Part shown: positions 1 to 64,000 of the stretch, one piece after another
How positions within the stretch are numbered: position 1 is the first letter of the stretch
Layout of the letters: each line of letters begins with the position of its first letter
Origin: Enhydrobacter sp.
GTDB lineage: Bacteria; Pseudomonadota; Alphaproteobacteria; Reyranellales; Reyranellaceae
Direction: 5' to 3'
Assembly: GCA_025808875.1 (NCBI GenBank)
Contig: CP075528.1
Coordinates: forward strand, 310,001-374,000
DNA: 64,000 bases
The notes under the pieces: generated by a model
The model's database searches: none
What the model was told of the DNA's origin: nothing
Seen by the model: the letters and a program-made list of their open reading frames with translations, nothing else
Position numbers and translations under genes: made by a program

Positions 1-607
1 GATCCTGCTCGGCATGATGCTCGGCATCCCGCTCGGCGTCGTGGCGGCGCTCAACCGTGGCGGCCTCCTCGACAGGGCGGCCGGCACGGTGGCCGTGCTG
101 GGCATCGCCATGCCGAACTTCTGGCTGGGAATCCTGCTGATCTTCTTCTTCAGCGTCGAGCTCGGCTGGCTGCCGTCGGGCCGGATGGGCGGCCCCGAGC
201 ACTACGTCCTGCCGGTCATCACCCTCGGCACCTTCCTCGTCGCCGGCTTCATGCGCATCACCCGCTCCTCGATGCTGGAGGTGATGGAAAGCGAGTTCGT
301 CAAGCTCGCCCGCATCAAGGGGTTGAGCGAGAGTGTGGTGATCTGGAAGCACTGCCTGCGCAACGCGCTCATCCCGGTGCTGACCCTGTGGGGCGTCTTC
401 GTCGGCAACCTCATCACCGGCGCGATCGTCACCGAGACGGTGTTCGCCTGGCCAGGCGTCGGCCGGCTCACCTACGAGGCCGTCATCTATCGCGACTTCC
501 CGCTGCTGCAGGCCGTGATCATCCTGAAGTCCATCCTCATCCTCACCATCAACCTCGGCGTCGACATCCTCTATGCCTACGTCGACCCGCGCATCAGGCT
601 GGCCTGA
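1..607 (+). CDS. Dipeptide/oligopeptide ABC transporter permease, DppB-like (5' partial)
   Basis: This is the C-terminal ~200 residues of an inner-membrane permease; the reading frame is open to the left edge, so the start lies outside the window. The visible part is strongly hydrophobic with several membrane spans. It carries the inner-membrane permease coupling loop, with EAA-type residues in SMLEVMESEFVKLARIKGLS followed by HCLRNALIPVL, and ends in the DppB/OppB-style YAYVDPRIRLA. A full DppB is about 310-330 aa, so roughly one third is missing. It is followed two bases after its stop by a second permease and two ATPases, the standard Dpp/Opp order. The substrate (peptide, opine, glutathione or other) cannot be told because the binding protein is not in the window. 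Confidence 0.93.
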   Translation, partial: ILLGMMLGIPLGVVAALNRGGLLDRAAGTVAVLGIAMPNFWLGILLIFFFSVELGWLPSGRMGGPEHYVLPVITLGTFLVAGFMRITRSSMLEVMESEFVKLARIKGLSESVVIWKHCLRNALIPVLTLWGVFVGNLITGAIVTETVFAWPGVGRLTYEAVIYRDFPLLQAVIILKSILILTINLGVDILYAYVDPRIRLA

Positions 608-609
608 CC

Positions 610-1536
610 GTGGCGCTCGCCGAACGTCCGCCCTCGCCCGAAACCGTCGCGCCGCGGCTGTCGCTGTGGCGCCTCGTCTGGCCGGCGCGGGTACCCGCGT
701 TCGGGCGCCGCGCCGCGCGCGTGCCCTGGGTGCCGATCGCCATCATCGCCACGATCGTGGTGATGGCGCTGTTCGCGCCGCTGCTGGCGCCCCATTCGCC
801 GATCGACCAGACCCTGCGCGACCGGCTGCTGCCGCCGGCGTGGATGGAGGGCGGCAGCACGAAGTACCTGCTCGGCACCGACGCTTTCGGGCGCGACACC
901 CTGAGCCGGCTGATCTACGGCGCCAGAGTCAGCCTGCTGGTCGCCCTGCTGGCGCTGACCGCGGGCGGCGGCGTCGGCCTAGTCATCGGCATCGTCGCCG
1001 GCTATGTCGGCGGCGTGGTCGACGGCATCCTGATGCGCCTGGTCGACGCCGCCTTCACCTTCCCGGCGATCCTCTTCGCCCTGCTGCTCGCGGTGACGCT
1101 CGGGCAGGGCATGGGCACGCTGGTGACGGCCATCAGCCTGCTGCTGTGGGCGAGCTTCGCCCGCGTCATCCGCGGCGAGGTGCTGGCGCTGCGCCAGCGC
1201 GACTTCGTGGCGCTCGCCAAGGTGCGCGGCTGCTCGTCGCTGCGCATCATGGCGACCCACATCCTGCCCAACGTCCTCAACACCTTCATGGTGCTGGTCA
1301 CGCTCAACATCGGCGTCGTCATCATCGCCGAGGCCTCGCTCAGCTTCCTCGGCGCCGGCATCCCGCCGCCCACCCCGACCTGGGGCCTGATGATCTCGGA
1401 AGGCCGCGGCCGCATCGCCGACGCCTGGTGGGTGGCACTGATCCCGGGCATCGCCATCACGCTCCTCGTCCTGTCGGTCAACCTGTTCGGCGACTGGCTG
1501 CGCGACCGGCTCGATCCGAGGTTGCGCCAGCTGTGA
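610..1536 (+). CDS. Dipeptide/oligopeptide ABC transporter permease, DppC-like
   Basis: Second inner-membrane permease subunit (308 aa) of the Dpp/Opp-type importer. The GTG at 610 lies two bases after the upstream stop and gives the expected DppC N-terminus: a short cytoplasmic segment, then a first membrane span at about residues 40-60. The DppC hallmark HLLGTD-like segment is present as KYLLGTDAFGRDTLSRL, the EAA loop reads DFVALAKVRGCSSLRIMATH, and the end is [16 protein letters not shown]. Longer open frame upstream of 610 overlaps the first permease and is not expected to be used. The stop overlaps the start of the next gene in GTGA, implying translational coupling. Confidence 0.93.
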   Translation: MALAERPPSPETVAPRLSLWRLVWPARVPAFGRRAARVPWVPIAIIATIVVMALFAPLLAPHSPIDQTLRDRLLPPAWMEGGSTKYLLGTDAFGRDTLSRLIYGARVSLLVALLALTAGGGVGLVIGIVAGYVGGVVDGILMRLVDAAFTFPAILFALLLAVTLGQGMGTLVTAISLLLWASFARVIRGEVLALRQRDFVALAKVRGCSSLRIMATHILPNVLNTFMVLVTLNIGVVIIAEASLSFLGAGIPPPTPTWGLMISEGRGRIADAWWVALIPGIAITLLVLSVNLFGDWLRDRLDPRLRQL

Positions 1537-2513
1537 GCGCCGACACGGTCCTCGACGTCCGCAACCTGCACACGCACTTCTTCCTGCGGCGGGGCGTGGT
1601 CAAGGCGGTCGATGGCGTGAGCTTCTCGCTGCGGCGCGGCGAGGTGCTCGGCCTGGTCGGCGAATCGGGCTGCGGCAAGAGCCTGACCGCGCTGTCGGTG
1701 ATGCGCCTGCTGCCCAAGGGCGCGGCGCGCACGGTCGAGGGCGAGGTGCTGCTGGGCGGCGAGGACATCCTGCGGCGCTCGCCCGCCGAGATGCGCGAGA
1801 TCCGCGGCAGGCGCATCTCGATGGTGCTGCAGGATCCGCAGACGTCGCTCAACCCCGTGTTCTCGGTCGGCGACCAGCTGCGCGAGGCGATCGTGCGCCG
1901 ACGAAGCGGCGCCAGCCTGTCGGAGGTGATGAAGGAGGCGGTGGCGGCGCTGCGCCGGGTCGAGATCGCCGCGCCCGAGCAGCGCATCGGCCAGTATCCC
2001 CACCAGATGAGCGGCGGCATGAAGCAGCGCGTGGTCGGCGCCATCGCCATCAGCGGCCGGCCCGAGGTGCTGATCGCCGACGAGCCGACGACGGCGCTCG
2101 ACGTCACCATCCAGCTCCAGTACCTCAAGCTGCTGAAGCGCCTGCAGGCCGAGACCGGCATGGCGATCCTGTTCATCACCCACGATTTCGGCGTCGTCGG
2201 CCGCATGTGCGACCGCGTGGCGGTGATGTATGCCGGGCGCATCGTCGAGTGCGGCCCGGTGCAGCGGATCTTCGAGGCGCCGCAGCATCCCTACACCCGC
2301 GCCCTGATCGCGTCGGTGCCGAGGATGACCGGCAGCGCCGGCCGCCTCACCACCATTGACGGCCAGCCGCCGTCGCTGATGGACCTGCCGGCCGGCTGCC
2401 GCTTCGCCTCGCGCTGCGCCCTGGTCGAGCCGCGCTGCCTCGAGGCGTATCCCGGCACGGTGACGGTGGGCGACGCCCACACCGCCGACTGCTGGAAGGT
2501 CGGCGCGTCGTGA
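1533..2513 (+). CDS. Dipeptide/oligopeptide ABC transporter ATPase, DppD-like
   Basis: Cytoplasmic ATPase (326 aa) of the same importer. GTG at 1533 overlaps the permease stop (GTGA). Walker A is GESGCGKS at about residues 43-50, the Q-loop is in [11 protein letters not shown], the signature is MSGGMKQR near 159 (an M replaces the usual L or F), and Walker B is VLIADEP near 179-185, followed by the switch histidine in FITHDFG. The C-terminal ~80 residues form the oligopeptide-transporter extension ([12 protein letters not shown]) with the family's cysteine cluster in CRFASRC and later CLE and DCW. It pairs with the next ATPase to form the nucleotide-binding heterodimer. Confidence 0.94.
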
Positions 2514-3490
2514 CCGGCGGGCCGCTGCTGCGCGTCGAGGGCGTGCGCAAGCACTTTCCCCTGCTCAAGGGCATCCTGTTCGCCCGCGTGCTCGGCCAGA
2601 TCAAGGCGGTCGACGACGTCTCCTTCGAGATCGAGGCCGGCAAGACGGTCGGCCTGGTCGGCGAATCGGGCTGCGGCAAGACCACGACCTCGCGCATCAT
2701 CCTCAACCTCGACGAGCCGACGGAGGGCCGCGTCCTGCTCGAGGGCGAGCCGATCCACGGCCTCGACGGCGAGGCGCTGCGCGCCTACCGCGCCAAGGTC
2801 CAGGCGGTGTTCCAGGATCCATGGTCGTCGCTCAATCCGCGCATGAAGGTCGGCCGCATCGTCGCCGAGTCGCTGATCGTCAACGGCTGGGGCGACCGCG
2901 AGAGCATCGCCGGGCGCGTGCGCGAGCTGCTGCAACAGGTCGGCCTGCGCCCCGAGCAGGCCGAGCAGTATCCGCACGAGTTCAGCGGCGGCCAGCGCCA
3001 GCGCATCGCGCTCGCCGCCGCGCTCGCCTCGCGGCCCAAGCTGATCGTGCTCGATGAGCCCGTCTCGGCGCTCGACGTGTCGATCCGCGCCCAGATGATG
3101 AACCTGCTGAAAGACATCCAGGCGCAGGACAACGTCGCCTACCTGCTGGTCGCGCACGACCTCGCCACGGTGCGCCACATGGCCGACCACACCGTCGTCA
3201 TGTATCTCGGCAAGATCGTCGAGAAGGCGCCGACCGCGTCGCTGTTCGAGGACGTGCGCCATCCCTACACGAAGGCGCTGTTCTCGGCCGTGCTGGTGGC
3301 CTGGCCCGGCCGCAGCGCGGAGGAGATCGAGCTGCGCGGCGAGGTGCCGTCGCCGCTCAATCCGCCGCACGGCTGCCACTTCCATCCGCGCTGCCCGTGG
3401 GCGATGCCGCGTTGCAGCCGGCAGGAGCCGGCGCTGCGCGAGGTATCGCCCGGCCACTTCGTCTCCTGCCACCTGTTCGACAACGCTTGA
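2510..3490 (+). CDS. Dipeptide/oligopeptide ABC transporter ATPase, DppF-like
   Basis: Second ATPase (326 aa) of the importer. It begins with GTG overlapping the preceding stop (GTGA). Walker A GESGCGKT lies at about residues 51-58, the Q-loop in [11 protein letters not shown], the signature FSGGQRQR near 158-165, Walker B LIVLDEP near 178-184, and the switch histidine in VAHDLATV. The oligopeptide C-terminal extension ([11 protein letters not shown], then [14 protein letters not shown]) is complete. The segment [15 protein letters not shown] between the first strand and Walker A is longer than in many DppF proteins. It closes the four-gene transporter operon; a CoA-transferase follows 15 bases later in the same direction. 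Confidence 0.94.
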
Positions 3491-3505
3491 GTAGAGGAAC
3501 GCGTC

Positions 3506-4723
3506 ATGTCCCAGCCGCACGGTCCGCTCCACGGTGTGAAGGTGGTGTCCTGCTCCACCGCGCAGGCCGGCACCGTTCCCTACATGCTGATGGCCGACCT
3601 CGGCGCCGACGTGATCAAGATCGAGACCCCCAGGGGCGGCGACGGCTCGCGGCGCATGACCGTCCTGCCCGGCATGCCCAGCACCTTCTTCGAAACCAAC
3701 AACCGCGGCGTGAAGAGCGTGACCTTGAACCTCAAGGAGGCCGAGGGCCGCGCCATCCTGCACGAGCTGGTCGCGCGCGCCGACATCTTCGGCCAGAACT
3801 TCCGCCCCGGCGCCGCCGAGAAGAACGGCTTCGGCTGGGAGGAGTTGCGCAAGGTCAACCCCAGGCTGGTCTACGTCTCGATCTCGGGCTACGGCACGCG
3901 CGGCCCCAACGGCCACCTGCCGGGCACCGATTCGATGGCCCAGGCGCTCGGCGGCATCGCCGAGGCCTACGCCCAGCCCGGCCAGCCGATGCGCACCGGC
4001 ATCGCCTCGGTGGCCGACGAATCGACGGCCATGCTGGCCTTCGGCGGCGCGCTCGCGGCGCTCACCCATGCGCGCGCCACCGGCCAGGGCCAGAAGATCG
4101 AGCTGTCGCTGCTCGGCTCGCTGGTGCGCCTGATGGGCTGGACCTTCACCACCACCATGTGGCGCGACCGGAACCCCGTCACCGGCCAGGCGCGCGTCAC
4201 CGGCACCGCCGAGCGGCCGGGCATCAGCGCCTCGTTCAACGACCGCGACGGCAAGCCGCTGGTCTTCCAGCTCACCGGCCCGGAGAACTGGAGCGACGCC
4301 ATGACCGCGCTCGGCTTCATGCCGAGGCTCAAGCAGGCCGGCTTCGAGAAGCTCGGTGTCATAATCGACAACGACGCCAGGAGGATCGAGCTGCTGGCCC
4401 TGCTCGACGAGCTGTTCGCGACGGGCGCGCGCGACGACTGGGTGGCCAAGCTGCGCGGCGCCGACATCGTCTCGGCGCCGATCAACACCATGCTCGAGGC
4501 GTCGAACGATCCCGACGTGATCGCCAACGGCTACGTCACCCACGTCGACTATCCCAAGTACGGCCGCAAGCTCAAGGTCCACGGCACGCCCTGGCAGTTC
4601 TCCGAGACGCCGGCCCGGCCCGGCATCGCGCCGGAGCTCGGCGAGCACAACGACGCGGTGCTGGGCGAGCTCGGCTACGGCCCGGACCGGATCGGCGAGC
4701 TGCGCCGGCGCGGCGTCATCTGA
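3506..4723 (+). CDS. CaiB/BaiF (family III) CoA-transferase
   Basis: A 405-aa family III CoA-transferase, which moves CoA between carboxylic acids. The N-terminus has the family's GVKVVSCSTAQAG and DLGADVIKIETP segments, followed by NNRGVKSVTLNLK. The conserved aspartate region expected to hold the acyl-anhydride nucleophile reads GTDSMAQALGG. The C-terminal part keeps the PINTMLEASNDPDV block. A purine-rich ribosome site (GAGGAA) precedes ATG at 3506. It follows the peptide-type transporter by 15 bases and may be co-transcribed, so the imported substrate or a product may be activated as a CoA ester; that link is inference. The actual acyl group cannot be predicted. Confidence 0.9.
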   Translation: MSQPHGPLHGVKVVSCSTAQAGTVPYMLMADLGADVIKIETPRGGDGSRRMTVLPGMPSTFFETNNRGVKSVTLNLKEAEGRAILHELVARADIFGQNFRPGAAEKNGFGWEELRKVNPRLVYVSISGYGTRGPNGHLPGTDSMAQALGGIAEAYAQPGQPMRTGIASVADESTAMLAFGGALAALTHARATGQGQKIELSLLGSLVRLMGWTFTTTMWRDRNPVTGQARVTGTAERPGISASFNDRDGKPLVFQLTGPENWSDAMTALGFMPRLKQAGFEKLGVIIDNDARRIELLALLDELFATGARDDWVAKLRGADIVSAPINTMLEASNDPDVIANGYVTHVDYPKYGRKLKVHGTPWQFSETPARPGIAPELGEHNDAVLGELGYGPDRIGELRRRGVI

Positions 4724-4735
4724 CATCGACGCCCG

Positions 4736-5425
4736 TCAGCCCTCGGCGATCAGGCGGGCCAGCGCCTCGGGCTCGGTCAGCATCGGATAGTGGCCGGTGT
4801 CGAGCTCGTGCCAGCGGCCGTTCAGGCGCTCCGCCGCGCGGCGCTGGTGGGCGCGCGGCGGGTTGGCGCTGCGCCTGCACCAGATCACCGAGGCGTCCCA
4901 CGCCAGGTCCCAGAAGCGCTCGAGCCGCACCGGCGCCTCCATGGCGGCGATCGGATGGGGCGTGCAGCGGTCGAGCGCCCACGCCTTGGTCGCCGGGTCG
5001 AGGTCGGCGAACAGGCGCGTCTCGAAATCGTGGCGCGACGGCCCGGTGGTCAGCTCGGTGTTCACCGCCGTCGGCCGCTTGACGATGTCGGGCAGCGCCT
5101 CGCCGTCGAGCAGGGCGAGCGCGTCGGCGAAGACCACGCGGGCGACGCGCTCGCGCGCCAGCTCGGCGGCGCGCGCCATCACCATGCCGCCGGTGCTGGT
5201 GCCAGCGAGGACGACGTCCTTCAGGTCGCGGTAGAACAGCAGCAGGGCGATCTCGGCGGCGTGCGTCTCGGTGGTGATGCCGGCGCGCACCTGGTCCTTG
5301 CGCTCGGCGCAGCCGTCCAGCGTGGGCGCCAGCACGAGATGGCCCCGTGCGCGCAGGCGTTCGGCGACCCGGTTCCAGATCCAGCCGCCCTGGTAGGCCC
5401 CGTGGATCAGCACGAAGGTGGTCAT
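4736..5425 (-). CDS. Alpha/beta-fold hydrolase (esterase-like)
   Basis: A 229-aa single-domain alpha/beta hydrolase. It starts MTTFVLIHGAYQGGW, with the oxyanion HG motif, has the nucleophile elbow AGTSTGG (serine near residue 77), and a C-terminal catalytic histidine in LDTGHYPMLTEPE. This pattern matches the plant salicylate-esterase/bacterial EstC-type hydrolases that act on small esters or amides. The chosen ATG at 5425 overlaps the stop of the upstream dehydrogenase (ATGA), so the two are translationally coupled. The longer open frame upstream runs through the dehydrogenase gene and is discarded. The substrate is unknown. Confidence 0.88.
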   Translation of the reverse strand: MTTFVLIHGAYQGGWIWNRVAERLRARGHLVLAPTLDGCAERKDQVRAGITTETHAAEIALLLFYRDLKDVVLAGTSTGGMVMARAAELARERVARVVFADALALLDGEALPDIVKRPTAVNTELTTGPSRHDFETRLFADLDPATKAWALDRCTPHPIAAMEAPVRLERFWDLAWDASVIWCRRSANPPRAHQRRAAERLNGRWHELDTGHYPMLTEPEALARLIAEG

Positions 5426-6321
5426 TGCCCGCCGCCTTTCACCGTCACGCCCGCCAGGCGCTCGAACACCTTCACGATCGCCGCCCCGTCCTGCTTGTTG
5501 AGCCCTTCGGCGCGCGCCATCTGGTAGACCTGCTGCGTCAGGTTGGCGAGCAGCAGCGGCACGCCCAGCCGCTTGGCGAAGGCGGTCTCCAGCTCCTGGT
5601 CCTTGTAGGAGATGTCGACCGTGCCGCCCGGCGCGAAGTCGCCGGCCAGGATGCGCGGCACGCGCATCTCCCAGGCGGCGCTGGCGCCGGTCGAGACGCG
5701 CACCACCTCGTAGATCGTCTGCGGATCGAGCCCCGCCTTGACGCCCAGCACCAGGGCCTCGGCCACCGCCACGGTGTTGACCTGGACCAGCATGTTGTTG
5801 ACCAGCTTCATGGCGAGCCCGCTGCCGAGCGGGCCGACATGGAAGGTCCGGTTGCCCATCGCCGCGAACAGGTCGGCGCATCTGGCGAGCGCGTCGGCGC
5901 TGCCGCCGACGATCACCGACAGCTCGCCCGAGCGGGCGCGCGCCGTGCCGCCGCTCACCGGCGCGTCGAGCATGGCGATGTCGACCGCCGCCAGCCGGTC
6001 GGCGATGGCCTGCGCGGCGAACGGGTCGATGGTCGCCATGCAGGCGACGACGTGGCCGGGCTTCGCGCCGCGGATGATGCCGTGCCCGCCGATGGTCACC
6101 GCCTCGACCTGCTCGGTGGTCTCGACGATGACGACCGTGCGCTCGGCCGCGGCGGCGACCTGCTCGGCCGAGCCGGCGACCGCGGCGCCGGCCGCGCGCA
6201 GCGGCCCGGTCTTCGCCGCGTCGATGTCGTGGACCACCAGCTCGAACCCCGCCTTCGCGAGGTTGAGCGCCATCGGCCCGCCCATGGCGCCGAGCCCGAT
6301 GAATCCGACCTTGCCGGCCAT
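5422..6321 (-). CDS. NAD(P)-dependent beta-hydroxyacid dehydrogenase (3-hydroxyisobutyrate dehydrogenase family)
   Basis: A 299-aa enzyme of the 3-hydroxyisobutyrate/tartronate-semialdehyde reductase family. The N-terminal Rossmann segment VGFIGLGAMGGPMALNL binds NAD(P). The substrate loop has DAPVSGGTARA, and the catalytic lysine is in GSGLAMKLVNNML. The helical C-terminal half is complete. ATG at 6321 is preceded by a strong Shine-Dalgarno, GGGAGGGAAC. It is the first gene of a two-gene minus-strand unit with the hydrolase. Candidates are valine catabolism or reduction of a related semialdehyde; family members are too similar to separate by eye, so no symbol is given. Confidence 0.9.
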   Translation of the reverse strand: MAGKVGFIGLGAMGGPMALNLAKAGFELVVHDIDAAKTGPLRAAGAAVAGSAEQVAAAAERTVVIVETTEQVEAVTIGGHGIIRGAKPGHVVACMATIDPFAAQAIADRLAAVDIAMLDAPVSGGTARARSGELSVIVGGSADALARCADLFAAMGNRTFHVGPLGSGLAMKLVNNMLVQVNTVAVAEALVLGVKAGLDPQTIYEVVRVSTGASAAWEMRVPRILAGDFAPGGTVDISYKDQELETAFAKRLGVPLLLANLTQQVYQMARAEGLNKQDGAAIVKVFERLAGVTVKGGGQ

Positions 6322-6434
6322 GTTCCCTCCCTGACGGCGACGGGACGCCGCCTTCACCGATGGCCGATGTAGCGCCCTTTGCCGCCGCTGTCCCATCCGC
6401 AGCCGTGCCCCATGCAGCCGCCCGCCTTCATTTT

Positions 6435-6458
6435 CCTCTCCCCCGACAGGGGGAGAGG
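6435..6458. repeat. Intergenic palindrome (10-bp perfect stem)
   Basis: CCTCTCCCCC, loop GACA, then GGGGGAGAGG. There is no T-run on either side, and it lies more than 800 bases downstream of the SDR stop, so it is a poor terminator. It resembles the short dispersed palindromes common between genes in high-GC alphaproteobacteria. A second hairpin of similar style lies at 31890-31914. Confidence 0.6.
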
Positions 6459-6621
6459 CGAGGAGAGGGGGCGAGCCGCCCCAACAGGTTGGGTCGCCCG
6501 AATTAAAAAACGGGAATCAATTCGCCCCGCGTCCAGATGTAGCGACGAGGGGTGCCCACACTCCTTTCCCGCGGCGGCGAAACTGGACCAAATTTTCCGG
6601 CGTTCGACCCGGTAGCGCACT

Positions 6622-6890
6622 GGCGGAGACTGCGGGAACCAGCCGGAGGGGCGGAACCGGCGCCCGCGAAGGCGAAAAGGCCGCTGCAGAAACTGCAGGA
6701 ACTGCCGTAACCCCATCCGGCCGGGTCGCCCCCTCCGCTGGAGAGGGACATTGCCTGTACACGAACGTCTTGCCCGTGGCGGAAAGGCCGGAAAGGCCGG
6801 GAAGTCCCCTGCCGGGTCGCCGGCGGCCGCCATCGTATGACGTCGAACGAAAATCGGCCGGCGGAAATACCGCAAATACCGGAAACTCCC
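6622..6890. repeat. Cluster of 9-base-phased GGAA-type repeats
   Basis: Four short blocks repeat with a 9-base period. Block 6622-6646 has units GGCGGAGAC and TGCGGGAAC. Block 6683-6707 repeats CTGCAGRAA. Block 6779-6808 has CGGAAAGGC twice and then CGGGAAGTC. Block 6861-6890 has CGGAAATAC, CGCAAATAC and CGGAAACTC. The same arrangement recurs at 13301-13330 and, on the other strand, at 53345-53370. The function is unknown. Confidence 0.5.
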
Positions 6891-7265
6891 CGGCGCCACT
6901 TGGGATCGAGCAAGGCCATTGCCCTGTATGGCATATCGTATGAGTTCGTACAAGCATCTTGTCATCCGCACAGATGTCAGCGTCCCACCTTCGTCCGCTC
7001 CTGGTTGAGCTCAAACAAGCGCCGTTCGGGCGGCCCTGCGGGCCGAAATAATCGTTCCGATCTCGGGGGGCGCTGCCCTCGTCCTCGTCGTGCGACGTGT
7101 GCGCTACCGGAGGGCGCCCTGCGCCGCCATCTTGCATACGTGGTCTGCGCAATGCACCCGAACACAACTGAAGGCCTCGCCGTCTGCCGGATTCGGGGAC
7201 ATCTCCCTTCGGTGGCATTCATTGCATCGGCCCGGAGACGACGGCCCGATGGGCCTCGTCCCCCG

Positions 7266-8042
7266 CTACACCCCGCCGGTGACGTCGATGGTGAGGCCGG
7301 TGACGAAGTCGGCGTCCTCGGAGGCGAGGAAGCAGATCACGCGGGCCTGGTCGACCGCCTCGGCGACGCGGCGCAGCGGCGTGCGCTCGATCTCCTCCGC
7401 TTGTGCCGCCTGCGAGCGCTTCTCCCAGTGCGGCCGGATGCGCTCGGTCAGGGTGACGCTGGGCGCGATCGCGTTGACGTTGATGCCGTCGGGCCCGAGC
7501 TCGTGGGCGAGCTTGCGGGTGAAGGCGATGATGCCGCCCTTGGCCGCGGCATAGGCGCTCGAGCTGTTGAAGCTCAGCCCGCGGCCGGCGATCGAGGCGA
7601 GGTTGACGATCTTGCCGGCGCGCTGGCGCTTCATCGCGGGGATCACGGCGTGGCAGCACAGGAACGTGCCGTCGAGGTTGAAGGCGATCAGCTTCTGCCA
7701 GTCGGCGAGGCTCAGCCTGTCGGTGGTCGCCGTCGGATCGTCGATCACCGTGCTGCCGCCGACGGCGTTGACCAGGATGTCGATCCGGCCGTGATCGCGC
7801 AGCGTGTCGGCCACCAGCCGGTCGACCTGCGCCGCGTCGAGGGCGTCGACCTGGCGGCCCTCGACCCGGCCGACCGAGCCGCCGATCTCGCGGCGCAGCG
7901 CCGGCACGGCCTCGGCCAGCCGGCCCTCGTGGTTGTCGGCGGCGATCACCGTGGCGCCCTCGCGCGCCATGATGGCGGCGGTGGCGCGGCCGATGCCGTT
8001 GGCCGCCGCCGTGATCAGCGCCACCTTGTTGGTGAACCGCAT
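7266..8042 (-). CDS. Short-chain dehydrogenase/reductase (SDR)
   Basis: A classical SDR of 258 aa. The cofactor-binding glycine motif reads TAAANGIG near residues 11-18, a variant of TGxxxGxG with alanine in place of the first glycine. The NAG-equivalent is NAVGG. The catalytic serine is in NLASIAG and the YxxxK dyad in AYAAAKGG. The C-terminus DFVTGLTIDVTGGV is typical. ATG at 8042 is the only start fitting the first beta strand. It lies 16 bases downstream of the enoyl-CoA hydratase gene in the same direction, so the two may act on successive intermediates of an acyl-CoA or hydroxyacid pathway; the substrate is not identifiable. Confidence 0.9.
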   Translation of the reverse strand: MRFTNKVALITAAANGIGRATAAIMAREGATVIAADNHEGRLAEAVPALRREIGGSVGRVEGRQVDALDAAQVDRLVADTLRDHGRIDILVNAVGGSTVIDDPTATTDRLSLADWQKLIAFNLDGTFLCCHAVIPAMKRQRAGKIVNLASIAGRGLSFNSSSAYAAAKGGIIAFTRKLAHELGPDGINVNAIAPSVTLTERIRPHWEKRSQAAQAEEIERTPLRRVAEAVDQARVICFLASEDADFVTGLTIDVTGGV

Positions 8043-8058
8043 GCCCCGCGCCGCGCCG

Positions 8059-8859
8059 TCACTTCACCGAATCGAGGGTCGGCAGGCGGTAGCGGTCCTG
8101 CGGATCGTTCCAGCCCTTGAAGTCGGGCTTGCGCTTCTCGGCGAAGGCGGCGCGCGATTCCATCAGGTCGCTCTTGGCGCCGTGCTCGTGCAGCGCCCTG
8201 GCGAGCTTCTCCTGCTGCGCCGTCGGCGCGGGCCGCATCTGGCGCATCATGTGCACGGTGTTGACCCGCGACGCCGGCGGCAGGCTAAGCAGGTGCTCGG
8301 CCATCGCCAGCGCCTCCGGCATCAGCCGGTCGGCCGGCACCAGCCGGTTGAGGAAGCCGATCTCGTGGAAGCGCTGCGCGGTGAAGCGGAAGCCGAGCGC
8401 CATCTCCATGGCGACCGGGTAGGGCAGGTTGGCGATGTGGCCGTGATTGTAGCCGCCGAGCAGCCAGCGCTTGGCCTCGGAGACCTCGAACACCGCCTCC
8501 GGCACGGCGAGCCGGAGGTCGGTGCGCTCGACCAGCATGAAGCCGCCGCCCATGGCGAAGCCGTTGACCGCGGCGATCACCGGCTTCTCGAGCGTGCCGG
8601 CCATGAACGGGTCTTCCCTGGCCGGCCGCTTGCCGCCCGGCGTGCCCGACTGCAGCGATTCCTTCATGTCCTCGCCGGCGCAGAAGCCGCGTCCGGCGCC
8701 GGTGAAGATGGCGACCTCGAGCTCCTTGCTGTGGCGGAAGTCCGACCAGATCTCGGCGAGCTCGCTGCGCATCTCGTGGTTGAGGGCGTTGAGGCGCTCG
8801 GGGCGGTTCATCCGCACCACCAGCACCTGTCCGTGACGTTCGGTTTCGACGACGGCCAT
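8059..8859 (-). CDS. Enoyl-CoA hydratase/isomerase family protein
   Basis: A 266-aa crotonase-fold protein. The oxyanion-hole segments are AIFTGAGRGFCAGEDMKES and, further on, PVIAAVNGFAMGGGFMLVERTDLRLA. The usual catalytic glutamates are not both evident: the second block reads ERTDLRLA and then SEAKRWLLGGYN, so it may be an isomerase, hydrolase or another crotonase activity rather than a hydratase. ATG at 8859 has a strong ribosome site, GAGGAGGA, nine bases upstream. It is the first gene of the pair with the SDR downstream. A divergent K+ channel gene begins 110 bases away. Confidence 0.88.
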   Translation of the reverse strand: MAVVETERHGQVLVVRMNRPERLNALNHEMRSELAEIWSDFRHSKELEVAIFTGAGRGFCAGEDMKESLQSGTPGGKRPAREDPFMAGTLEKPVIAAVNGFAMGGGFMLVERTDLRLAVPEAVFEVSEAKRWLLGGYNHGHIANLPYPVAMEMALGFRFTAQRFHEIGFLNRLVPADRLMPEALAMAEHLLSLPPASRVNTVHMMRQMRPAPTAQQEKLARALHEHGAKSDLMESRAAFAEKRKPDFKGWNDPQDRYRLPTLDSVK

Positions 8860-8968
8860 GGTCTCGGTTTCCTCCTCGGTTGCCGGGCAGGCTGACCGAG
8901 CGGGACGGCAAAGGCAACCCGCGCGACGAGGGCTGCCATGCGGCCCGCGCGGGTGCTATCCACGGCGG

Positions 8969-9745
8969 ATGCAGACCGTGCCCCTGCGGGACAGACTCCA
9001 GCGACTCTATTTCGGCGGCGACCGCGAGGCGCGCCGCTTCCGCTACGGGCTGGTGGCGTTCGACGTCGTCACCATCGCGGCCTTTCTCGTCTCGTCGACG
9101 GTCGGCGTGCGGGGCTGGGTGGTGGCGCTCGACCTCGCCCTGGCGGTGCTGCTGTCGGTCGAGTTCGCCGCCCGGCTCTATGCCGAGCCGTCGCGCCGCA
9201 AGGCGCTGCTGAGCTTCGTCGCGGTCGCCGACATCGTCGTCATCGCCACCCTGCTGCTGCCGCTGTTCGTCGAGAACCTCGCCTTCCTGCGCATCGCCCG
9301 CGCGCTCCGGCTGCTGCGCTCCTACCACCTGCTGCGCGACCTGCGGCGCGATTCGCCGTGGTTCCGCGGCCACGAGGACATCATCCAGCGCACGGTCAAT
9401 CTCGGCGTCTTCATCTTCATCGTCACGTCGCTGGTGTTCGTCACCCAGCACAACATCAACCCGCAGATCGTCACCTACGTCGACGCGCTCTATTTCACCA
9501 TCACCACGCTGACCACCACCGGCTTCGGCGACATCACGCTCACCGGGCCGGGCGGCCGCATCCTCGCCGTCGTCATCATGGTGGTCGGCGTCGGCCTGTT
9601 CCTGCGCCTGCTGCAGGCGATCTTCCGGCCGAGCAAGGTCCACCACGAATGCCCCGACTGCGGCCTGCTGGTGCACGATGCGGACGCCGTCCATTGCAAG
9701 CATTGCGGACGGGTGCTGCACATCGAGACCGAGGGGGTTGGCTGA
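8969..9745 (+). CDS. Voltage-gated-type potassium channel with C-terminal zinc ribbon
   Basis: A 258-aa ion transport protein. Hydrophobic segments correspond to S1-S4 (about residues 28-120), with an S4-like arginine ladder in FLRIARALRLLRSYHLLRDL. The pore region has the selectivity filter TTTGFGD near residue 180, followed by the S6 segment ILAVVIMVVGVGLFLRLL. The last 35 residues are CPDCGLLVHDADAVHCKHCG, two CxxC knuckles forming a zinc ribbon, unusual for a K+ channel. ATG at 8969 is chosen because earlier in-frame starts add an arginine-rich non-channel segment; its ribosome site is weak. Predicted to sit in the inner membrane with the ribbon in the cytoplasm. Confidence 0.85.
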   Translation: MQTVPLRDRLQRLYFGGDREARRFRYGLVAFDVVTIAAFLVSSTVGVRGWVVALDLALAVLLSVEFAARLYAEPSRRKALLSFVAVADIVVIATLLLPLFVENLAFLRIARALRLLRSYHLLRDLRRDSPWFRGHEDIIQRTVNLGVFIFIVTSLVFVTQHNINPQIVTYVDALYFTITTLTTTGFGDITLTGPGGRILAVVIMVVGVGLFLRLLQAIFRPSKVHHECPDCGLLVHDADAVHCKHCGRVLHIETEGVG

Positions 9746-9784
9746 CGCCGAGGCTTGCCACGATCCGGAACGATGTCCGGCAGG

Positions 9785-10249
9785 TCAGGCACCCGCCCGT
9801 TCACGGTGGAAATACGTGACGTTCACGCGCTTCGAGGCCCTGAAGTACCAGATGAGAAGGGCAATGTGGACGAGGCCGAGAATCCCGGCACCGATCACGA
9901 ACGAGCGCATCCCGGCGGCGACCACGAAGGGCGTCCAAAGCAGATTGAACGCTCCGAGCGCGATGACGACATAGAGCCAGGTGACGACGTACTTCGGAAA
10001 GCGGCGATCCCTGGTGAAGCCGAGATAGGCGAGACAGGCGCCGATCAAGCCGCCAACCGCGGAGACGACGATGTAGAGCGGCGTATAGGCGCCGTATATG
10101 GCCGCCGTTTCGGAATAGGTCAGCAGGCCATAGAGCACGTTGAGCGCTCCCAACGCCAAGAGGACCAGGACGACCAGGAGCCAGCCCTTCACTCCGTAGA
10201 GTGGATGCGCCTTGGCTTCGTCGATGCTGAGCTGCTTCCACTCCCGCAT
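9785..10249 (-). CDS. Small integral membrane protein (possibly DUF2569-like)
   Basis: A 154-aa protein with four predicted membrane helices: GWLLVVLVLLALGALNVLYG, IVVSAVGGLIGACLAYLGF, VTWLYVVIALGAFNLLW and IGAGILGLVHIALLIWYF. A short polar N-terminus (MREWKQLSIDEAKAHPLYG) precedes them. The LYGVKGWLL opening recalls the DUF2569 membrane family, but this is an impression only. ATG at 10249 has a good ribosome site, GGAGAAGAG. The longer frame upstream adds a basic stretch without support. It converges with the channel gene (stops 39 bases apart). Function unknown. Confidence 0.75.
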   Translation of the reverse strand: MREWKQLSIDEAKAHPLYGVKGWLLVVLVLLALGALNVLYGLLTYSETAAIYGAYTPLYIVVSAVGGLIGACLAYLGFTRDRRFPKYVVTWLYVVIALGAFNLLWTPFVVAAGMRSFVIGAGILGLVHIALLIWYFRASKRVNVTYFHRERAGA

Positions 10250-10449
10250 GTCTCTTCTCCTTGCCAGGCCAGTCCCTGCCCTGCCGGCGTCGCCACGGCC
10301 TTGAGTGGGGGCCCTCGCGAGCCGAGGCTCCAGCCTTGCAAGAATCGAGAAACCTGGGAAATTGGCAAGCCGTTTCAAGAGGTTGCAAAGCATCTGCAAG
10401 GTAGCTAACCCTTGGCGCACTCGCTGTGAAATCTGGTGTCGAGAGTGCG

Positions 10450-11616
10450 ATGCAAGGCAAGTTCAGCAAGTGCGTGGAGTGGCACACCCTGTTCGACGCG
10501 CTGTGCCTGGAGCGCGGCCATCTCGACAACAGCCGGCTCGCCAGCGCCTATTGCAGCTTCACCAGAAAGAGCACGCAGAGCTCCTACGAGACGGCGCTGA
10601 AGAACCTCAACAACTGGCGGCAGGGGGTGCATGCGCCGAGCCGCCGCAATTTCCGCATCCTCACCCTGCTGCTCGAGGTCGAGGGCATGGACGGCGAGGT
10701 GCAGGAGCTCTGGAACCGACTCTACGGCGACGTGCAGCGGCGCCGGCCGGCCGTCGAGGAGGAGGGCAACGCGGAGGAGGGCGACGCGGGGGACGCCGCC
10801 GATCCGCCGTCCGCCACCACCGGCACGTCCGGGCGCCGGTCGGGCTGGAAGCCGGCGATCGCCGCCGCCGTGCTGCTGCTTGGCGCGGCGAGCTTCGTCG
10901 GGTTGACCGTCGCCGAGGACTGGTGGCGTCCCGTCGACGCCTCCAAGCTGCCGGGCGCGCCGAGGATCGACATGACCGGGCAGCACATCTTCAACCGCGA
11001 GCTCACCGTCCTCAAGGTGGGCGAATCGGCCGTCATCCACGGCAAGCGCGGGCGGTGTGCCGAGCAGCCGGTGTCGTGGGAGGAGACGTTCCAGGGTTTG
11101 CCGAACCTGTCGACGGGCGTCTGGTCGAACGGCGGCGTCGGCTATCGCGTCAGCCGCTCCTGCGGCGGCCCGACGCCGGCGCGCGCGGTGGTGTTCACCG
11201 CCACCCGGCCGGGAGAGGACCGCTTCATGCTCTACGAGGATCCGGTGGTCATCCGGGTCGAGCCGGCGGAGGCGCCGCCGGTCGCCGATGCCGGGCCGGC
11301 CGGCCCGACGGCGATCGACAGGGCGGGACAGCCGGTTGCCTGGCAGCCGTCGGTCGTCGCCAAGGTGGGCGAGGCGATCGTCGTTCACGGCAAGCGCGGG
11401 CGATGCGGCGAGCCGCCACCGTCCTGGGAAGAGGTCGCGGGCGAACTGCCGACGCTCTCGATCGGCGCGTGGTCGGACGGCGGCGTCGGCCATCGCTACA
11501 GCGACGCCTGCGGCGGCGACACGCCGGTGCGGGCGGTCGTGTTCACTGCCACGCGTGCCGGCCAGCAGCGGCTGCGTCTCTTCGGTGACCCGGTCGACAT
11601 CCGGGTCGAGCCGTAG
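10450..11616 (+). CDS. Membrane-anchored protein with N-terminal HTH-like region and two tandem periplasmic repeats
   Basis: A 388-aa protein of unrecognised family. Residues ~1-95 are soluble and helical, with LNNWRQGVHAPSRRNFRIL suggesting a DNA-binding-like helical module. An acidic linker follows, then one membrane helix (PAIAAAVLLLGAASFVGLTV, about residues 137-156). The outer part contains two ~85-residue copies of one domain. Both start KVGE, share VHGKRGRC or IHGKRGRC, contain GGVGYR or GGVGHR, then SCGG or ACGG, AVVFTATR, and end IRVEP. Each copy has two conserved cysteines, probably a disulfide in the periplasm. ATG at 10450 is preferred over GTG at 10426 because neither upstream sequence has a strong ribosome site and ATG fits the common start. 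A transmembrane sensor role is inference. Confidence 0.75.
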   Translation: MQGKFSKCVEWHTLFDALCLERGHLDNSRLASAYCSFTRKSTQSSYETALKNLNNWRQGVHAPSRRNFRILTLLLEVEGMDGEVQELWNRLYGDVQRRRPAVEEEGNAEEGDAGDAADPPSATTGTSGRRSGWKPAIAAAVLLLGAASFVGLTVAEDWWRPVDASKLPGAPRIDMTGQHIFNRELTVLKVGESAVIHGKRGRCAEQPVSWEETFQGLPNLSTGVWSNGGVGYRVSRSCGGPTPARAVVFTATRPGEDRFMLYEDPVVIRVEPAEAPPVADAGPAGPTAIDRAGQPVAWQPSVVAKVGEAIVVHGKRGRCGEPPPSWEEVAGELPTLSIGAWSDGGVGHRYSDACGGDTPVRAVVFTATRAGQQRLRLFGDPVDIRVEP

Positions 11617-11631
11617 GTGCCGCCCGGCGGC

Positions 11632-12282
11632 TCAGGCGCCGAGCTGCCTGAGTTCGGACTCCAGCATCTGCTTCTCGCCGCGCAGGTCGGCCCTCGTGCC
11701 GTCGGCGCGGCGTTCGAGCTCGTGCTCGATGGCGACGAGGCGCGCGCGGATCTCGGCGATCCGGGTGGCGACGGCGCGGCCGAGATTCCGTGCCGCGACG
11801 CGCCACAGCACGACGGCCGCGAGCGCCAGGATCCAGGCGAGACCCGTGCCCATGCTCCACCAGCCGAGCTGCTCGTGCACGCGAGAGTCGAAGCGCAGCG
11901 CCCAGCTCGAGGTGTTGTTGATCTTGACCAGCAGGATGATCGTCACGAGCGCGGCCACCACGAGAAGCACGATGGCGACGATGCGCAGGGCCGCGACCTG
12001 GCCGTGAAGCTGCGTCCGGCCCGCCGCAGTCGCCGCGATCCCGGCGGCGCGTGCGCGATCCTGCTCGAGTTGCCGGCGGATGCGGTCGCGAAAGAAATAG
12101 GCCGCACCGGCGACGATCAGGAGGGTGACGATCAGTCCCGGCAGGAAGCCGCCGCCCGAGTCGCCGCCGCGGGCGGCCTGGGCGAAGGCCTCGCCGGTCG
12201 CCGCCAGCGAGAGGGCGACGGTCGTGCCGACCATGGTCCAGGATTCGCGCCGGTCCGGTTGGATTCGCCGACGCGCGGTCAT
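11632..12282 (-). CDS. Integral membrane protein with C-terminal coiled coil
   Basis: A 216-aa protein of unknown function. An N-terminal hydrophobic segment (about residues 16-35, ending EAFAQA) could be a cleaved signal or a membrane anchor. Three more hydrophobic stretches follow: FLPGLIVTLLIVAGAAYFF, IVAIVLLVVAALVTIILLV and MGTGLAWILALAAVVLWRV. The last ~50 residues, from about ATRIAEIRARLVAIEHELE onward, are charged and heptad-like, consistent with a coiled coil. ATG at 12282 overlaps the stop of the upstream secreted-protein gene (ATGA), so the two are translationally coupled and may interact. It converges with the tandem-repeat membrane protein; the stops are only 15 bases apart. Confidence 0.75.
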   Translation of the reverse strand: MTARRRIQPDRRESWTMVGTTVALSLAATGEAFAQAARGGDSGGGFLPGLIVTLLIVAGAAYFFRDRIRRQLEQDRARAAGIAATAAGRTQLHGQVAALRIVAIVLLVVAALVTIILLVKINNTSSWALRFDSRVHEQLGWWSMGTGLAWILALAAVVLWRVAARNLGRAVATRIAEIRARLVAIEHELERRADGTRADLRGEKQMLESELRQLGA

Positions 12283-13223
12283 GGCGCGAGCTCCAGCGAG
12301 AAGCGCGACTTCGCCCGGTCGCACTTCCCGGCCAGCGAGCCGTTGGTGCACAGCCAGCCCTCGATGTTCGACGCGGTCACGACCCCGTCGTAGCGGTTGA
12401 ACCGACCGGACTTGTTCGTCGGGTTCTGGATCCAGGCCGTCTCCATGAGGGAGATCGTCTTGCCGTTCGCCTTGCCGGCGAGGGCCAGCACCGAGCCCGA
12501 TTGCCATTTCATGCGCGCCCGGAACGTGCCCTTGGCCGCATCGTAGTCGCTGAACGACACCTCGATCCTGTGACTCTGGCTTCTTATGCCGCCCTCGTCG
12601 ATGTAGACGCCGCGCAGGGCGACCCCGCTGCCGAGGACCCGCTCCATCGACGCGAAGTGTTCGGCGTTCCTCTTGCGCAGGGTGGCGGCGGCCTCCTGCT
12701 TCGCCGTGCCGTGACTGAGCCGCAGGATCTGGCCGCTCGTTCCGATGCCGAGGTTCTCGACGACGATGTTGCCCAGGCGACTCTCCCGTTCCCGGGTCCC
12801 GAGCATGGTTCCGATCTGCAGGATGCGGGTTCGCGACAGATAGCGCTCGAGGAATTTCTCCATGAGCGGCTCGACTCCCCAACTCCGCTGTCCCGACGCC
12901 ACGATGAAGACGACGCTGTCGAGCCGGCCGGCCGACGTGCGCGCCACCAGGAACTGGTAGTTGTTGCCCGCGCATCCGTAGCCGTTGTCTCCGGCCCGAT
13001 TGGTCATGTCGCGCGGCGTGCAGCCGACGATCGTCGCCAGGGCGTTCGCTTCGTCCTGCGGCGCCAGCAGGAGGCGGTTGGCGCGTTCGGCGTCCTCGTT
13101 CGCCAGCGCAGGCGAGGGCGCCAGGGCGAGCGCCGCGGCGGCTGCCGCCGCCAGGACGAGCCGACGGGCGACCTCGCTCGCGGCGGTTCCGTCCGCTTGG
13201 CAAACGGCGTTCGGCTTCGACAT
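12279..13223 (-). CDS. Secreted/periplasmic protein of unknown function
   Basis: A 314-aa protein with a long signal peptide: basic ARR near residue 19, a hydrophobic alanine/leucine stretch, then a likely cleavage at PALA-NEDAE (about residue 42). The mature part has no recognised catalytic motif. It includes cysteines in VGCTPRD, YGCAGN and WLCTNG...KCDR that may pair in the periplasm, and a C-terminal region suggestive of a measured or binding beta fold (FRARMKWQSGSVLALAG). ATG at 13223 has a nearby purine run (GGAGGAAG). The gene is coupled by ATGA to the membrane/coiled-coil gene downstream. Function not identified. Confidence 0.78.
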   Translation of the reverse strand: MSKPNAVCQADGTAASEVARRLVLAAAAAAALALAPSPALANEDAERANRLLLAPQDEANALATIVGCTPRDMTNRAGDNGYGCAGNNYQFLVARTSAGRLDSVVFIVASGQRSWGVEPLMEKFLERYLSRTRILQIGTMLGTRERESRLGNIVVENLGIGTSGQILRLSHGTAKQEAAATLRKRNAEHFASMERVLGSGVALRGVYIDEGGIRSQSHRIEVSFSDYDAAKGTFRARMKWQSGSVLALAGKANGKTISLMETAWIQNPTNKSGRFNRYDGVVTASNIEGWLCTNGSLAGKCDRAKSRFSLELAP

Positions 13224-13300
13224 CGGGGCTTCCTCCTGCGGGATGGCCGCGGCTGCGGATGCCGGTCCCTACAGGACATCGACCGTGCCGATCACCGGCA

Positions 13301-13330
13301 GAACGGGAAATCTCGGAAGAAGCGGAAGCC
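13301..13330. repeat. 9-base-phased GGAA repeat (three units)
   Basis: Three units in exact 9-base phase, ending GGGAA, CGGAA and CGGAA, in the 176-base divergent gap between the secreted protein gene (start 13223) and the gene at 13400. The pattern matches the blocks at 6779-6808 and 6861-6890. It sits where a regulator or a nucleoid protein could act, but nothing proves that. Confidence 0.45.
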
Positions 13331-13399
13331 GTGCCCGATACGCCAGCGTTTTCAGGCGCTTGGTCGCTCCCGACGAGCGATGTATAGCGACCGGGGATC

Positions 13400-14065
13400 A
13401 TGGCGAGAAAGAAGAAGACCGCGAAAGCCGCCGCCGGACGGGCCGCCGCCGGAAGGGCCGCGCCGCGGGCGCCACAGGTGCCGGGGCGACAGGCGCGCCG
13501 CGCCGCGCCGCCGCCGCTCACCCTGCGGCAGGAACTGCTCGCGATGGCGCGCGAGGAGGTGTCGTGGCTGCGGCGCGCGCTGGTGACGGTTTCGGCGCTC
13601 TTCCTGCTCGCCCTCGCCGCCGCGGGCCTGTGGTCGCTGCGGCCGGTGCCGGCCTATTCGTCGGACGACGTGGTGACCGGCTCGCCGTTCGACGTCGCCT
13701 TCCGGGTCGAGAACACCAGCCCGTGGTTTCCCCTCGCCGATCTCAGGATCGGCTGCGTGCTCGCCCATATCCGGGCGTCGGGCACGCCGCCGACTCTGAT
13801 CGACTCGGTCGACGTCCAGTTCCCGTCGGGCACGCAGCGGCTCGAGCCCGGCGAGTCGGCGCACTTCCGCTGCCCGTTCCGCCCCCTGATCGGCCATCCG
13901 ATCGTCGACGACGCCGGCATCGTCCAGCGCGCCGAGATCTACTTCCACAGCAAGTACGACCTGCCGCTGGTGGGCACGCTCCGCCTGACCCACAACAGCC
14001 CGCACTATTATCTCAACACGCGCCTGCTGCCGCCGCGCTGGACGAGCCGCGGGGAAGAGGAGTGA
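13400..14065 (+). CDS. Single-span membrane protein with basic N-terminus
   Basis: A 221-aa protein not assigned to a family. Residues 1-~40 are a low-complexity lysine/alanine/arginine/proline tail on the cytoplasmic side. A membrane helix follows at about residues 60-82 (ALVTVSALFLLALAAAGLWSL). The remaining ~135 residues are periplasmic and beta-rich, with the FDVAFRVENTSPWFPLADLR segment resembling an immunoglobulin-like or CARDB-type fold (inference). Cysteines at GCVLAH and FRCPF may pair. ATG at 13400 follows GGGGATC. It runs divergently from the secreted protein gene and convergently toward the glycosyltransferase. Confidence 0.72.
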   Translation: MARKKKTAKAAAGRAAAGRAAPRAPQVPGRQARRAAPPPLTLRQELLAMAREEVSWLRRALVTVSALFLLALAAAGLWSLRPVPAYSSDDVVTGSPFDVAFRVENTSPWFPLADLRIGCVLAHIRASGTPPTLIDSVDVQFPSGTQRLEPGESAHFRCPFRPLIGHPIVDDAGIVQRAEIYFHSKYDLPLVGTLRLTHNSPHYYLNTRLLPPRWTSRGEEE

Positions 14066-14071
14066 CCGGCG

Positions 14072-15043
14072 TCAGGCCGGCGTGACGTAGTGCCCGGCGA
14101 GGCGGCCGGCGAGTCGCAGGACGGGCGCCATCAACCGGCGCCGCAGCCGCGGCTCTCCGCGCTCGTCGGGCTCGACCTCGTCGGGCAGGCCGAGCTCGCG
14201 CCGGATCCGCTCGAGTTCGCCGAGATAGGGCGCGTAGAGCCTCCGCCGCACCGTCGGCGTGAAGGGCCCGAGATAGGACACGTTGCTGCAGAGATAGAGA
14301 TCGGCGTCGAGCCGGGTCAGCCCCGAGTAGTGGAAGAAGATCAGCGGATGGCCGCCGTCGACGACGAAGCGTCCATCGGTGGATGCGGCGACCGAATGCC
14401 GGCAGATGTTCCACGGCCCGAGATTGGCGCCCGGATGGGCGATCTCGACCACCCGGGGGAAGGCGGCGATCATGCCGTCGAGGTATTTCTGGTCGGCGAA
14501 GCGCTCGCCGTCGACATAGCCGTAGCACCATTCGATGCAGCGCTCGCGCCACCAATGCGCCGCCATCCAGCCGACCGGGTCGTTGCGGAAACTCACCCAG
14601 CCGACATTCAGCCGGCCGTACTTCTCCAGGCGCTTCGTCCACCAATGGTGCCGATGACCAACGAGGCCGACCGAGGCTCCGGCCATGGCCTCGAACAGCG
14701 GCGCGGGGCTCGAATAGAAGAAGAGGTCGGCGTCGACATAGGTCACGATCCCGTCGGGCGCGGCGCGGCGCAGCATCGCCGCCACCAGGCAGCCGGACAG
14801 GGTGAAGTAATAGTCGCGCAGCGAGCGCGTGTCCTTGATCGCCAGCAGGTCGGGATGGTCGCGCTCGAAATCGGCGAGCCGGATCGCCTCGATGCCCGTC
14901 TCGCGCGCCAGGCCCCGTTCGCCGTCGGGCGTGAGACAGAGCACGACGATGCGGCAGCCCGGATCGACGCGGCGGAGCGAGCGGATCATCGCCACGCCGC
15001 GCGCGAGGAAGCGATGGTCGAAGTAGGTGCAATAGAGATGCAT
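14072..15043 (-). CDS. Nucleotide-sugar glycosyltransferase (GT-A fold)
   Basis: A 323-aa GT-A-type glycosyltransferase. The start MHLYCTYFDHRFLARGVAMI is typical of enzymes with a first beta strand followed by a loop for the nucleotide sugar. The metal-binding DxD motif is YVDADLFFY (near residues 102-104). Later blocks, GVWVSFRNDPVGWMAAHWW-like and DQKYLDGMIAAFP, match family 8/77-like transferases, and HFSGL-equivalent reads FFHYSGLTRLDADLY. ATG at 15043 is the only start before the first strand. It sits 23 bases downstream of the LLM gene in the same direction. The acceptor is unknown; cell-surface sugar synthesis is likely. Confidence 0.82.
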   Translation of the reverse strand: MHLYCTYFDHRFLARGVAMIRSLRRVDPGCRIVVLCLTPDGERGLARETGIEAIRLADFERDHPDLLAIKDTRSLRDYYFTLSGCLVAAMLRRAAPDGIVTYVDADLFFYSSPAPLFEAMAGASVGLVGHRHHWWTKRLEKYGRLNVGWVSFRNDPVGWMAAHWWRERCIEWCYGYVDGERFADQKYLDGMIAAFPRVVEIAHPGANLGPWNICRHSVAASTDGRFVVDGGHPLIFFHYSGLTRLDADLYLCSNVSYLGPFTPTVRRRLYAPYLGELERIRRELGLPDEVEPDERGEPRLRRRLMAPVLRLAGRLAGHYVTPA

Positions 15044-15066
15044 CGCGCGCCGCCGCCGCCCGCTCC

Positions 15067-15975
15067 TCAGGCGAATGCGGCGAAGACCTCCTCGATCGCC
15101 TTCATCTGGTTGCCGGCGGCCGACGAGGGCACGAGGATCGGCGTGTGGACGCCGGCGGCGCGCCACGCCTCGACGCGCTCGCGCACCGCGGCGGTCGGGC
15201 CGAACAGCGTGTTGTCGGCCAGCCAGCGGTCGGTCAGGTACTTCGGCACGTCGTCGCGGCGGCCCTCGGCGACCGCCGTCTCGATCGCGTCCATCTCCTC
15301 GACGTAGCCTGCCTCCTTCCAGTAGTTCCGGTAGTTCGGCAGAAAGGCGTAGTTGGTGAGCGTGCGCCGATTCACCGCCCGGGCGGCCTCGACGTCGTCG
15401 CAGATGCAGGTCGGGATCATGTTGCCGATGAAGAAATCGGCATCGTTGCGCCGGGCCGCCGGCAGCGCCTGGAGCGAGGTTTCCATGTGCGACAGCGAGG
15501 CGTTGGCGAACACCACGCCCTCGGCCAGCTCGCCCGCCAGCGCCACCATCCTGCGGCGCAAGGCGGCGACGATGATCGGCGGCAGCGCGCCGAACGACTT
15601 CTCGGCGCGGAACTTCTCGATGAAGGCGCGGGTGTCGGCGAGCGGCTTGCCCGGCGTCACGCCCATGCGCACGTGCGAGGGGCCGTGGGCGATGCCGATG
15701 CCGAGGCGGAAGCGCCCATTCGAGATCTCGTGCATCATCGCCGCGCTCTGCGCGAAATCGACGATGGTGCGCTGGTAGATCGGCGCGATGGCCGTGCCGA
15801 ACGGCACCGACGTCGTGTTCCAGGCGAGCGCCTCGCACATCGACATGTTGCCGAACGGGCTCGGCACGTAGATGCCGGCATAGCCGCGCCGCTCGGCCTC
15901 GCGGCACAGCTCGAGGGTGGTCCGCCGCCGCCCCGGCACGGCGATCAGGCACAGGGCGGGCAGCGGTTCGGCCAT
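15067..15975 (-). CDS. LLM-class flavin-dependent oxidoreductase
   Basis: A 302-aa member of the bacterial luciferase-like superfamily, which uses FMN or coenzyme F420. Typical segments are the short N-terminal strand (PALCLIAVPG), the AERRGYAGIYVPSPFGNM region, the SVPFGTAIAPIYQRT block that lines the cofactor site, and NGRFRLGIGIAHGPSHVRMG. The C-terminus ends GVHTPILVPSS. No residue tells FMN and F420 apart by eye. ATG at 15975 is preceded by GGAGGAATCG. It lies 24 bases downstream of the IlvD-family gene, suggesting one minus-strand unit: dehydratase, LLM enzyme, glycosyltransferase. Confidence 0.87.
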   Translation of the reverse strand: MAEPLPALCLIAVPGRRRTTLELCREAERRGYAGIYVPSPFGNMSMCEALAWNTTSVPFGTAIAPIYQRTIVDFAQSAAMMHEISNGRFRLGIGIAHGPSHVRMGVTPGKPLADTRAFIEKFRAEKSFGALPPIIVAALRRRMVALAGELAEGVVFANASLSHMETSLQALPAARRNDADFFIGNMIPTCICDDVEAARAVNRRTLTNYAFLPNYRNYWKEAGYVEEMDAIETAVAEGRRDDVPKYLTDRWLADNTLFGPTAAVRERVEAWRAAGVHTPILVPSSAAGNQMKAIEEVFAAFA

Positions 15976-15999
15976 CGTTCGATTCCTCCGGTCGTCGGT

Positions 16000-17865
16000 T
16001 CAGAACGCCTTGTTGCGGTCCGGTCGGTGCCGGTTGCGTGGCGTGAAGCCCGAGCGCTCGGCGCGGCGCGGCTCGCGCACCCAGACCTCGCGGTTGGGAT
16101 GCAGGCCGCCGCCGCGCGTCGCCGGCACGGCGGTCAGCCGCGCGCGGTGCAGCAGGCGGGTGTCGGCGACGCCGCAATGGGGATGCAGCCCGCCATTGGC
16201 GGCGACGACCTTGTCCCACGCCGCCTGGCGCCGCTCCCGCGTCGCCTTGTCGGCGAGGGCGGGGCAGTTCAGTTCGTTGCTGTTGAGGTCGACCACGATC
16301 TCGTCGCCGTCCTCGAGCAGGGCGATCGGGCCGCCGAGCGCCGCCTCGGGTCCGACATGGCCGATCACCAGCCCGACCGAGCCGCCCGAGAAGCGCGCGT
16401 CGGTCATCAGCGCCACCACGATGTTGCGCTCGCGGCAGAGCGCGGTGATGCGCGAGGTCGGGTCGAGCATCTCGGGCATGCCGGGCGCGCCGCTCGGCCC
16501 CTCGTAGCGCACGATGACGATGTCGTGGTTCTGGAACTGGCCGGGATTCGTGTCGAGCGCCTCCAGCAGGCCGCGCTCGCCCTCGAAGATGCGCGCCTTG
16601 CCGCGGAACACGTTGTTCTCCAGCCCGCCCTCGACGCCGGCGAGCTTCAGGATGGCGGAGAAATCCGGCGACAGGTTGCCGCCCAGCACACGCAGGCCGC
16701 CGGTCGGCTTGTAGGGCTTGTCGACGGCGTAGACGACCTTGCCGTCGGCGCGCCTGGCGCCGAGCCGCTCGACCTGTTTGGCCAGCGTCTCGCCGGTGCA
16801 GGTGAGCACCTCGCCGTTCAGCAGGCCGGCGTCGAGCAGCTCGCGCACGATGGTCTGCACGCCGCCCGCCTTGTCGATGTCGACCATCGAATACTTGCCG
16901 TAGGGCCGTGCGTCGGTCAGCACCGGCACGAGGTACTGGGAGAGGTGGTTGAACTCCTCCGGCGTCATGACTTCCTTCCAGAAGTCGGCGAAGCCCGCGG
17001 CGCGTGCGATCTCGGGCGCGTGCAGCACGACGTTGGTCGAGCCGCCGATCGCCATGGCGACGATCACCGCGTTGCGGATCGAATCGCGGCCGACGATGTC
17101 GCGCGGCTTGATGTCCTTGTCGATCAGGTCGGCGAGCATCCGGACGAGCTCGGCGGGGAACTCCTCGAGCCGGCGCGGATCGTCGGACGGCGGCGCCACC
17201 ATGTGCAGGGGCTGCATGCCGACCGTGCCAATGAAGGTCTGCATGGTGTTGTAGGTGAACATGCCGCCGCAGCTGCCGATGCCTGGGCAGGCGTGGCAGG
17301 CGATGCGCTCGCGCAGCGCGGCGTCGGGGTGGCCGGCGACCTGGTAGGCGCTGACGATGTCGAGCGCCTCGCCCGATTCGGGATCCCTGCCGGGATGGAT
17401 CGGGCCGTCCGACATGATGATGGCGGGCCGGTTGTGTTCGAGCAGGGCGGCCAGCGCGCCGACCGGAGGCTTGTCGCAGGCGACGACGGCGATGGTGCCG
17501 GCGAGACCGGTCGCGCTCAGGTGCTCGCACAGCGAATCGTGGGTGATCTCGCGGCCGATCAGCGAATAGCGCATCTCGCGCGTGCCGTTGCGGATGCCGT
17601 CGGAGGTGGCGATCGTGTATTCGGGCTGGACGAGGCGCAGCCGGAGCTGGCCCTGGCCGCTGCCGATGCGACCCTTCAGCGCCTCGTGGATGGCGTCGAC
17701 CTTGGCCATCACGCCGAGATAGCACTGGCTGTCGCCCTTGGTGCCGACCACGCCGACCGACGGCTCGTGGATCAGGTCGGGATCGGTGCCGATGACGCGG
17801 GCCATGCCGATGGTCTGGCTGGAGCGGCCGGGATGCCGGTCGATGATGACGTTCCTGCTGTTCAT
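16000..17865 (-). CDS. Dihydroxy-acid dehydratase family protein (IlvD/Edd), paralog type
   Basis: A ~621-aa Fe-S dehydratase of the IlvD/Edd family. Three cysteines expected to hold the cluster are seen in GDSQCYLGV, VVACDKPP and GIGSCGGMFTYNTM. The Mg-binding and active-site blocks DGIRNGTREMRYSLIGRE, AIGGSTNVVLHAPEIA and LMTDARFSGGS are present. It differs from housekeeping IlvD at several otherwise constant sites (MFTYNTM rather than MYTANTM) and has an arginine-rich C-terminal tail of ~55 residues. It may therefore act on a sugar acid or another diol acid. ATG at 17865 is chosen: the frame extends another 120 bases upstream but that part is not conserved-looking. Confidence 0.85.
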   Translation of the reverse strand: MNSRNVIIDRHPGRSSQTIGMARVIGTDPDLIHEPSVGVVGTKGDSQCYLGVMAKVDAIHEALKGRIGSGQGQLRLRLVQPEYTIATSDGIRNGTREMRYSLIGREITHDSLCEHLSATGLAGTIAVVACDKPPVGALAALLEHNRPAIIMSDGPIHPGRDPESGEALDIVSAYQVAGHPDAALRERIACHACPGIGSCGGMFTYNTMQTFIGTVGMQPLHMVAPPSDDPRRLEEFPAELVRMLADLIDKDIKPRDIVGRDSIRNAVIVAMAIGGSTNVVLHAPEIARAAGFADFWKEVMTPEEFNHLSQYLVPVLTDARPYGKYSMVDIDKAGGVQTIVRELLDAGLLNGEVLTCTGETLAKQVERLGARRADGKVVYAVDKPYKPTGGLRVLGGNLSPDFSAILKLAGVEGGLENNVFRGKARIFEGERGLLEALDTNPGQFQNHDIVIVRYEGPSGAPGMPEMLDPTSRITALCRERNIVVALMTDARFSGGSVGLVIGHVGPEAALGGPIALLEDGDEIVVDLNSNELNCPALADKATRERRQAAWDKVVAANGGLHPHCGVADTRLLHRARLTAVPATRGGGLHPNREVWVREPRRAERSGFTPRNRHRPDRNKAF

Positions 17866-18081
17866 GTCCTGCACGTCCGTGGCGGTGATGGCGTCGAGCG
17901 TCGCTCGCGGCGGCCGGTTTTGTACCAGCCGCCCCGGACATTGCCTAGGCGGATGGCCGGGTTCGCTCTGCGCCGGCGATGACATCGGCGCCGACGCACG
18001 TCGCGCGTCGAACGGAACCGGCGCGGCTACGATCCGGGCTTGCCGGAACGGCTCGCGATGCGAGATCGCCGCGCTCGCGGC

Positions 18082-18366
18082 TCAGGCTTTCAGGAAGGCG
18101 AGCCGTTCATCGGCGCGGCCCGGCGTGACGGCGAGGATTTCGGCGTCGACGACACCCTCGGCGACGAAGGGGTCGTCCTGCACGCGAGCCTCGATCTCCT
18201 CCCGAGACGCATTGTGCGCGAGGATCATCCCGCCCGCATTCGGCTGAAGACTGCCCGTCAGCAGGAAAACGCCGTCGTCGAAGCCGCGTTTGATCCAGGC
18301 GTTGTGCGCGTCCATGAATTGCGGCGCCTTGCTCTTGTCGGCAAAGCGAAGGGTGATGACGTGCAT
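18082..18366 (-). CDS. YciI family protein
   Basis: A 94-aa single-domain YciI-like protein of the ferredoxin-like alpha/beta fold. The start MHVITLRFADKSKAPQFMDA forms the first strand and helix. HNAWIKRGFDDGVFLLTGSL holds the conserved histidine, and the DPFVAEGVVDAEILAV segment matches the family's DPF/E motif. YciI proteins are often found as small enzymes or binding partners of redox systems; a specific activity is not known here. ATG at 18366 lies 10 bases downstream of the TetR gene stop, so it is co-transcribed with it. Confidence 0.85.
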   Translation of the reverse strand: MHVITLRFADKSKAPQFMDAHNAWIKRGFDDGVFLLTGSLQPNAGGMILAHNASREEIEARVQDDPFVAEGVVDAEILAVTPGRADERLAFLKA

Positions 18367-18376
18367 GGTTTCTCCG

Positions 18377-18970
18377 TCAGGCGGGTTGACGCGAAGCCGG
18401 GCGTGACTTCGCAGGGCATTGGGCGCGCAGCCATGCCTCCACGTCGGCGACCTCGCGGCGGATGAAATCCTCGTCGCGAAAGGCGGTGGCGAGCGTCGCA
18501 ACGCCCTGACTGCGCATCAAGACGTGGAGGGCCAGGGCATCGGCATCCGCCTTGCGCCCGAGGGCGGCGAACTGGCGGGAGAGCCAGGCGCGGAACAAGG
18601 CGAACAGGAGGGTCGCGTCGTCCTTCGCCGCGTGATCGAGCTTGGCCAGTTCGTTGCAGAGCGTGCCGACCGGGCAGCCGTAGGCCATGATTTTCGCTCG
18701 GTTCACGATGAGGATATGAACGAAGCTGCGGATGCGACCTGTCGGCGACTCCGCATCCCAGGCCTTGAGCATGGCGCGCGTATTCGCTACGCGCTGCGCG
18801 ATGACGGCATCGAGAATCTCGTCCTTCGTCCTGAAGTGGTAGTAGAAATTGCCGCGAGAGAGGCCGACGTCCCGGGCGATGTCGGCAAGCGAGGTGGCTT
18901 CGAAGCCCTGCTCGTAGAAGAGGCGATCTGCGGCATCCACGATCTGCCTGCGGGTTTCGCTCGCGCCCAT
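18377..18970 (-). CDS. TetR/AcrR family transcriptional regulator
   Basis: A 197-aa TetR-family repressor. The N-terminal DNA-binding domain reads ETRRQIVDAADRLFYEQGFE, then the helix-turn-helix LADIARDVGLSRGNFYYHF, and KDEILDAVIAQR. The C-terminal ligand domain has CPVGTLCNELAKLDHAAKDD, a pattern seen in the TetR_C subgroup that includes regulators of SDR and electrophile-response genes; its two cysteines could sense reactive compounds (inference). ATG at 18970 gives the normal TetR length; the longer frame to 19030 overlaps the operator region. It is divergent from the SDR at 19247, and a perfect-armed palindrome lies between them. Confidence 0.92.
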   Translation of the reverse strand: MGASETRRQIVDAADRLFYEQGFEATSLADIARDVGLSRGNFYYHFRTKDEILDAVIAQRVANTRAMLKAWDAESPTGRIRSFVHILIVNRAKIMAYGCPVGTLCNELAKLDHAAKDDATLLFALFRAWLSRQFAALGRKADADALALHVLMRSQGVATLATAFRDEDFIRREVADVEAWLRAQCPAKSRPASRQPA

Positions 18971-19046
18971 GTCCGACCTCCACGAATATCGCGCGCCCGG
19001 GCACCAGCCGTGAACCACGTCGTAGGACATTCGACCCAGGAACGAT

Positions 19047-19062
19047 TAGGACAAATGTCCTA
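19047..19062. promoter_or_regulatory. Likely TetR operator (palindrome)
   Basis: TAGGACAAATGTCCTA: two perfect 7-base arms around AA. An extra half-site GTAGGACAT lies at 19022-19030, 17 bases upstream. The site sits in the 276-base gap between the divergent tetR-like gene (start 18970) and the SDR gene (start 19247). It is the natural binding site for that regulator, controlling itself with the YciI gene, and probably the SDR. Confidence 0.7.
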
Positions 19063-19246
19063 CACGGTCAATGACGGCCAGTGGATCGTTCGCGCAGTGC
19101 ACGACCGGCGAAGAGGCCATCATCGTGCCAGCGACTCGTCGGTCCATGACGGCCTCGCCTTGGACGCGGCGGCAGGGGATGATCGGCGGCGCTCCTCGGG
19201 CCTGAAGCGAGGGAGCAGGTTTCGCAATGCAATGAAGGGGGACGAC

Positions 19247-20026
19247 ATGGCAAGGCTCGACGGCAAGGTCGCCGCGGTGACGGGCGGCGCATCGGGGATC
19301 GGCGAGGCGACGGTCAGGCGCTTCGTCGCCGAGGGCGCGAGCGTGGCCTTCTGCGACCGCGACGGCGAGGGCGGCCGGCGCGTGGCGAGCGAGCTCGAAA
19401 AGGCCGGCGCCCGGGTCGCCTTCACCCAGGCCGACGTCGGCAGCGAAGCCGCCTGCCTCGCCTTCGTCGACGGCGCCGCGCGGCAGTTCGGGCGCCTCGA
19501 CATCCTCGTCAACAATGCCGGCATCCGAAAGTACGAGAAGATCGACGAGGCGAGCGCGGCGAGCTGGAACGAGATCCTCGGCGTCAACCTGATGAGCTAC
19601 GTCTTCTGCGCCAAGGCGGCCGTCCCGCTGATGCGACGCAACAAGGGCGGTGCCCCCGGGGGAGCCATCGTCAACGTCGCCTCCGTCCGGTCTGTCGTCG
19701 CCGGCGGCGGCAACCTGCAGTACGACACCACCAAGGCGGCGATCGCGGGCCTGACGCGCGCACTCGCCGCCGACCACTCGGCGGAAGGCATTCGCGTGAA
19801 CGCCGTCGGTCCCGGTCCGATCTTCACGCCGTTCCACCAGCGCCGCATCGCGGCGGCCGGCGAGACCGTCGAGCAGTACAACGCGCAGGCGGCACGCGGC
19901 ACCATGCTGAAGCGCCCGGGCCGGGCCGAGGAGGTCGCCGCCGCCATCCTGTTCCTCGCCTCCGACGATGCCTCCTACGTCACCGGCGCGCTACTGTTCG
20001 TGGATGGCGGCATGACCGCGCTGTGA
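19247..20026 (+). CDS. Short-chain dehydrogenase/reductase (SDR), TetR-linked
   Basis: A 259-aa classical SDR. TGGASGIG (residues ~12-19) binds NAD(P); VNNAG is at the end of the fourth strand; catalytic serine in NVASVRS; the YxxxK dyad is QYDTTKAA; the C-terminus ends DASYVTGALLFVDGGMTAL. ATG at 19247 follows an AAGGGGG ribosome site; an in-frame ATG at 19232 would add five residues. It lies divergent from the TetR-family gene with a palindromic operator between, so repression relieved by its substrate is likely. The substrate is unknown. Confidence 0.9.
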   Translation: MARLDGKVAAVTGGASGIGEATVRRFVAEGASVAFCDRDGEGGRRVASELEKAGARVAFTQADVGSEAACLAFVDGAARQFGRLDILVNNAGIRKYEKIDEASAASWNEILGVNLMSYVFCAKAAVPLMRRNKGGAPGGAIVNVASVRSVVAGGGNLQYDTTKAAIAGLTRALAADHSAEGIRVNAVGPGPIFTPFHQRRIAAAGETVEQYNAQAARGTMLKRPGRAEEVAAAILFLASDDASYVTGALLFVDGGMTAL

Positions 20027-20104
20027 GGCGTGCCCCATCGGCCGCGGGCTGGGCTATGATGGCGCGGCGAATTCGAAGGGACCACGGGTGAGGAGACGCC
20101 AGCG

Positions 20105-20974
20105 ATGCGCACGAGCTTTTCCGTCAACGACATGACCATCCACCGGATCGTCGAGCAGGAGCAGGGCTTCACGCCGATCCTCGACTTCCTGCCGACCTTG
20201 TCGAAGGAGACGCTGAGCGAAAACCTCGCCTGGCTGGCGCCCGGCGGCTACGACAGCGCGACCGGCAACGTCGTGCTGTGCTTCCAGTCGTACGTCGTCA
20301 AGACGCCGCATCACAACATCCTGGTCGACAGCTGCATCGGCAACGACAAGAACTTCCCGCAGCGGCCGACCTGGAACAAGAAGACCGACGGCAACTGGAT
20401 GGCGGCGCTGAAGGCGGCCGGCCTCGGGGTCGAGGACATCGACTTCGTGATGTGCACGCACCTGCACGGCGACCACGTCGGCTGGAACACGCGGCTGGAG
20501 AACGGCCGCTGGGTGCCGACCTTCCCGAAGGCGCGCTACCTGTTCTCGAAGAAGGAATACACCTACTGGAGCGAGATCCATAAGAAGACCCCGCTCGACC
20601 AGATCAGCGACAGCGTGCTGCCGATCATCGAGGCCAACCGGGCCGAGCTGGTCGCCAGCGACCATGCGCTCAACGATCATGTCCGCTTGAGCCCGACCCC
20701 GGGCCACACGCCCGACCATTTCGCGGTCTGCGCCGGCAAGGGCTCCGACGCCGCGGTGTTCACCGGCGACCTGATCCACTCGCCGATCCAGGCCCGCTAT
20801 CCCGACCTGGTCATGCGCGTCGACACCGACCGCGAGCAGGCCATCCGGACGCGCCGGAGCTTCCTCGAGCGCTACTGCGACACCGACACCTTGTGCTGCA
20901 CCATGCATTTCCCCTCGCCCTCGGTCGGCCACATCAAGCGCTGGGGCGACGGCTTCCGCCTGGAATACGCATGA
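20105..20974 (+). CDS. MBL-fold metallo-hydrolase
   Basis: A 289-aa metallo-beta-lactamase-fold hydrolase. The metal ligands are in THLHGDHVGW (HxHxDH), the third histidine in PTPGHTPDHF, the bridging aspartate in FTGDLIH, and a final histidine in TMHFPSPSVGHI. It resembles quorum-quenching lactonase-like and methyl-parathion-hydrolase-like members that act on lactones or esters, but the class is broad. ATG at 20105 follows GAGGAGACGCCAGCG. It comes 78 bases after the SDR in the same direction, so co-transcription is possible. Confidence 0.88.
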   Translation: MRTSFSVNDMTIHRIVEQEQGFTPILDFLPTLSKETLSENLAWLAPGGYDSATGNVVLCFQSYVVKTPHHNILVDSCIGNDKNFPQRPTWNKKTDGNWMAALKAAGLGVEDIDFVMCTHLHGDHVGWNTRLENGRWVPTFPKARYLFSKKEYTYWSEIHKKTPLDQISDSVLPIIEANRAELVASDHALNDHVRLSPTPGHTPDHFAVCAGKGSDAAVFTGDLIHSPIQARYPDLVMRVDTDREQAIRTRRSFLERYCDTDTLCCTMHFPSPSVGHIKRWGDGFRLEYA

Positions 20975-21140
20975 GTCCGAGCGTGACGCCGAACCGATGA
21001 AGGGGCGGTTGGTAGCGGTAGAGAGAGCCCGATCCTTACAAAGTACGTCCACGCACTTGCGGTAGCGTACGTTGAAGCCGACATGGAGCCTGACTGGAAT
21101 CACTGACCCGTCCGATCTGATCCTGGAGGAGACACGAAGT

Positions 21141-21560
21141 ATGAGCCCATCCGACATCGCCTATACGCCGATCCTGCCGGACGGCTGGTCGCGGCCGCGT
21201 GGCTTCTCGCATGCCGTCGTCGCCAGGGGCACGAAGAGCGTGCGCATCGCGGGGCAGATTGGCCGGGAGCCCGGACAGGCCCATATCGCCCCGGGGACGG
21301 ACGCCGGCACGCAGTGGCGCGTGGCCCTGAGCAATGTCGTGGCCGTTCTGAAGGCGGCGGGAGGCGAGCCAGGGCATCTGGTGATGCTGCGCGCCTATGT
21401 GACGGACATTGCGGAGTTCAACGGCGCCGGCGCCGCAATCGGTGCGGCGTGGGGTGCGACGTTGGGCAAGCATTTCCCGGCGATGACGTTGGTACAGGTC
21501 TCGGCGTTGATCGATCCGCAGGCAAAGGTCGAGATCGAAGGCGAAGCCATCCTGCCCTGA
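21141..21560 (+). CDS. RidA family protein
   Basis: A 139-aa member of the RidA/YjgF/Rid family, trimeric proteins that hydrolyse reactive enamines and imines or act in related catabolic steps. Family blocks seen are GFSHAVVARGTKSVRIAGQI, LRAYVTDIAEF (with the substrate-contacting arginine), ALIDPQAKVEIEGEAI, and a final acidic residue typical of the fold. ATG at 21141 follows a GGAGGAGACAC ribosome site. The stretch 20975-21140 holds nothing recognisable. The next gene downstream is a Rieske-flavodoxin fusion in the same direction, 129 bases away; RidA proteins are often found with flavin or amine-oxidising enzymes. Confidence 0.87.
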   Translation: MSPSDIAYTPILPDGWSRPRGFSHAVVARGTKSVRIAGQIGREPGQAHIAPGTDAGTQWRVALSNVVAVLKAAGGEPGHLVMLRAYVTDIAEFNGAGAAIGAAWGATLGKHFPAMTLVQVSALIDPQAKVEIEGEAILP

Positions 21561-21689
21561 GCTTCGGTGCCTCGGCAGTCGGTGCCGTGCCGCGCACGAC
21601 GAACGACGTGATTGTGATGGTTTATCGTGGTCGGGCCGCCTATTTTGGCGTGCCGGACCTCGGCTGCTTGCATCGAGGAAGGAGATGAG

Positions 21690-22796
21690 ATGGCAGACCA
21701 AGCCAACGAGAACTGGCAGCGGTTGGGGGCCGTCGAAGACCTGAAGAAATGCGCTCTTCAGCAGCTCGAAGTCGGCCGTGTCCGCATTGCCCTTTCCTAC
21801 CGCGACGGCGAGTTCGGAGCAGTCTCCGGCGTCTGCAATCATGCCGGCGGACCTCTCGGCCAAGGCTCACTGAAGGACGACTATATCGTCTGTCCCTGGC
21901 ACAACTGGATGTTTCATCGCTCGACCGGCCAGGCACGGCCAGGAGTTGCAGCCGCGGTGCCGAGCCACGCGTTGCGCATTCAAGGCGAAGATCTCTACAT
22001 CGATCTCACCCCTGTCACCCGGCGGATTCAGGCACCGCATGTCAAGCACCCGTTGAGCCGGGCCATCGTGCGCGAACCGGGTCCGCTGCGGGTTGCCGGA
22101 ATCTCCACGACGGCCATGAACCGCGAGTTCCCGCGCTATTCCACTTCCGAAGGCCTGCTTCAGACGTCGCTCGGCCACGCCAGGGAAGCTGGAATGGAAA
22201 CACGTTTGATCCGTCTCAACGATCTTCGCTTCCGGGCGTGCGAGGGCTATTACTCGAAGAGTGCCCATGCCTGCACGTGGCCCTGTACGATCACGCAGAT
22301 GGACGCCACCGATCAGCTCGACGCGGTCTATGAGGCGCTGGTTTTTTGGGCCGACATCGTGTTGATCGCCACGCCCATCCGGTGGGGCGGTCCCGGTTCG
22401 CTCTACGTCAAGATGACGGAGCGGCTGAATTGCGTGCAAAACCAGATCACGATCCATAATCGAGTGCTCATCCGCAACAAGGTCGCCGCCTTCATCGTGA
22501 TCGGCGGGCAGGACAATGTTCAGGCGGTCGTCGGGCAGATGATGATGTTCTTCGGAGAACTCGGTTTCTCTTTTCCGCCGTTTCCATTCATCGCCCATAG
22601 TCGTGGCTGGTCGGCCGAGGATATGGAGAATCACATTACCGAGGTTCGAAACAGCGCCGAGCTGCACCAAGGTGCTTGTGAGCTTGTCGATCGATGCGTC
22701 GAGCTGGCGGGACGTCTGGCGGAGTCGGACAGTGCCGCATCCCAGATCGCGCGAGGCGGTCGCAAGGCTCATCATCTCGATTCCGAGGATCCCTAG
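21690..22796 (+). CDS. Rieske [2Fe-2S] domain fused to NAD(P)H/FMN-dependent flavodoxin-like reductase
   Basis: A 368-aa two-domain redox protein. Residues ~1-110 are a Rieske ferredoxin domain: cluster ligands C49 and H51 in CNHAGG, C68 and H71 in CPWHNWM. Residues ~140-350 form a flavodoxin/NADPH-dependent FMN reductase fold: LRVAGISTTAMNREFPRYS is the phosphate loop, and FWADIVLIATPIRWGGPGSL is the flavin-contacting segment. NADH or NADPH could thus reduce flavin and pass electrons to the Rieske cluster in one chain. ATG at 21690 has a near-perfect GAGGAAGGAG site. GC content is lower than the neighbours, hinting at transfer. Partner enzyme unknown; no oxygenase is nearby. Confidence 0.85.
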   Translation: MADQANENWQRLGAVEDLKKCALQQLEVGRVRIALSYRDGEFGAVSGVCNHAGGPLGQGSLKDDYIVCPWHNWMFHRSTGQARPGVAAAVPSHALRIQGEDLYIDLTPVTRRIQAPHVKHPLSRAIVREPGPLRVAGISTTAMNREFPRYSTSEGLLQTSLGHAREAGMETRLIRLNDLRFRACEGYYSKSAHACTWPCTITQMDATDQLDAVYEALVFWADIVLIATPIRWGGPGSLYVKMTERLNCVQNQITIHNRVLIRNKVAAFIVIGGQDNVQAVVGQMMMFFGELGFSFPPFPFIAHSRGWSAEDMENHITEVRNSAELHQGACELVDRCVELAGRLAESDSAASQIARGGRKAHHLDSEDP

Positions 22797-22902
22797 CACT
22801 TTTGCGCACGCGCGCTCATATCGGCGGGGTGGCTCGGCGGGCTCCAGGGCGCTCGGCTTGCTCGGCCTGCGCTGCCGGCGCCGACGGGAAGCTCGGTCTC
22901 GT

Positions 22903-23448
22903 CTATCCGGTGCGCGTGTCGCCGCACCATATCGCCGCCCCGGCCACAGTCAGCACGGTTCCGCCACTGATCACGAGGATCCAGGCGATGAGCCAGAGGC
23001 GGTTCAATCGGAGCCCGACAAGCCAAGATGGTCTTGCCTTCGAAGCGCCGGAGGACGAAGAGCGAGGCGCGGAATACAGTGTGCGAAACTGCGCTCTATG
23101 CTCGAGTTCCGCGGCCGCGCGAATTTCCGTCAGCGACGGTGGTGGAGTTCCGCCTGCAAGTGCGGTGTCGATGGCTTTTCGCGCCAGCTCGAACACCTTC
23201 ACGTGGAAACGATTGCGTTCGTAGCACTTTAGCGACAAGACAAGACCGAAGACGCCAAGAAACACGACCGCAATTCCGCCGACTAAAAGTGGCGTCCCAC
23301 CTTGTCCTGCGCTCGCGGCGACGGTTGCGATGGCCCCCGCAAAGCCAAGTCCCGCATTGGTGAAGGAACTCCGCTCGGTTTCGTGGTGGCGGGCTTGCTC
23401 ACCCGCATCCGCCATGTAAGCGAGCAGTGCGTCCATCTTTTCCGACAC
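22903..23448 (-). CDS. Membrane protein of unknown function (2+1 helices)
   Basis: A 181-aa protein. A short charged N-terminus with HHETERSSFTNAG is followed by two close hydrophobic helices (FAGAIATVAASAG and LVGGIAVVFLGVFGLVLSL), then the motif KCYERNRFHVKVFELARKAID. A soluble region follows, and a third helix (LIAWILVISGGTVLTVAGAAI) near the C-terminus. The same order of pieces is found in a widespread family of uncharacterised bacterial membrane proteins, and is loosely reminiscent of SLATT-type two-helix membrane effectors, but no SMODS or SLOG partner is next to it. GTG at 23448 is chosen because GGAGGAGAGG lies seven bases upstream. It has lower GC than its neighbours. Confidence 0.7.
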   Translation of the reverse strand: MSEKMDALLAYMADAGEQARHHETERSSFTNAGLGFAGAIATVAASAGQGGTPLLVGGIAVVFLGVFGLVLSLKCYERNRFHVKVFELARKAIDTALAGGTPPPSLTEIRAAAELEHRAQFRTLYSAPRSSSSGASKARPSWLVGLRLNRLWLIAWILVISGGTVLTVAGAAIWCGDTRTG

Positions 23449-23653
23449 CTGCCTCTCCTCCGCACCGGGTAAGTGAAATATATTCTAGCCTTCTTGCGGG
23501 CGGTCCAAACAGCCTTTGATACCCGCGCCACGACCAAGGCGTCGCGTCGCGGCGGCGCCATGGCGGCACTCCGCTGTGGTCGCTCGCATACGCGCCGACC
23601 GGCAGCGCCGGCGCGCCAAGTCGGCGCTTGTTCGGCTCGATATCGATCGAGTG

Positions 23654-25552
23654 CTACTTCTCCGCCTGCATGCCGCGCAGGACCAGGTCGTTGAGGCGTC
23701 TGGTGAAGGCGGCCGGCTCGGCCGGCAGCTCGCCGTCGAGGATGCGCGCCTGGTCGAGCAGGAGGTGCGCCAGGTCCTGCACGTCGCCGGTCCGGTCCTC
23801 CTTTCGGGCGGCGCCGAGGGCGCGGAGCAGCGCATGCTTCATGTTGAGCTCGAGGATCGGCTTGGCGCCGCTGCCCTGTCTCTGGTGGGCGAGCAGGCGC
23901 TCGAGTTCGCGGTCGGGGCCGTGGGCGCTCGCCACCAGGCAGGAGGCGCTCTCGGTGAGGCGGGTCGAGGGCTTCACGTCGGCGACCGCGTCGCCGAGCA
24001 CGCCCTTGATCGCCTCGAGGAGCGCCGCTTCCTCCTGGCCGTCGGGCTTGTCGGCGTCGTCCTTCTTCTCCGCATCGAGCAGCGGGACCGGGCCGAAATC
24101 GACATCGCCCTGGCTCAGCGATCTGAGCTTCCTGCCCTCGAACTCCTGCGGCAGGGTCGTCCAGAAGGCGTCGATCGGATCGGTGAGCAGCAGCACTTCG
24201 ATGCCGCGCGCCCGCGCCGCCTCGAGCTTGGGGTTCGACTTCAGCCGCTCCAGGCTGTCGCCCACCAGATAGTAGATCTCCGTCTGATTGGGCTTGAGAT
24301 CGGCGACGTACTCCCGGAGCGTGCGCGGCGTCTCGCCGGCCGTCGTGGAAAAGCGTGCCAGCGCGAGAAGCTGGGCGCGTCGCTCGTGATCCTCGTAGAG
24401 CCCTTCCTTGAGGACCGGGCCGAAGGCGCTCCAGATCCTGCCGAAGGTCTCCGCCTCCTTCGTGGCGGCGCTCTCCAGTTCGGTGAGCACGCGGCCGACC
24501 AGTCCGTTCCGGATCTGCCGGACCTGCGGGTTGTTCTGCAGCATCTCGCGCGACAGGTTGAGCGGCAGATCCTCGCTGTCGACCACGCCGCGCACGAAGC
24601 GCAGGTAGGCGGGCAGGAGCTCGGCATCGTCGGTGATGTAGACGCGGCGGACATAGAGCTTCACGCGTCCCTTGCGGCCGGGATCGGCGAGGTCGAAGGG
24701 CGGCTGGCTCGGCACGAACAGCAGCACGGCGTAGGCCTGCCGTCCCTCGACCTTGTAGTGGAGGGTCAGCGCCGGCTCGTCGAAGGCCATGGCGGTCGAC
24801 CGGTAGGCCTGGGTGTAGTCCTCCGGCTTCAGCTCCGACTTCGGCCGTTGCCACAGTGCGCTCGCCGCGTTGACCTGCCGCGCCTCGCCCTTGTCGTCGA
24901 CCAGCTCGATCGGGAACAGGATGTGCTCGGAGTAGGTGTGGACGACGCGCTCCAGCTCGAACGGCTGGAGGTAGCGCGCCGCGTCCTCCTTGAGATGCAG
25001 CACGATCTCGGTGCCGCGCGCCACGCGCGCCGCCTCGGCCTCGCCGGCCGGCGCGACCTCGAAGCCGGCGCCGCCCTCCGAGGTCCAGCTCCAGGCCTCG
25101 CTCGCGCCGGCGCAGCGACTGGTCACGACGATGCGGTCGGCCACCATGAAGGCGGCGTAGAAGCCGACGCCGAACTGGCCGATCAGGCCGAGCCCGTCCT
25201 TCGCGTCCTTCAATCCCGCGAGGAACGCCTTGGTGCCGGAGCGCGCCAGGGTGCCGAGATTGTCGATCAGCTCCTGCCGGTCCATGCCGATGCCGTTGTC
25301 GACGACGGTCAGGGTCCTGGCGGCGGCGTCGGGCTTCAGCCGGATGGCGAGCCTCTCGTCGCCGGCCAGCAGCTCGGGCCGGGCGATCGCCTCGTAGCGG
25401 ACCTTGTCGCATGCGTCGGACGCGTTGGAGATCAACTCGCGCAGGAAGACGTCTGTCTCGGAATAGACCGAGTGGACCATCAGGTTCAGCAGCTCGGCCA
25501 CCTCCGCCTGGAACGGGTGCCGTGCCGTCTTCTCTCCCGCCTCGTCGCTCAT
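23654..25552 (-). CDS. htpG: Molecular chaperone HtpG (Hsp90)
   Basis: Bacterial Hsp90, 632 aa, the usual length. N-terminal ATP-binding domain: [36 protein letters not shown], and [17 protein letters not shown]. The middle domain contains [22 protein letters not shown] strand sequence and [13 protein letters not shown]. The C-terminal dimerisation domain (about residues 490-632) is complete. ATG at 25552 gives [20 protein letters not shown], a normal start. A candidate heat-shock promoter is visible 35-65 bases upstream. The ~205 bases after its stop hold no gene that I can see. Confidence 0.97.
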
Positions 25553-25587
25553 CGCCGTCGGTCCCTCGGATACATTTCGCGGCGGGG

Positions 25588-25615
25588 ATATAGGACAATT
25601 GATCGCCGGGGCAAG
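25588..25615 (-). promoter_or_regulatory. Candidate heat-shock (RpoH) promoter of htpG
   Basis: Read on the minus strand, CTTGCCC lies 14 bases upstream of CCTATAT. This fits the alphaproteobacterial sigma-32 pattern (CTTG-like -35; CYTATNT-like -10). The -10 element is 36 bases upstream of the htpG start. No start-site data are available; the match is by eye. Confidence 0.45.
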
Positions 25616-25762
25616 TGGGTCGCGCGGCGGAACTCCCGCCTGTCAGCGCAGGCGGACTGCGGGTCGATGGTTGGCGTTCGACACGCTGGCGGGCCGTGCA
25701 CGACGATGATGAGCACTATACCTACGCCATAGCCCTATGAACCGGATCAAGGCTTCTGAGAG

Positions 25763-25882
25763 TCACCTCAAAGCGTAGATCGCAATTCCAAGCCCGATAA
25801 AGGTAGCCAGACTCGCCAGAAGTCCCAGCGCGATTGCCGGTGCTGGCACCGAAGGCAATTGTTCGCTCTCTTGGTCGGACAC
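25763..25882 (-). CDS. Possible 39-residue single-span membrane protein
   Basis: A short frame opening with GTG at 25882 encodes VSDQESEQLPSVPAPAIALG followed by one hydrophobic helix (LLASLATFIGLGIAIYALR). The polar-then-hydrophobic layout looks like a real microprotein, but the ribosome site is weak (only CGAG nearby) and there is no recognisable family. It lies in the 525-base stretch between htpG and the acetyltransferase, where no other gene is visible. It could be noise. Confidence 0.3.
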   Translation of the reverse strand: MSDQESEQLPSVPAPAIALGLLASLATFIGLGIAIYALR

Positions 25883-25903
25883 TCGAGCTACCGAATGCCG
25901 TTT

Positions 25904-25935
25904 CGCTTTACCCCTCAAAGGTGGACATCCCTGCG
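25904..25935 (+). repeat. Direct repeat, left copy (flanks acetyltransferase)
   Basis: Begins CGCTTTACCCCTC; 22 of the first 26 bases match the copy at 27062-27094. The two copies lie on either side of the acetyltransferase gene, about 1.16 kb apart, in the same orientation. Confidence 0.6.
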
Positions 25936-26078
25936 CCCCACAGACAACGTCAGCTCTGGGCCAAGAGCGGACACGCAAGTTGCAAGGGGCGATGGGGCCT
26001 TGTGAGCAGCAGGGTTCAAGTCGCGGTTCCCACAGGAAAGTCTGGTAGTATTCCGCTCGCAGCCGCAGGGAGAGCGCG

Positions 26079-27017
26079 ATTACCATCATTCGGCCGCTTG
26101 AAGAGCGCGACGTGCCAGAGGCACAGCGAATCATCCGTATCGCCTTTGGGACGTTCCTGGGCGCACCCGATCCGGAGAAATTCTGGAGCGACCTCGACTA
26201 TGCCAGAGGCCGCTTCGGCGCCGAGCACGTCAAGGCGTTCGTGGCCGAGGACAAGGGACAACTCGTCGGATCGAACTTCGCGACACGTTGGGGCAGCGTG
26301 GGCGTCTTAGGTCCAATCACCATTCGGCCCGACATCTGGGACAGTGGCATCGGCCAACGCCTCGTCCGCGAAGCCTGCGATGCGTTCGATGCATGGGGCG
26401 TGAGCCACGCCGGCCTGTTCACCTTTCCGCAGAGTGCCAAGCACGTCTGGACCTACGGCAAGTTCGGTTTCCATCCGCGCTTCCTGACACCCGTGATGGC
26501 AATACCCGCCACGACCGGCTCGACGCGCCGCTGGCTGCGCCACGGCGAGCTGCCGGAAGGGCAGCGTCCCCAGGTCCAAGCGTCCGTTCGCGCACTGACC
26601 GAGCAGCTCTATCCCGGCCTCGATCTCGGCGCCGAAATCCGCACGGTCTTTGCGCGCAAGCTTGGCGATACGCTGCTGCTGATGGAAGGCGAGAGCCGCG
26701 TGGCAGGGTTCGCCGTTTGCCATTTCGGTCTGGCGACCGAAGCGGGTGAAGGCAATCTCTTCGTGAAGTTTGGTGCGGTGATGCCGGGTCCAGGCGCCGA
26801 GCAGCGATTTGCGGCGCTCCTCGATGCGTGCATCGACTTTGGCGCCACCGTCGGAATGGCCAACGTCGTGGCCGGAGTGAACGCAGGCCGCGAGGCGGCC
26901 TATCGCGCCATGCAACAGCGCGGGTTTCGGACGCAGCTTCAGGGTGTCACGATGCACCGCCCCAATGAGCCGGGCTACAGCCGGCCCGATATGTTCGTGC
27001 TCGACGACTGGCGGTAG
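26079..27017 (+). CDS. GNAT family N-acetyltransferase (probable ATT start)
   Basis: An N-acetyltransferase of the GNAT fold, about 312 aa from 26079. The expected first strand ITIIRPLEERDVPEAQRIIR lies upstream of the first GTG (26112) and has no ATG, GTG or TTG codon. The best start is ATT at 26079, which has AGGGAG seven bases upstream; the frame is closed by a stop at 26046. The acetyl-CoA pyrophosphate loop is IWDSGIGQRLV, and the GFHPRF segment follows the FTFPQSAKHVWTYGKF strand. A second, degenerate half (about residues 155-312) suggests a double-GNAT layout. The acceptor is unknown. If translation instead began at the GTG, the first strand would be lost. Confidence 0.72.
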   Translation: MTIIRPLEERDVPEAQRIIRIAFGTFLGAPDPEKFWSDLDYARGRFGAEHVKAFVAEDKGQLVGSNFATRWGSVGVLGPITIRPDIWDSGIGQRLVREACDAFDAWGVSHAGLFTFPQSAKHVWTYGKFGFHPRFLTPVMAIPATTGSTRRWLRHGELPEGQRPQVQASVRALTEQLYPGLDLGAEIRTVFARKLGDTLLLMEGESRVAGFAVCHFGLATEAGEGNLFVKFGAVMPGPGAEQRFAALLDACIDFGATVGMANVVAGVNAGREAAYRAMQQRGFRTQLQGVTMHRPNEPGYSRPDMFVLDDWR

Positions 27018-27061
27018 TCGCCCGCGCCAATGACCTTATCGGAAAGCGGGTCCGCCATGTC

Positions 27062-27094
27062 CGCTTTACCCCTCGAAAATGGATATCGTTTGCG
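27062..27094 (+). repeat. Direct repeat, right copy (flanks acetyltransferase)
   Basis: Begins CGCTTTACCCCTC and continues GAAAATGGATATC; partner of 25904-25935. It sits immediately upstream of the tRNA-like fragments. Confidence 0.6.
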
Positions 27095-27105
27095 TGTCTA
27101 CCGGT

Positions 27106-27256
27106 CAGGATTCGAACCGATGGTGGTGATTGAACCAGTCGGGATTCGAACCCGAGGTGGCTTTCGGATCTCCACTGAAGATAGTCCCGCAACGGCCTCT
27201 TCGGTATCTGCTCATTTGCATCACAAACGACCACTCGACCATCATGGTCCAGAGAA
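27106..27256 (-). pseudogene. Decayed tRNA-Ser-like fragments
   Basis: Two T-arm remnants lie on the minus strand. Positions 27140-27162 match the T-arm and variable-arm junction of the intact tRNA-Ser (27371-27393) at 22 of 23 bases. Positions 27106-27128 are a more degraded copy with the core GGATTCGAACC. A D-arm-like piece (plus strand ACCACTCGACCA, near 27231) resembles ACCACTCGGCCA of the intact gene. The middle does not form a proper anticodon arm, so this is not a working tRNA. Confidence 0.6.
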
Positions 27257-27358
27257 AATCGGGCGAATTGGCGCGACCTGGGACGCCTGGCCGGTTCTCC
27301 GGTAGTCGTTCGATGATCCGACTGCACATGCGGCAACTACCGCCGCGTGCGGACTGGT

Positions 27359-27448
27359 TGGCGGACAGGGCGGGATTCGAACCCGCGGTGGCTGTTACAC
27401 CACGCACGCTTTCCAAGCGTGTGCCTTAAACCACTCGGCCACCTGTCC
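27359..27448 (-). tRNA. tRNA-Ser(GGA), CCA encoded
   Basis: The 90-nt gene includes an encoded 3' CCA (27359-27361). The acceptor stem GGACAGG/CCTGTCC pairs perfectly, with G as the discriminator base. The D arm has GCCGAGTGG. The anticodon loop reads TTGGAAA on a five-base stem, so the anticodon is GGA, which reads UCC and UCU. A long variable arm with GTGGTG...CACC-type pairing is typical of class II serine tRNA. The T arm is GCGGG TTCGAAT CCCGC. Confidence 0.95.
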
Positions 27449-27512
27449 CCGGGATGCGGTCGGGCGTCCTTTTAGGCGGCGGGGCGGGCAGGGGCAAGCG
27501 GCCCTCGAGCCG

Positions 27513-27935
27513 TCACTGGCGCGGTCCTGGCGTCGTCCGCCCGCCGGGCGGCGGCGCCATCACGGCGTTCTCCTGGGTGGCGAGCCAGGCCCGCGCCTCC
27601 GCCTCGGTGGCGAACAGGCGGGCCGGCCGCTTGGCCGGCGAGATGTTGACGAAACGCATGAAGGCCGCGGTGATCGTGTCGTTGCGGCCGATCACGGCGA
27701 GCGGTCCCGATTCGAGCGTCGAGGTGTAGGCGCTGAGCCGCGCGCCCATCAGCATCACGTCCTTGTCGTCGTAGATCGGCTCGGCGCGGGAGACGTCGAC
27801 CAGCTTGGCGTAGCCCATGGCGCCGGCGACCGAGAGTGCGTCGAAATGCGCCTCCATGTCCTTCAAGGTCAACGGTCCCTCGCCGACGATGGTGACGAAC
27901 CTCCCCGTATGATCGATGTCCCAACGCATCGGCAT
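27513..27935 (-). CDS. STAS/SpoIIAA-like domain protein
   Basis: A 140-aa protein with a likely SpoIIAA-like fold: MRWDIDHTGRFVTIVGEGPL, then LTLKDMEAHFDALSVAGAMGYAK, LVDVSRAEPIYDDKDVML, and FATEAEARAWLATQE near the end. Small proteins of this type occur widely in alphaproteobacteria and are usually annotated as STAS/SpoIIAA-like with unknown roles. A proline/glycine-rich tail follows. ATG at 27935 has GGAGAG upstream and gives MPMRWD; a second ATG two codons in is also possible. It lies 34 bases downstream of the senA-like gene in the same direction. A role in selenoneine synthesis is not known. Confidence 0.7.
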   Translation of the reverse strand: MPMRWDIDHTGRFVTIVGEGPLTLKDMEAHFDALSVAGAMGYAKLVDVSRAEPIYDDKDVMLMGARLSAYTSTLESGPLAVIGRNDTITAAFMRFVNISPAKRPARLFATEAEARAWLATQENAVMAPPPGGRTTPGPRQ

Positions 27936-27969
27936 TGCGCGTTCTCTCCGTCTCTCGTGCCCGCCCAGC

Positions 27970-29301
27970 CTACCTCGCCCGGAGGGCGCAGGTGCGGAAG
28001 CCGGCGAACACATCCGCGCGATCCGGCGTGAAGAAGTTGCGATAGGCCGGGCGAGCGATGCGCGCGCTGGTCGCCCAGCATCCGCCGCGCAGTACCTTGC
28101 GCGTGCCGAACCAGGGCTGTGAATAGTCCTCGTAGGGGTCGGCACTGAACCCGGCGAAGGGCAGGAAGTCGGACGCGGTCCATTCCCAGACGTTGCCGAT
28201 CGTCTGGCGGCAGCCGAAGGCGCTGTCGCCGTCGGGCAGCGCCGCGACGTCGAGCGGTCCGTCGCCGGCGAAATCGAGGTTGGCGCGCGTGGGGTCGGGC
28301 GGCGCGTCTCCCCACGGCCAGCGCCTTCTCGCGTCGGCCAGGTGCGCGCCGTCGGCCGATGGCTGGCCGACCGCGGCGGCTTCCCATTCGGCCTCGCTCG
28401 GCAGGCGCCGTCCGGCCCAGCGGCACCAGGCGTCGGCCTCGAACCAGTTGACGAAGACGACCGGCGCGTGCGGCGCCAGCGGCTCGATCGCGCGATAGCG
28501 CCGCGCCGTCCACACGCCGTCGCGCTTGCCCTGCCAGTAGACCGGCATGGCGGCCTGCCGGCGTTCGCGCCACGCCCAGCCGGCGTCGCTCCAGAACTCG
28601 CGCGCGCCGTAGCCGCCGGCCTCGACGAAGGCGGCGAAGTCGTGGTTGGTGACCGGCGCGCGGGCGATGCGGAAGGGCTCGAGCGTCGTCTCGTGCGCCC
28701 ACTTCTCGTTGTCGAACACGAAGCCCTCGGTGTCGGTCGAGCCCAGTTGCCAGGAACCGCCCGGCACCGCGGCGTCGCCGGCCAGCGCGCCGGCAGAGGG
28801 GCGCGTCGCGCCGCCGAGATCCGCGGGCGGGGCGAAGGACAGCGTCTGGCGCATGTAGGTGAGCGCCTCGACATGCATATCCTCGTGACGGATGGCGAGG
28901 TCGTAGAAATAGCGCGTCGCCTCGTCGATGCCGCCGGCCAGCGCGTCCTCCTGTGCCGCCAGCACGCCGGCGACGTAGCCGAAGGTGCCGGCGCGATCGG
29001 GCAGGTCGAGATGCCAGCGCGTGGCGTGGGCGACGTTGCTCGAATCCCACAGCCGGTCGGCACGCTCGATCAGCGGCACGCGTCCCATCGCGTGACGCAG
29101 CGTCCAGTACTCATGGAACCAGCCGACATGGCCGATCTCCCAGAGCACGGGATTGACGATGTCGAGGCGGGGTCCCAACAATTCCGCCGATGACAGATCT
29201 TCCGTCAAGCGCCGGGTGCGATGACGGACCTCGCGCAGTTGCGCAACGAGTTCGGCCGCGGTCGCGCCGCTGGTCGGCCGATGGGCATGGCGTCGGTCCA
29301 T
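27970..29301 (-). CDS. senA: Selenoneine synthase SenA (EgtB-type non-haem iron enzyme)
   Basis: A 443-aa enzyme with the EgtB/SenA layout. The N-terminal DinB-like four-helix domain (residues ~15-160) carries the three-histidine iron site: H58 in EIGHVGW, and H139 and H143 in RHEDMHVEAL. The C-terminal formylglycine-generating-enzyme-like domain (residues ~185-440) has PVTNHDFAAFVEAGGY, RLPSEAEWEAAA, GNVWEWTASDF and KVLRGGCWAT. EgtB makes a C-S bond to hercynine; SenA makes the C-Se bond in selenoneine synthesis. The divergent partner is a SenB-type glycosyltransferase, which favours SenA over EgtB. ATG at 29301 shares bases with the senB start. No senC (selD-like) or egtD gene is in the window. 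If the partner reading is wrong, this is an EgtB. Confidence 0.82.
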   Translation of the reverse strand: MDRRHAHRPTSGATAAELVAQLREVRHRTRRLTEDLSSAELLGPRLDIVNPVLWEIGHVGWFHEYWTLRHAMGRVPLIERADRLWDSSNVAHATRWHLDLPDRAGTFGYVAGVLAAQEDALAGGIDEATRYFYDLAIRHEDMHVEALTYMRQTLSFAPPADLGGATRPSAGALAGDAAVPGGSWQLGSTDTEGFVFDNEKWAHETTLEPFRIARAPVTNHDFAAFVEAGGYGAREFWSDAGWAWRERRQAAMPVYWQGKRDGVWTARRYRAIEPLAPHAPVVFVNWFEADAWCRWAGRRLPSEAEWEAAAVGQPSADGAHLADARRRWPWGDAPPDPTRANLDFAGDGPLDVAALPDGDSAFGCRQTIGNVWEWTASDFLPFAGFSADPYEDYSQPWFGTRKVLRGGCWATSARIARPAYRNFFTPDRADVFAGFRTCALRAR

Positions 29302-30286
29302 GAGAATCGTGCTTATCACGCCCGACGGCCCGACGGCACGCACCGGCAACCGGGTCGCCGCGGCGCGCTGGGCGCGCATCCTGCGCCGGCTCGGCCATCG
29401 CGTCCGCGTGCTGTCGCGCTATGACGACGAGCCGGCCGACATGATGGTGGCGGTGCATGCCTGGCGCAGCGCCGGATCGATCGAGCGCTTCAAGAGGCGG
29501 CATCCCGACCGCCCGGTGGTCCTTCAGTTGAGCGGCACCGACATCTACGACTATCTGGCCCGCGATCGCGGGCCGACGCTGCGGGCGATGGGGCAAGCCG
29601 ACCGGCTGATCGCGCTGAACGAACGGGCCTGGCGGGTCGTGCCGGCGCGGCTGCGCGGTCGGCTGCGGGTCATCCTGCAATCGGCCGAACCTCCGGTGGC
29701 GCCGCGCCGGCCGGACCGGCGCGCGGTCGTCGTCTCGGCGATCGGGCATCTGCGCGACGTCAAGGATCCGCTGCGCGCCGCCCATGCCGCGCGCCTGCTG
29801 CCGGCGGCGAGCCGCGTCCGGATCGAGCAGGTCGGCCGCGCCTACACCGAGGAATGGGCCGACCGGGCGCGGGCGGAGATGAAGGCCAATCCGCGCTATC
29901 TGTGGCGGGGCGACGTGTCGCGCGCCGAGGTGCGTCGGCTGCTGCGGCGCAGCCACGCCATGGTCGTCTCCTCGCTGAGCGAGGGCGGCGCCAACGTGAT
30001 CTCGGAGGCGGCGGTGGCCGGCGTGCCGATCCTCGCCTCGCGCATGGATGGCAATGTCGGGCTGCTCGGCACGCGCTACCCCGGATACTTTCCCGTCGGC
30101 GACACACGCGCCCTCGCGCGGCTGCTGCGCCGCCTCGAGGACGAGCCGCGCTTCGTCGAGCGTCTCGCCGAGGCGATGCGCACGCGCGCCGCCCTGTTCG
30201 CGCCGGCACGCGAACTCGCCGCGTGGCGGGCATTGCTGCGGGATCTCGCGGTCAACAGACTTCCCCCGAAGCGTCGGCTTCGCTAG
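29300..30286 (+). CDS. senB: Selenosugar synthase SenB (TIGR04348-type glycosyltransferase)
   Basis: A 328-aa GT-B glycosyltransferase matching the family first called TIGR04348, later shown to be SenB, which joins selenophosphate to UDP-GlcNAc-type sugars to make a selenosugar. Key blocks: N-terminal RIVLITPDGPTARTGNRVAA; LQLSGTDIYDYL; ADRLIALNERA; VSAIGHLRDVKDPLRAAHAA; and the C-terminal run SEGGANVISEAAVAGVPIL, then GNVGLLGTRYPGYFPVGDT. ATG at 29300 overlaps the senA ATG on the opposite strand. The basic C-terminus NRLPPKRRLR ends just before the next gene. Donor and acceptor are taken from the known family, not seen here. Confidence 0.85.
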   Translation: MRIVLITPDGPTARTGNRVAAARWARILRRLGHRVRVLSRYDDEPADMMVAVHAWRSAGSIERFKRRHPDRPVVLQLSGTDIYDYLARDRGPTLRAMGQADRLIALNERAWRVVPARLRGRLRVILQSAEPPVAPRRPDRRAVVVSAIGHLRDVKDPLRAAHAARLLPAASRVRIEQVGRAYTEEWADRARAEMKANPRYLWRGDVSRAEVRRLLRRSHAMVVSSLSEGGANVISEAAVAGVPILASRMDGNVGLLGTRYPGYFPVGDTRALARLLRRLEDEPRFVERLAEAMRTRAALFAPARELAAWRALLRDLAVNRLPPKRRLR

Positions 30287-30311
30287 TCTGCCGGCCGTTT
30301 TTGGGGGAGCA

Positions 30312-30677
30312 ATGGTCCTGGTTCGGGCCTTTGGTTGGCTGCTGCTGGCGTTGGCCGTGGCGGCGCTTGTGTACGATGGCTTGACGTGGGTGTGGTCGGG
30401 GGCGTTCCGGCTGGTGCCGCTCGGCGAGCTGTGGGGGCAGCTCGATCCCGCCGCCCTCTATGCGCTGGAGAAGGATCCGGCGCGCGGTTTTTTCTCGTCT
30501 CTGGGACGCTGGCTGCTCCTTCCGGTTCTCGCGCTGCCGGCGCTGCCGGTCTTTGCCGTGCTGGGGCTGCTCCTGCTCCGGCTCGGCCAGCCGCGCACGC
30601 GCGAGCCCAAGCCGGTGGGCTTCGTGCTGGGTGCCCGCCCGCCGCGCCGCCGCCGCCGCGGCGGCGGTCTTTCCTAG
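30312..30677 (+). CDS. Small membrane protein (two helices) with arginine-rich tail
   Basis: A 121-aa protein of unknown function. Helix 1 is AFGWLLLALAVAALVYDGL (residues ~6-24), a periplasmic loop follows, helix 2 is LLLPVLALPALPVFAVLGLL (~70-89), and the C-terminus is cytoplasmic and arginine-rich (ARPPRRRRRGGG). ATG at 30312 follows GGGGGAGC, a good ribosome site. It starts 25 bases after senB in the same direction, so it is possibly co-transcribed. Similar small proteins are common in alphaproteobacteria and have no assigned role. Confidence 0.7.
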   Translation: MVLVRAFGWLLLALAVAALVYDGLTWVWSGAFRLVPLGELWGQLDPAALYALEKDPARGFFSSLGRWLLLPVLALPALPVFAVLGLLLLRLGQPRTREPKPVGFVLGARPPRRRRRGGGLS

Positions 30678-30779
30678 GCTCACGACGAACTCCCTTTCGC
30701 ATGGCGCGTGCTTGCGGCGACGTTGATGCCGTGAAAGCATCGGCGAACACCCGACAACGAGAAAACCGAGGAGCGCGCC

Positions 30780-31874
30780 ATGGATGTCGGCATGATGATG
30801 GTGTTCGCCAGCTACGGCTGGGAGAACTGCCCGGACGAGCGCGTGTGGGACGAGGAGATCCGCCTCGCCGGCATCGCCGCCGATTCGGGCTTCGATTGCC
30901 TGTGGTCGGCCGAGCATCACTTCAACGACTACTCGTTCGTTCCCGACAACATCCAGCTCATGAGCTACCTGACGGCGCGGCATCCGGACATCGACGTCGG
31001 CACCGCCGCCGTCATCCTGCCGTGGCACGACCCGCTGCGCGTCGCCGAGAACGCCGCCGTGCTCGACCTGCTGAGCCGGGGTCGGCTGCGGCTCGGCCTG
31101 GGGCGCGGCCTGGCGCGGCGCGAGTTCGCCGCCTTCCGCCAGAGCATGGACGAATCGCGCGGCCGCTTCGACGAGGCCGCGCCCATGATCGTCAGGGCGC
31201 TGAAAACGGGCTTCATCGAGGGCGACGGCCCGTTCTACAAGCAGCCGCGCATCGAGATCCGGCCGCGGCCGACCCGTTCCTTCGACGGCCGCATCTACGC
31301 CGTGGCATCGAGCGAGGATTCGATCGAGTCGGCGGCCAGGATCGGCGCCCACATGGTGATGTTCGCCGACCGGCCGTGGGAGATGCGCGCGCCGGGCATC
31401 GACAAGGGCCGCGCGCTGCATCGCAAGTACCATGGCACCGAGCCGCCGGTGCCGATGCTCACCGAGTTCGTGGTCTGCGGCACCGACACTTCGACCCTCG
31501 AGGACGAGGCGCGGCGCTACCAGGGCAAGTTCGTCGAGAGCAACTTCCACCACTACGAGTTCCTCGGCGAGCACTTCAAGAGCGTGAAGGGCTACGACGC
31601 CTACCAGCAGAAGGCCGAGATCGCCCGCAAGGGCGGGCTCGAGGGCGCGGTGACGGGCTTCATGCAGGCGGCGAGCTGGGGCACGCCCGACAAGATCCTG
31701 CGTGGGCTGGAGGCCCGGCGGAAGATCGTCGGCGACTTCGAGATGAACGTCGCCTTCCGCTTCGGCGGCACGCCCTACGAGGTCTGCGAGCGCGGGCTCA
31801 AGCTCTTCGCCAAGGAAGTGCTGCCGGTGGTGAAGAAGTGGGGACCGGCGAAGAAGCCGGCGAAGGCGGCGTGA
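30780..31874 (+). CDS. LLM-class flavin-dependent oxidoreductase
   Basis: A 364-aa luciferase-like monooxygenase. MDVGMMMVFASYGWENCPDE is the opening; AADSGFDCLWSAEHHFNDYS contains the EHH-type block typical of FMN-dependent luciferase-like enzymes; TAAVILPWHDPLRVAENAAV and [18 protein letters not shown] are present. The C-terminal half contains SWGTPDKILRGLEARRKIVG. The EHH block favours an alkanal-type LLM rather than an F420 reductase. ATG at 30780 is preceded by GAGGAGCGCGCC. A lysine/alanine tail ends the protein. The next gene, an SMP-30-type lactonase, lies 58 bases downstream after a strong hairpin. Confidence 0.87.
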   Translation: MDVGMMMVFASYGWENCPDERVWDEEIRLAGIAADSGFDCLWSAEHHFNDYSFVPDNIQLMSYLTARHPDIDVGTAAVILPWHDPLRVAENAAVLDLLSRGRLRLGLGRGLARREFAAFRQSMDESRGRFDEAAPMIVRALKTGFIEGDGPFYKQPRIEIRPRPTRSFDGRIYAVASSEDSIESAARIGAHMVMFADRPWEMRAPGIDKGRALHRKYHGTEPPVPMLTEFVVCGTDTSTLEDEARRYQGKFVESNFHHYEFLGEHFKSVKGYDAYQQKAEIARKGGLEGAVTGFMQAASWGTPDKILRGLEARRKIVGDFEMNVAFRFGGTPYEVCERGLKLFAKEVLPVVKKWGPAKKPAKAA

Positions 31875-31889
31875 TGAGCGAGTCTTGTT

Positions 31890-31914
31890 CCTCCCCACGC
31901 ATGGCGTGGGGAGG
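31890..31914. repeat. Hairpin between LLM and SMP-30 genes
   Basis: CCTCCCCACGC, loop ATG, GCGTGGGGAGG: an 11-bp perfect stem with no T-run. It sits between the LLM stop and the SMP-30 ribosome site (GGAGG at 31923). It may stabilise the upstream mRNA end or damp downstream translation, or it may be a dispersed palindrome similar in style to 6435-6458. Confidence 0.6.
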
Positions 31915-31932
31915 CAGGCACTGGAGGCAAGT

Positions 31933-32844
31933 TTGACCGACGTGAAGATCCTGGCCGCGGGCTTCGGCTTTCCCGAGGGGCCGGTGGTCATGCCGGACGG
32001 CGCGGTCATCCTGACCGAGATCCGCAACGGCCGCTGCTCGCGCGTCACCGCCGAGGGCAAGTCCGCCGTCTTCTCCGAATGCGGTGGCGGGCCGAACGGG
32101 CTGGCGATCGGACCCGATGGCGCGCTCTATCTCTGCAACAACGGCGGCGCGCGCTACATCCAGGGCGTATCGATGAGCCAAGGCGCGCACGACGGCTACA
32201 AGGGCGGCTCGATCCAGCGGCTCGATCCGAAGACCGGTGCCTTCAAGACACTCTATGCCGAGTGTGACGGCCATCGCCTGTCGGCGCCCAACGACCTGGT
32301 GTTCGACCGCGAAGGCGGCTTTTACTTCACCGATCTCGGCAAGCGCTACGCGCGGCATCGCGACCATGGCGGGCTCTACTACGCGCTGCCCGACGGCTCG
32401 AAGATCGTCTGCCTCGCCTATCCGATCCTCAGCCCCAACGGCTGCGGCCTGTCGCCCGACGGCAAGGTGCTCTATGTCGCCGACACCGAGAGCGCGCGGC
32501 TGCTCGCCTTCGACATCGAGGGACCGGGATGGATACGCAAGCCGACCGGACACGCGCACCATTCCGGCCGGGTGATCGGCGGCGCGGCCGGCCCGGCGCG
32601 CTTCGACAGCCTCGCCGTGCTGGAGAACGGCAACATCGCGGTGGCGACGCTGACAACCGGCATGATCACGGAATTCTCGCCGCAGGGCGCCATTGTGCGC
32701 GAGGTGAAGATGCCCGATATCTATCCCACCAACATCTGCTTCGGCGGGCCCGACCGGCGCACGGCCTACGTGACCTTGTCGGACCAGGGCCAGCTCGGCA
32801 CCCTGCCGTGGCCGACGCCCGGGCTGAAGCTCAACCACACCTGA
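31933..32844 (+). CDS. SMP-30/gluconolactonase family protein
   Basis: A ~303-aa six-bladed beta-propeller lactonase-like protein. The metal-site segments are the glutamate in GFPEGPV, the asparagine in SAPNDLVFDREGGFYFTD, and the aspartate in the YVADTESARL blade. Repeating blades read GLAIGPDGALYLCNNGG, GCGLSPDGKVLYVADT and SLAVLENGNIAVATL. Start: TTG at 31933 is preferred because GGAGG lies six bases upstream; the longer frame from 31885 runs through the hairpin and is unlikely. It probably hydrolyses a sugar lactone or ester. It sits in a run of plus-strand redox genes (LLM upstream, Ddn-like downstream, 13 bases after its stop). Confidence 0.85.
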   Translation: MTDVKILAAGFGFPEGPVVMPDGAVILTEIRNGRCSRVTAEGKSAVFSECGGGPNGLAIGPDGALYLCNNGGARYIQGVSMSQGAHDGYKGGSIQRLDPKTGAFKTLYAECDGHRLSAPNDLVFDREGGFYFTDLGKRYARHRDHGGLYYALPDGSKIVCLAYPILSPNGCGLSPDGKVLYVADTESARLLAFDIEGPGWIRKPTGHAHHSGRVIGGAAGPARFDSLAVLENGNIAVATLTTGMITEFSPQGAIVREVKMPDIYPTNICFGGPDRRTAYVTLSDQGQLGTLPWPTPGLKLNHT

Positions 32845-32857
32845 GACGGAGCCAACG

Positions 32858-33325
32858 ATGATCCTCGCCGACGTGAAGATTCCGCCGACCCTGCCGCAAT
32901 GGATGAAGGACCATGTCGATCGCTACCTGAAGAGCGACGGCAAGGACGGCCACATGTACACGGCCAGCTTCCCCAACATGAAGCCGCTCACCGTGCCGTC
33001 GCTGCTGCTGGTGACCAAGGGGCGCAAGAGCGGCGAGAAGCACCTGTTCCCGCTGTTCTACGGCACGGCCGGCAACGGCTACTACGTCGTCGCCTCCAAG
33101 GGCGGCGCGCCCGACCATCCCGGCTGGTACAAGAACATGCTGGTCCATCCCGAGGTCGAGATTCAGGTCGGCACGAAGCATCTGAAGGCCCGCGCCCGCA
33201 CGACGAGCGGCGCCGAGCGGCAGAAGCTGTGGGACGAGGCGGTGAAGTTCTGGCCGTCCTACGCCGACTACCAGAAGAAGGTGCCGGACCGCGAGATCCC
33301 GGTGGTGATGCTCGACCCGATCTGA
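32858..33325 (+). CDS. Ddn-like deazaflavin (F420)-type nitroreductase family protein
   Basis: A 155-aa split-barrel protein of the deazaflavin-dependent nitroreductase/F420H2-quinone reductase family. Key blocks are VPSLLLVTKGRKSGEKHLF and LFYGTAGNGYYVVASKGGAP, followed by DHPGWYKNMLVHPEVEIQVG and an EIPVVML end. In mycobacteria these proteins bind F420. Alphaproteobacteria may or may not make F420, so cofactor use here is inference. ATG at 32858 follows GGAGCCAACG. It comes 13 bases after the SMP-30 gene and converges, three bases apart, with the minus-strand LLM gene. Confidence 0.85.
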   Translation: MILADVKIPPTLPQWMKDHVDRYLKSDGKDGHMYTASFPNMKPLTVPSLLLVTKGRKSGEKHLFPLFYGTAGNGYYVVASKGGAPDHPGWYKNMLVHPEVEIQVGTKHLKARARTTSGAERQKLWDEAVKFWPSYADYQKKVPDREIPVVMLDPI

Positions 33326-33328
33326 GCG

Positions 33329-34402
33329 TCAGAGACGCGCCAGCGGCCGTGCCTGGATGTCGATCGCGATGGCGCGCAGGCGCTCGCGGTCGGCGTCGCT
33401 CTTCACCTGGATTGAGAACTCGATGTCGGTGACGGTCCGGCCGTAGCGCTCCTGCAGCTTGTCCGCGATCGTGTCGTGGGTGCCGACCGTGACGAAGGTG
33501 TGCAGCATTTCGTCGTCGATGTGCTGCGGCATCTCCTCCCAGCGCTGGGCGCGCGACAGGAGCTTGAGCCGGTCGGCGAGATCGCCGAGGCCCATGTGGG
33601 CGAAGGCGGCGCGGTACTGCGGCGTCGAGGCGTAGAAGGCGACGCGGGCGCGCACGTCGCGCACCTTGGGCGCGAGCTCGGCCTCGGTCGCCGCCGTGGC
33701 GACCAGCGGCTTCATGCAGACCTGGAAGCGCCCGAGCGAACGGCCGGCCTTGGCGGCGCCGGCGCGCACCGCAGGCAGCATCACTTCTTCGATGTAGGAC
33801 GGCGTGCAGACCGGATGGATGCGGATGCCGTCGGCGACCTCACCCGAGACCTGGCACATCACCGAATTCACCGCCGCGACGTGGATCGGGATGTCCGGGT
33901 GCTCGATCGGGCCGGGATCGAACAGCGGCACCATCAGGTTGATGTTGTAGCGCGGCCCGGCGATGTCGAGCCTGGCGCCGGTCTGCCAGCATTCCCAGAT
34001 CGCCCGCACCGCCTGCACGTACTCGCGCATCCACGGCCCGGCCGGCGACCAGGCCACGCCGTAGCGGCGCTCGATATGTGCCTTGACCTGCGTGCCCAGC
34101 CCGAGCGTGAAGCGCCCGCGCGACAGCTTGGCCAAGGTCCAGGCGCTCATCGCCGTGATCGCCGGGCTGCGCGGGAAGGCGATGGCGACCGAGGTGCCGA
34201 TGCGCAGCCTGCTCGTCGCCTGGGCGGCGAGCGCCATCAGCACGAAGGGATCGTCCTTGGTCTCCTCGACGACCAGGGCGTGGTAGCCGATCTCCTCGAG
34301 CAGCCGCGCGTCGCGCCCGACCGTGGCGAGGTCGAGCGGGATCTCGGGCGCGCGCAGCCCCGGGTCGACCTTGCCGAGCGGCAGCAATGTCTCGAGACGC
34401 AT
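33329..34402 (-). CDS. LLM-class oxidoreductase, TIGR03617-like
   Basis: A 357-aa luciferase-like enzyme close to the F420-associated TIGR03617 group. Segments: EEIGYHALVVEETKDDPFV, SRLRIGTSVAIAFPRSPAIT, LSRGRFTLGLGTQVKAHIER, PAGPWMREYVQAVRAIW, and VCMKPLVATAATEAELA. A homologous enzyme in this window is the gene at 59946, which shares VAIAFxRSP, FTLGLGxQVxAHxExR and MREYVQAVRAIW. ATG at 34402 has GGGAGGCTCC upstream. It sits nine bases downstream of lepA, on the same strand, but is unlikely to be functionally linked to it. Substrate unknown. Confidence 0.86.
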   Translation of the reverse strand: MRLETLLPLGKVDPGLRAPEIPLDLATVGRDARLLEEIGYHALVVEETKDDPFVLMALAAQATSRLRIGTSVAIAFPRSPAITAMSAWTLAKLSRGRFTLGLGTQVKAHIERRYGVAWSPAGPWMREYVQAVRAIWECWQTGARLDIAGPRYNINLMVPLFDPGPIEHPDIPIHVAAVNSVMCQVSGEVADGIRIHPVCTPSYIEEVMLPAVRAGAAKAGRSLGRFQVCMKPLVATAATEAELAPKVRDVRARVAFYASTPQYRAAFAHMGLGDLADRLKLLSRAQRWEEMPQHIDDEMLHTFVTVGTHDTIADKLQERYGRTVTDIEFSIQVKSDADRERLRAIAIDIQARPLARL

Positions 34403-34411
34403 GGAGCCTCC

Positions 34412-36214
<1,803 letters not shown>

Positions 36215-36220
36215 TGCACC

Positions 36221-38617
36221 TTAACCACGCAGACTGGCGCCCGTTGCCTTGGCGACGGCGGCGACGACCTTGTCGCACACCGCCTCGATCTCCGCATCCG
36301 TGAGCGTGCGCTCGACCGGCTGCAGGGTGACGGCCACGGCGACCGACTTGCTGCCCTCGGGCACGCCCTTGCCGGCATAGACGTCGAAGACGCGGCACGA
36401 CGAGATCAGCGCCTTGTCGGCATTGCGCGCGGCACGCACGATCTTGTCGGCCTCGACGGCCGCGCCGACCAGGAAGGCGAAGTCGCGCTCGACCGGCTGG
36501 AAGGGCGACAGCGCCAGCTTCGGCCGCGTCTTGCTGGCCCGCGCCTTGGGCGGCGGTGGCGCATCGAGGAACACCTCGAAGGCCGCGACCGGCCCTTTGA
36601 GGTCGGCGGCAGCCACCAGCTCGGGATGCAGCTCGCCGAAATGGGCCATCGTGCGGTCGCCGAGCTTGATCGTCCCCGAGCGCCCGGGATGGTACCAGTC
36701 GGGCGCGCCCGGCTGAGCCGAGAGATTGTCGGGCGCGCCGATGGCGGCCAGCACGGCCAGCGCATCGGCCTTGGCGTCGAAGGCGTCGGCGGCGCGGGCC
36801 GGCCCCGCCCAATTGCGCGGCACCGCCAGGCCGTGACGCAGGCCGGCGGCCACCGCCTGCTGGCCGTGCGGCGACGCATCCCTGTAGACCGGGCCGACCT
36901 CGAACAGCGCCGGGTCGGCGAGACCGCGCGCCTCGTTGCGGGCGGCCGCATCGATCAGGTTGGGCAGGATCGACGGCCGCATGGTGTCGAGCGTGGCGTC
37001 GATCGAGTTGAGCAGCCGCAGGTCCGGGCCGCCGCCGCCGAAACGCTCGGCCTTGGCGCGCGGCAGGAACGACCAGGTGACGGCCTCGTTCATGCCGCGC
37101 GCGGCGAGCGCGCGGCGCGCCTGCGGCACGCGCCGCTGCATCGGCGTGCGCACCGGACGCGAGGTGGCCGAGAGCATCGGCAGGGAGGTGGTCGGGATGC
37201 TGTCGAAGCCGTGCACGCGCGCCACTTCCTCGACGAGATCGGCCTCGCCGATGACGTCGGGGCGCCACGACGGCACCGCCGCCCTCCACGGGCCGGTGCC
37301 GGACACCGTGAAGCCGAGCTTGCCCAGGATCGCGGCGGTCGCCGCTGCCGGCACGTCGATGCCGGTGAGCGTCTTCACGCGGTCGGCGCGCAGCGTGTAG
37401 TCGCGCTGCCATGTCGGCATGACGCCGCTTGCGACGATCTCGCTGGTCTCGCCGCCGCACAGCTCCAGGATCAGGCGCGCGGCGACCTCGGCGCCCCAGT
37501 GGACCGATTCGGGATCGATGCCGCGTTCGAAGCGGTAGCGCGCGTCGCTCTGGATGCCGAGCTTGCGTCCCGAGGCGGCGGTGCGGATGGGATCGAAATA
37601 GGCGACCTCGAGGAACACATCCGTCGTGTCGTCGCGCACGCCGGTATCCTCGCCGCCCATGATGCCACCGATGCCGTGCACGCCCCTGGAGTCGGCGATC
37701 ACCGCCACCGCCGAATCGAGCGTGTAGGTCTTGCCGTCGAGCGCCAGCACCGTCTCGCCCTCGCGCGCCTGGCGCATGACCAGGTCGCCGGCGAGCTTTC
37801 GGGCGTCGAACACGTGCAGTGGCCGGTTGAGGTCGAAGGTCACCAGGTTGGTGATGTCGACCAGGGCGGAGATCGGCCGCAACCCGATCGCCTTCAGCCG
37901 CCGCTGCAGCCAGTCCGGCGAGGGTCCGTTCCTCAGTCCGCGGAAGTGACGGCCGACCACGATGGGACAGGGGCTGTCGGGCCGCGCCTCGTAGCCGTGC
38001 GTCCACTTGATCGGGCTCCGGTAGCTGCCCTTGACCGGCTCGGCCTTCATCGGCTTCAGCGTGCCAAGCCCGGCGGCGGCAAGATCGCGCGCGATGCCGC
38101 GCACGCCGAGGCAATCGCCCCGGTTCGGCGTGACCTTGATCTCGATCACCGGATCGTCGAGCCCGAGCGCCTCGGCGGCGGGCGCTCCGGTGCGGGCATC
38201 GGCTGGCAGGTCGATGATGCCGCTGTGATCGTCGCCGAGCTGCAGCTCGCGGCTCGAGCACAGCATGCCGTTGCTCTCTTCGCCGCGGATCCTGCTCGCC
38301 TTGAGGTGGAGATCGGTTCCCGGAATGTAGCTGCCGGAGGGCGCGAAGATGCCCTTCATGCCGGTGCGCGCGTTGGGCGCACCGCACACGACCTGGACCA
38401 CGCCCGAGCCGGTGTCGACCCTGCAGACGCGCAGCCGGTCGGCGTTGGGATGCTGCACCGCCTCGACCACGTGACCGACGACGAAGCCCTTCAGCGCCTC
38501 CGCCGGATTGGCGATGCCCTCGACCTCGAGGCCGAGCATGGTGAGCGCGTCGCGGATCCGGTCGAGCGACGCGGTGGTGTCGAGATGCTCCTGGAGCCAG
38601 CCGAGCGTGAACTTCAT
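36221..38617 (-). CDS. pheT: Phenylalanine-tRNA ligase beta subunit
   Basis: Beta chain of the (alpha-beta)2 tetrameric enzyme that charges tRNA-Phe, 798 aa. The N-terminal tRNA-binding (EMAP-like) domain reads [20 protein letters not shown] and [20 protein letters not shown]. The B3/B4 domain follows, then B5 ([20 protein letters not shown]) and the anticodon-binding FDX-ACB domain at the C-terminus ([20 protein letters not shown]). ATG at 38617 overlaps the pheS stop (ATGA), coupling the two subunits. The longer frame upstream of 38617 lies inside pheS and is discarded. Confidence 0.97.
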
Positions 38618-39693
38618 CGCGCGGCCTCCAGCGCCGAGAAGCCGTAGTGCCGCAACCAGCGCAGGTCGGCGTCGAAGAAGCTGCGCAGGTCGGGGATGCC
38701 GTACTTCAGCATGGCGATGCGGTCGATGCCCATGCCGAAGGCGAAGCCCTGGTAGATCGCCGGATCGAGTCCGCAATTGGCGATGACGTTGGGGTGCACC
38801 ATGCCCGATCCCAGGATCTCCAGCCACGAATCGCCGGTGCCGATCCTCAGCTCGCCGCCCTTCCACGAGCAGCCGATGTCGACTTCGGCGGACGGCTCGG
38901 TGAAGGGGAAGTACGAGGGACGGAAGCGCAGCGGTAGGTCGTCGATCTCGAAGAAGGCGCGGCAGAAATCGACCAGGCAGCCCTTGAGATGACCCATGTG
39001 CGTCGTGCGGTCGATCACCAGCCCCTCGACCTGATGGAACATCGGCGTGTGGGTGGCGTCGCTGTCGATGCGGAAGGTGCGGCCCGGCACGATGATGCGC
39101 AGCGAGCCGCCGTCGGCCAGCCTCTTCTGCACGTTCTTGTGGAGCATGGTGCGGGCCTGCACCGGCGAGGTGTGGGTGCGCAGCACGATCGGCGTGCCGT
39201 CGGCGCGCGGCGGCAGATAGAAGGTGTCCTGCATCTGCCGCGCCGGATGGTCGGGCGGGATGTTGAGTGCCGTGAAGTTGTGCCAGTCGTCCTCGATGTC
39301 GGGGCCTTCCGCCCAGGTGAATCCCATCTCGCCGAAGATGGCGGCGAGTTCGTCCATCACCTGGCCGATCGGATGCAGCGTGCCCTGCGATTCCGGGCGC
39401 GTCGGCAGGGTGACGTCGACCTTCTCGGATTCGAGCCTCGCCGCCAGCGCCGCGCTGCCGAGCGTCGACTTGCGCGCTTCGAGCGCGGCCTCGATCTCGC
39501 CCTTGAGCCGGTTCACGCGCGCGCCGAATTCCTTGCGCTGGTCGGGGGCGAGCGCGCCCAGCGTCTTCATCAGCCCGGTGACGCTGCCCTTCTTGCCGAG
39601 GGCGGCGACGCGCACGGCGTCGAGCGCGCCGAGATCGGCCGCCTGCTCGACGGCGCCCAGCGCCTCGTTGCGGATCGTCGCGAGATCGTCCAT
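38614..39693 (-). CDS. pheS: Phenylalanine-tRNA ligase alpha subunit
   Basis: Alpha (catalytic) chain, 359 aa. The N-terminal coiled coil ([20 protein letters not shown]) is followed by the class II core: [27 protein letters not shown] (motif 2 region), [22 protein letters not shown], and the ending [18 protein letters not shown] (motif 3). ATG at 39693 has GGAG six bases upstream; an earlier in-frame ATG lies across the upstream hairpin. The hairpin at 39712-39740 precedes it, so its expression may be tuned by transcription termination. It is coupled to pheT by ATGA. Confidence 0.97.
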
Positions 39694-39706
39694 CGCCAAC
39701 TCCAGA

Positions 39707-39740
39707 CGAAAAGAGGGAGCCTGCGGCACAGGCTCCCTCT
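39707..39740 (-). terminator. Intrinsic terminator/attenuator between rplT and pheS
   Basis: On the minus strand a 12-bp perfect stem (AGAGGGAGCCTG, five-base loop, CAGGCTCCCTCT) is followed by TTTTC. The T-run ends only 13 bases before the pheS start, so the stem and the pheS ribosome site (GGAG) are adjacent. It may end the rplT transcript or act as an attenuator for pheST. Confidence 0.7.
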
Positions 39741-39794
39741 GGATTTCATTTCCGGCGCACCGTGCGGCGCGCGCGGACTGCGTGAGGGCGCGCC

Positions 39795-40151
39795 CTACTT
39801 CAGAGCCGCTTGTGCCTGGTCGACCAAAGCCTTGAAGGCCGCGGGCTCGCGCGCCGCGAGGTCGGCCATGACCTTGCGATCGACTTCGATGCCGGCCTTG
39901 AGGATGCCGTTCATGAACTTTGAATAGGTCATGCCATGCTCGCGCACGGCGGCGTTGATGCGCTGGATCCAGAGACCGCGGAAGGCGCGCTTCTTGTTGC
40001 GCCGGTCGCGGTAGGCGTATTGCAGGCCCTTCTCGACCTTCTCGATGCCGACGCGGAACGCCACCTTGGCGCGGCCGCGATAGCCCTTGGCGAGCTTGAG
40101 TACCTTTTTATGACGAGCGTGTGCGGTCACGCCCCGCTTGACGCGTGCCAT
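39795..40151 (-). CDS. rplT: 50S ribosomal protein L20
   Basis: L20, 118 aa, binds 23S rRNA early in assembly. The sequence [20 protein letters not shown] and [20 protein letters not shown] is typical, as is [23 protein letters not shown] at 40151 is three bases upstream of the rpmI stop on the same strand. The gene follows rpmI directly and is followed by the rplT-pheS hairpin. L20 often represses its own operon in other bacteria; no pseudoknot could be checked here. Confidence 0.97.
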
Positions 40152-40154
40152 GGC

Positions 40155-40358
40155 CTACCTCTCGTACGGGAAGAAGTTGCGCTTGATGATGCGCGTGTCG
40201 GGCTCGGAGACGATCGCCATGCCGGTCGCCTGGCGCAGGAAGCGGTTGTTGCGCTTGGTCATGCCATGGCGCTTGCCGACGACCCCATGCTTCACTTTGC
40301 CGGACGCCGTGAAGCGAAAACGCTTCTTGGCCCCGCTCTTGGTCTTCATCTTGGGCAT
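40155..40358 (-). CDS. rpmI: 50S ribosomal protein L35
   Basis: L35, 67 aa, the usual size. [20 protein letters not shown] is the signature start, followed by [23 protein letters not shown] at 40358 has AAAAGGAACGAAA upstream. A sigma-70-like promoter lies about 80-105 bases upstream (40434-40462). infC is not directly upstream as in many bacteria; a plus-strand SDR gene lies between. Confidence 0.97.
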
Positions 40359-40433
40359 TTTCGTTCCTTTTCAAAGGGTTACGATTGGCGACCGAGGCAA
40401 TGCCCTAATGGCCAGGCCGCCGAGAGAAGCGCG

Positions 40434-40462
40434 CTTATAACGATGGCACCGGGGCCGTGCAA
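40434..40462 (-). promoter_or_regulatory. Sigma-70-type promoter for rpmI-rplT
   Basis: On the minus strand TTGCAC (40457-40462) and TATAAG (40434-40439) are separated by exactly 17 bases. This is the best housekeeping promoter match found by eye in the window. It lies about 76 bases upstream of rpmI, leaving a leader where L20-type autoregulation could act. Confidence 0.65.
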
Positions 40463-40497
40463 GCGGCACAGTTCGCCCCCTCACGAGGGGTAATCGC

Positions 40498-41256
40498 ATG
40501 AAATTGGCCGGAAAAGTCGCCCTGGTCACGGGCGCGCAGCAGGGCATCGGGGCGGCGATCGCGGTGGCGCTCGCCGAGGCCGGGGCCGACGTCGCCGTCA
40601 CCTGGCTGGACGACGAGCCGGGCGCCGCGTCGGTCGCCGCCCGTGTCCGCAACGCCGGTCGCCGCGCCGCGCTGATCCGCGCCGACGTCTCGCGGCTTGC
40701 CGACGTCGAGGCGATGGTCGCGGAGACCGGCCGGCAACTCGGGCCGGCCGACATACTGGTGAACAACGCCGGGGTGTTCCCGCGCGTGAAGCTGCTGGAG
40801 ATGCGCGAGAGCGACTGGGACCACGTGCTCGACATCAACCTGAAGGCGGGCTGCTTCGCCGCCATCGCCGTGGCCAGGGGGATCATCGCCGCCGGCAGGA
40901 AGGGCGGTTCGATCGTCAATCTCTCCTCCCAGGCGCTGCGCGGCACGGTGCGCGGCGTGCACTACAGCGCGAGCAAGGGCGGCGTCGTTTCGATGACGCG
41001 CGCCATGGCGCTCGAACTCGCGCCGCACGACATCAGGGTCAATGCCATCGCGCCCGGCACGACCGACACCGCCCAGCCGCGCTACGGCAACACCGACGCC
41101 GAACTGATCGAGATGGCGAAGGCCAACATCCCGCTGGGCGGCAGGCTGCTCGCGCCCGAGCAGATCGCCACGACCGCGGTGTTCCTGGCGAGCGACGATG
41201 CGTCGGCCATCACCGGCCAGGTGATCCACGTCAACGGCGGCTCCTACATGGGGTAG
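40498..41256 (+). CDS. Short-chain dehydrogenase/reductase (SDR)
   Basis: A classical SDR, 252 aa. TGAQQGIG near residue 11 binds NAD(P); VNNAGVFPRV and NLSSQALRG (catalytic serine) are present; the YxxxK dyad is VHYSASKGG; the C-terminus SAITGQVIHVNGGSYMG is standard. ATG at 40498 follows GAGGGGTAATCGC. It lies on the opposite strand to infC, rpmI and the other translation genes around it, splitting infC from rpmI. It has no obvious relation to them; its substrate is unknown. Confidence 0.9.
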   Translation: MKLAGKVALVTGAQQGIGAAIAVALAEAGADVAVTWLDDEPGAASVAARVRNAGRRAALIRADVSRLADVEAMVAETGRQLGPADILVNNAGVFPRVKLLEMRESDWDHVLDINLKAGCFAAIAVARGIIAAGRKGGSIVNLSSQALRGTVRGVHYSASKGGVVSMTRAMALELAPHDIRVNAIAPGTTDTAQPRYGNTDAELIEMAKANIPLGGRLLAPEQIATTAVFLASDDASAITGQVIHVNGGSYMG

Positions 41257-41265
41257 GCGCGGGGC

Positions 41266-41529
41266 TTACGCGCAGGGCGGCTGGCGCTCCCGACTCGATG
41301 AACCGCGCGATGCAGGCGCCGTACTTCCGCGCAAAGGAGAACTCGTTGCCGGCGCCGTGGCCCTTGAAGTCCTCCGGCTCGGCGAGCACCAGGGCGTCGA
41401 TCCTGGTTGCGGCGAGAAGTTCCGATAGTCGTTGAAGGCGCGCTGGGCTTGGGCGGGGAGCTGCGCGGCGGCGGGCGTCGCGGCCATGACGGCCATCAAT
41501 GCCGTCAGCCGCGACACCCGGACGCTCAT
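41266..41529 (-). pseudogene. Small secreted protein, probably frameshifted
   Basis: The frame from ATG at 41529 starts with a good signal peptide (VSRLTALMAVMAATPAAA, cleavage before QLPAQ) and ~12 mature residues (QRAFNDYRNFS). It then turns into low-complexity serine/proline/arginine text. In a different frame of the same strand, positions ~41272-41405 encode the much more protein-like IDALVLAEPEDFKGHGAGN, followed by EFSFARKYGACIARFIESG. A single-base-type frameshift between the two parts explains both. The intact protein would be ~85-90 aa and secreted. If the frameshift is a sequencing error the gene may be whole. Confidence 0.5.
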
Positions 41530-41539
41530 TCGAGCAGGC

Positions 41540-42076
41540 TCACTTCGGCGCCAGCACCATGATCATCTGCCGGCCTTCCATGCGCGGCATCGACTCGATC
41601 TTGGTCACCGGATCCATCTCGGAGCGTACTCGGTTCAACACTTGCAGGCCGAGTTCGGCATGGACCATTTCGCGGCCGCGGAAGCGCAGGGTGACCTTCA
41701 CCTTGTCTCCTTCCTCGATGAACCGCTTCATGGCGCGCATCTTCACTTCGTAGTCGTGGTCGTCGATGTTGGGGCGCATCTTGATCTCTTTGACCTCGAT
41801 GACCTTCTGGTGCTTGCGCGCCTCGTGGGCCTTCTTCTGGGCCTCGTACTTGTACTTGCCGTAGTCGGAAATCTTGCAGACCGGCGGGACTGCATTGGGT
41901 GAGATCTCGATCAGGTCGAGATTGGCCTCCTCGGCCATTTCCAATGCCTCGCGGGCACTGACGACGCCGACCATATCGCCGTTCTCGTCGATCAGTCGGA
42001 CTTGCGGCGCTCTGATCTCGCCGTTGACGCGCGGACCCTCGCGGGTGGGCGCGCTTTGCTGAGCAGGTCGAGCTAT
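41540..42076 (-). CDS. infC: Translation initiation factor IF-3 (ATA start)
   Basis: IF-3, 178 aa. [20 protein letters not shown] opens the N-domain; [20 protein letters not shown] is the linker; [20 protein letters not shown] and [17 protein letters not shown] make the C-domain; it ends [14 protein letters not shown]. No ATG, GTG or TTG precedes the conserved part at a suitable place. The likely start is ATA at 42076, which has AAGGAG ten bases upstream and gives [22 protein letters not shown] sequence. Rare start codons in infC are known to allow autoregulation by IF-3. A strong terminator-type hairpin separates it from thrS upstream. Confidence 0.93.
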
Positions 42077-42127
42077 GGCTTCCTTCTCCTTCGTTGATGC
42101 CCCTTGTTCCGTGCGACTTCGGGGGCG

Positions 42128-42174
42128 GGAAAAACCGAGGCCGCGACCGCCCTCAGAAGGGCGGGCGGGCCTCG
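42128..42174 (-). terminator. Intrinsic terminator between thrS and infC
   Basis: On the minus strand the outer arms CGAGGCC and GGCCTCG enclose an inner stem CCGCCCT/AGGGCGG, followed by GGTTTTTCCC. The stem begins inside the last codons of thrS (stop at 42153-42155). It ends or attenuates the thrS transcript before infC. Confidence 0.75.
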
Positions 42175-44096
42175 TTTGAAAGTGTAGTGACGGCGGCCCC
42201 GAGTTCAAGGACGTCCTGCTTCTCGGACCCGAGCCTGCGGACCGCCACCGTGCGGTTTTCCATGTCGCGGCGCCCGACGGCCAGGATCAGCGGCACATGG
42301 GCCAGCGAATGCTCGCGGACCTTGTAGTTGATCTTTTCATTGCGCAGGTCCGTTTCGACCCGCATCCCCGCCGCGCGCAGCCTGTCCGCCAGCTCGCTGG
42401 CATAGGCATCGGCATCGTTGACGATCGTCGCCACCACCGCTTGCGTCGGCGCGAGCCAAAGCGGGAAACGGCCGGCGAAATGCTCGATGAGAATCCCGAT
42501 CATGCGCTCGAAGCTACCGAAGATGGCGCGGTGCAGCATGACCGGCCGCTTGCGCATCCCGTCCTCGGCGACGTAGCTGGCGTCGAGTCGCTCGGGCAGG
42601 ACGAAGTCGACCTGCAGCGTGCCGCATTGCCAGTCCCGGCCGATCGCGTCGCGCAGCACGAACTCGAGCTTGGGCCCGTAGAAGGCGCCTTCGCCGGGAT
42701 TGAGGATGAGATCGAGCCCGGCGGCTTTCGACGCCGACTTGAGCGCGCCTTCGGCCTGGTCCCACACCGCATCCGTGCCGGCGCGCACCGGCGGGCGGTC
42801 GGAGAACTTCACGAAGTAGTCGGGGAAGCCCAGGTCCTTGTAGATCGACCCGAGCAGCTCGCAGAAGCGGATCGTCTCGCGCTCGATGTCCTCTTCCGAG
42901 CAAAAGATGTGCGCGTCGTCCTGCGTGAAGTTGCGCACGCGCATGATGCCGTGCAACGCGCCCGACGGCTCGAAGCGATGGCACGAGCCGAACTCGGCCA
43001 TGCGCAACGGCAGCTCGCGGTAGCTACGCAGGCCCTGGTTGAATATCTGCACATGGCAGGGGCAGTTCATCGGCTTGAGGGCGAAGATGCGCTGATGCTC
43101 GTCGGCGATGAACTCCTTCAGCCCTTCCTCGTTCTCGCTGAGATACATGTTCTCGCGGAACTTCTCCCAGTGGCCCGAGGCCTCCCACAGCTTGCGGTCG
43201 ACGAGCTGCGGCGTCTTCACCTCGACGTAGCCGCCGGCCTCCAGCTTGCGCCTCAGGTAGCTCTCGAGCGTGCGCCAGAACGTCCAGCCCTTGGGGTGCC
43301 AGAACACCATGCCGGCGGCCTCTTCCTGCTGATGGAAGAGGCCCATCTCGCGGCCGAGACGGCGATGGTCGCGCTTTTCGGCCTCCTCGATCCGGTGCAG
43401 GTAGGCCTTCAGGTCCTTGTCGGAGAAGAAGACCGTGCCGTAGACGCGCTGGAGCTGCGCGTTCCTCGCGTCGCCGCGCCAATAGGCACCCGACACCTTG
43501 GTGAGCTTGAAGGCCTTGCCGAGCTTGCCCGTCGAAGGGAGGTGCGGGCCGAGGCACATGTCGAGCCAGTCGCCCTGCCTGTAGACCGAGATCTCCTCGT
43601 CCCTCGGCAGCTCGTCGGCCCATTCGGCCTTGAAGCTCTCGCCATGGTCCTGGAAGTACTTCTTGATCCTGGCGCGATCCCACACCTCGCGCTCGATCGG
43701 CAGGTCGCGATCGACGATCTCGGCCATGCGCTGCTCGATCCTGGTGAAGTCTTCGGAAGAGAACGGTTCGCTGCGCACGAAGTCGTAGTAGAAGCCGTCC
43801 TCCGTCGCCGGGCCGAACGTGATCTGCGTGCCGGGATAGAGCTCCTGCACGGCCTGGGCGAGCACGTGCGCGGCGTCATGGCGTAACAGCTCGAGTGCCT
43901 CGGGGTCGCGCGACGTGACGATGCCGATCTTAGCGTCGCGATCGACGACGTGGGAAAGGTCGCGCATCCTGCCGTCGACCCTGAGCGCGAGCGCGGCCTT
44001 GGCGAGGCCTGGCCCGATCGACTTCGCGATATCGGCGCCGCTCACCGGTTTGTCGAAAGACCGGACCGAACCGTCCGGCAAGGAAATGTTGATCAT
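42153..44096 (-). CDS. thrS: Threonine-tRNA ligase
   Basis: Threonyl-tRNA synthetase, 647 aa, usual length. The N-terminal TGS domain reads [20 protein letters not shown]; the editing domain has [20 protein letters not shown]; the class II core has [18 protein letters not shown] (zinc ligand cysteine), [20 protein letters not shown] (motif 2) and the C-terminal anticodon domain. ATG at 44096 is preferred over a GTG at 44108, since neither has a strong ribosome site and MINISLPDG matches the family start. The 195-base leader (44097-44291) holds a GC-rich hairpin at 44270-44284 but no clear terminator. Confidence 0.96.
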
Positions 44097-44291
44097 TGCA
44101 ACCACCACGAAAGAATCCGAACAGCCCTCATCGGCCGACGCAACGGAGCGTCGGTCGCAGGAGGCCGGGAAGCGGCACGAGTGTGCGCGCCCGGCCGAAT
44201 CAAGTTCGAACGGTGATGGTGATCGTCGGAGCGGTGAAATTCACGCGGTCCATGCGCCGGAAATAGAGGCGGGGCGGCGCCCCGTCAAGTC

Positions 44292-44765
44292 TCACTGCCG
44301 GCGCGTTGCGGACCACTGAAAGGGGATCGCCGTGCCGTCGGGGTGATACGAACCCGTCAGTTCACGGCCCCGGTCGCGTGCCTCGAGCCTGAAGAAGCCC
44401 TTCAGGGGGAAGTCGACGTCCTGGTCCATCTGCTGGAACCGGCCGGTCCACACATCCTGATTGTAGCTCACGGCGCCCTTGAGCATCGACTGCGGACCGG
44501 GCCCCTTCCAATAGCCGATGAAGTTGTCGTCGACGTCGACATGAACGGTGAGCGTGCCGCGGCAGGGGCAGTTGAACTCCGGCGGGCCGTTCCAGGACAG
44601 GTCCCACACGCCGAGGAAGTCGTTGGCGTTGCCGCTCGGCGGACCGAGAAACTGGCCCGTCGGTCCGCCTGCGGGCGGACCCGACAACTGGCCGTGCGCC
44701 GCCGGCGGCAGGAGGGCGGCGATCGCGAGCACCAGAAGCGCCCGGCATCTTCCCTGGATGGTCAT
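44292..44765 (-). CDS. Secreted protein of unknown function
   Basis: A 157-aa protein with a clear signal peptide (CRALLVLAIAALLPPAAHG, cleaved before QLSG). A glycine/proline-rich segment follows (PPAGGPTGQFLGPPSGNAND), then a beta-rich domain containing FLGVWDLSWNGPPEFNCPC and DDNFIGYWKGPGPQSMLKG. The CPC pair may form a disulfide or bind metal. Its stop lies ~195 bases upstream of thrS on the same strand. ATG at 44765 overlaps the glycosyltransferase stop (ATGA), so it is coupled to it. Function unknown. Confidence 0.75.
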   Translation of the reverse strand: MTIQGRCRALLVLAIAALLPPAAHGQLSGPPAGGPTGQFLGPPSGNANDFLGVWDLSWNGPPEFNCPCRGTLTVHVDVDDNFIGYWKGPGPQSMLKGAVSYNQDVWTGRFQQMDQDVDFPLKGFFRLEARDRGRELTGSYHPDGTAIPFQWSATRRQ

Positions 44766-45892
44766 GCGATGAGTCTTCCGAAGAGTTCGAGCAGCCGACG
44801 GTTGGACTGTGCCAGACCGTAGCCGGCGCGCACATGCTCCTGCGCGGCGCGGGCAAGTTCGGCGCGCCGATCCGCGTCGAGCGACAAGGCCCGGTCGAGG
44901 GCACTCGCCATCGCCGCGCTATCGCCCTCGCCGGCGAGCCAGCCGGTGACACCGGGCCGCATGCACTCGGCGGCGCCGCCGCCCTCCTCGGCGACCACCG
45001 GCCGTCCCATGGCTTGCGCCTCGATGAGCGGGCGGCTGCCGCCGAGGCGCGATCCGCCGGGCGCGACCACGACATCCGCCAGCATGTAGGCCGCCGGCAT
45101 GTCCTCGACGAACGGACCGATCTGCACGCGGCCTTGCAGCCCGGCGCGTTCTATCGTCCGCTCGATCTCGCGCTCGAAGGGCGCGGTGTCGCCGAGCGAG
45201 CCGAGCAGCAAGCAGAAGACATCGTCCCGACCGAGCCTGCCGACGGCCTCGATCAGGAGTTTCTGACCGCGATCCTCGGCGAAGGTGGTGGGGCAGAGGA
45301 TGACATGCGCGCCATCGGGGATGCGAAGCTCGGCGGCCAGCCGCATCAAGCGGTCGGCGCGCACGATCGCCGGATCGAACCGATCGAGGTTGATCCCGGG
45401 CGGAATGGCCTCGACCCGATCGGCTGCGGCGGGAAGCAGGCGGCGCACCTCGCGCGCGACATGCTCGGAGACGGCGACGAGTGCGTCGGCGTGCGCCTGG
45501 CGGCGTTCGACGAACCGGGTCATGGCGCCGGCGAAGGTCAGGGGATCGTGCAGGGTGGCGATCCATTTCGCCCGTAGCCTGCGGGCGAGCGCCTGGGCGA
45601 TCCAGGCGAGGCGGGGCGATCGTGCCTGGATCAGGTCGACGGGCGTTTCCCGCAGGACGTTGGCGAGCCTTGCCGTCAGTGTGAGCCGTGCCCATACGGG
45701 ATTGCCGCCGTTCGGCAGCAAGAAATGTTCGGCGTGCAGGCGCAGCAGGTCGGGCAGCATCGGTCCGCCGGAAGAAACGACGATGGCGCGCCCGCCGGCC
45801 GAGACCACGGCCTGCACCGTATCGAGCACGGCGCGGGACCTTCCGCCGCGCGCGAGCGACGGGGCGAGTTGGACGAGAGTCGTCGAAGACAC
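44762..45892 (-). CDS. Glycosyltransferase family 4-type (GT-B)
   Basis: A ~376-aa GT-B glycosyltransferase. N-terminal LVQLAPSLARGGRSRAVLDT has the glycine-rich donor-side loop; VDLIQARSPRLAWIAQALAR is part of the first domain; the C-terminal domain has VEAIPPGINLDRFDP, ILCPTTFAEDRGQKLLIEAV, and the EX7E-like block GGSRPLIEAQAMGRPVVAEE. GTG at 45892 is chosen because the further upstream frame adds a cysteine/arginine-rich segment unlike the family and overlaps the divergent hydrolase; GAGGAAG lies upstream. It is coupled by ATGA to the secreted protein gene downstream. Likely role: surface polysaccharide or lipid glycosylation. Confidence 0.83.
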   Translation of the reverse strand: MSSTTLVQLAPSLARGGRSRAVLDTVQAVVSAGGRAIVVSSGGPMLPDLLRLHAEHFLLPNGGNPVWARLTLTARLANVLRETPVDLIQARSPRLAWIAQALARRLRAKWIATLHDPLTFAGAMTRFVERRQAHADALVAVSEHVAREVRRLLPAAADRVEAIPPGINLDRFDPAIVRADRLMRLAAELRIPDGAHVILCPTTFAEDRGQKLLIEAVGRLGRDDVFCLLLGSLGDTAPFEREIERTIERAGLQGRVQIGPFVEDMPAAYMLADVVVAPGGSRLGGSRPLIEAQAMGRPVVAEEGGGAAECMRPGVTGWLAGEGDSAAMASALDRALSLDADRRAELARAAQEHVRAGYGLAQSNRRLLELFGRLIA

Positions 45893-45930
45893 GTTGGCAG
45901 CTGCTTCCTCGCTGTGGCAGGTAACACGGC

Positions 45931-46686
45931 ATGACGGACGACGGTAGGGTTTGCCGCCTCGAGCGGCCGGACGGCAACCATGTGGCATATGCCAGGAGCG
46001 AGGGCCGTACGCCGACGGTCGTGTTCCTGGGCGGCTTCAGATCCGACATGACCGGCACCAAGGCGGTGGCGCTCGAGTCGTGGGCGCGGAAGAAGGGCCA
46101 CGCCTATCTGCGCTTCGACTATCTCGGCCACGGCCGATCCTCGGGCCGTTTCGAGGACGGCACGATCGGGCGCTGGCTCGACGATTCCCTGGCCGCCATC
46201 GACGCGCTCACCACGGGCAAGCTCGTGCTGGTCGGTTCCAGCATGGGCGGGTGGCTGTCGTTGCTGGTCGCGCGCCAGCGGCCCGATCGGCTGGCCGGCG
46301 TCGTGCTCATTGCCGCGGCGCCCGACTTCACCGAGCGCATGCTTCTGAAGGGATTGTCGGCGGAGGATCGCGCCGTGCTGGAGCGCGACGGTCGACTGGA
46401 GCGGCCCTCGCAATATTCGCCGGAGCCGTCGGTGTTCACCTGGAAGCTGATCGAGGAAGGCCGCAACCATCTGGTGCTTGACAGGAGGCTTGCGCTGCCG
46501 TGTCCGGTGCGGCTGCTGCACGGCCAGGACGACCCCGACGTGCCCTGGGAGTATTCGCTGCAGATCGCCCGCCACGTCGAGGCGCCGGAGGTCGTGACCA
46601 CGCTCGTCAAGGGCGGCGACCATCGGCTGAGCACGCCGGCCGATATCGCCCGGCTTGTCGCCACGGTCGAGGAGCTTGTGGCCTGA
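45931..46686 (+). CDS. Alpha/beta hydrolase (ABHD10-like)
   Basis: A 251-aa serine hydrolase. The nucleophile elbow is VGSSMGGW; preceding blocks are VVFLGGFRSDMTGTKAVALE and FDYLGHGRSSGRFED; the acid is probably in LLHGQDDPDVPW and the histidine in KGGDHRLSTP. These features match the ABHD10/YqiA-like thioesterase group. ATG at 45931 lies 38 bases from the divergent glycosyltransferase start. The TPR protein gene follows directly (stop 46686, next ATG at 46688). Acyl-ester or thioester cleavage is likely; substrate unknown. Confidence 0.88.
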   Translation: MTDDGRVCRLERPDGNHVAYARSEGRTPTVVFLGGFRSDMTGTKAVALESWARKKGHAYLRFDYLGHGRSSGRFEDGTIGRWLDDSLAAIDALTTGKLVLVGSSMGGWLSLLVARQRPDRLAGVVLIAAAPDFTERMLLKGLSAEDRAVLERDGRLERPSQYSPEPSVFTWKLIEEGRNHLVLDRRLALPCPVRLLHGQDDPDVPWEYSLQIARHVEAPEVVTTLVKGGDHRLSTPADIARLVATVEELVA

Positions 46687-46687
46687 C

Positions 46688-47485
46688 ATGCCGATCCGGT
46701 ACGGCGTACTGGCGATGATCTGTCTGTCCGTCCCCGCGGGAGCGCAGACGCCCGACGTGTTCGGCTCGTCGCCTGATCATCTGCGCCGCTACACCGACTG
46801 CATGGCGCAGGCACGTCGCGATCCGCTGCGCGCGCTGCCGATGGCCGAGAAGTGGATGGCCGATGGCGGCGGCATGGGCGCCCGCCATTGCGTGGCGCTC
46901 GCCATGTTCGGGTCGGGGAGGCACGTCCAGGCGGCGCTGCAATTCGAGGCGATGGCTCGCGACATGGGCCAGGATCGCCCCGGCCTGCGCGCCGAGCTGT
47001 GGGCGCAGGCGGGGCAAGCCTGGATGGAGGCCGGCCAGGCGGAGAATGCAGTGGCCGCGCAAAGCCGCGCCCTGGAACTCAAGCCCGGCGATGTCGAACT
47101 CTGGGTCGACCGCGGCATCAGCCTCGCCGCCCTGCGCGCGTGGCCGAGGGCCATTTCCGACTTCGACCGCGCGCTGGCGCTCAATCCCGGCGGCGTCGAG
47201 ATTCTCATCCTGCGCGCCGCGGCCTGGCGCAATGCGGGGGATCCGATCAAGGCACGGGCCGATGCCGACAGGGCGCTGGGTCTCGCCAGGGATCATTCGG
47301 AGGCATTGCTCGAGCGGGGCTTCGCGGAGCTGGCGCGCGGCGACCGGATGGCTGCGGCGAACGACTTCAACAAGGTCCTGCGTCTGGTGCCCACCGGGTC
47401 CGACGCCGCACTCCGCGCACAGGCCGGGTTGCGCGGCGAATTGCCGTCCGTGCCGGCCGATGCCAAGGGCGGCGGAAAGCGATAG
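46688..47485 (+). CDS. Secreted TPR-repeat protein
   Basis: A 265-aa protein. The signal peptide is IRYGVLAMICLSVPAGA, cleaved before QTPD. The mature part contains about four TPR units: AELWAQAGQAWMEAGQAENA, then VAAQSRALELKPGDVELWVD, AISDFDRALALNPGGVEILI and the later KARADADRALGLARDH and ALLERGFAELARGDRMAAAN. Such proteins usually bind partners in the periplasm. A lysine/glycine tail ends it. ATG at 46688 is two bases past the hydrolase stop; they are co-transcribed. Confidence 0.83.
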   Translation: MPIRYGVLAMICLSVPAGAQTPDVFGSSPDHLRRYTDCMAQARRDPLRALPMAEKWMADGGGMGARHCVALAMFGSGRHVQAALQFEAMARDMGQDRPGLRAELWAQAGQAWMEAGQAENAVAAQSRALELKPGDVELWVDRGISLAALRAWPRAISDFDRALALNPGGVEILILRAAAWRNAGDPIKARADADRALGLARDHSEALLERGFAELARGDRMAAANDFNKVLRLVPTGSDAALRAQAGLRGELPSVPADAKGGGKR

Positions 47486-47515
47486 AGTTCACCAACAGAA
47501 ACAACGCGTCCCTCG

Positions 47516-48130
47516 ATGTACCGCCTCCTCGCTACTCTCGTATTCGCCGTCGGCGCCCTGCCGGCCGCCGCTCAGACCCAACCCGCCTCGCCGCCTTCGA
47601 ACTTCTATCCGTCGCCGCCGACCGCGCGGGCCCCGACCGTGGAGCAGGGCGTGCCGATCGGCGATCTCAAGTCGCCCCTGGCCGATGGGCAGTCCACGCC
47701 GAAGCGCACGACCGTCGATTCCGAGGCCGAGGTGCAATTGCTGGGTGGCGGTCTCAAGCTGAAGTGGGGCCGCCATGCCAAGGGTGCGAAGCCGGCCGAC
47801 ATCGCCTTCGTGCGGCAGGGTGGCCTGTGGACCATGACGGGCCGCATCGCTGCGGGCGACGATTGGCTGAGCATCGACGGGGTGGTCGAGCGCATCGCGG
47901 CGAAAAGCCTCCAGGTCAAGGGCGAGGTCGCCTTTCGGGTAGCCGGTGTCGAGAAGGGCAATCCGTGCAGGATCTCCGGCACGCTTCATTTCAAGCGGTC
48001 GGGCAAGTCGCAGGCGTGGCGCCTGGTCGAGGGCGACAATCCCTGCGACGGCACCCAGGAGAAGGTCGATCTCGTCCAGGCAAAGCCCGCGGAAAAGAAG
48101 CAGGCCTCCACCCAGCCGCGTCGCGGCTAG
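47516..48130 (+). CDS. Secreted protein of unknown function
   Basis: A 204-aa protein with a signal peptide ([18 protein letters not shown], cleaved before QTQ). A proline-rich linker follows, then one compact beta-rich domain ([40 protein letters not shown]). Two cysteines, in NPCRIS and NPCDGT, probably pair. The tail is lysine-rich. It follows the TPR gene by 30 bases in the same direction. Its stop codon overlaps, on the opposite strand, the stop of rnhA. Function unknown. Confidence 0.75.
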
Positions 48131-48573
48131 GCCCGCAGCTTCTCGATCTCGCGGCGCGCGAGCTGGTCGGCACGCTCGTTCTCGGGATGACCGGCGTGCC
48201 CGCGCACCCATATCCAATCGATGCGATGCGAGGCGCGGGCGGCATCGAGGCGCTGCCACAGTTCGACGTTCTTCACCGGCTTCCTGTCGGCGGTGCGCCA
48301 GCCGTTCTTCTTCCAGCCGTGGATCCACTTGGTGACGCCGTCCTTCACGTAGGTACTGTCGGTGAAGAGCCTCACCCGGCACGGTCGTTTCAGCGCCTCG
48401 AGCCCCGAGATGGCGCCCATCAGCTCCATGCGGTTGTTGGTCGTCGCCGGATCGCCGCCCGAGATTGCGCGCTCGCGTTCGCCGATGCGCAGGATCGCCG
48501 CCCAGCCGCCGGGACCGGGATTGCCGCTGCAGGCGCCGTCGGTGAAGATCTCGACCTCGGGATGGCCGGTCAC
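48127..48573 (-). CDS. rnhA: Ribonuclease HI
   Basis: Cleaves RNA in RNA-DNA hybrids; 148 aa, the usual size. Catalytic acids are in [42 protein letters not shown] and [14 protein letters not shown], the last with the conserved histidine in VRGHAGH. GTG at 48573 overlaps the thrB stop (GTGA). The much longer frame upstream runs through thrB in another frame and is discarded. It is the last gene of the ispH-thrB-rnhA operon, an order found across alphaproteobacteria. Its stop overlaps the stop of the convergent secreted-protein gene. Confidence 0.95.
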
Positions 48574-49520
48574 AGCCCGTAGTCGGCCAGTGAAGCCGCC
48601 CCGCGATGGAACCGGAGCTTGACGAGGTACTCGTTGGGGTCCTTGCGCTTGACCAGGGCGTCGGCCGGTGTGTGCGTCCAGTCGTAGAGGCGTGTCAGCA
48701 GGAAGCGCAGCGCCGAGCCGCGGGCAAGCAGCGGCAGCGTGCGGCGCTCGTCGTCGTTCAGGGGCCGCACCCGGTCGTAGGCCTGCAGCAGGGCGCGGGC
48801 CTTGGTCGCGTTGAAGGAATTGTCGCTCTCGAAGCACCAGGCGTTGACGCAGATCGCCACGTCGTAGGCGAGGAAGTCGTTGCAGGCGAAGTAGAAGTCG
48901 ATGATCCCCGACAGCTTGTCGTGCAGGAAGAAGACGTTGTCGTTGAAGAGATCGGCGTGGATCACGCCGGCCGGCAGGTCGGTCGGCCAGCGCTTCTCGA
49001 ACAGGTCGATCTCGGCGGCGAGTTCCGCGTCCAATCCGCGGTCGATGTGGCCGCGACAGCCGTCGTAGAGCGGGCGCCAGCCCGCGACCGACAAAGCGTT
49101 GGGCCGCTTGAGAGCGAAGTCGCGGCCAGCGAGGTGAAGCGCGGCCAGCGCCTCGCCCACCTGCGCGCAATGCCGCACCGTCATGCGGCGTGGCCACATG
49201 CCCTGCAGGAACGTCGTGATGGCGGCCGGCCTGCCGGCCAGCTGGCGCAGCGCGTTGCCGTCCCGGCCGTGGATCGGCCGCGGGCAGTCGATGCCGCGTC
49301 CCGCGAGATGGTCCATCAGGCCGAGGAAGAACGGCAGGTCGCGCGGCTCGACGCGCTTCTCGTAGAGCGTGACCATGTACCGGCCCCGGCTCGTCGCCAG
49401 CACGTAGTTGGTGTTCTCCACGCCCTCGGCGATGCCCTTGAACGATTCGGCCTCGCCGATGTCGTATTCGCCGAGAAACGCCTCGAGTTCCCCGTCGCTG
49501 ACCTCCGTGTAGACCGCCAT
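48570..49520 (-). CDS. thrB: Homoserine kinase (ThrB, APH-type)
   Basis: Phosphorylates homoserine in threonine synthesis; 316 aa. It belongs to the aminoglycoside-phosphotransferase-like homoserine kinase type, not the GHMP type. Blocks: [40 protein letters not shown], the catalytic loop [13 protein letters not shown] and metal-binding [14 protein letters not shown] at 49520 overlaps the ispH stop by one base (TGATG). It is the middle gene of the ispH-thrB-rnhA operon. Confidence 0.94.
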
Positions 49521-50470
49521 CAGGCCACCAGCACGCGCGGCAGCTTGAACACCACGCTCTCCTCGGTCGTGCGGAGCTCCTCGACCGAGACGTCGTAGCG
49601 CGCGCGGCAGGCCTCTATCAGTTCGTCGACCAGCAGTTCCGGCGCCGAGGCGCCCGCAGTGACGCCGAGCCGCTGCGCGTCACCCAGCCACTGCCAGTCC
49701 ATGTCGGCCGCCCGCTGCACCAGTCGCGCCCGCGGGCAGCCGTAGTTGGCGGCGACCTCGACCAGACGCATGGAGTTGGACGAATTCGGCGCGCCGATCA
49801 CGACCAGCGCGTCGCATTGCCCGGCGATCGCCTTCACGGCGGCCTGGCGATTGGTCGTGGCGTAGCAGATGTCCTCCATCTTGGGGCCCTGGATCGCCGG
49901 GAAGCGGCGGCGCAGCGCCGCCACGATCTCGATCGTGTCGTCGACCGAGAGCGTGGTCTGGGTGGCGTAGGCGAGCTTCTCGGCGTCGTCGACCCGCAGC
50001 GTTTCGGCCTGCGCCACGTCCTCGACCAGCAGCACCGAGCCCTGCGGCAGCTGGCCCATCGTGCCGATCACCTCGGGATGGCCGGCATGGCCGATCAGCA
50101 CGACCGTGCGACCGGCGTCGTGATGGCGCTCGGCTTCGCGATGGACCTTGGAGACCAGCGGGCAGGTCGCGTCGACATAGAGCAGCTTGCGGCGACCGGC
50201 CTCGGCCGGCACCGATTTGGGCACGCCGTGTGCGGAGAAGACCACCGGCCGGTCGTCGGGGACCTCGTCGAGCTCGTCGACGAACACCGCGCCCTTGGCC
50301 TCGAGACTCTCGACGACGAAGCGATTGTGCACGATCTCATGGCGGACATAGACCGGGCGGCCGTACCGCTCGATGGCGCGTTCGACGATCTGGATGGCAC
50401 GATCGACGCCGGCGCAGAAGCCGCGCGGGCTGGCGAGCAGGATCGTGAGCTTCTTCTTCGGGTCGGTCAT
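49520..50470 (-). CDS. ispH: 4-hydroxy-3-methylbut-2-enyl diphosphate reductase
   Basis: Last step of the methylerythritol phosphate isoprenoid pathway; a [4Fe-4S] enzyme of 316 aa. Cluster cysteines are in [24 protein letters not shown] and [12 protein letters not shown]. The substrate-binding [11 protein letters not shown] and [15 protein letters not shown] and the [10 protein letters not shown] block are present. ATG at 50470 ([10 protein letters not shown]) is chosen; the frame to 50524 adds a basic piece not seen in the family. It is the first gene of the operon with thrB and rnhA and is divergent from the CDGSH gene at 50563. Confidence 0.96.
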
Positions 50471-50562
50471 GAGAAAACGGCGGATCGGCCGATGGCCGCG
50501 CTTGCTTGCAGGCTCGCGGACCATTGCCTAGAGTCGCGCGACAAAGCAACGAGGAAAGCACT

Positions 50563-50805
50563 ATGACGGGACCGGTCGTCGCCGCCAGGGCGCCCGCCAA
50601 GGTGGCGCTGGAAGCGGGCAAGGACTACTGGTGGTGCGCCTGCGGCCGGAGCGCGAACCAGCCGTTCTGCGACGGCAGCCACAAGGGCAGCGGTTTCGCG
50701 CCGATCAAGTACACGGCGCCCAAGTCGGGAGATTATTGGTTGTGTCAGTGCAAGCATTCCAGCAAGAAGCCGTTGTGCGACGGCACTCACAAATCGCTCG
50801 CATGA
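50563..50805 (+). CDS. Two-motif CDGSH iron-sulfur protein
   Basis: An 80-aa protein with two mitoNEET-like CDGSH motifs: [16 protein letters not shown] and [16 protein letters not shown]. Each motif has three cysteines and one histidine and should bind one [2Fe-2S] cluster, so one chain could carry two, as in MiNT-type proteins. ATG at 50563 has GAGGAAAG seven bases upstream. Its stop overlaps the lipoprotein start (ATGA). The gene is divergent from ispH, itself an Fe-S enzyme; the two may share a promoter region. Role: electron transfer or cluster delivery, not proven. Confidence 0.9.
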
Positions 50806-51347
50806 CCCCTTCGAAGCCCGCCGGTCTCGCCGCCTGCCTCGCGATGGCCGCGGCGCTTGCCGGGTGCGGCGGCAGTTCCGAGCGCAACAGCATGGCGGCG
50901 GCCTATTGTCCGACGACGCTGACCGTGCAGGACGCGCAGCGCCTGATCCGCTTCAAGCCCGGCCCGGGCCGCGATCCGCGCGACGTGATGTTCGAGGCCC
51001 AGGTCGTCGGCGCGGGAACGAGCTGCAAGATGGCGCGCAACCGGATGGAGGTCGACGTGGCGATGCAGATCGCCGTCAACGCCGGCCCGTCGGTCGGCCA
51101 GACCGTCACGCAAGTGCCGTTCTTCGTGCGCATCCTCGACGGCCGGGGCAACGTCGTCCAGGGCCGCGACGAACTCGCCGACTACAAGCTGAGCGCGGCC
51201 AGCCCGCGCGGCGCCTCGCGCGAGCAGTTCTATGTCGAGCTGCCGTTCAGCCAGCTGAGCGACATCGGCGGTTACCGGATCGCCGTCGGGCTCAAGCCGA
51301 CGCACGAGGAGCTGGAGTACAACCGGCGCTCCGCGTCCCGGCCATGA
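50802..51347 (+). CDS. Putative lipoprotein
   Basis: A 181-aa protein with a lipoprotein signal: ACLAMAAALAGC, lipobox LAGC with cysteine at about residue 21. The mature domain starts GGSSERNSMAAAYCPTTLTV and has a beta-rich part ending DIGGYRIAVGLKPTHEELEY. The family is not recognised. ATG at 50802 overlaps the CDGSH stop (ATGA), and its own stop overlaps the Fe-S protein start (ATGA), so the three genes are translationally coupled. A role with the Fe-S proteins is inference. Confidence 0.8.
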   Translation: MTPSKPAGLAACLAMAAALAGCGGSSERNSMAAAYCPTTLTVQDAQRLIRFKPGPGRDPRDVMFEAQVVGAGTSCKMARNRMEVDVAMQIAVNAGPSVGQTVTQVPFFVRILDGRGNVVQGRDELADYKLSAASPRGASREQFYVELPFSQLSDIGGYRIAVGLKPTHEELEYNRRSASRP

Positions 51348-52690
51348 CTGCCTATGCCGACCGGCTGGAGGCGCTGGCGGCCGAGGCCGCCGATCGCTGC
51401 ACCGGTTGCGGCAAGTGCTTCGAGGCCTGCCCGACGGCGCGCGAGATCGGGCTCGATCCGGGCCAGGCGGCGGCGCGCGTCGGCGAGCTGGTGGCGCTGA
51501 CCCGGCACGGCGGCGGCGCGGCCGACGGCCTGTCGCAATGGCTCGGTGCCTGCGACGGCAGCGCGCGCTGCACCGCCGCCTGCCCCGAGGAGATCAACGT
51601 CCGCCAATGGGTCACCATCGCCAAGTTGAAGGCGTTGAAGGCCGGCCGTCCGCGCGAGGAAGGCGCGGCCAACGCCGCCAACCGCTTCAGGCACATGGCG
51701 CAGGCGGTGCGGCTGCTGGCCAGCATGCAGCTGCCCTCGGAGACGCTGAAGCGCATCCTGCAGCCGGCCGAGCGGCGGACCGCGGACGTGCTCTTCTATA
51801 CGGGCTGCAACGTGTTGCGCACGCCGCACATCGTGCTCAACGTCATGGACATCCTCGACGCGCTCGGCGTCGATTTCGACGTCGTCGGCGGCACGGCCCA
51901 CTGCTGCGGCGTCTACCAGTTCCAGGAAGCCGATCTGCCGACCTACGAGCGCATGGGACATCGCACGTTCCATCGCTTCGGACAGTCGGGCGCCTCGAAA
52001 GTGCTGACCTGGTGCCCGACCTGCACCAAGAATTTCGACGAGCTGGAGGAGGCGGTCGAGCCGGGCTCGTTCGATCTCGGCCATGTCAGCGAGTTCCTCG
52101 CCGCCAACCTCGACGCCCTGAAGGCGCGATTCCGGCCCGATCAGCCGAGGCGTCGCGTCGTCATCCACGAGCATCTCGGCATCGGCGCCACCGTCGGCAG
52201 CATCCGCAACCTGCTGTCGGCGGTGCCCAACCTCGAGGTGCTCAAGCTGCCGCAGGATTCGGGTTTCTCCTATGCCTGCGGCGGCCAGGCGGCGAAGTTC
52301 AAGCAGCGCGAGCAGGCGATCCACCGGGCGCTGGCCGAGGGCGCCGTGGCGCTCGGCGCCGACACCGTCGTCACCATGTATCACTCGTGCCATCGCGCGC
52401 TGTCCGGCGCCGAGGCGGTCTATCCGCTGAAGGTGGTGAACTTCACCGACGTCGTCGCCGAGGCGCTGGGCCGCGGCGGCCATCCCGACTACTACCGGCT
52501 CTACAAGAAGGGCGGGGCGATGGACGAGGCCGTCGCGGCGGCGGCGCAGTTCCTGCAGGGCAACGGCGTGCGGCTCGACGAGAACTCGGTGAAGTCGCTC
52601 ACCGCCGACATCTTCAACGAGACCGGCCTCGCCGGATCGCGCGAGGCCTTCGCCGAGGCCTTCACGGCATTGGCGCGCCAGCCGAGCTGA
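51344..52690 (+). CDS. Fe-S-binding CCG-domain protein (heterodisulfide-reductase/GlpC-like)
   Basis: A 448-aa protein with an N-terminal pair of [4Fe-4S] motifs, CTGCGKCFEACP near residue 22 and CDGSARCTAACPEEIN near 70, followed by two CCG-type (DUF224) cysteine-rich domains: YTGCNVLRTPHIVLNVM to GGTAHCCGVYQF, CPTCTKN, and FSYACGGQAAKF with TMYHSCHRAL. Such proteins pass electrons to membrane or cytosolic dehydrogenases (HdrB/D, GlpC, glycolate oxidase GlcF). The partner dehydrogenase is not adjacent. ATG at 51344 overlaps the lipoprotein stop. The C-terminus contains a small helical part. Confidence 0.86.
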   Translation: MTAYADRLEALAAEAADRCTGCGKCFEACPTAREIGLDPGQAAARVGELVALTRHGGGAADGLSQWLGACDGSARCTAACPEEINVRQWVTIAKLKALKAGRPREEGAANAANRFRHMAQAVRLLASMQLPSETLKRILQPAERRTADVLFYTGCNVLRTPHIVLNVMDILDALGVDFDVVGGTAHCCGVYQFQEADLPTYERMGHRTFHRFGQSGASKVLTWCPTCTKNFDELEEAVEPGSFDLGHVSEFLAANLDALKARFRPDQPRRRVVIHEHLGIGATVGSIRNLLSAVPNLEVLKLPQDSGFSYACGGQAAKFKQREQAIHRALAEGAVALGADTVVTMYHSCHRALSGAEAVYPLKVVNFTDVVAEALGRGGHPDYYRLYKKGGAMDEAVAAAAQFLQGNGVRLDENSVKSLTADIFNETGLAGSREAFAEAFTALARQPS

Positions 52691-52751
52691 CTCCGGCCCG
52701 ATCGCACGAACGTTCAAGACGACCGGGCCTCTCCCGTCCCAACCTCGACCG

Positions 52752-53333
52752 ATGGTCGACACCGTCGCGATCCTCTCGCTGCTCGCGGCCGCCGCCGTCG
52801 TGATGGGAAGCCCCGGTCCGTCGACGGTGAGCGCGACCGCAGTGGGTGCGACCTTCGGCTTGCGCCGTGCATTGCCCTATGTCGCGGGCCTCGTGCTCGG
52901 CACCTTCGCCGTGCTGCTGGTGGTCGAAGCCGGCATGCTCGGCCTGCTGGCGTCCGTGCCCGCCGCGGGACCGGTTCTGGCCGTCGTGTCCGCGGCCTAC
53001 ATCCTCTATCTCGCCGTGCGCATCGCCACCGCGCCGCCGCTGTCGCGACAGGATCGGGCGACCGCCGTTCCCGGGCTCGCGGCGGGCCTCGCGCTGGCGG
53101 TCGTCAATCCCAAGGCCTATCTCGCCATTTCCGCCGTCGTGGCGGTGGCGCCGGGTGTCGGGCCGGTGCTCAAGACCGCGTTGCTCGCGGCCATGGTCGT
53201 TCTGATCCATGCGCTTTGGCTGCTGGTCGGAACAGCGTTCGCGCGCCTGCTCTACGATCCCGTGACGTCGCGCATCGCCAACGTCGGCTTGGCGGCCGTC
53301 CTGGTCGCAAGTGCCGTCCTTGCGTTCGCCTGA
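52752..53333 (+). CDS. LysE/RhtB family exporter
   Basis: A 193-aa inner-membrane protein with six predicted helices. The LysE hallmark GSPGPSTVS is at about residues 18-26; the central cytoplasmic segment is short; NPKAYLAIS and the C-terminal FARLLYDPVTSRIANVG are typical. LysE-family proteins export amino acids or derivatives. It lies just upstream of the glycine riboswitch and the gcv operon, so a role in amino-acid balance is tempting but the 87-base gap and the riboswitch argue for separate control. ATG at 52752 has no strong ribosome site. Confidence 0.88.
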   Translation: MVDTVAILSLLAAAAVVMGSPGPSTVSATAVGATFGLRRALPYVAGLVLGTFAVLLVVEAGMLGLLASVPAAGPVLAVVSAAYILYLAVRIATAPPLSRQDRATAVPGLAAGLALAVVNPKAYLAISAVVAVAPGVGPVLKTALLAAMVVLIHALWLLVGTAFARLLYDPVTSRIANVGLAAVLVASAVLAFA

Positions 53334-53344
53334 AGGCCGCACGT

Positions 53345-53370
53345 CGCGGTTTTCCCGGCTTTCTCGGGTG
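53345..53370. repeat. 9-base-phased GGAA-type repeat (minus-strand sense)
   Basis: Plus strand CGCGGTTTT, CCCGGCTTT, CTCGGG in 9-base phase; the reverse complement has CGAGAAAGC and CGGGAAAAC. It lies between the LysE gene and the glycine riboswitch, probably within the gcv promoter region. Confidence 0.4.
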
Positions 53371-53420
53371 GACGGCGGCGGACCGGCCACCTATGGTCGG
53401 GCCAACCCAGTCGAAACCTG

Positions 53421-53597
53421 TGGGAGAGTCCGCTTCGCAAGGGGCGGCGCCGAAGGAGCAACCGGCCCCGGAAACTCTCAGGCAAACGGACCGCAGGCGG
53501 ATGGGTCTCTGGAAAGCGGCGCCGCCCCGTGGGGGTGCCCACCGACGAAGTAAGGCCGCATGCGGCCGAATCTTTCAGGTCTCCGGACAGAGGGGGT
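53421..53597 (+). promoter_or_regulatory. Tandem glycine riboswitch (gcvT type)
   Basis: Two glycine aptamers in series. The first (about 53421-53495) contains GGAGAG, the core GGCGCCGAAGGAGCAA, and AACTCTCAGGCAAA with closing GGACC. The second (about 53500-53597) contains GGTCTCTGGAAAGCGG, CACCGACGAAGTAAGG and AATCTTTCAGGTCTCCGGAC, then AGAGGGGG. Order, spacing and both conserved cores match the known class. It precedes gcvT by 53 bases and is expected to turn the operon on when glycine is high. No clear terminator stem is seen, so control may be at translation. Confidence 0.95.
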
Positions 53598-53649
53598 CGC
53601 GAACGGCGCAGTCCTTGCGTCGGCGAACGCGACTCTTACGGAGACTGTC

Positions 53650-54783
53650 TTGAGCGATCCAGCCGACGGCCCCCTCAAGCGCACGCCGCTCTACGAGCTT
53701 CACCGCGAACTCGGGGCGCGCATCGTGCCCTTCGCCGGCTACGAGATGCCGGTGCAGTACCCGACCGGCATCCTGGCCGAGCACGCCCACACGCGCACCG
53801 CCGCCGGCCTCTTCGACGTCTCGCACATGGGCCGCGTGCGCTTGACCGCCCGGCCGGGCCACGATGCGGCGCGGGCACTCGAGACCCTCGTGCCCGGCGA
53901 CATCGCGGGCCTGCAGGCCGGCCAGCAGCGCTACACCCAGTTCACCGACGCCGAGGGCAACATCCTCGACGACCTGATGGTGACGTCGACCGGCGACCAT
54001 CTGTTCGTCGTCTGCAACGCCTCGTGCAAGGACGCCGACCTCGCGCACATGCAGAAGCACCTGGGCGACGAGGTCGAGGTCGAAGCGAACTTCGCCCGCG
54101 GCCTGCTCGCGCTGCAGGGGCCGAAAGCGGTCGATGCCCTGGCGCGCCTGGCGCCCGCCGCCGCCGGACTCGTCTTCATGACCGGCACCTTCGTCACCAT
54201 CGACGGCGCGCAATGCTACGTCACGCGCTCGGGCTACACCGGCGGCGACGGCTTCGAGATCTCGACGCCGGGCGATCGGACCGACGCCATCGCGCGCAAG
54301 CTGCTCGCCCAGCCGGAGGTCAAGCCGATCGGCCTCGGCGCGCGCGATTCGCTGCGCCTCGAGGCCGGCCTCTGCCTCTACGGCCATGACATCGACACGA
54401 CGACGACGCCGGTCGAGGCGGGGCTGCTGTGGAGCATCGGCAAGGACCGCCGCGCCGGCGGTGCGCGGGCCGGCGGCTTTCCCGGCGCCGCCATCGTCCT
54501 GAAGCAGATCGCCGACGGTCCGCCGCGCAAGCGGGTCGGCCTGCTGCCCGAGGGCAAGGCCATCGCGCGCGAGGGCGCCGAGATCGCCATCGACGGCAAG
54601 GTCGTCGGCAAGGTGACCTCGGGCGGCTTCTCGCCGACCCTCGGCCGCGCCGTCGCCATGGGCTATGTCGCGCGCGCCCATGCGGTCAACGGCACCAAGG
54701 TCGGGCTGCTGGTGCGCGGCAAGCCGGTGCCGGCCGAGATCGTGCCGATGCCTTTCGTCAAACACGCCTACTACCGCGGATAG
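53650..54783 (+). CDS. gcvT: Glycine cleavage T protein (aminomethyltransferase)
   Basis: Transfers the aminomethyl carbon to tetrahydrofolate; 377 aa. [51 protein letters not shown] and [20 protein letters not shown] are typical. TTG at 53650 has CGGAG seven bases upstream and gives the normal N-terminus. The longer ATG-led frame begins inside the riboswitch and is rejected. First gene of gcvT-gcvH-gcvPA-gcvPB. Confidence 0.96.
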
Positions 54784-54792
54784 GAGTCTTCG

Positions 54793-55170
54793 ATGGCCGA
54801 CGTCAGATACACCAATGAACACGAATGGATCCGGGTCGAAGGCGACGTCGGCACCGTGGGCATCAGCGACTATGCGCAGGAGCAGCTGGGCGACGTGGTG
54901 TTCGTCGACGTGCCGCAGGCCGGCCGCAAGGTCGCCAAGGGCGAATCGGTGGCGGTGGTCGAATCTGTCAAGGCGGCATCCGACATCTACGCGCCGGTGT
55001 CGGGCGAGGTAACGGAATCGAACGCCGCGCTCGCCGATTCGCCGGGCGACGTCAACGCCGAGCCGATGGGCAAGGGCTGGTTCTTCAAGCTCAGGCTGTC
55101 CGACAAGTCCGAGCTCGACGGCCTGATGGACGACAAGGCCTACGCCGCATTCGTGAAGGGCCTTTCCTGA
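54793..55170 (+). CDS. gcvH: Glycine cleavage H protein
   Basis: Lipoylated carrier, 125 aa. The lipoyl lysine is K60 in [19 protein letters not shown]. The start [20 protein letters not shown] and the end [12 protein letters not shown] are complete. ATG at 54793 is nine bases after the gcvT stop, with TAGGAG upstream. The stop overlaps the gcvPA start by one base (TGATG). Confidence 0.97.
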
Positions 55171-56516
55171 TGCGCTATCTCCCCCTCACGGATTCCGACC
55201 GCCGCGAGATGCTCCAGGCGATCGGCGCCAGGTCGGTCGACGAGTTGTTCAGGGACGTGCCGGCCTCGGCCCGCCTCGGCGCCAAGGTCGGTGGCCTGCC
55301 CGACCACCAGGGCGAGCTCGAGGTCGAGCGCGCCTTCCAGGCCTATGCCGCGAAGAACGTGTCGCCGGCCGCCGCGCCGTTCTTCATCGGCGCCGGCGCC
55401 TATCGCCATCATGTGCCGTCGACCGTCGACTACATGATTCAGCGCGGCGAATTCCTCACCTCCTACACGCCCTACCAGCCCGAGATCACGCAGGGCACTC
55501 TGCAGTATCTCTTCGAGTTCCAGACGCAGGTGACCTTGCTCACCGGCATGGATGTGGCGAACGCCTCGATGTACGACGGCTCGACCGGCACGACCGAGGC
55601 CGTGCTGATGGCCAACCGGGTCACCCGGCGCCACAAGGCGCTGATCTCTGGCGGGTTGCATCCGCAGTACCGCAGCATCATCGAGACCACCGGCAAGTGG
55701 GAGGGCTTCGAATCGGTGGTCGGCAAGCCCGACGCCGAGGGGCTTGAGGATCTGATCGCCCGGGTCGACAAGGAGACCTCCTGCGTCGTCGTGCAGAATC
55801 CGAGCTTCTTCGGCCATGTGCGCGACTTCTCCCGGCTTGCCGAGGCCTGCCATGCCGCTGGCGCGCTCCTGATCGTGGTCGTCACGGAAGTCGTCTCTCT
55901 CGGCCTGCTCAAGCCGCCGGGCGAGATGGGCGCCGACATCGTGGTCTGCGAGGGCCAGTCGATCGGCAACGGTCTCGGCTTCGGCGGCCCCTATGTCGGC
56001 CTGTTCGCCACGCGCGACAAGTACGTGCGCCAGATGCCCGGACGCCTCGTCGGCGAGACCGTCGACGCCGATGGCCGGCGCGGTTTCGTGCTGACGCTCT
56101 CGACGCGCGAGCAGCACATCCGCCGTGAGAAGGCGACGTCGAACATCTGCACCAACGCCGGCCTGTGCGCGCTCGCCTTCACCGTGCATCTCACGCTGCT
56201 CGGCGAGGCGGGTTTCCGGCGCCTTGCCGAGCTCAACCATGCCAAGGCCAGCGAGCTCGCCGACCGCATTGGCGCGTTGCCCGGCGTGAAGGTGCTGAAC
56301 GACAGCTTCTTCAACGAATTCACCGTCGCCCTGCCGAAACCCGCGGCCCCGGTGGTCGAGGCGTTGGCGGCGAAGCGCATCCTCGGCGGCCTGCCGGTCT
56401 CGCGGCTGCTGCCCGGCGACAAATCGGTCGAGAACCTGCTGCTGGTCGCCGTCACCGAGACGGCGACGGAGGCGGGCATGGCGCCGCTCCTCGCCGGCCT
56501 GAAGGAGGTGCTGTGA
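55170..56516 (+). CDS. gcvPA: Glycine dehydrogenase (decarboxylating) subunit 1
   Basis: Non-catalytic partner of the split P protein, 448 aa. [20 protein letters not shown] opens it; [20 protein letters not shown] and [20 protein letters not shown] and [19 protein letters not shown] follow. The split PA/PB form is common in alphaproteobacteria and others. ATG at 55170 overlaps the gcvH stop, and its stop is shared with the gcvPB start region (TGATG), so subunits are made together. Confidence 0.96.
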
Positions 56517-58096
56517 TGTCGGCGTCCCAGGATCGCTCCCAGGGCCGCGCCGGCGGCATCGTATCGGGTGGCGCCGCGGCGCCCGCCACCTTCACCGGCA
56601 ATCGCGGTCTGCAGATCGAGGAGCCGTTGATCTTCGAGATGGGTCAGCCCGGCCGTTGCGGCGTCGACCTGCCGGAACCGCCCAAGGTGAAGGATCGCCT
56701 GAACGGCCTGCGCCGCACCGGCGAGATCGGCCTGCCGGGCCTCAGCGAGCCGCAGGTCGTGCAGCACTACACGCGGCTCAGCCAGAAGAACTACGCCATC
56801 GACATGGGCGTCTATCCGCTGGGCTCGTGCACCATGAAGCACAATCCCCGGATCAACGAGAAGGTGGCCCGCCTGCCCGGCATCGGCGACTTGCACCCCC
56901 TGCAGCCGGTGTCGACGGTGCAGGGTGCGCTCGAGCTGATCGACGCGCTGGCGCATTGGCTGAAGACGCTGACCGGCATGCCGGCCGTGGCCATGTCGCC
57001 CGCCGCCGGCGCGCATGGCGAGATGTGCGGCATGATGGCAATCGCCGCCGCGCTCGACGCCAAGGGCGAGCGCGGCAAGCGGCGTGTCGTGCTGGCGCCC
57101 GAATCGGCGCACGGCACCAACCCGGCGACGGCGGCGGCGCTCGGCTTCACCGTCAAGCCGATCCCTGCGAACGAGCGCGGCCGCGTCGATCTGGCGGCGC
57201 TCAAGGCGGCACTCGGGCCCGATGTGGCGGCGATCATGCTGACCAATCCCAACACCTGCGGTCTGTTCGAGAGCGAGATCGTCGACATCGCCAAGGCGGT
57301 GCATGACGCCGGCGCCTACTTCTACTGCGACGGCGCCAACTTCAACGCCATCGTCGGCCGCGTGCGCCCGGGCGATCTCGGCATCGACTGCATGCACATC
57401 AACCTGCACAAGACCTTCTCGACGCCGCACGGCGGCGGCGGCCCGGGGGCGGGGCCGGTGGTGCTGTCGGCGGCTCTCGCGCCCTACGCGCCCTATCCCT
57501 GGATCGTGAAGCAGGGCGACAAATGGACCATCGCCGAGGACGGTGCGGCGGTCGGCGGCAGGCCGCTCGGACGGCTGAAGGCCTTCCACGGCCAGATGGG
57601 CATGTTCACCCGTGCGCTCGCCTACATCCTGAGCCACGGCGCCGACGGGCTGAAGCAGGCGGCCGAGGACGCGGTCCTCTCCGCCAACTATGTGATGGCC
57701 TCGCTCAAGGACATCATGACGCCCGCCTTCGAGGGACCGTGCATGCACGAGTGCCTGTTCGACGACGGCTTCCTCAAGGACACCGGCGTGAGCACGCTCG
57801 ACTTCGCCAAGGCGATGATCGACGAGGGCTACCATCCGATGACGATGTACTTCCCGCTGGTGGTGCATGGCGCGATGCTGATCGAGCCGACCGAAAGCCA
57901 GGCCAAGGAAGACGTCGACCAGTTCATCGGCGCCCTGCGCTCGCTCGCCGAGCGTGCGCGGAGCGGCACGGCGGCCGACGACTTCAAGGCGGCGCCGCGC
58001 TTTTCGCCCCGGCGGCGACTCGACGAGACCCTGGCGGCGCGCAAGCCCGTGCTGCGTTGGCGGCCTGGCAGCAATTTCAAGCAGGCGGCGGAATAG
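56516..58096 (+). CDS. gcvPB: Glycine dehydrogenase (decarboxylating) subunit 2
   Basis: Pyridoxal-phosphate-bearing subunit of the split P protein, 526 aa. LGSCTMKHNPRINEKVA is the glycine-rich block; the PLP lysine is in HINLHKTFSTPHGGGGPG; GTNPATAAALGF and YPLVVHGAMLIEPTE-like PLVVHGAMLIEPTES are present. ATG at 56516 has AAGGAGG nine bases upstream. It ends the operon; a 10-bp hairpin follows at 58101. PA and PB together release CO2 from glycine and load the aminomethyl group on H protein. Confidence 0.96.
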   Translation: MSASQDRSQGRAGGIVSGGAAAPATFTGNRGLQIEEPLIFEMGQPGRCGVDLPEPPKVKDRLNGLRRTGEIGLPGLSEPQVVQHYTRLSQKNYAIDMGVYPLGSCTMKHNPRINEKVARLPGIGDLHPLQPVSTVQGALELIDALAHWLKTLTGMPAVAMSPAAGAHGEMCGMMAIAAALDAKGERGKRRVVLAPESAHGTNPATAAALGFTVKPIPANERGRVDLAALKAALGPDVAAIMLTNPNTCGLFESEIVDIAKAVHDAGAYFYCDGANFNAIVGRVRPGDLGIDCMHINLHKTFSTPHGGGGPGAGPVVLSAALAPYAPYPWIVKQGDKWTIAEDGAAVGGRPLGRLKAFHGQMGMFTRALAYILSHGADGLKQAAEDAVLSANYVMASLKDIMTPAFEGPCMHECLFDDGFLKDTGVSTLDFAKAMIDEGYHPMTMYFPLVVHGAMLIEPTESQAKEDVDQFIGALRSLAERARSGTAADDFKAAPRFSPRRRLDETLAARKPVLRWRPGSNFKQAAE

Positions 58097-58100
58097 GGAA

Positions 58101-58124
58101 TGGGGGACCCGTGAGGGTCCCCCA
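58101..58124 (+). terminator. Hairpin after gcvPB
   Basis: TGGGGGACCC, loop GTGA, GGGTCCCCCA: a 10-bp perfect stem six bases after the gcvPB stop. No real T-run follows (ATGTCTG), so it may end the transcript weakly or protect its 3' end. Both the gcv operon and the convergent small gene could use it. Confidence 0.55.
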
Positions 58125-58142
58125 TGTCTGCTCGAGCGGGCG

Positions 58143-58352
58143 CTACGACTGCTTGCACGACGACGCGGGCAGGCCGCGTTCCGTCGCCGCCTTCACGCAT
58201 TCCTCCATGCTCGTGAATGCGTTGGCCTGCGCGGGCGCCGACTGCACGGTCTGCGCCGCGTGGTTGCCCTTGTCCTCGGACAGGACGTCCACGGTCGTGG
58301 CGCCGAGAGTGAACGCACCAGCGCCGATGGCGATCAAAAAGAAGAGCGGCAT
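58143..58352 (-). CDS. Small secreted or anchored protein (69 aa)
   Basis: Unrecognised 69-aa protein. An N-terminal hydrophobic stretch (MPLFFLIAIGAGAFTLGATT) is followed by a soluble part with two cysteines, in EECVKAATERG and ASSCKQS. ATG at 58352 has GAAGGAG seven bases upstream, so the start is well supported. It converges with the gcv operon. Likely periplasmic or membrane-tethered; the cysteine pair may form a disulfide. No function can be given. Confidence 0.65.
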   Translation of the reverse strand: MPLFFLIAIGAGAFTLGATTVDVLSEDKGNHAAQTVQSAPAQANAFTSMEECVKAATERGLPASSCKQS

Positions 58353-58563
58353 GGCAAACTCCTTCGTTGCTTGACCTGCGCCGTGAGGCGCCGTCGACGA
58401 GAACGCGGGCAGGTCGGGCAGGTGGCGCGGGCCCCGGCCGCCAGGAGTGCCGATAACACGCCGATGACATGCAACCCGTGCGGCTGTTGCGCTCCGGCAA
58501 CAGGGCGCGACCCGGCCGTAGCCGTGCTAGGCTGGCGCCCAGGGACATTGGAAGCGGGTCGAG

Positions 58564-59205
58564 GTGCAGATCGTGGAAGCGTTGAGCGTTCTCTTGCCGG
58601 TGTTCGCGGTTTTCATCCCGGCGCTCCTCCTGCCGGGGCCGGATTTCGTCGGCGTCGTGCGTTCCTCGATGACGCGCGGCACGGCGGCGGGCCTCATGAC
58701 CACGATCGGCGTGTCGGTCGGGCTCGGCATGTACGTGGCCCTGAGCCTGCTCGGCCTCTCGGCGGTGCTCATCGAATACCAGTGGCTCACCTGGGCGGTG
58801 CGCGTTCTGGGCGGCGCCTACCTGATCTGGCTCGGCATCAAGCTGCTGCGCGCCAGGCCCGCGACCCTCGACGAGACGGAGGTGCGGGGACCAGTGCGCG
58901 GCAATGCGCTCCTCTTCGGCTTTCTCGTCACCCTCACCAACCCCAAGGCGATCGTGCTGTTCGCCAGTGTGTTTGCCACCGCCGTCACCGCCAGCACGCC
59001 GGTCTGGTTGATGGCGCTGATGATCGCCCTGGTGATGGCAAGCTCGCTCGTCTGGTACTCGATCGTGTCGCTCTTCATGTCGTCGGCACCGGTGATGCGC
59101 CGTTTCCGCCATGCCAGGCACTGGATCGAGCGGGTGGCGGGCGCGTCCTTCGTGCTGATCGGCGGTCGGGTCATTGCCGACGCGCGAAACCCGGTCACGC
59201 CGTAG
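58564..59205 (+). CDS. LysE/RhtB family exporter
   Basis: A 213-aa amino-acid exporter-type membrane protein. LLLPGPDFVGVV is the PGPDF hallmark; GGAYLIWLGIKLLRAR and TLTNPKAIVLFASVF are typical, as is a C-terminal VAGASFVLIGGRVI. GTG at 58564 is chosen; a second GTG three codons on is also possible. The 211 bases upstream (58353-58563) hold one block of 9-base-phased GGGCAG-type repeat near 58401-58430. It converges with vapC (stops three bases apart). Confidence 0.88.
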   Translation: MQIVEALSVLLPVFAVFIPALLLPGPDFVGVVRSSMTRGTAAGLMTTIGVSVGLGMYVALSLLGLSAVLIEYQWLTWAVRVLGGAYLIWLGIKLLRARPATLDETEVRGPVRGNALLFGFLVTLTNPKAIVLFASVFATAVTASTPVWLMALMIALVMASSLVWYSIVSLFMSSAPVMRRFRHARHWIERVAGASFVLIGGRVIADARNPVTP

Positions 59206-59207
59206 GG

Positions 59208-59609
59208 TCAGACTGCCGGCTCGATATCGGTCTTGGTGAAGTCGTCTCCCTTGAACAACAGGGAAATGCCGCGATTTCGGGCCATGGCGTAGGCGAAGCA
59301 ATCGGCGAGATTGAGCTGGGCCGGATGGCCTCGGCCCTTGCCGTATCGCGCAAACGCAACGAGCGCCGTTTGCGCCTCCTCTGCCGTGAGCGGCATGCAT
59401 TGGATACTGGCGATGCGCAGGAACTCCAGAACGTCGGCCGACGCTTCCTCGATCGTCGCGTGTCGCGTGCGGCAAAGCCCGAGCGTCGCCTCGAACACCG
59501 CAATGGCGGAAGTCAGCGCCGATCCGTTGCGCTCGATGGCGTCGGCGAGAAGCTCCGCTTCGGGTTCGCGATCGAGGATGGCGACGATGGCCGATGCGTC
59601 GACGAACAT
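59208..59609 (-). CDS. vapC: VapC-type toxin (PIN-domain ribonuclease)
   Basis: A 133-aa PIN-domain protein. The metal-binding acids are D4 in MFVDASAIVAIL, the glutamate in VFEATLGLC, and the aspartate in QLNLADCFAYAMA; the final strand is ISLLFKGDDFTKTDI. PIN toxins cleave RNA. Its start overlaps the antitoxin stop by one base (TGATG), giving a standard type II toxin-antitoxin pair in which the antitoxin is made first. Symbol given for the family, not a specific ortholog. Confidence 0.92.
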   Translation of the reverse strand: MFVDASAIVAILDREPEAELLADAIERNGSALTSAIAVFEATLGLCRTRHATIEEASADVLEFLRIASIQCMPLTAEEAQTALVAFARYGKGRGHPAQLNLADCFAYAMARNRGISLLFKGDDFTKTDIEPAV

Positions 59610-59848
59610 CAGCCGTCGTCGCTCAAGTCGTCGTAGAACTTCTTGTCCGCCGCCAGTCCCGTGGCGGGACGTTTCCCGATTCGATCCTGGATCGGTCGGA
59701 GCCGCTCCCGCAGGGGAATGGCCTGATCGAGACGCCGAAGCTCGTTCTCCAGTGCGAGCTTCACCGCTTCGGTCTTGTTCACGCGTTTGCGCGACGCCAG
59801 CGCCTCGGCGAGGCGGTTGACCTCTTCGCTGCGAATCGTCAGAGGCAT
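59609..59848 (-). CDS. vapB: VapB-type antitoxin (PSK-like RHH)
   Basis: A 79-aa antitoxin of the PSK/Rv0623-like ribbon-helix-helix type. MPLTIRSEEVNRLAEALASR forms the DNA-binding strand and helix, NKTEAVKLALENELRR the second helix, and the acidic tail KKFYDDLSDDG should block the toxin active site. It lies directly upstream of vapC. A perfect 8-base-arm inverted repeat lies 30 bases upstream, likely its operator. Confidence 0.9.
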   Translation of the reverse strand: MPLTIRSEEVNRLAEALASRKRVNKTEAVKLALENELRRLDQAIPLRERLRPIQDRIGKRPATGLAADKKFYDDLSDDG

Positions 59849-59860
59849 CTGGGCATCTTT

Positions 59861-59899
59861 GTATATACTATATTACAATGTCGTATTTACGTACGACAT
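59861..59899 (-). promoter_or_regulatory. vapBC promoter/operator
   Basis: The inverted repeat ATGTCGTA-N6-TACGACAT spans 59878-59899. Between it and vapB is an A/T-rich stretch (59861-59876, with TATATAC and TATATTAC) that stands out from the GC-rich surroundings and probably holds the -10 element. Autoregulation by VapBC is expected. Confidence 0.65.
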
Positions 59900-59945
59900 G
59901 GTCAAGTCCCTTGCCTGATGAAGACTATCTAAGTATTTGCAGGAA

Positions 59946-60983
59946 ATGCGTATTTTCACCACACTCCCGCAGGAAGACCTGCGCAAGGTCGGCCCGGCCG
60001 CCCGCCAAATCGAGGCGGACGGCTACACCGGCGTCGCCACGCAGGAAAATCGCCACGACCCGTTCCTGTCGCTCGCCGTGGCCGGGGCGGCGACCGAGCG
60101 CATCGAGTTGCACACCAGCGTCGCCATCGCCTTCGCGCGCTCGCCCATGGTCTGCGCCAATGTCGGCTGGGATCTCGCCGCCAGCACCGGCGGACGCTTC
60201 ACCCTCGGTCTGGGCAGCCAGGTGCGGGCCCACAACGAGAAGCGCTTCTCGGTGCCGTGGTCGGCGCCGGCGCCGCGCATGCGCGAGTACGTGCAGGCAG
60301 TGCGGGCGATCTGGGCCGCCTGGAAGGGCGACGGCAAGCTCCGATACGAGGGCAAGCACTATCGCTTCACGCTGATGACGCCCAACTTCACGCCCGAGCC
60401 CTACGACGCGCCGGCGCCGCGCATCGGCATCGCCGCCGTCGGCCCGGCCACGATGAAGGTGGCGGCCGAGGAATGCGACAGCGTGAAGCTCCACGTCTTC
60501 TGCACGCGCAAGTATCTCGAGGAGAGCATCCTGCCGATCATCGAGGCGGGCCTCACCACGGCTGGCCGCAAGCGCGAGGATTTCGAGATCACCGGCGGCG
60601 GCTTCGTCGTCACCGGCAAGGACGACGCGGCAGTGGCGAAACTCTTCGACTGGGTGCGCTACCGGGTGGCCTTCTACGGCTCGACTCCGGCCTACTGGCC
60701 GGTCTTCGACGCGCATGGGCTGGGCGATCTCGGTCGCAAGCTCAACGCCATGACCAAGGCCGGCCAGTGGGACAAGATCGCGGGCGAGGTGTCTGACGAC
60801 GTCGTTCATCTCTTCGCCGCCGTCGGCCGCCACGACCAGATCGCCGGGGCGATCGAGGCGCGCTTCGGCGGGCTGGTCGATGCGATCGGCGCCAGCGCCA
60901 ATTCGTCCAGGCCGGCCGATCTGCCGCCTGGCCTGATCCAGGACCTGAAGAGGATTCCGACACGCTATCGCGCGGCGGCGTAG
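59946..60983 (+). CDS. LLM-class oxidoreductase, TIGR03617-like
   Basis: A 345-aa luciferase-like enzyme closely related to the one at 33329. It starts MRIFTTLPQEDLRKVGPAAR; shared segments are EADGYTGVATQENRHDPFL, ELHTSVAIAFARSPMVC, GRFTLGLGSQVRAHNEKRF and MREYVQAVRAIWAAW. Its N-terminus is about 15 residues shorter. ATG at 59946 has AGGAA touching it, so TTG at 59937 (adding three residues) cannot be excluded. It is divergent from vapBC, and its start lies within 50 bases of the vapBC operator. Members of this group are often F420-associated; cofactor not proven. Confidence 0.86.
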   Translation: MRIFTTLPQEDLRKVGPAARQIEADGYTGVATQENRHDPFLSLAVAGAATERIELHTSVAIAFARSPMVCANVGWDLAASTGGRFTLGLGSQVRAHNEKRFSVPWSAPAPRMREYVQAVRAIWAAWKGDGKLRYEGKHYRFTLMTPNFTPEPYDAPAPRIGIAAVGPATMKVAAEECDSVKLHVFCTRKYLEESILPIIEAGLTTAGRKREDFEITGGGFVVTGKDDAAVAKLFDWVRYRVAFYGSTPAYWPVFDAHGLGDLGRKLNAMTKAGQWDKIAGEVSDDVVHLFAAVGRHDQIAGAIEARFGGLVDAIGASANSSRPADLPPGLIQDLKRIPTRYRAAA

Positions 60984-60987
60984 CGGC

Positions 60988-61019
60988 AAAAAGAAAAGCC
61001 CTCGCTTCGCAGCGAGGGC
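60988..61019 (-). terminator. Intrinsic terminator of the atp operon
   Basis: On the minus strand GCCCTCGCT, loop GCGA, AGCGAGGGC is followed by TTTTCTTTTT. It lies 50 bases after the atpF stop and is the clearest rho-independent terminator in the window. Confidence 0.88.
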
Positions 61020-61068
61020 CATAGGTAGCCCGCGATTGTTGTGTGCGGGCGATCCGTGTGCCGGAAGG

Positions 61069-61587
61069 TCAGTGCAGGCGGTGTGGCAGTTCGGCGATCG
61101 CCTGGTCGACCAGCGCCTGGGTATTGCCGCTGCCGACCTGCTCGCGCAGCAGCGAGCGGGTGGCGCTCAGCGCCACATCGACGGCTGCGTCGCGCACCTG
61201 CTTGGTGGCGGCCGCCTCGGCCTGGGAAATGCGGTCCTTCGCCTGCTGCTCGCGCAGGGCAATGGCATTCTCGAGGCTGGTCTTGGCCCGCGCCTGCATG
61301 CGCTCGACCTCCTCGCGAGCCTGCTTGACGATGGCCTCTGCCTCGGCCGCGGCCTGTGCCAGCGTGCCCTCGGCATCGGCCTTGGCCTTCTGGGCGTCGA
61401 GCCGCAGCCGCTCGGCGTCGGCCAGCGCCCTGGAGATCGCCTCGGCGCGCTTGTCGAGCATGCCCGAGACGCGCGACCACAGCGCCTTGCCGACCAGCAC
61501 GAAGAACAGGACGAAGGCGACGGCGACCCAGAATGTCGAGTCGGAGAAGACGCCGCCGTCGGAGGCGGCGTAGGCCGTGCTGATCAT
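61069..61587 (-). CDS. atpF: ATP synthase F0 subunit b
   Basis: Peripheral stalk subunit, 172 aa. One N-terminal membrane helix (FWVAVAFVLFFVLVGKALW), then a long charged helix (DKRAEAISRALADAERLRLD, AQAAAEAEAIVKQAREEVER). The C-terminal part VALSATRSLLREQVGSGNTQ touches F1. ATG at 61587 overlaps the b' stop (ATGA). It is the last gene of the F0 operon here and is followed by the terminator. Confidence 0.95.
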   Translation of the reverse strand: MISTAYAASDGGVFSDSTFWVAVAFVLFFVLVGKALWSRVSGMLDKRAEAISRALADAERLRLDAQKAKADAEGTLAQAAAEAEAIVKQAREEVERMQARAKTSLENAIALREQQAKDRISQAEAAATKQVRDAAVDVALSATRSLLREQVGSGNTQALVDQAIAELPHRLH

Positions 61588-62162
61588 CGGCTGCCTCCCT
61601 TGACCGCCGCGGCGACCTTGACGTCGAGCGCCGCCGCGTCGGCCGGCTGGCCGGCCAGCTTGTGGTAGACGCTCTGCGCGATCTCGCCGGCCATCTGTTC
61701 GAGCCCGCTGAGAACCTGCGCGCGCTGATCGGCGATGCGCTTCTCGGCCTCGCCGATCCGGCCGCCGAGCCGCTCGCCGAGCGCCGCGAGCTGCGCAGTC
61801 GCGTGGGCGCTGTCGGCCTCGGCGCGCTCGCGCTGCAGGCGACGCGATTCCTCGCGGGCTTCCGCGAGGCGCTTCTCGTAGAGCGCGACGAGGGTGCGCG
61901 TATCCTCGTTGGCCTTCTCGGCCGCATCGAGGTCGGCCTGGATCATCGCCTGCCGGCGCTCGAGCGTGTCGGAGATGGCGGGGACCGCCATCCTCGACAT
62001 GATGAAGTACAGCACCGCGAAGGTGATCGCGAGCCAGACGAGCTGCGGCGCGTAATCGCCGAAGTCCAGCTGGGGCATGCCACCGCTCGCCGCATGGGTC
62101 GGGCTGATCGCCGCCAGGGTCGCGAGACCGGCGGCGACGGCGCTGTAGGTCAGTTTGTGCAT
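61584..62162 (-). CDS. atpG: ATP synthase F0 subunit b'
   Basis: Second peripheral-stalk subunit (b-prime, also called AtpF'/AtpX), 192 aa, present in alphaproteobacteria and cyanobacteria. An N-terminal signal-like stretch (YSAVAAGLATLAAISPTHAA) precedes the membrane helix LVWLAITFAVLYFIMSRMAV; the remaining ~120 residues are charged coiled coil. ATG at 62162 is chosen, with AGGA close by; a TTG at 62177 adds five residues. Some genomes use atpG for the F1 gamma subunit, so the symbol follows the b' convention only. Confidence 0.93.
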   Translation of the reverse strand: MHKLTYSAVAAGLATLAAISPTHAASGGMPQLDFGDYAPQLVWLAITFAVLYFIMSRMAVPAISDTLERRQAMIQADLDAAEKANEDTRTLVALYEKRLAEAREESRRLQRERAEADSAHATAQLAALGERLGGRIGEAEKRIADQRAQVLSGLEQMAGEIAQSVYHKLAGQPADAAALDVKVAAAVKGGSR

Positions 62163-62188
62163 GGTCCTGGGAGCCAAGCCTTGAGGGC

Positions 62189-62416
62189 TTAGAACACGAA
62201 CAGGATCATGAAGGCGATGACCAGCGCGAACAGCGCGACCGCCTCGGTGAGCGCGAAGCCCAGGAGCACGTTGCCGAACACGCGGGGGGCCGCTTCCGGA
62301 TTGCGCAGCGCGCCCGACACGAAGCTGCCGAAGATGTTGCCGATGCCGACGCCGACGCCCGCGAGGGCGATGGTGGCGAGGCCCGCACCGATGAGCTTGG
62401 CTGCAGAGGCGTCCAT
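62189..62416 (-). CDS. atpE: ATP synthase F0 subunit c
   Basis: Proton-carrying ring subunit, 75 aa. Two helices. The first has the [16 protein letters not shown] glycine run; the loop is RNPEAAPR; the second has the proton-binding glutamate E58 in [17 protein letters not shown] at 62416 has AAAGGATACTCAA upstream. It lies between atpB and b' in the usual order. Confidence 0.97.
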
Positions 62417-62430
62417 TTGAGTATCCTTTC

Positions 62431-63159
62431 CTAGTGGCTGAGATGGATGGAGTCGTTGAGATAGAGGCAGGTCAGGATCGCGAAGACATAGGCCTGCAGG
62501 AAGGCGATCAGGAATTCCAGGCCGGTGAAGACCACGATGAAGGCGAGCGGCGCCCAGCCGCCGAGAATGCCCAGCATCACGACGAAGCCGCCGAACACCT
62601 TCAGCATGGTGTGGCCCGCCAGCATGTTGGCGAACAGCCGGATCGACAGGCTGAAGGGGCGGATGAAGTACGAAATGATCTCGATCGGCACCAGCAGCAG
62701 CAGCAGCACGAAGGGCACCCCCTTGGGCACGAACAGCGACAGGAAATGCGCGCCGTGGCGGGCAAAGCCGATGATCGTGACGCCGATGAACACCACCGCG
62801 GCCATCGCGAAAGTGACGACGATGTGGCTGGTCACCGTGAAGGAGTAGGGGATCATGCCCAGCAGGTTGCAGAGCAGGATGAAGACGAACAGGGTGAAGA
62901 TGAACGGGAAGTACTTCTTTCCGGCGTCTCCGACGTTGTCGCGCACCATGCCCGCCACGAACTCGTACCCGAGCTCGGCCACCGACTGCAGCCGGCCCGG
63001 CACCAAGGAGCGACGGCGCATGCCGTAGACGAAGAGAAAGGTGGCGCAAATGACCGCGATGGTCATCCAGAGCGCGGAATTGGTGTAGGACGCGTCGAGG
63101 CCGCCGATCTGGAAATTGAGCAGTCGCTTGATCTGGAACTGCTCCATCGGACTATGCAT
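62431..63159 (-). CDS. atpB: ATP synthase F0 subunit a
   Basis: Proton-channel stator subunit, 242 aa with five or six helices. The essential arginine is in [16 protein letters not shown]. Other markers are [39 protein letters not shown] and the C-terminal [23 protein letters not shown] at 63159 is used; another ATG four codons on (63147) is possible. It follows atpI by 31 bases. Confidence 0.97.
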
Positions 63160-63190
63160 TCGTCGTCCCCACTCCGACGGCCGCAGCCCT

Positions 63191-63553
63191 TCAGGGCAGC
63201 TTCCGGTCCTTGTTCGCGTCGGCCTGCAGCGAGCGGATCGCCCGCCAGGCGTTGTTGGCGCCGGCGACGAACCCGACCAAGAGCATCGTCACCAAACCCC
63301 ACGGCGCCCAGCCCAACCAGCGGTCGAGCCAATAGCCGAGGAACCCCCCGACCAAAAGGCCCGCGATCATATCCACCAAGACGCGATAGGCAACGGCCGT
63401 TTGACGGTGCGACATTCCGCTTCCCTCGCCCTTTCCCGGCGCGGATTTCTCGACGTTGCGGCGTGCCTCGCGCAGCCGCGCGTCGATCTCGTCGGCGCGC
63501 TTGCGCTCGGCCTGTGGATCGTAGAACGGGTCGGGATTTTCCTTGTCCGTCAA
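63191..63553 (-). CDS. atpI: AtpI/AtpZ family F0 assembly protein
   Basis: A 120-aa protein with a charged N-terminus (DPQAERKRADEIDARLREAR) and two membrane helices (LVDMIAGLLVGGFLGYWLD and WGLVTMLLVGFVAGANNAWR). AtpI/AtpZ proteins help assemble the c ring or bind cations. TTG at 63553 is chosen: AAAAGG lies eight bases upstream. It leads the F0 operon. It is close behind the rhodanese-like gene (four bases). Confidence 0.88.
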   Translation of the reverse strand: MTDKENPDPFYDPQAERKRADEIDARLREARRNVEKSAPGKGEGSGMSHRQTAVAYRVLVDMIAGLLVGGFLGYWLDRWLGWAPWGLVTMLLVGFVAGANNAWRAIRSLQADANKDRKLP

Positions 63554-63557
63554 TTGG

Positions 63558-64000
63558 TTACCTTTTCATCACGGAGAACCGTGCATCGCCGTCCCGCGCC
63601 ACCTGAGGCACCAGATCGACTTCCCAGTCGAGATACTGGCGCATCGCCGCCTCGATATTCTCTTTGAAGTCATAAGGGCGATACCAGACGTCGGTGGGAG
63701 GATCGGCCATACGGGTGTGACCCGGCTCGATCGCGAGGCCCGCCTCGCGCCAGGCCTTCATGCCGCCCTTCAGGACCGCCACCGCCCGTCCGCCTGCTTC
63801 CTCGCCGACTTCCGGCGCGGCGAGGGCGGCGATCTCGCCATCGGGCGAAACGAGCACGATGCGCGTCGTGCCGGCCTGCCGGTTCAGCATCGCCGGCAAC
63901 GTGCGGCCGAGATTGGCGCGCACGGCGAACCACGCGCCCGGGATGTGGCCGTCGCGATAGCGCAGGCTGGTGTCGAGATCGACGACGAGGGTCGAGGCGC
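63558..64000 (-). CDS. Rhodanese-like domain protein (5' partial)
   Basis: The C-terminal ~147 residues of a rhodanese-domain protein; the frame is open to the right edge, so the start is outside. STLVVDLDTSLRYRDGHIPG is the first motif; GAWFAVRANL, then IVLVSPDGEIAALAAPEVGE and GRAVAVLKGGMKAWREAGLA follow. The expected active-site cysteine loop reads VSPDGEIA with no cysteine, so this domain is probably non-catalytic or one of several repeats. It precedes atpI by four bases on the same strand. Confidence 0.85.
   Translation of the reverse strand, partial: ASTLVVDLDTSLRYRDGHIPGAWFAVRANLGRTLPAMLNRQAGTTRIVLVSPDGEIAALAAPEVGEEAGGRAVAVLKGGMKAWREAGLAIEPGHTRMADPPTDVWYRPYDFKENIEAAMRQYLDWEVDLVPQVARDGDARFSVMKR

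Follow-up and report, generated by a model that had tools for sequence, protein, structure and literature searches.

A divergent senA–senB pair with probably overlapping start codons

The window, a 64-kb stretch (bases 310001–374000) of a single 5.19-Mb contig, holds intact senA and senB open reading frames where the initial annotation had placed them (Table 1). That annotation had described the two genes as facing each other; instead they diverge, and their likely start codons overlap within one CATG. The longest senA reading frame begins at 29379 (469 aa), but a start at 29301 is more likely, since the CATG is common to both genes, with the senA frame in phase, in 32 of 33 close sequences. 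These sequences are the window, genome G066 and 31 close loci (L107–L137, in which SenB is at least 68% identical). The overlap at 29299–29302 recurs in L107–L137 and L069, and the same ATG was seen in L131, the 33rd sequence, which lies outside the count of 32. With overlapping start codons, the promoter of each gene is probably located within the other; one promoter-like match was found between 27900 and 30350, against 0.2 expected from shuffled sequence.

When the nine window genes flanking the pair were compared with 81 other loci, eight had no match in any of them and the remaining one, LLM at 30780, had a single match, at 23%. Two small open reading frames flanking the pair had no Pfam match. 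The pair itself is the conserved unit in the window's clade.

Table 1. Features of the sen locus, in window coordinates.
Feature	Position	Strand	Basis or remark
senA, predicted selenoneine synthase	27970..29301	-	443 aa from ATG at 29301; NF041186, TIGR04373, residue columns
senB, predicted selenosugar synthase (glycosyltransferase)	29300..30286	+	328 aa; TIGR04348, PDB SenB matches, residue columns
CATG, overlap of two divergent start codons	29299..29302	.	senB ATG 29300–29302 (+), likely senA ATG 29301–29299 (-)
Weak promoter-like match within senA, upstream of senB	29153..29182	+	consensus match only

The glycosyltransferase belongs to the SenB family

The initial annotation had assigned the plus-strand glycosyltransferase to SenB (formerly TIGR04348), naming a score below the family cut-off as grounds for giving up that assignment. 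The protein scored 384.9 bits (cut-off 300), and the assignment holds. It was the only one of four TIGR04348 matches in the genome to exceed the cut-off, and its best matches in the PDB were SenB entries. The closest named SenB loci lie in Reyranella and other alphaproteobacterial assemblies, at no more than 78% identity (among the best 80 of 512 matches), which suggests a Reyranella-like host.

Residues N17, H53, D81, R152, K155, E228 and E236 of the window SenB correspond to N20, H58, D86, R155, K158, E231 and E239 of the Variovorax paradoxus enzyme. Mutagenesis of V. paradoxus SenB covered positions that include K158, N20, E231 and E239, and the K158A and E239A mutants had nearly lost their activity (excerpts of PMC10891094); equivalents of these four residues are kept in the window protein and in 92 of 92 SenB sequences. 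T23, part of a sugar-specificity triad, is replaced by A20 in the window, and this position is T in 52, A in 32 and S in 8 of the 92 sequences. Since T23 varies within the family, and since the published T23A single mutant was only moderately less active (PMC10891094, in the excerpted text), T23 is not family-defining. Judged from the T23 to A20 exchange, the window enzyme may differ from V. paradoxus SenB in its sugar preference. The EGGAHV motif reads EGGANV in the window SenB, with N in all 92 sequences and H in V. paradoxus.

The iron enzyme is probably SenA rather than a second EgtB

The initial annotation had read the minus-strand protein, an EgtB-type three-histidine iron enzyme, as SenA. 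In agreement with this, the protein scored 498.9 bits against the SenA model NF041186 (cut-off 420) and 96.2 bits against the TIGR04373 signature (cut-off 71), whereas its 325.4 bits against the EgtB model TIGR03440 fell below the cut-off of 360. With SenB above its own cut-off, these scores also bear out the preference for selenoneine over ergothioneine. The predicted iron ligands are H58, H139 and H143, and Y393, N422 and F423 are predicted to line the hercynine pocket.

We aligned 104 window-clade rows with 121 V. paradoxus-type SenA, 121 OvsA and 19 EgtB rows, those for OvsA and V. paradoxus being the best 120 matches per query and hence close relatives. Nine positions with conservation of 96% or more in every selenium group were absent from all 19 EgtB rows, and the window protein has all nine; its selenium-branch residues include H92, M142 and C293. 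Two of the nine, M142 and H92, stand where EgtB of M. thermophilum (Mth) has Q137 and R87, which, together with N414 and W415 of that enzyme, we take to have roles in substrate binding.

In trees of these proteins, OvsA, V. paradoxus SenA and EgtB each formed one branch (100/100 for OvsA). The window clade was one branch (support 93) in a 99-row tree, which was thinned for close loci and EgtB and drawn without L129, L132 and L137; in the careful tree (36 locus rows) it contained the V. paradoxus branch. Both kinds of SenA grouped together apart from OvsA with support of 62/75, and none of the alternatives that joined the clade to OvsA (p-AU 0.36), the window group to OvsA (p-AU 0.41) or the window group to EgtB (p-AU 0.38) was rejected. 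The initial annotation had stated that a position firmly within the EgtB clades would count against SenA: the TIGR03440 score speaks against such a position, and the tree alone does not firmly exclude kinship with EgtB.

The protein could be imagined as a second EgtB that makes ergothioneine, lying by an unrelated glycosyltransferase. The shared fold family and iron ligands, the 325 bits to the EgtB model and the EgtB grouping allowed by the tree test would all fit, and yet we give this reading next to no credence. The protein lies below the EgtB cut-off, EgtB residues R87 and Q137 have become H and M, and an EgtB well above the cut-off (553 bits) sits beside EgtD elsewhere in the genome (2.93 Mb, G000:C1:2931435–2933614); on these three grounds we rejected an ergothioneine product. 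Moreover, SenA and SenB are found in one identical set of 12 among the 318 genomes surveyed (see below).

Pocket residues favour selenoneine over ovoselenol

The initial annotation weighed ergothioneine against selenoneine only, and overlooked ovoselenol although OvsA passes the SenA model. OvsA (PDB 8u41, 8ux5) was reportedly described in Nature Chemistry in 2024 as the selenoxide synthase of the ovoselenol pathway. All five OvsA relatives tested (P0121, P0128, P0148, P0150 and P0240) passed NF041186, with 421–436 bits, and many OvsA relatives are named SenA in public records; many Marinobacter proteins carrying that name are likely OvsA. The family name therefore does not decide the product, and a residue test and egtD linkage are required as well.

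The best solved-structure match of the window SenA was OvsA 8ux5; M. thermophilum EgtB and V. paradoxus SenA ranked lower. Because of this match, and because OvsA passes the SenA model, we took seriously the possibility that the protein is an OvsA-type selenoxide synthase, which would place selenium onto histidine and lead to an ovoselenol-type product. Within their aligned part, 8u41 and 8ux5 differ at three pocket sites only (M/Q/A versus Y/N/F). From these letters 8ux5 appears to be an engineered OvsA with SenA-type residues, which would help to explain its first rank among the structure matches.

In Mth EgtB numbering, the three pocket positions are 380, 414 and 415, equivalent to Y393, N422 and F423 of the window protein, which is thus Y/N/F and does not carry the OvsA letters. 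Among 120 V. paradoxus relatives these positions are Y and N followed by F (118) or Y (2), and the 120 OvsA relatives listed are uniformly M/Q/A. Y377 of the M. thermophilum enzyme is named in the excerpted text of PMC10903977. Seven loci (L151, L153, L168, L170, L175, L182 and L183) have T instead of N at site 414 of SenA; they form one branch of gammaproteobacterial loci, and egtD lies in the flank of six.

Over the full length, 10 columns have a letter common to the window clade and V. paradoxus SenA that OvsA lacks, and 9 have one common to the window clade and OvsA that V. paradoxus SenA lacks; in one column V. paradoxus SenA and OvsA agree and the window clade stands apart. Several of the 10 columns also match EgtB, so they say more about pocket type than about descent. 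The choice between selenoneine and ovoselenol rests on the pocket sites, and the column counts do not settle descent.

We consider an ovoselenol product improbable. It draws on the passing scores of the OvsA relatives, the 8ux5 match, the 9 columns joining the window clade to OvsA and the OvsA groupings that the tree did not reject. In Marinobacter, a genus of many OvsA relatives, L174 and L185 have senB beside selD with no senA in the sampled flank; SenB by itself may be no guide to the product, and these two loci may feed OvsA. Against it stand the SenA-type pocket, the TIGR04373 scores (V. paradoxus SenA 93.6 bits, like the window above the cut-off, and OvsA relatives 46–53 bits, below it) and EgtD, which is present in 12 of 12 genomes with SenA and SenB and encoded beside senA in some relatives. 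The pocket residues, TIGR04373 and egtD are the grounds on which we set ovoselenol aside; the tree has no part in this.

SenA and SenB occur in the same genomes

Across 318 genomes of the class, SenB was found in 12 and SenA above its cut-off in the same 12; together with the family scores, this co-occurrence excludes chance. All 12 also had SelD above the cut-off (67 of 318 overall, 2.5 expected) and EgtD above the cut-off (87 of 318 overall, 3.3 expected), SelB was present in 10 (45 of 318 overall) and SelU in one (24 of 318 overall), kinship being ignored in all of these comparisons. Two of the 12, G011 (77% complete) and G124, had SelD and senAB with no match to SelB or SelU. In 4 of the 12, a further EgtB-family match reached E ≤ 1e-80, at most five candidates being scored per genome. 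In up to 8 of the 12, some of which may still have a second EgtB, hercynine may lack an EgtB destination.

The pair was divergent and adjacent in 9 of the 12 genomes. In G210 the two genes lie on different contigs and in G124 at contig ends. G300 keeps both genes 266 kb apart on one chromosome (senB at C1:3190123, senA at 3456686), so the divergent order is not essential. A fused SelD lay in the same sampled stretch as senB in 9 of the 12, the senB stretch of G306 being cut by a contig end, and was absent from that stretch in this genome (G000) and in G066. In G187, egtD adjoins senA. Two genomes, G281 and G187 (loci L086 and L087), carry a standalone SelD in addition to the fused one encoded with their sen genes; this extra SelD has one in-frame TGA and is likely itself a selenoprotein.

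Gene order in named relatives

We also surveyed 80 named loci, the best 80 of 512 confirmed SenB matches, a sample in which distant SenB are under-represented and flanks end at contig ends. senA was found in 73 of these 80 and was divergent from senB in every case, with at most 100 bases between the two profile matches in 68 of the 73. SelD lay in the sampled flank of 39 of the 80 (longer than 600 residues in 28) and egtD in that of 8, on the senA side in 7. Seven of the 80 had senB and SelD with no senA in the sampled flank (L142, L162, L163, L165, L174, L180 and L185). The L142 sequence is cut off immediately to the left of senB; senA of G210, the genome matching L165, is on another contig.

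Within the same best 80 of 512, SelD lay in the sampled flank of 2 of the 31 close loci versus 37 of the 49 more distant ones, and, where at least 5 kb was sampled on both sides, of 1 of 17 close versus 22 of 27 more distant loci. The two close loci with SelD are L136, where it is fused, and L131, where a standalone SelD (L131:4427–5494) adjoins senA in a close relative of the window pair. A putative selenate ABC importer (TIGR04553) was encoded near selD/senB in 19 of the 49 more distant loci (for example L162:11221–14254 and L174:4828–7925, with 17 further loci) and in none of the 31 close ones, again among the best 80 of 512 and with L172 (31% identity) left out of the count; both TIGR04553 binding proteins tested exceeded the cut-off.

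Supply of selenophosphate and hercynine

As the initial annotation had noted, no senC adjoins the pair; a SelD profile search of the 64-kb window found no selD. Its expectation that selenophosphate synthetase is encoded elsewhere also held: of four SelD matches in the genome, one exceeded the cut-off, at 619740–620663, 280 kb from the pair. Hercynine was likewise expected from an egtD outside the window, and EgtD is encoded at 2.93 Mb with about 381.8–381.9 bits (cut-off 290.9). A Sec operon at 1.40 Mb brings together selA, selB, tRNA-Sec and fdhD, of which selA and fdhD are presumptive names taken from sequence. No SelU match, for selenouridine, was found in the genome.

The genome's SelD is a 744-residue oxidoreductase fusion (TIGR03169 + TIGR00476) with a CGGCGAK motif, whose Cys and Lys stand where E. 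coli SelD has C17 and K20. It scored 484 against TIGR04369 ('oxidoreductase/SelD-related fusion, not SelD'), below the cut-off of 700, and is therefore not filed under that family. According to an earlier proposal, a fused NADH oxidoreductase reduces a selenium compound on behalf of SelD (PMC2432076, in the excerpted text). A quick SelD tree covered 63 proteins, 11 of 74 rows having been left out as duplicates or as cut, interrupted or short, and in it the genome's SelD paired with that of the sen-less congener G280 (support 100), outside a group (support 94) that held 35 of 37 senB-linked SelDs and 4 from sen-less genomes. A relocated, sen-specific SelD is unsupported, given this grouping with a sen-less congener's protein. 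SelD phylogeny and the positions of the genes are most simply explained if senAB uses the SelD of the Sec pathway.

Selenoneine might instead be made with selenium from a donor other than a Sec-type SelD, by way of thiophosphate or from a SelD-like enzyme that has gone unseen. The 280-kb distance and the three further SelD-model matches, all below the cut-off, would leave room for this, but we think it very unlikely: SelD exceeds the cut-off in 12 of 12 genomes with SenA and SenB, the fused SelD keeps its CGGCGAK motif, and published SenB discriminates 10–20-fold against thiophosphate (excerpts of PMC10702425).

Proposed pathway and comparison with known systems

The pair very probably makes selenoneine, and would share SelD with selenocysteine synthesis and hercynine with the ergothioneine pair; its chemistry and product are those suggested by characterised relatives. 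By this analogy, SenB would convert selenophosphate and a UDP-sugar to a selenosugar, SenA would use iron and oxygen to join the selenium of that selenosugar to hercynine, and subsequent loss of the sugar would yield selenoneine. The pair would have no selenophosphate synthetase of its own, with SelD common to senAB and selenocysteine synthesis, and would share a hercynine pool with the separate egtB–egtD ergothioneine pair. Besides the pair, the same genome holds EgtD for hercynine, one SelD for selenophosphate and the Sec operon.

On balance we favour the view that a self-contained two-gene cassette, with no SelD or importer of its own, taps the selenocysteine SelD alongside selenoprotein synthesis; within one cell, selenoneine would then compete with selenoproteins for selenophosphate and with ergothioneine for hercynine. 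We judge the window to hold a genuine, stripped-down selenoneine pair. The pathway is a known one; for this clade we found no biochemistry. We found no literature on selenoneine in Reyranella or in alphaproteobacterial biosynthetic gene clusters, though such work may exist in print. New here are the reduced two-gene form, its probable reliance on a shared SelD and a residue-based way to tell SenA from OvsA.

With these results the selenoneine pathway extends to a wide range of alphaproteobacterial genomes and to some from gammaproteobacteria, at a distance from the structurally solved SenA of the V. paradoxus type. The automatic name SenA makes no distinction between selenoneine and ovoselenol enzymes, which three pocket residues may distinguish. 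Selenoneine, selenocysteine and ergothioneine synthesis come together in this genome, which has a single SelD and a single EgtD above their cut-offs and is a natural place to ask how a cell divides its selenophosphate.

The senABC selenoneine cluster of V. paradoxus is said to have been described by Kayrouz in Nature in 2022. PMC9814287, PMC10702425 and PMC10891094 deal with this cluster, which the window pair resembles in having SenA and SenB above their family cut-offs, the SenB catalytic residues and the Y/N/F pocket of SenA. Unlike that cluster, the pair has no adjacent senC, and its SenA belongs to a different branch and has retained a stretch of about 50 residues missing from V. paradoxus SenA. 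OvsA has the HxxMH iron motif and the nine selenium-branch residues in common with the window SenA, and passes the SenA model, whereas OvsA relatives differ in their M/Q/A pocket, in falling below the TIGR04373 cut-off and in forming a branch of their own. The EgtB–EgtD pair is alike in sequence family, in the three-histidine site and, presumably, in its hercynine substrate, but its EgtB carries Q and R at the sites that are M and H in the selenium branch. Finally, the genome's only SelD above the cut-off is of the known fused oxidoreductase–SelD kind; unlike the fused SelDs linked to senB, it lies far from senAB and groups with the protein of a congener that has no sen genes.
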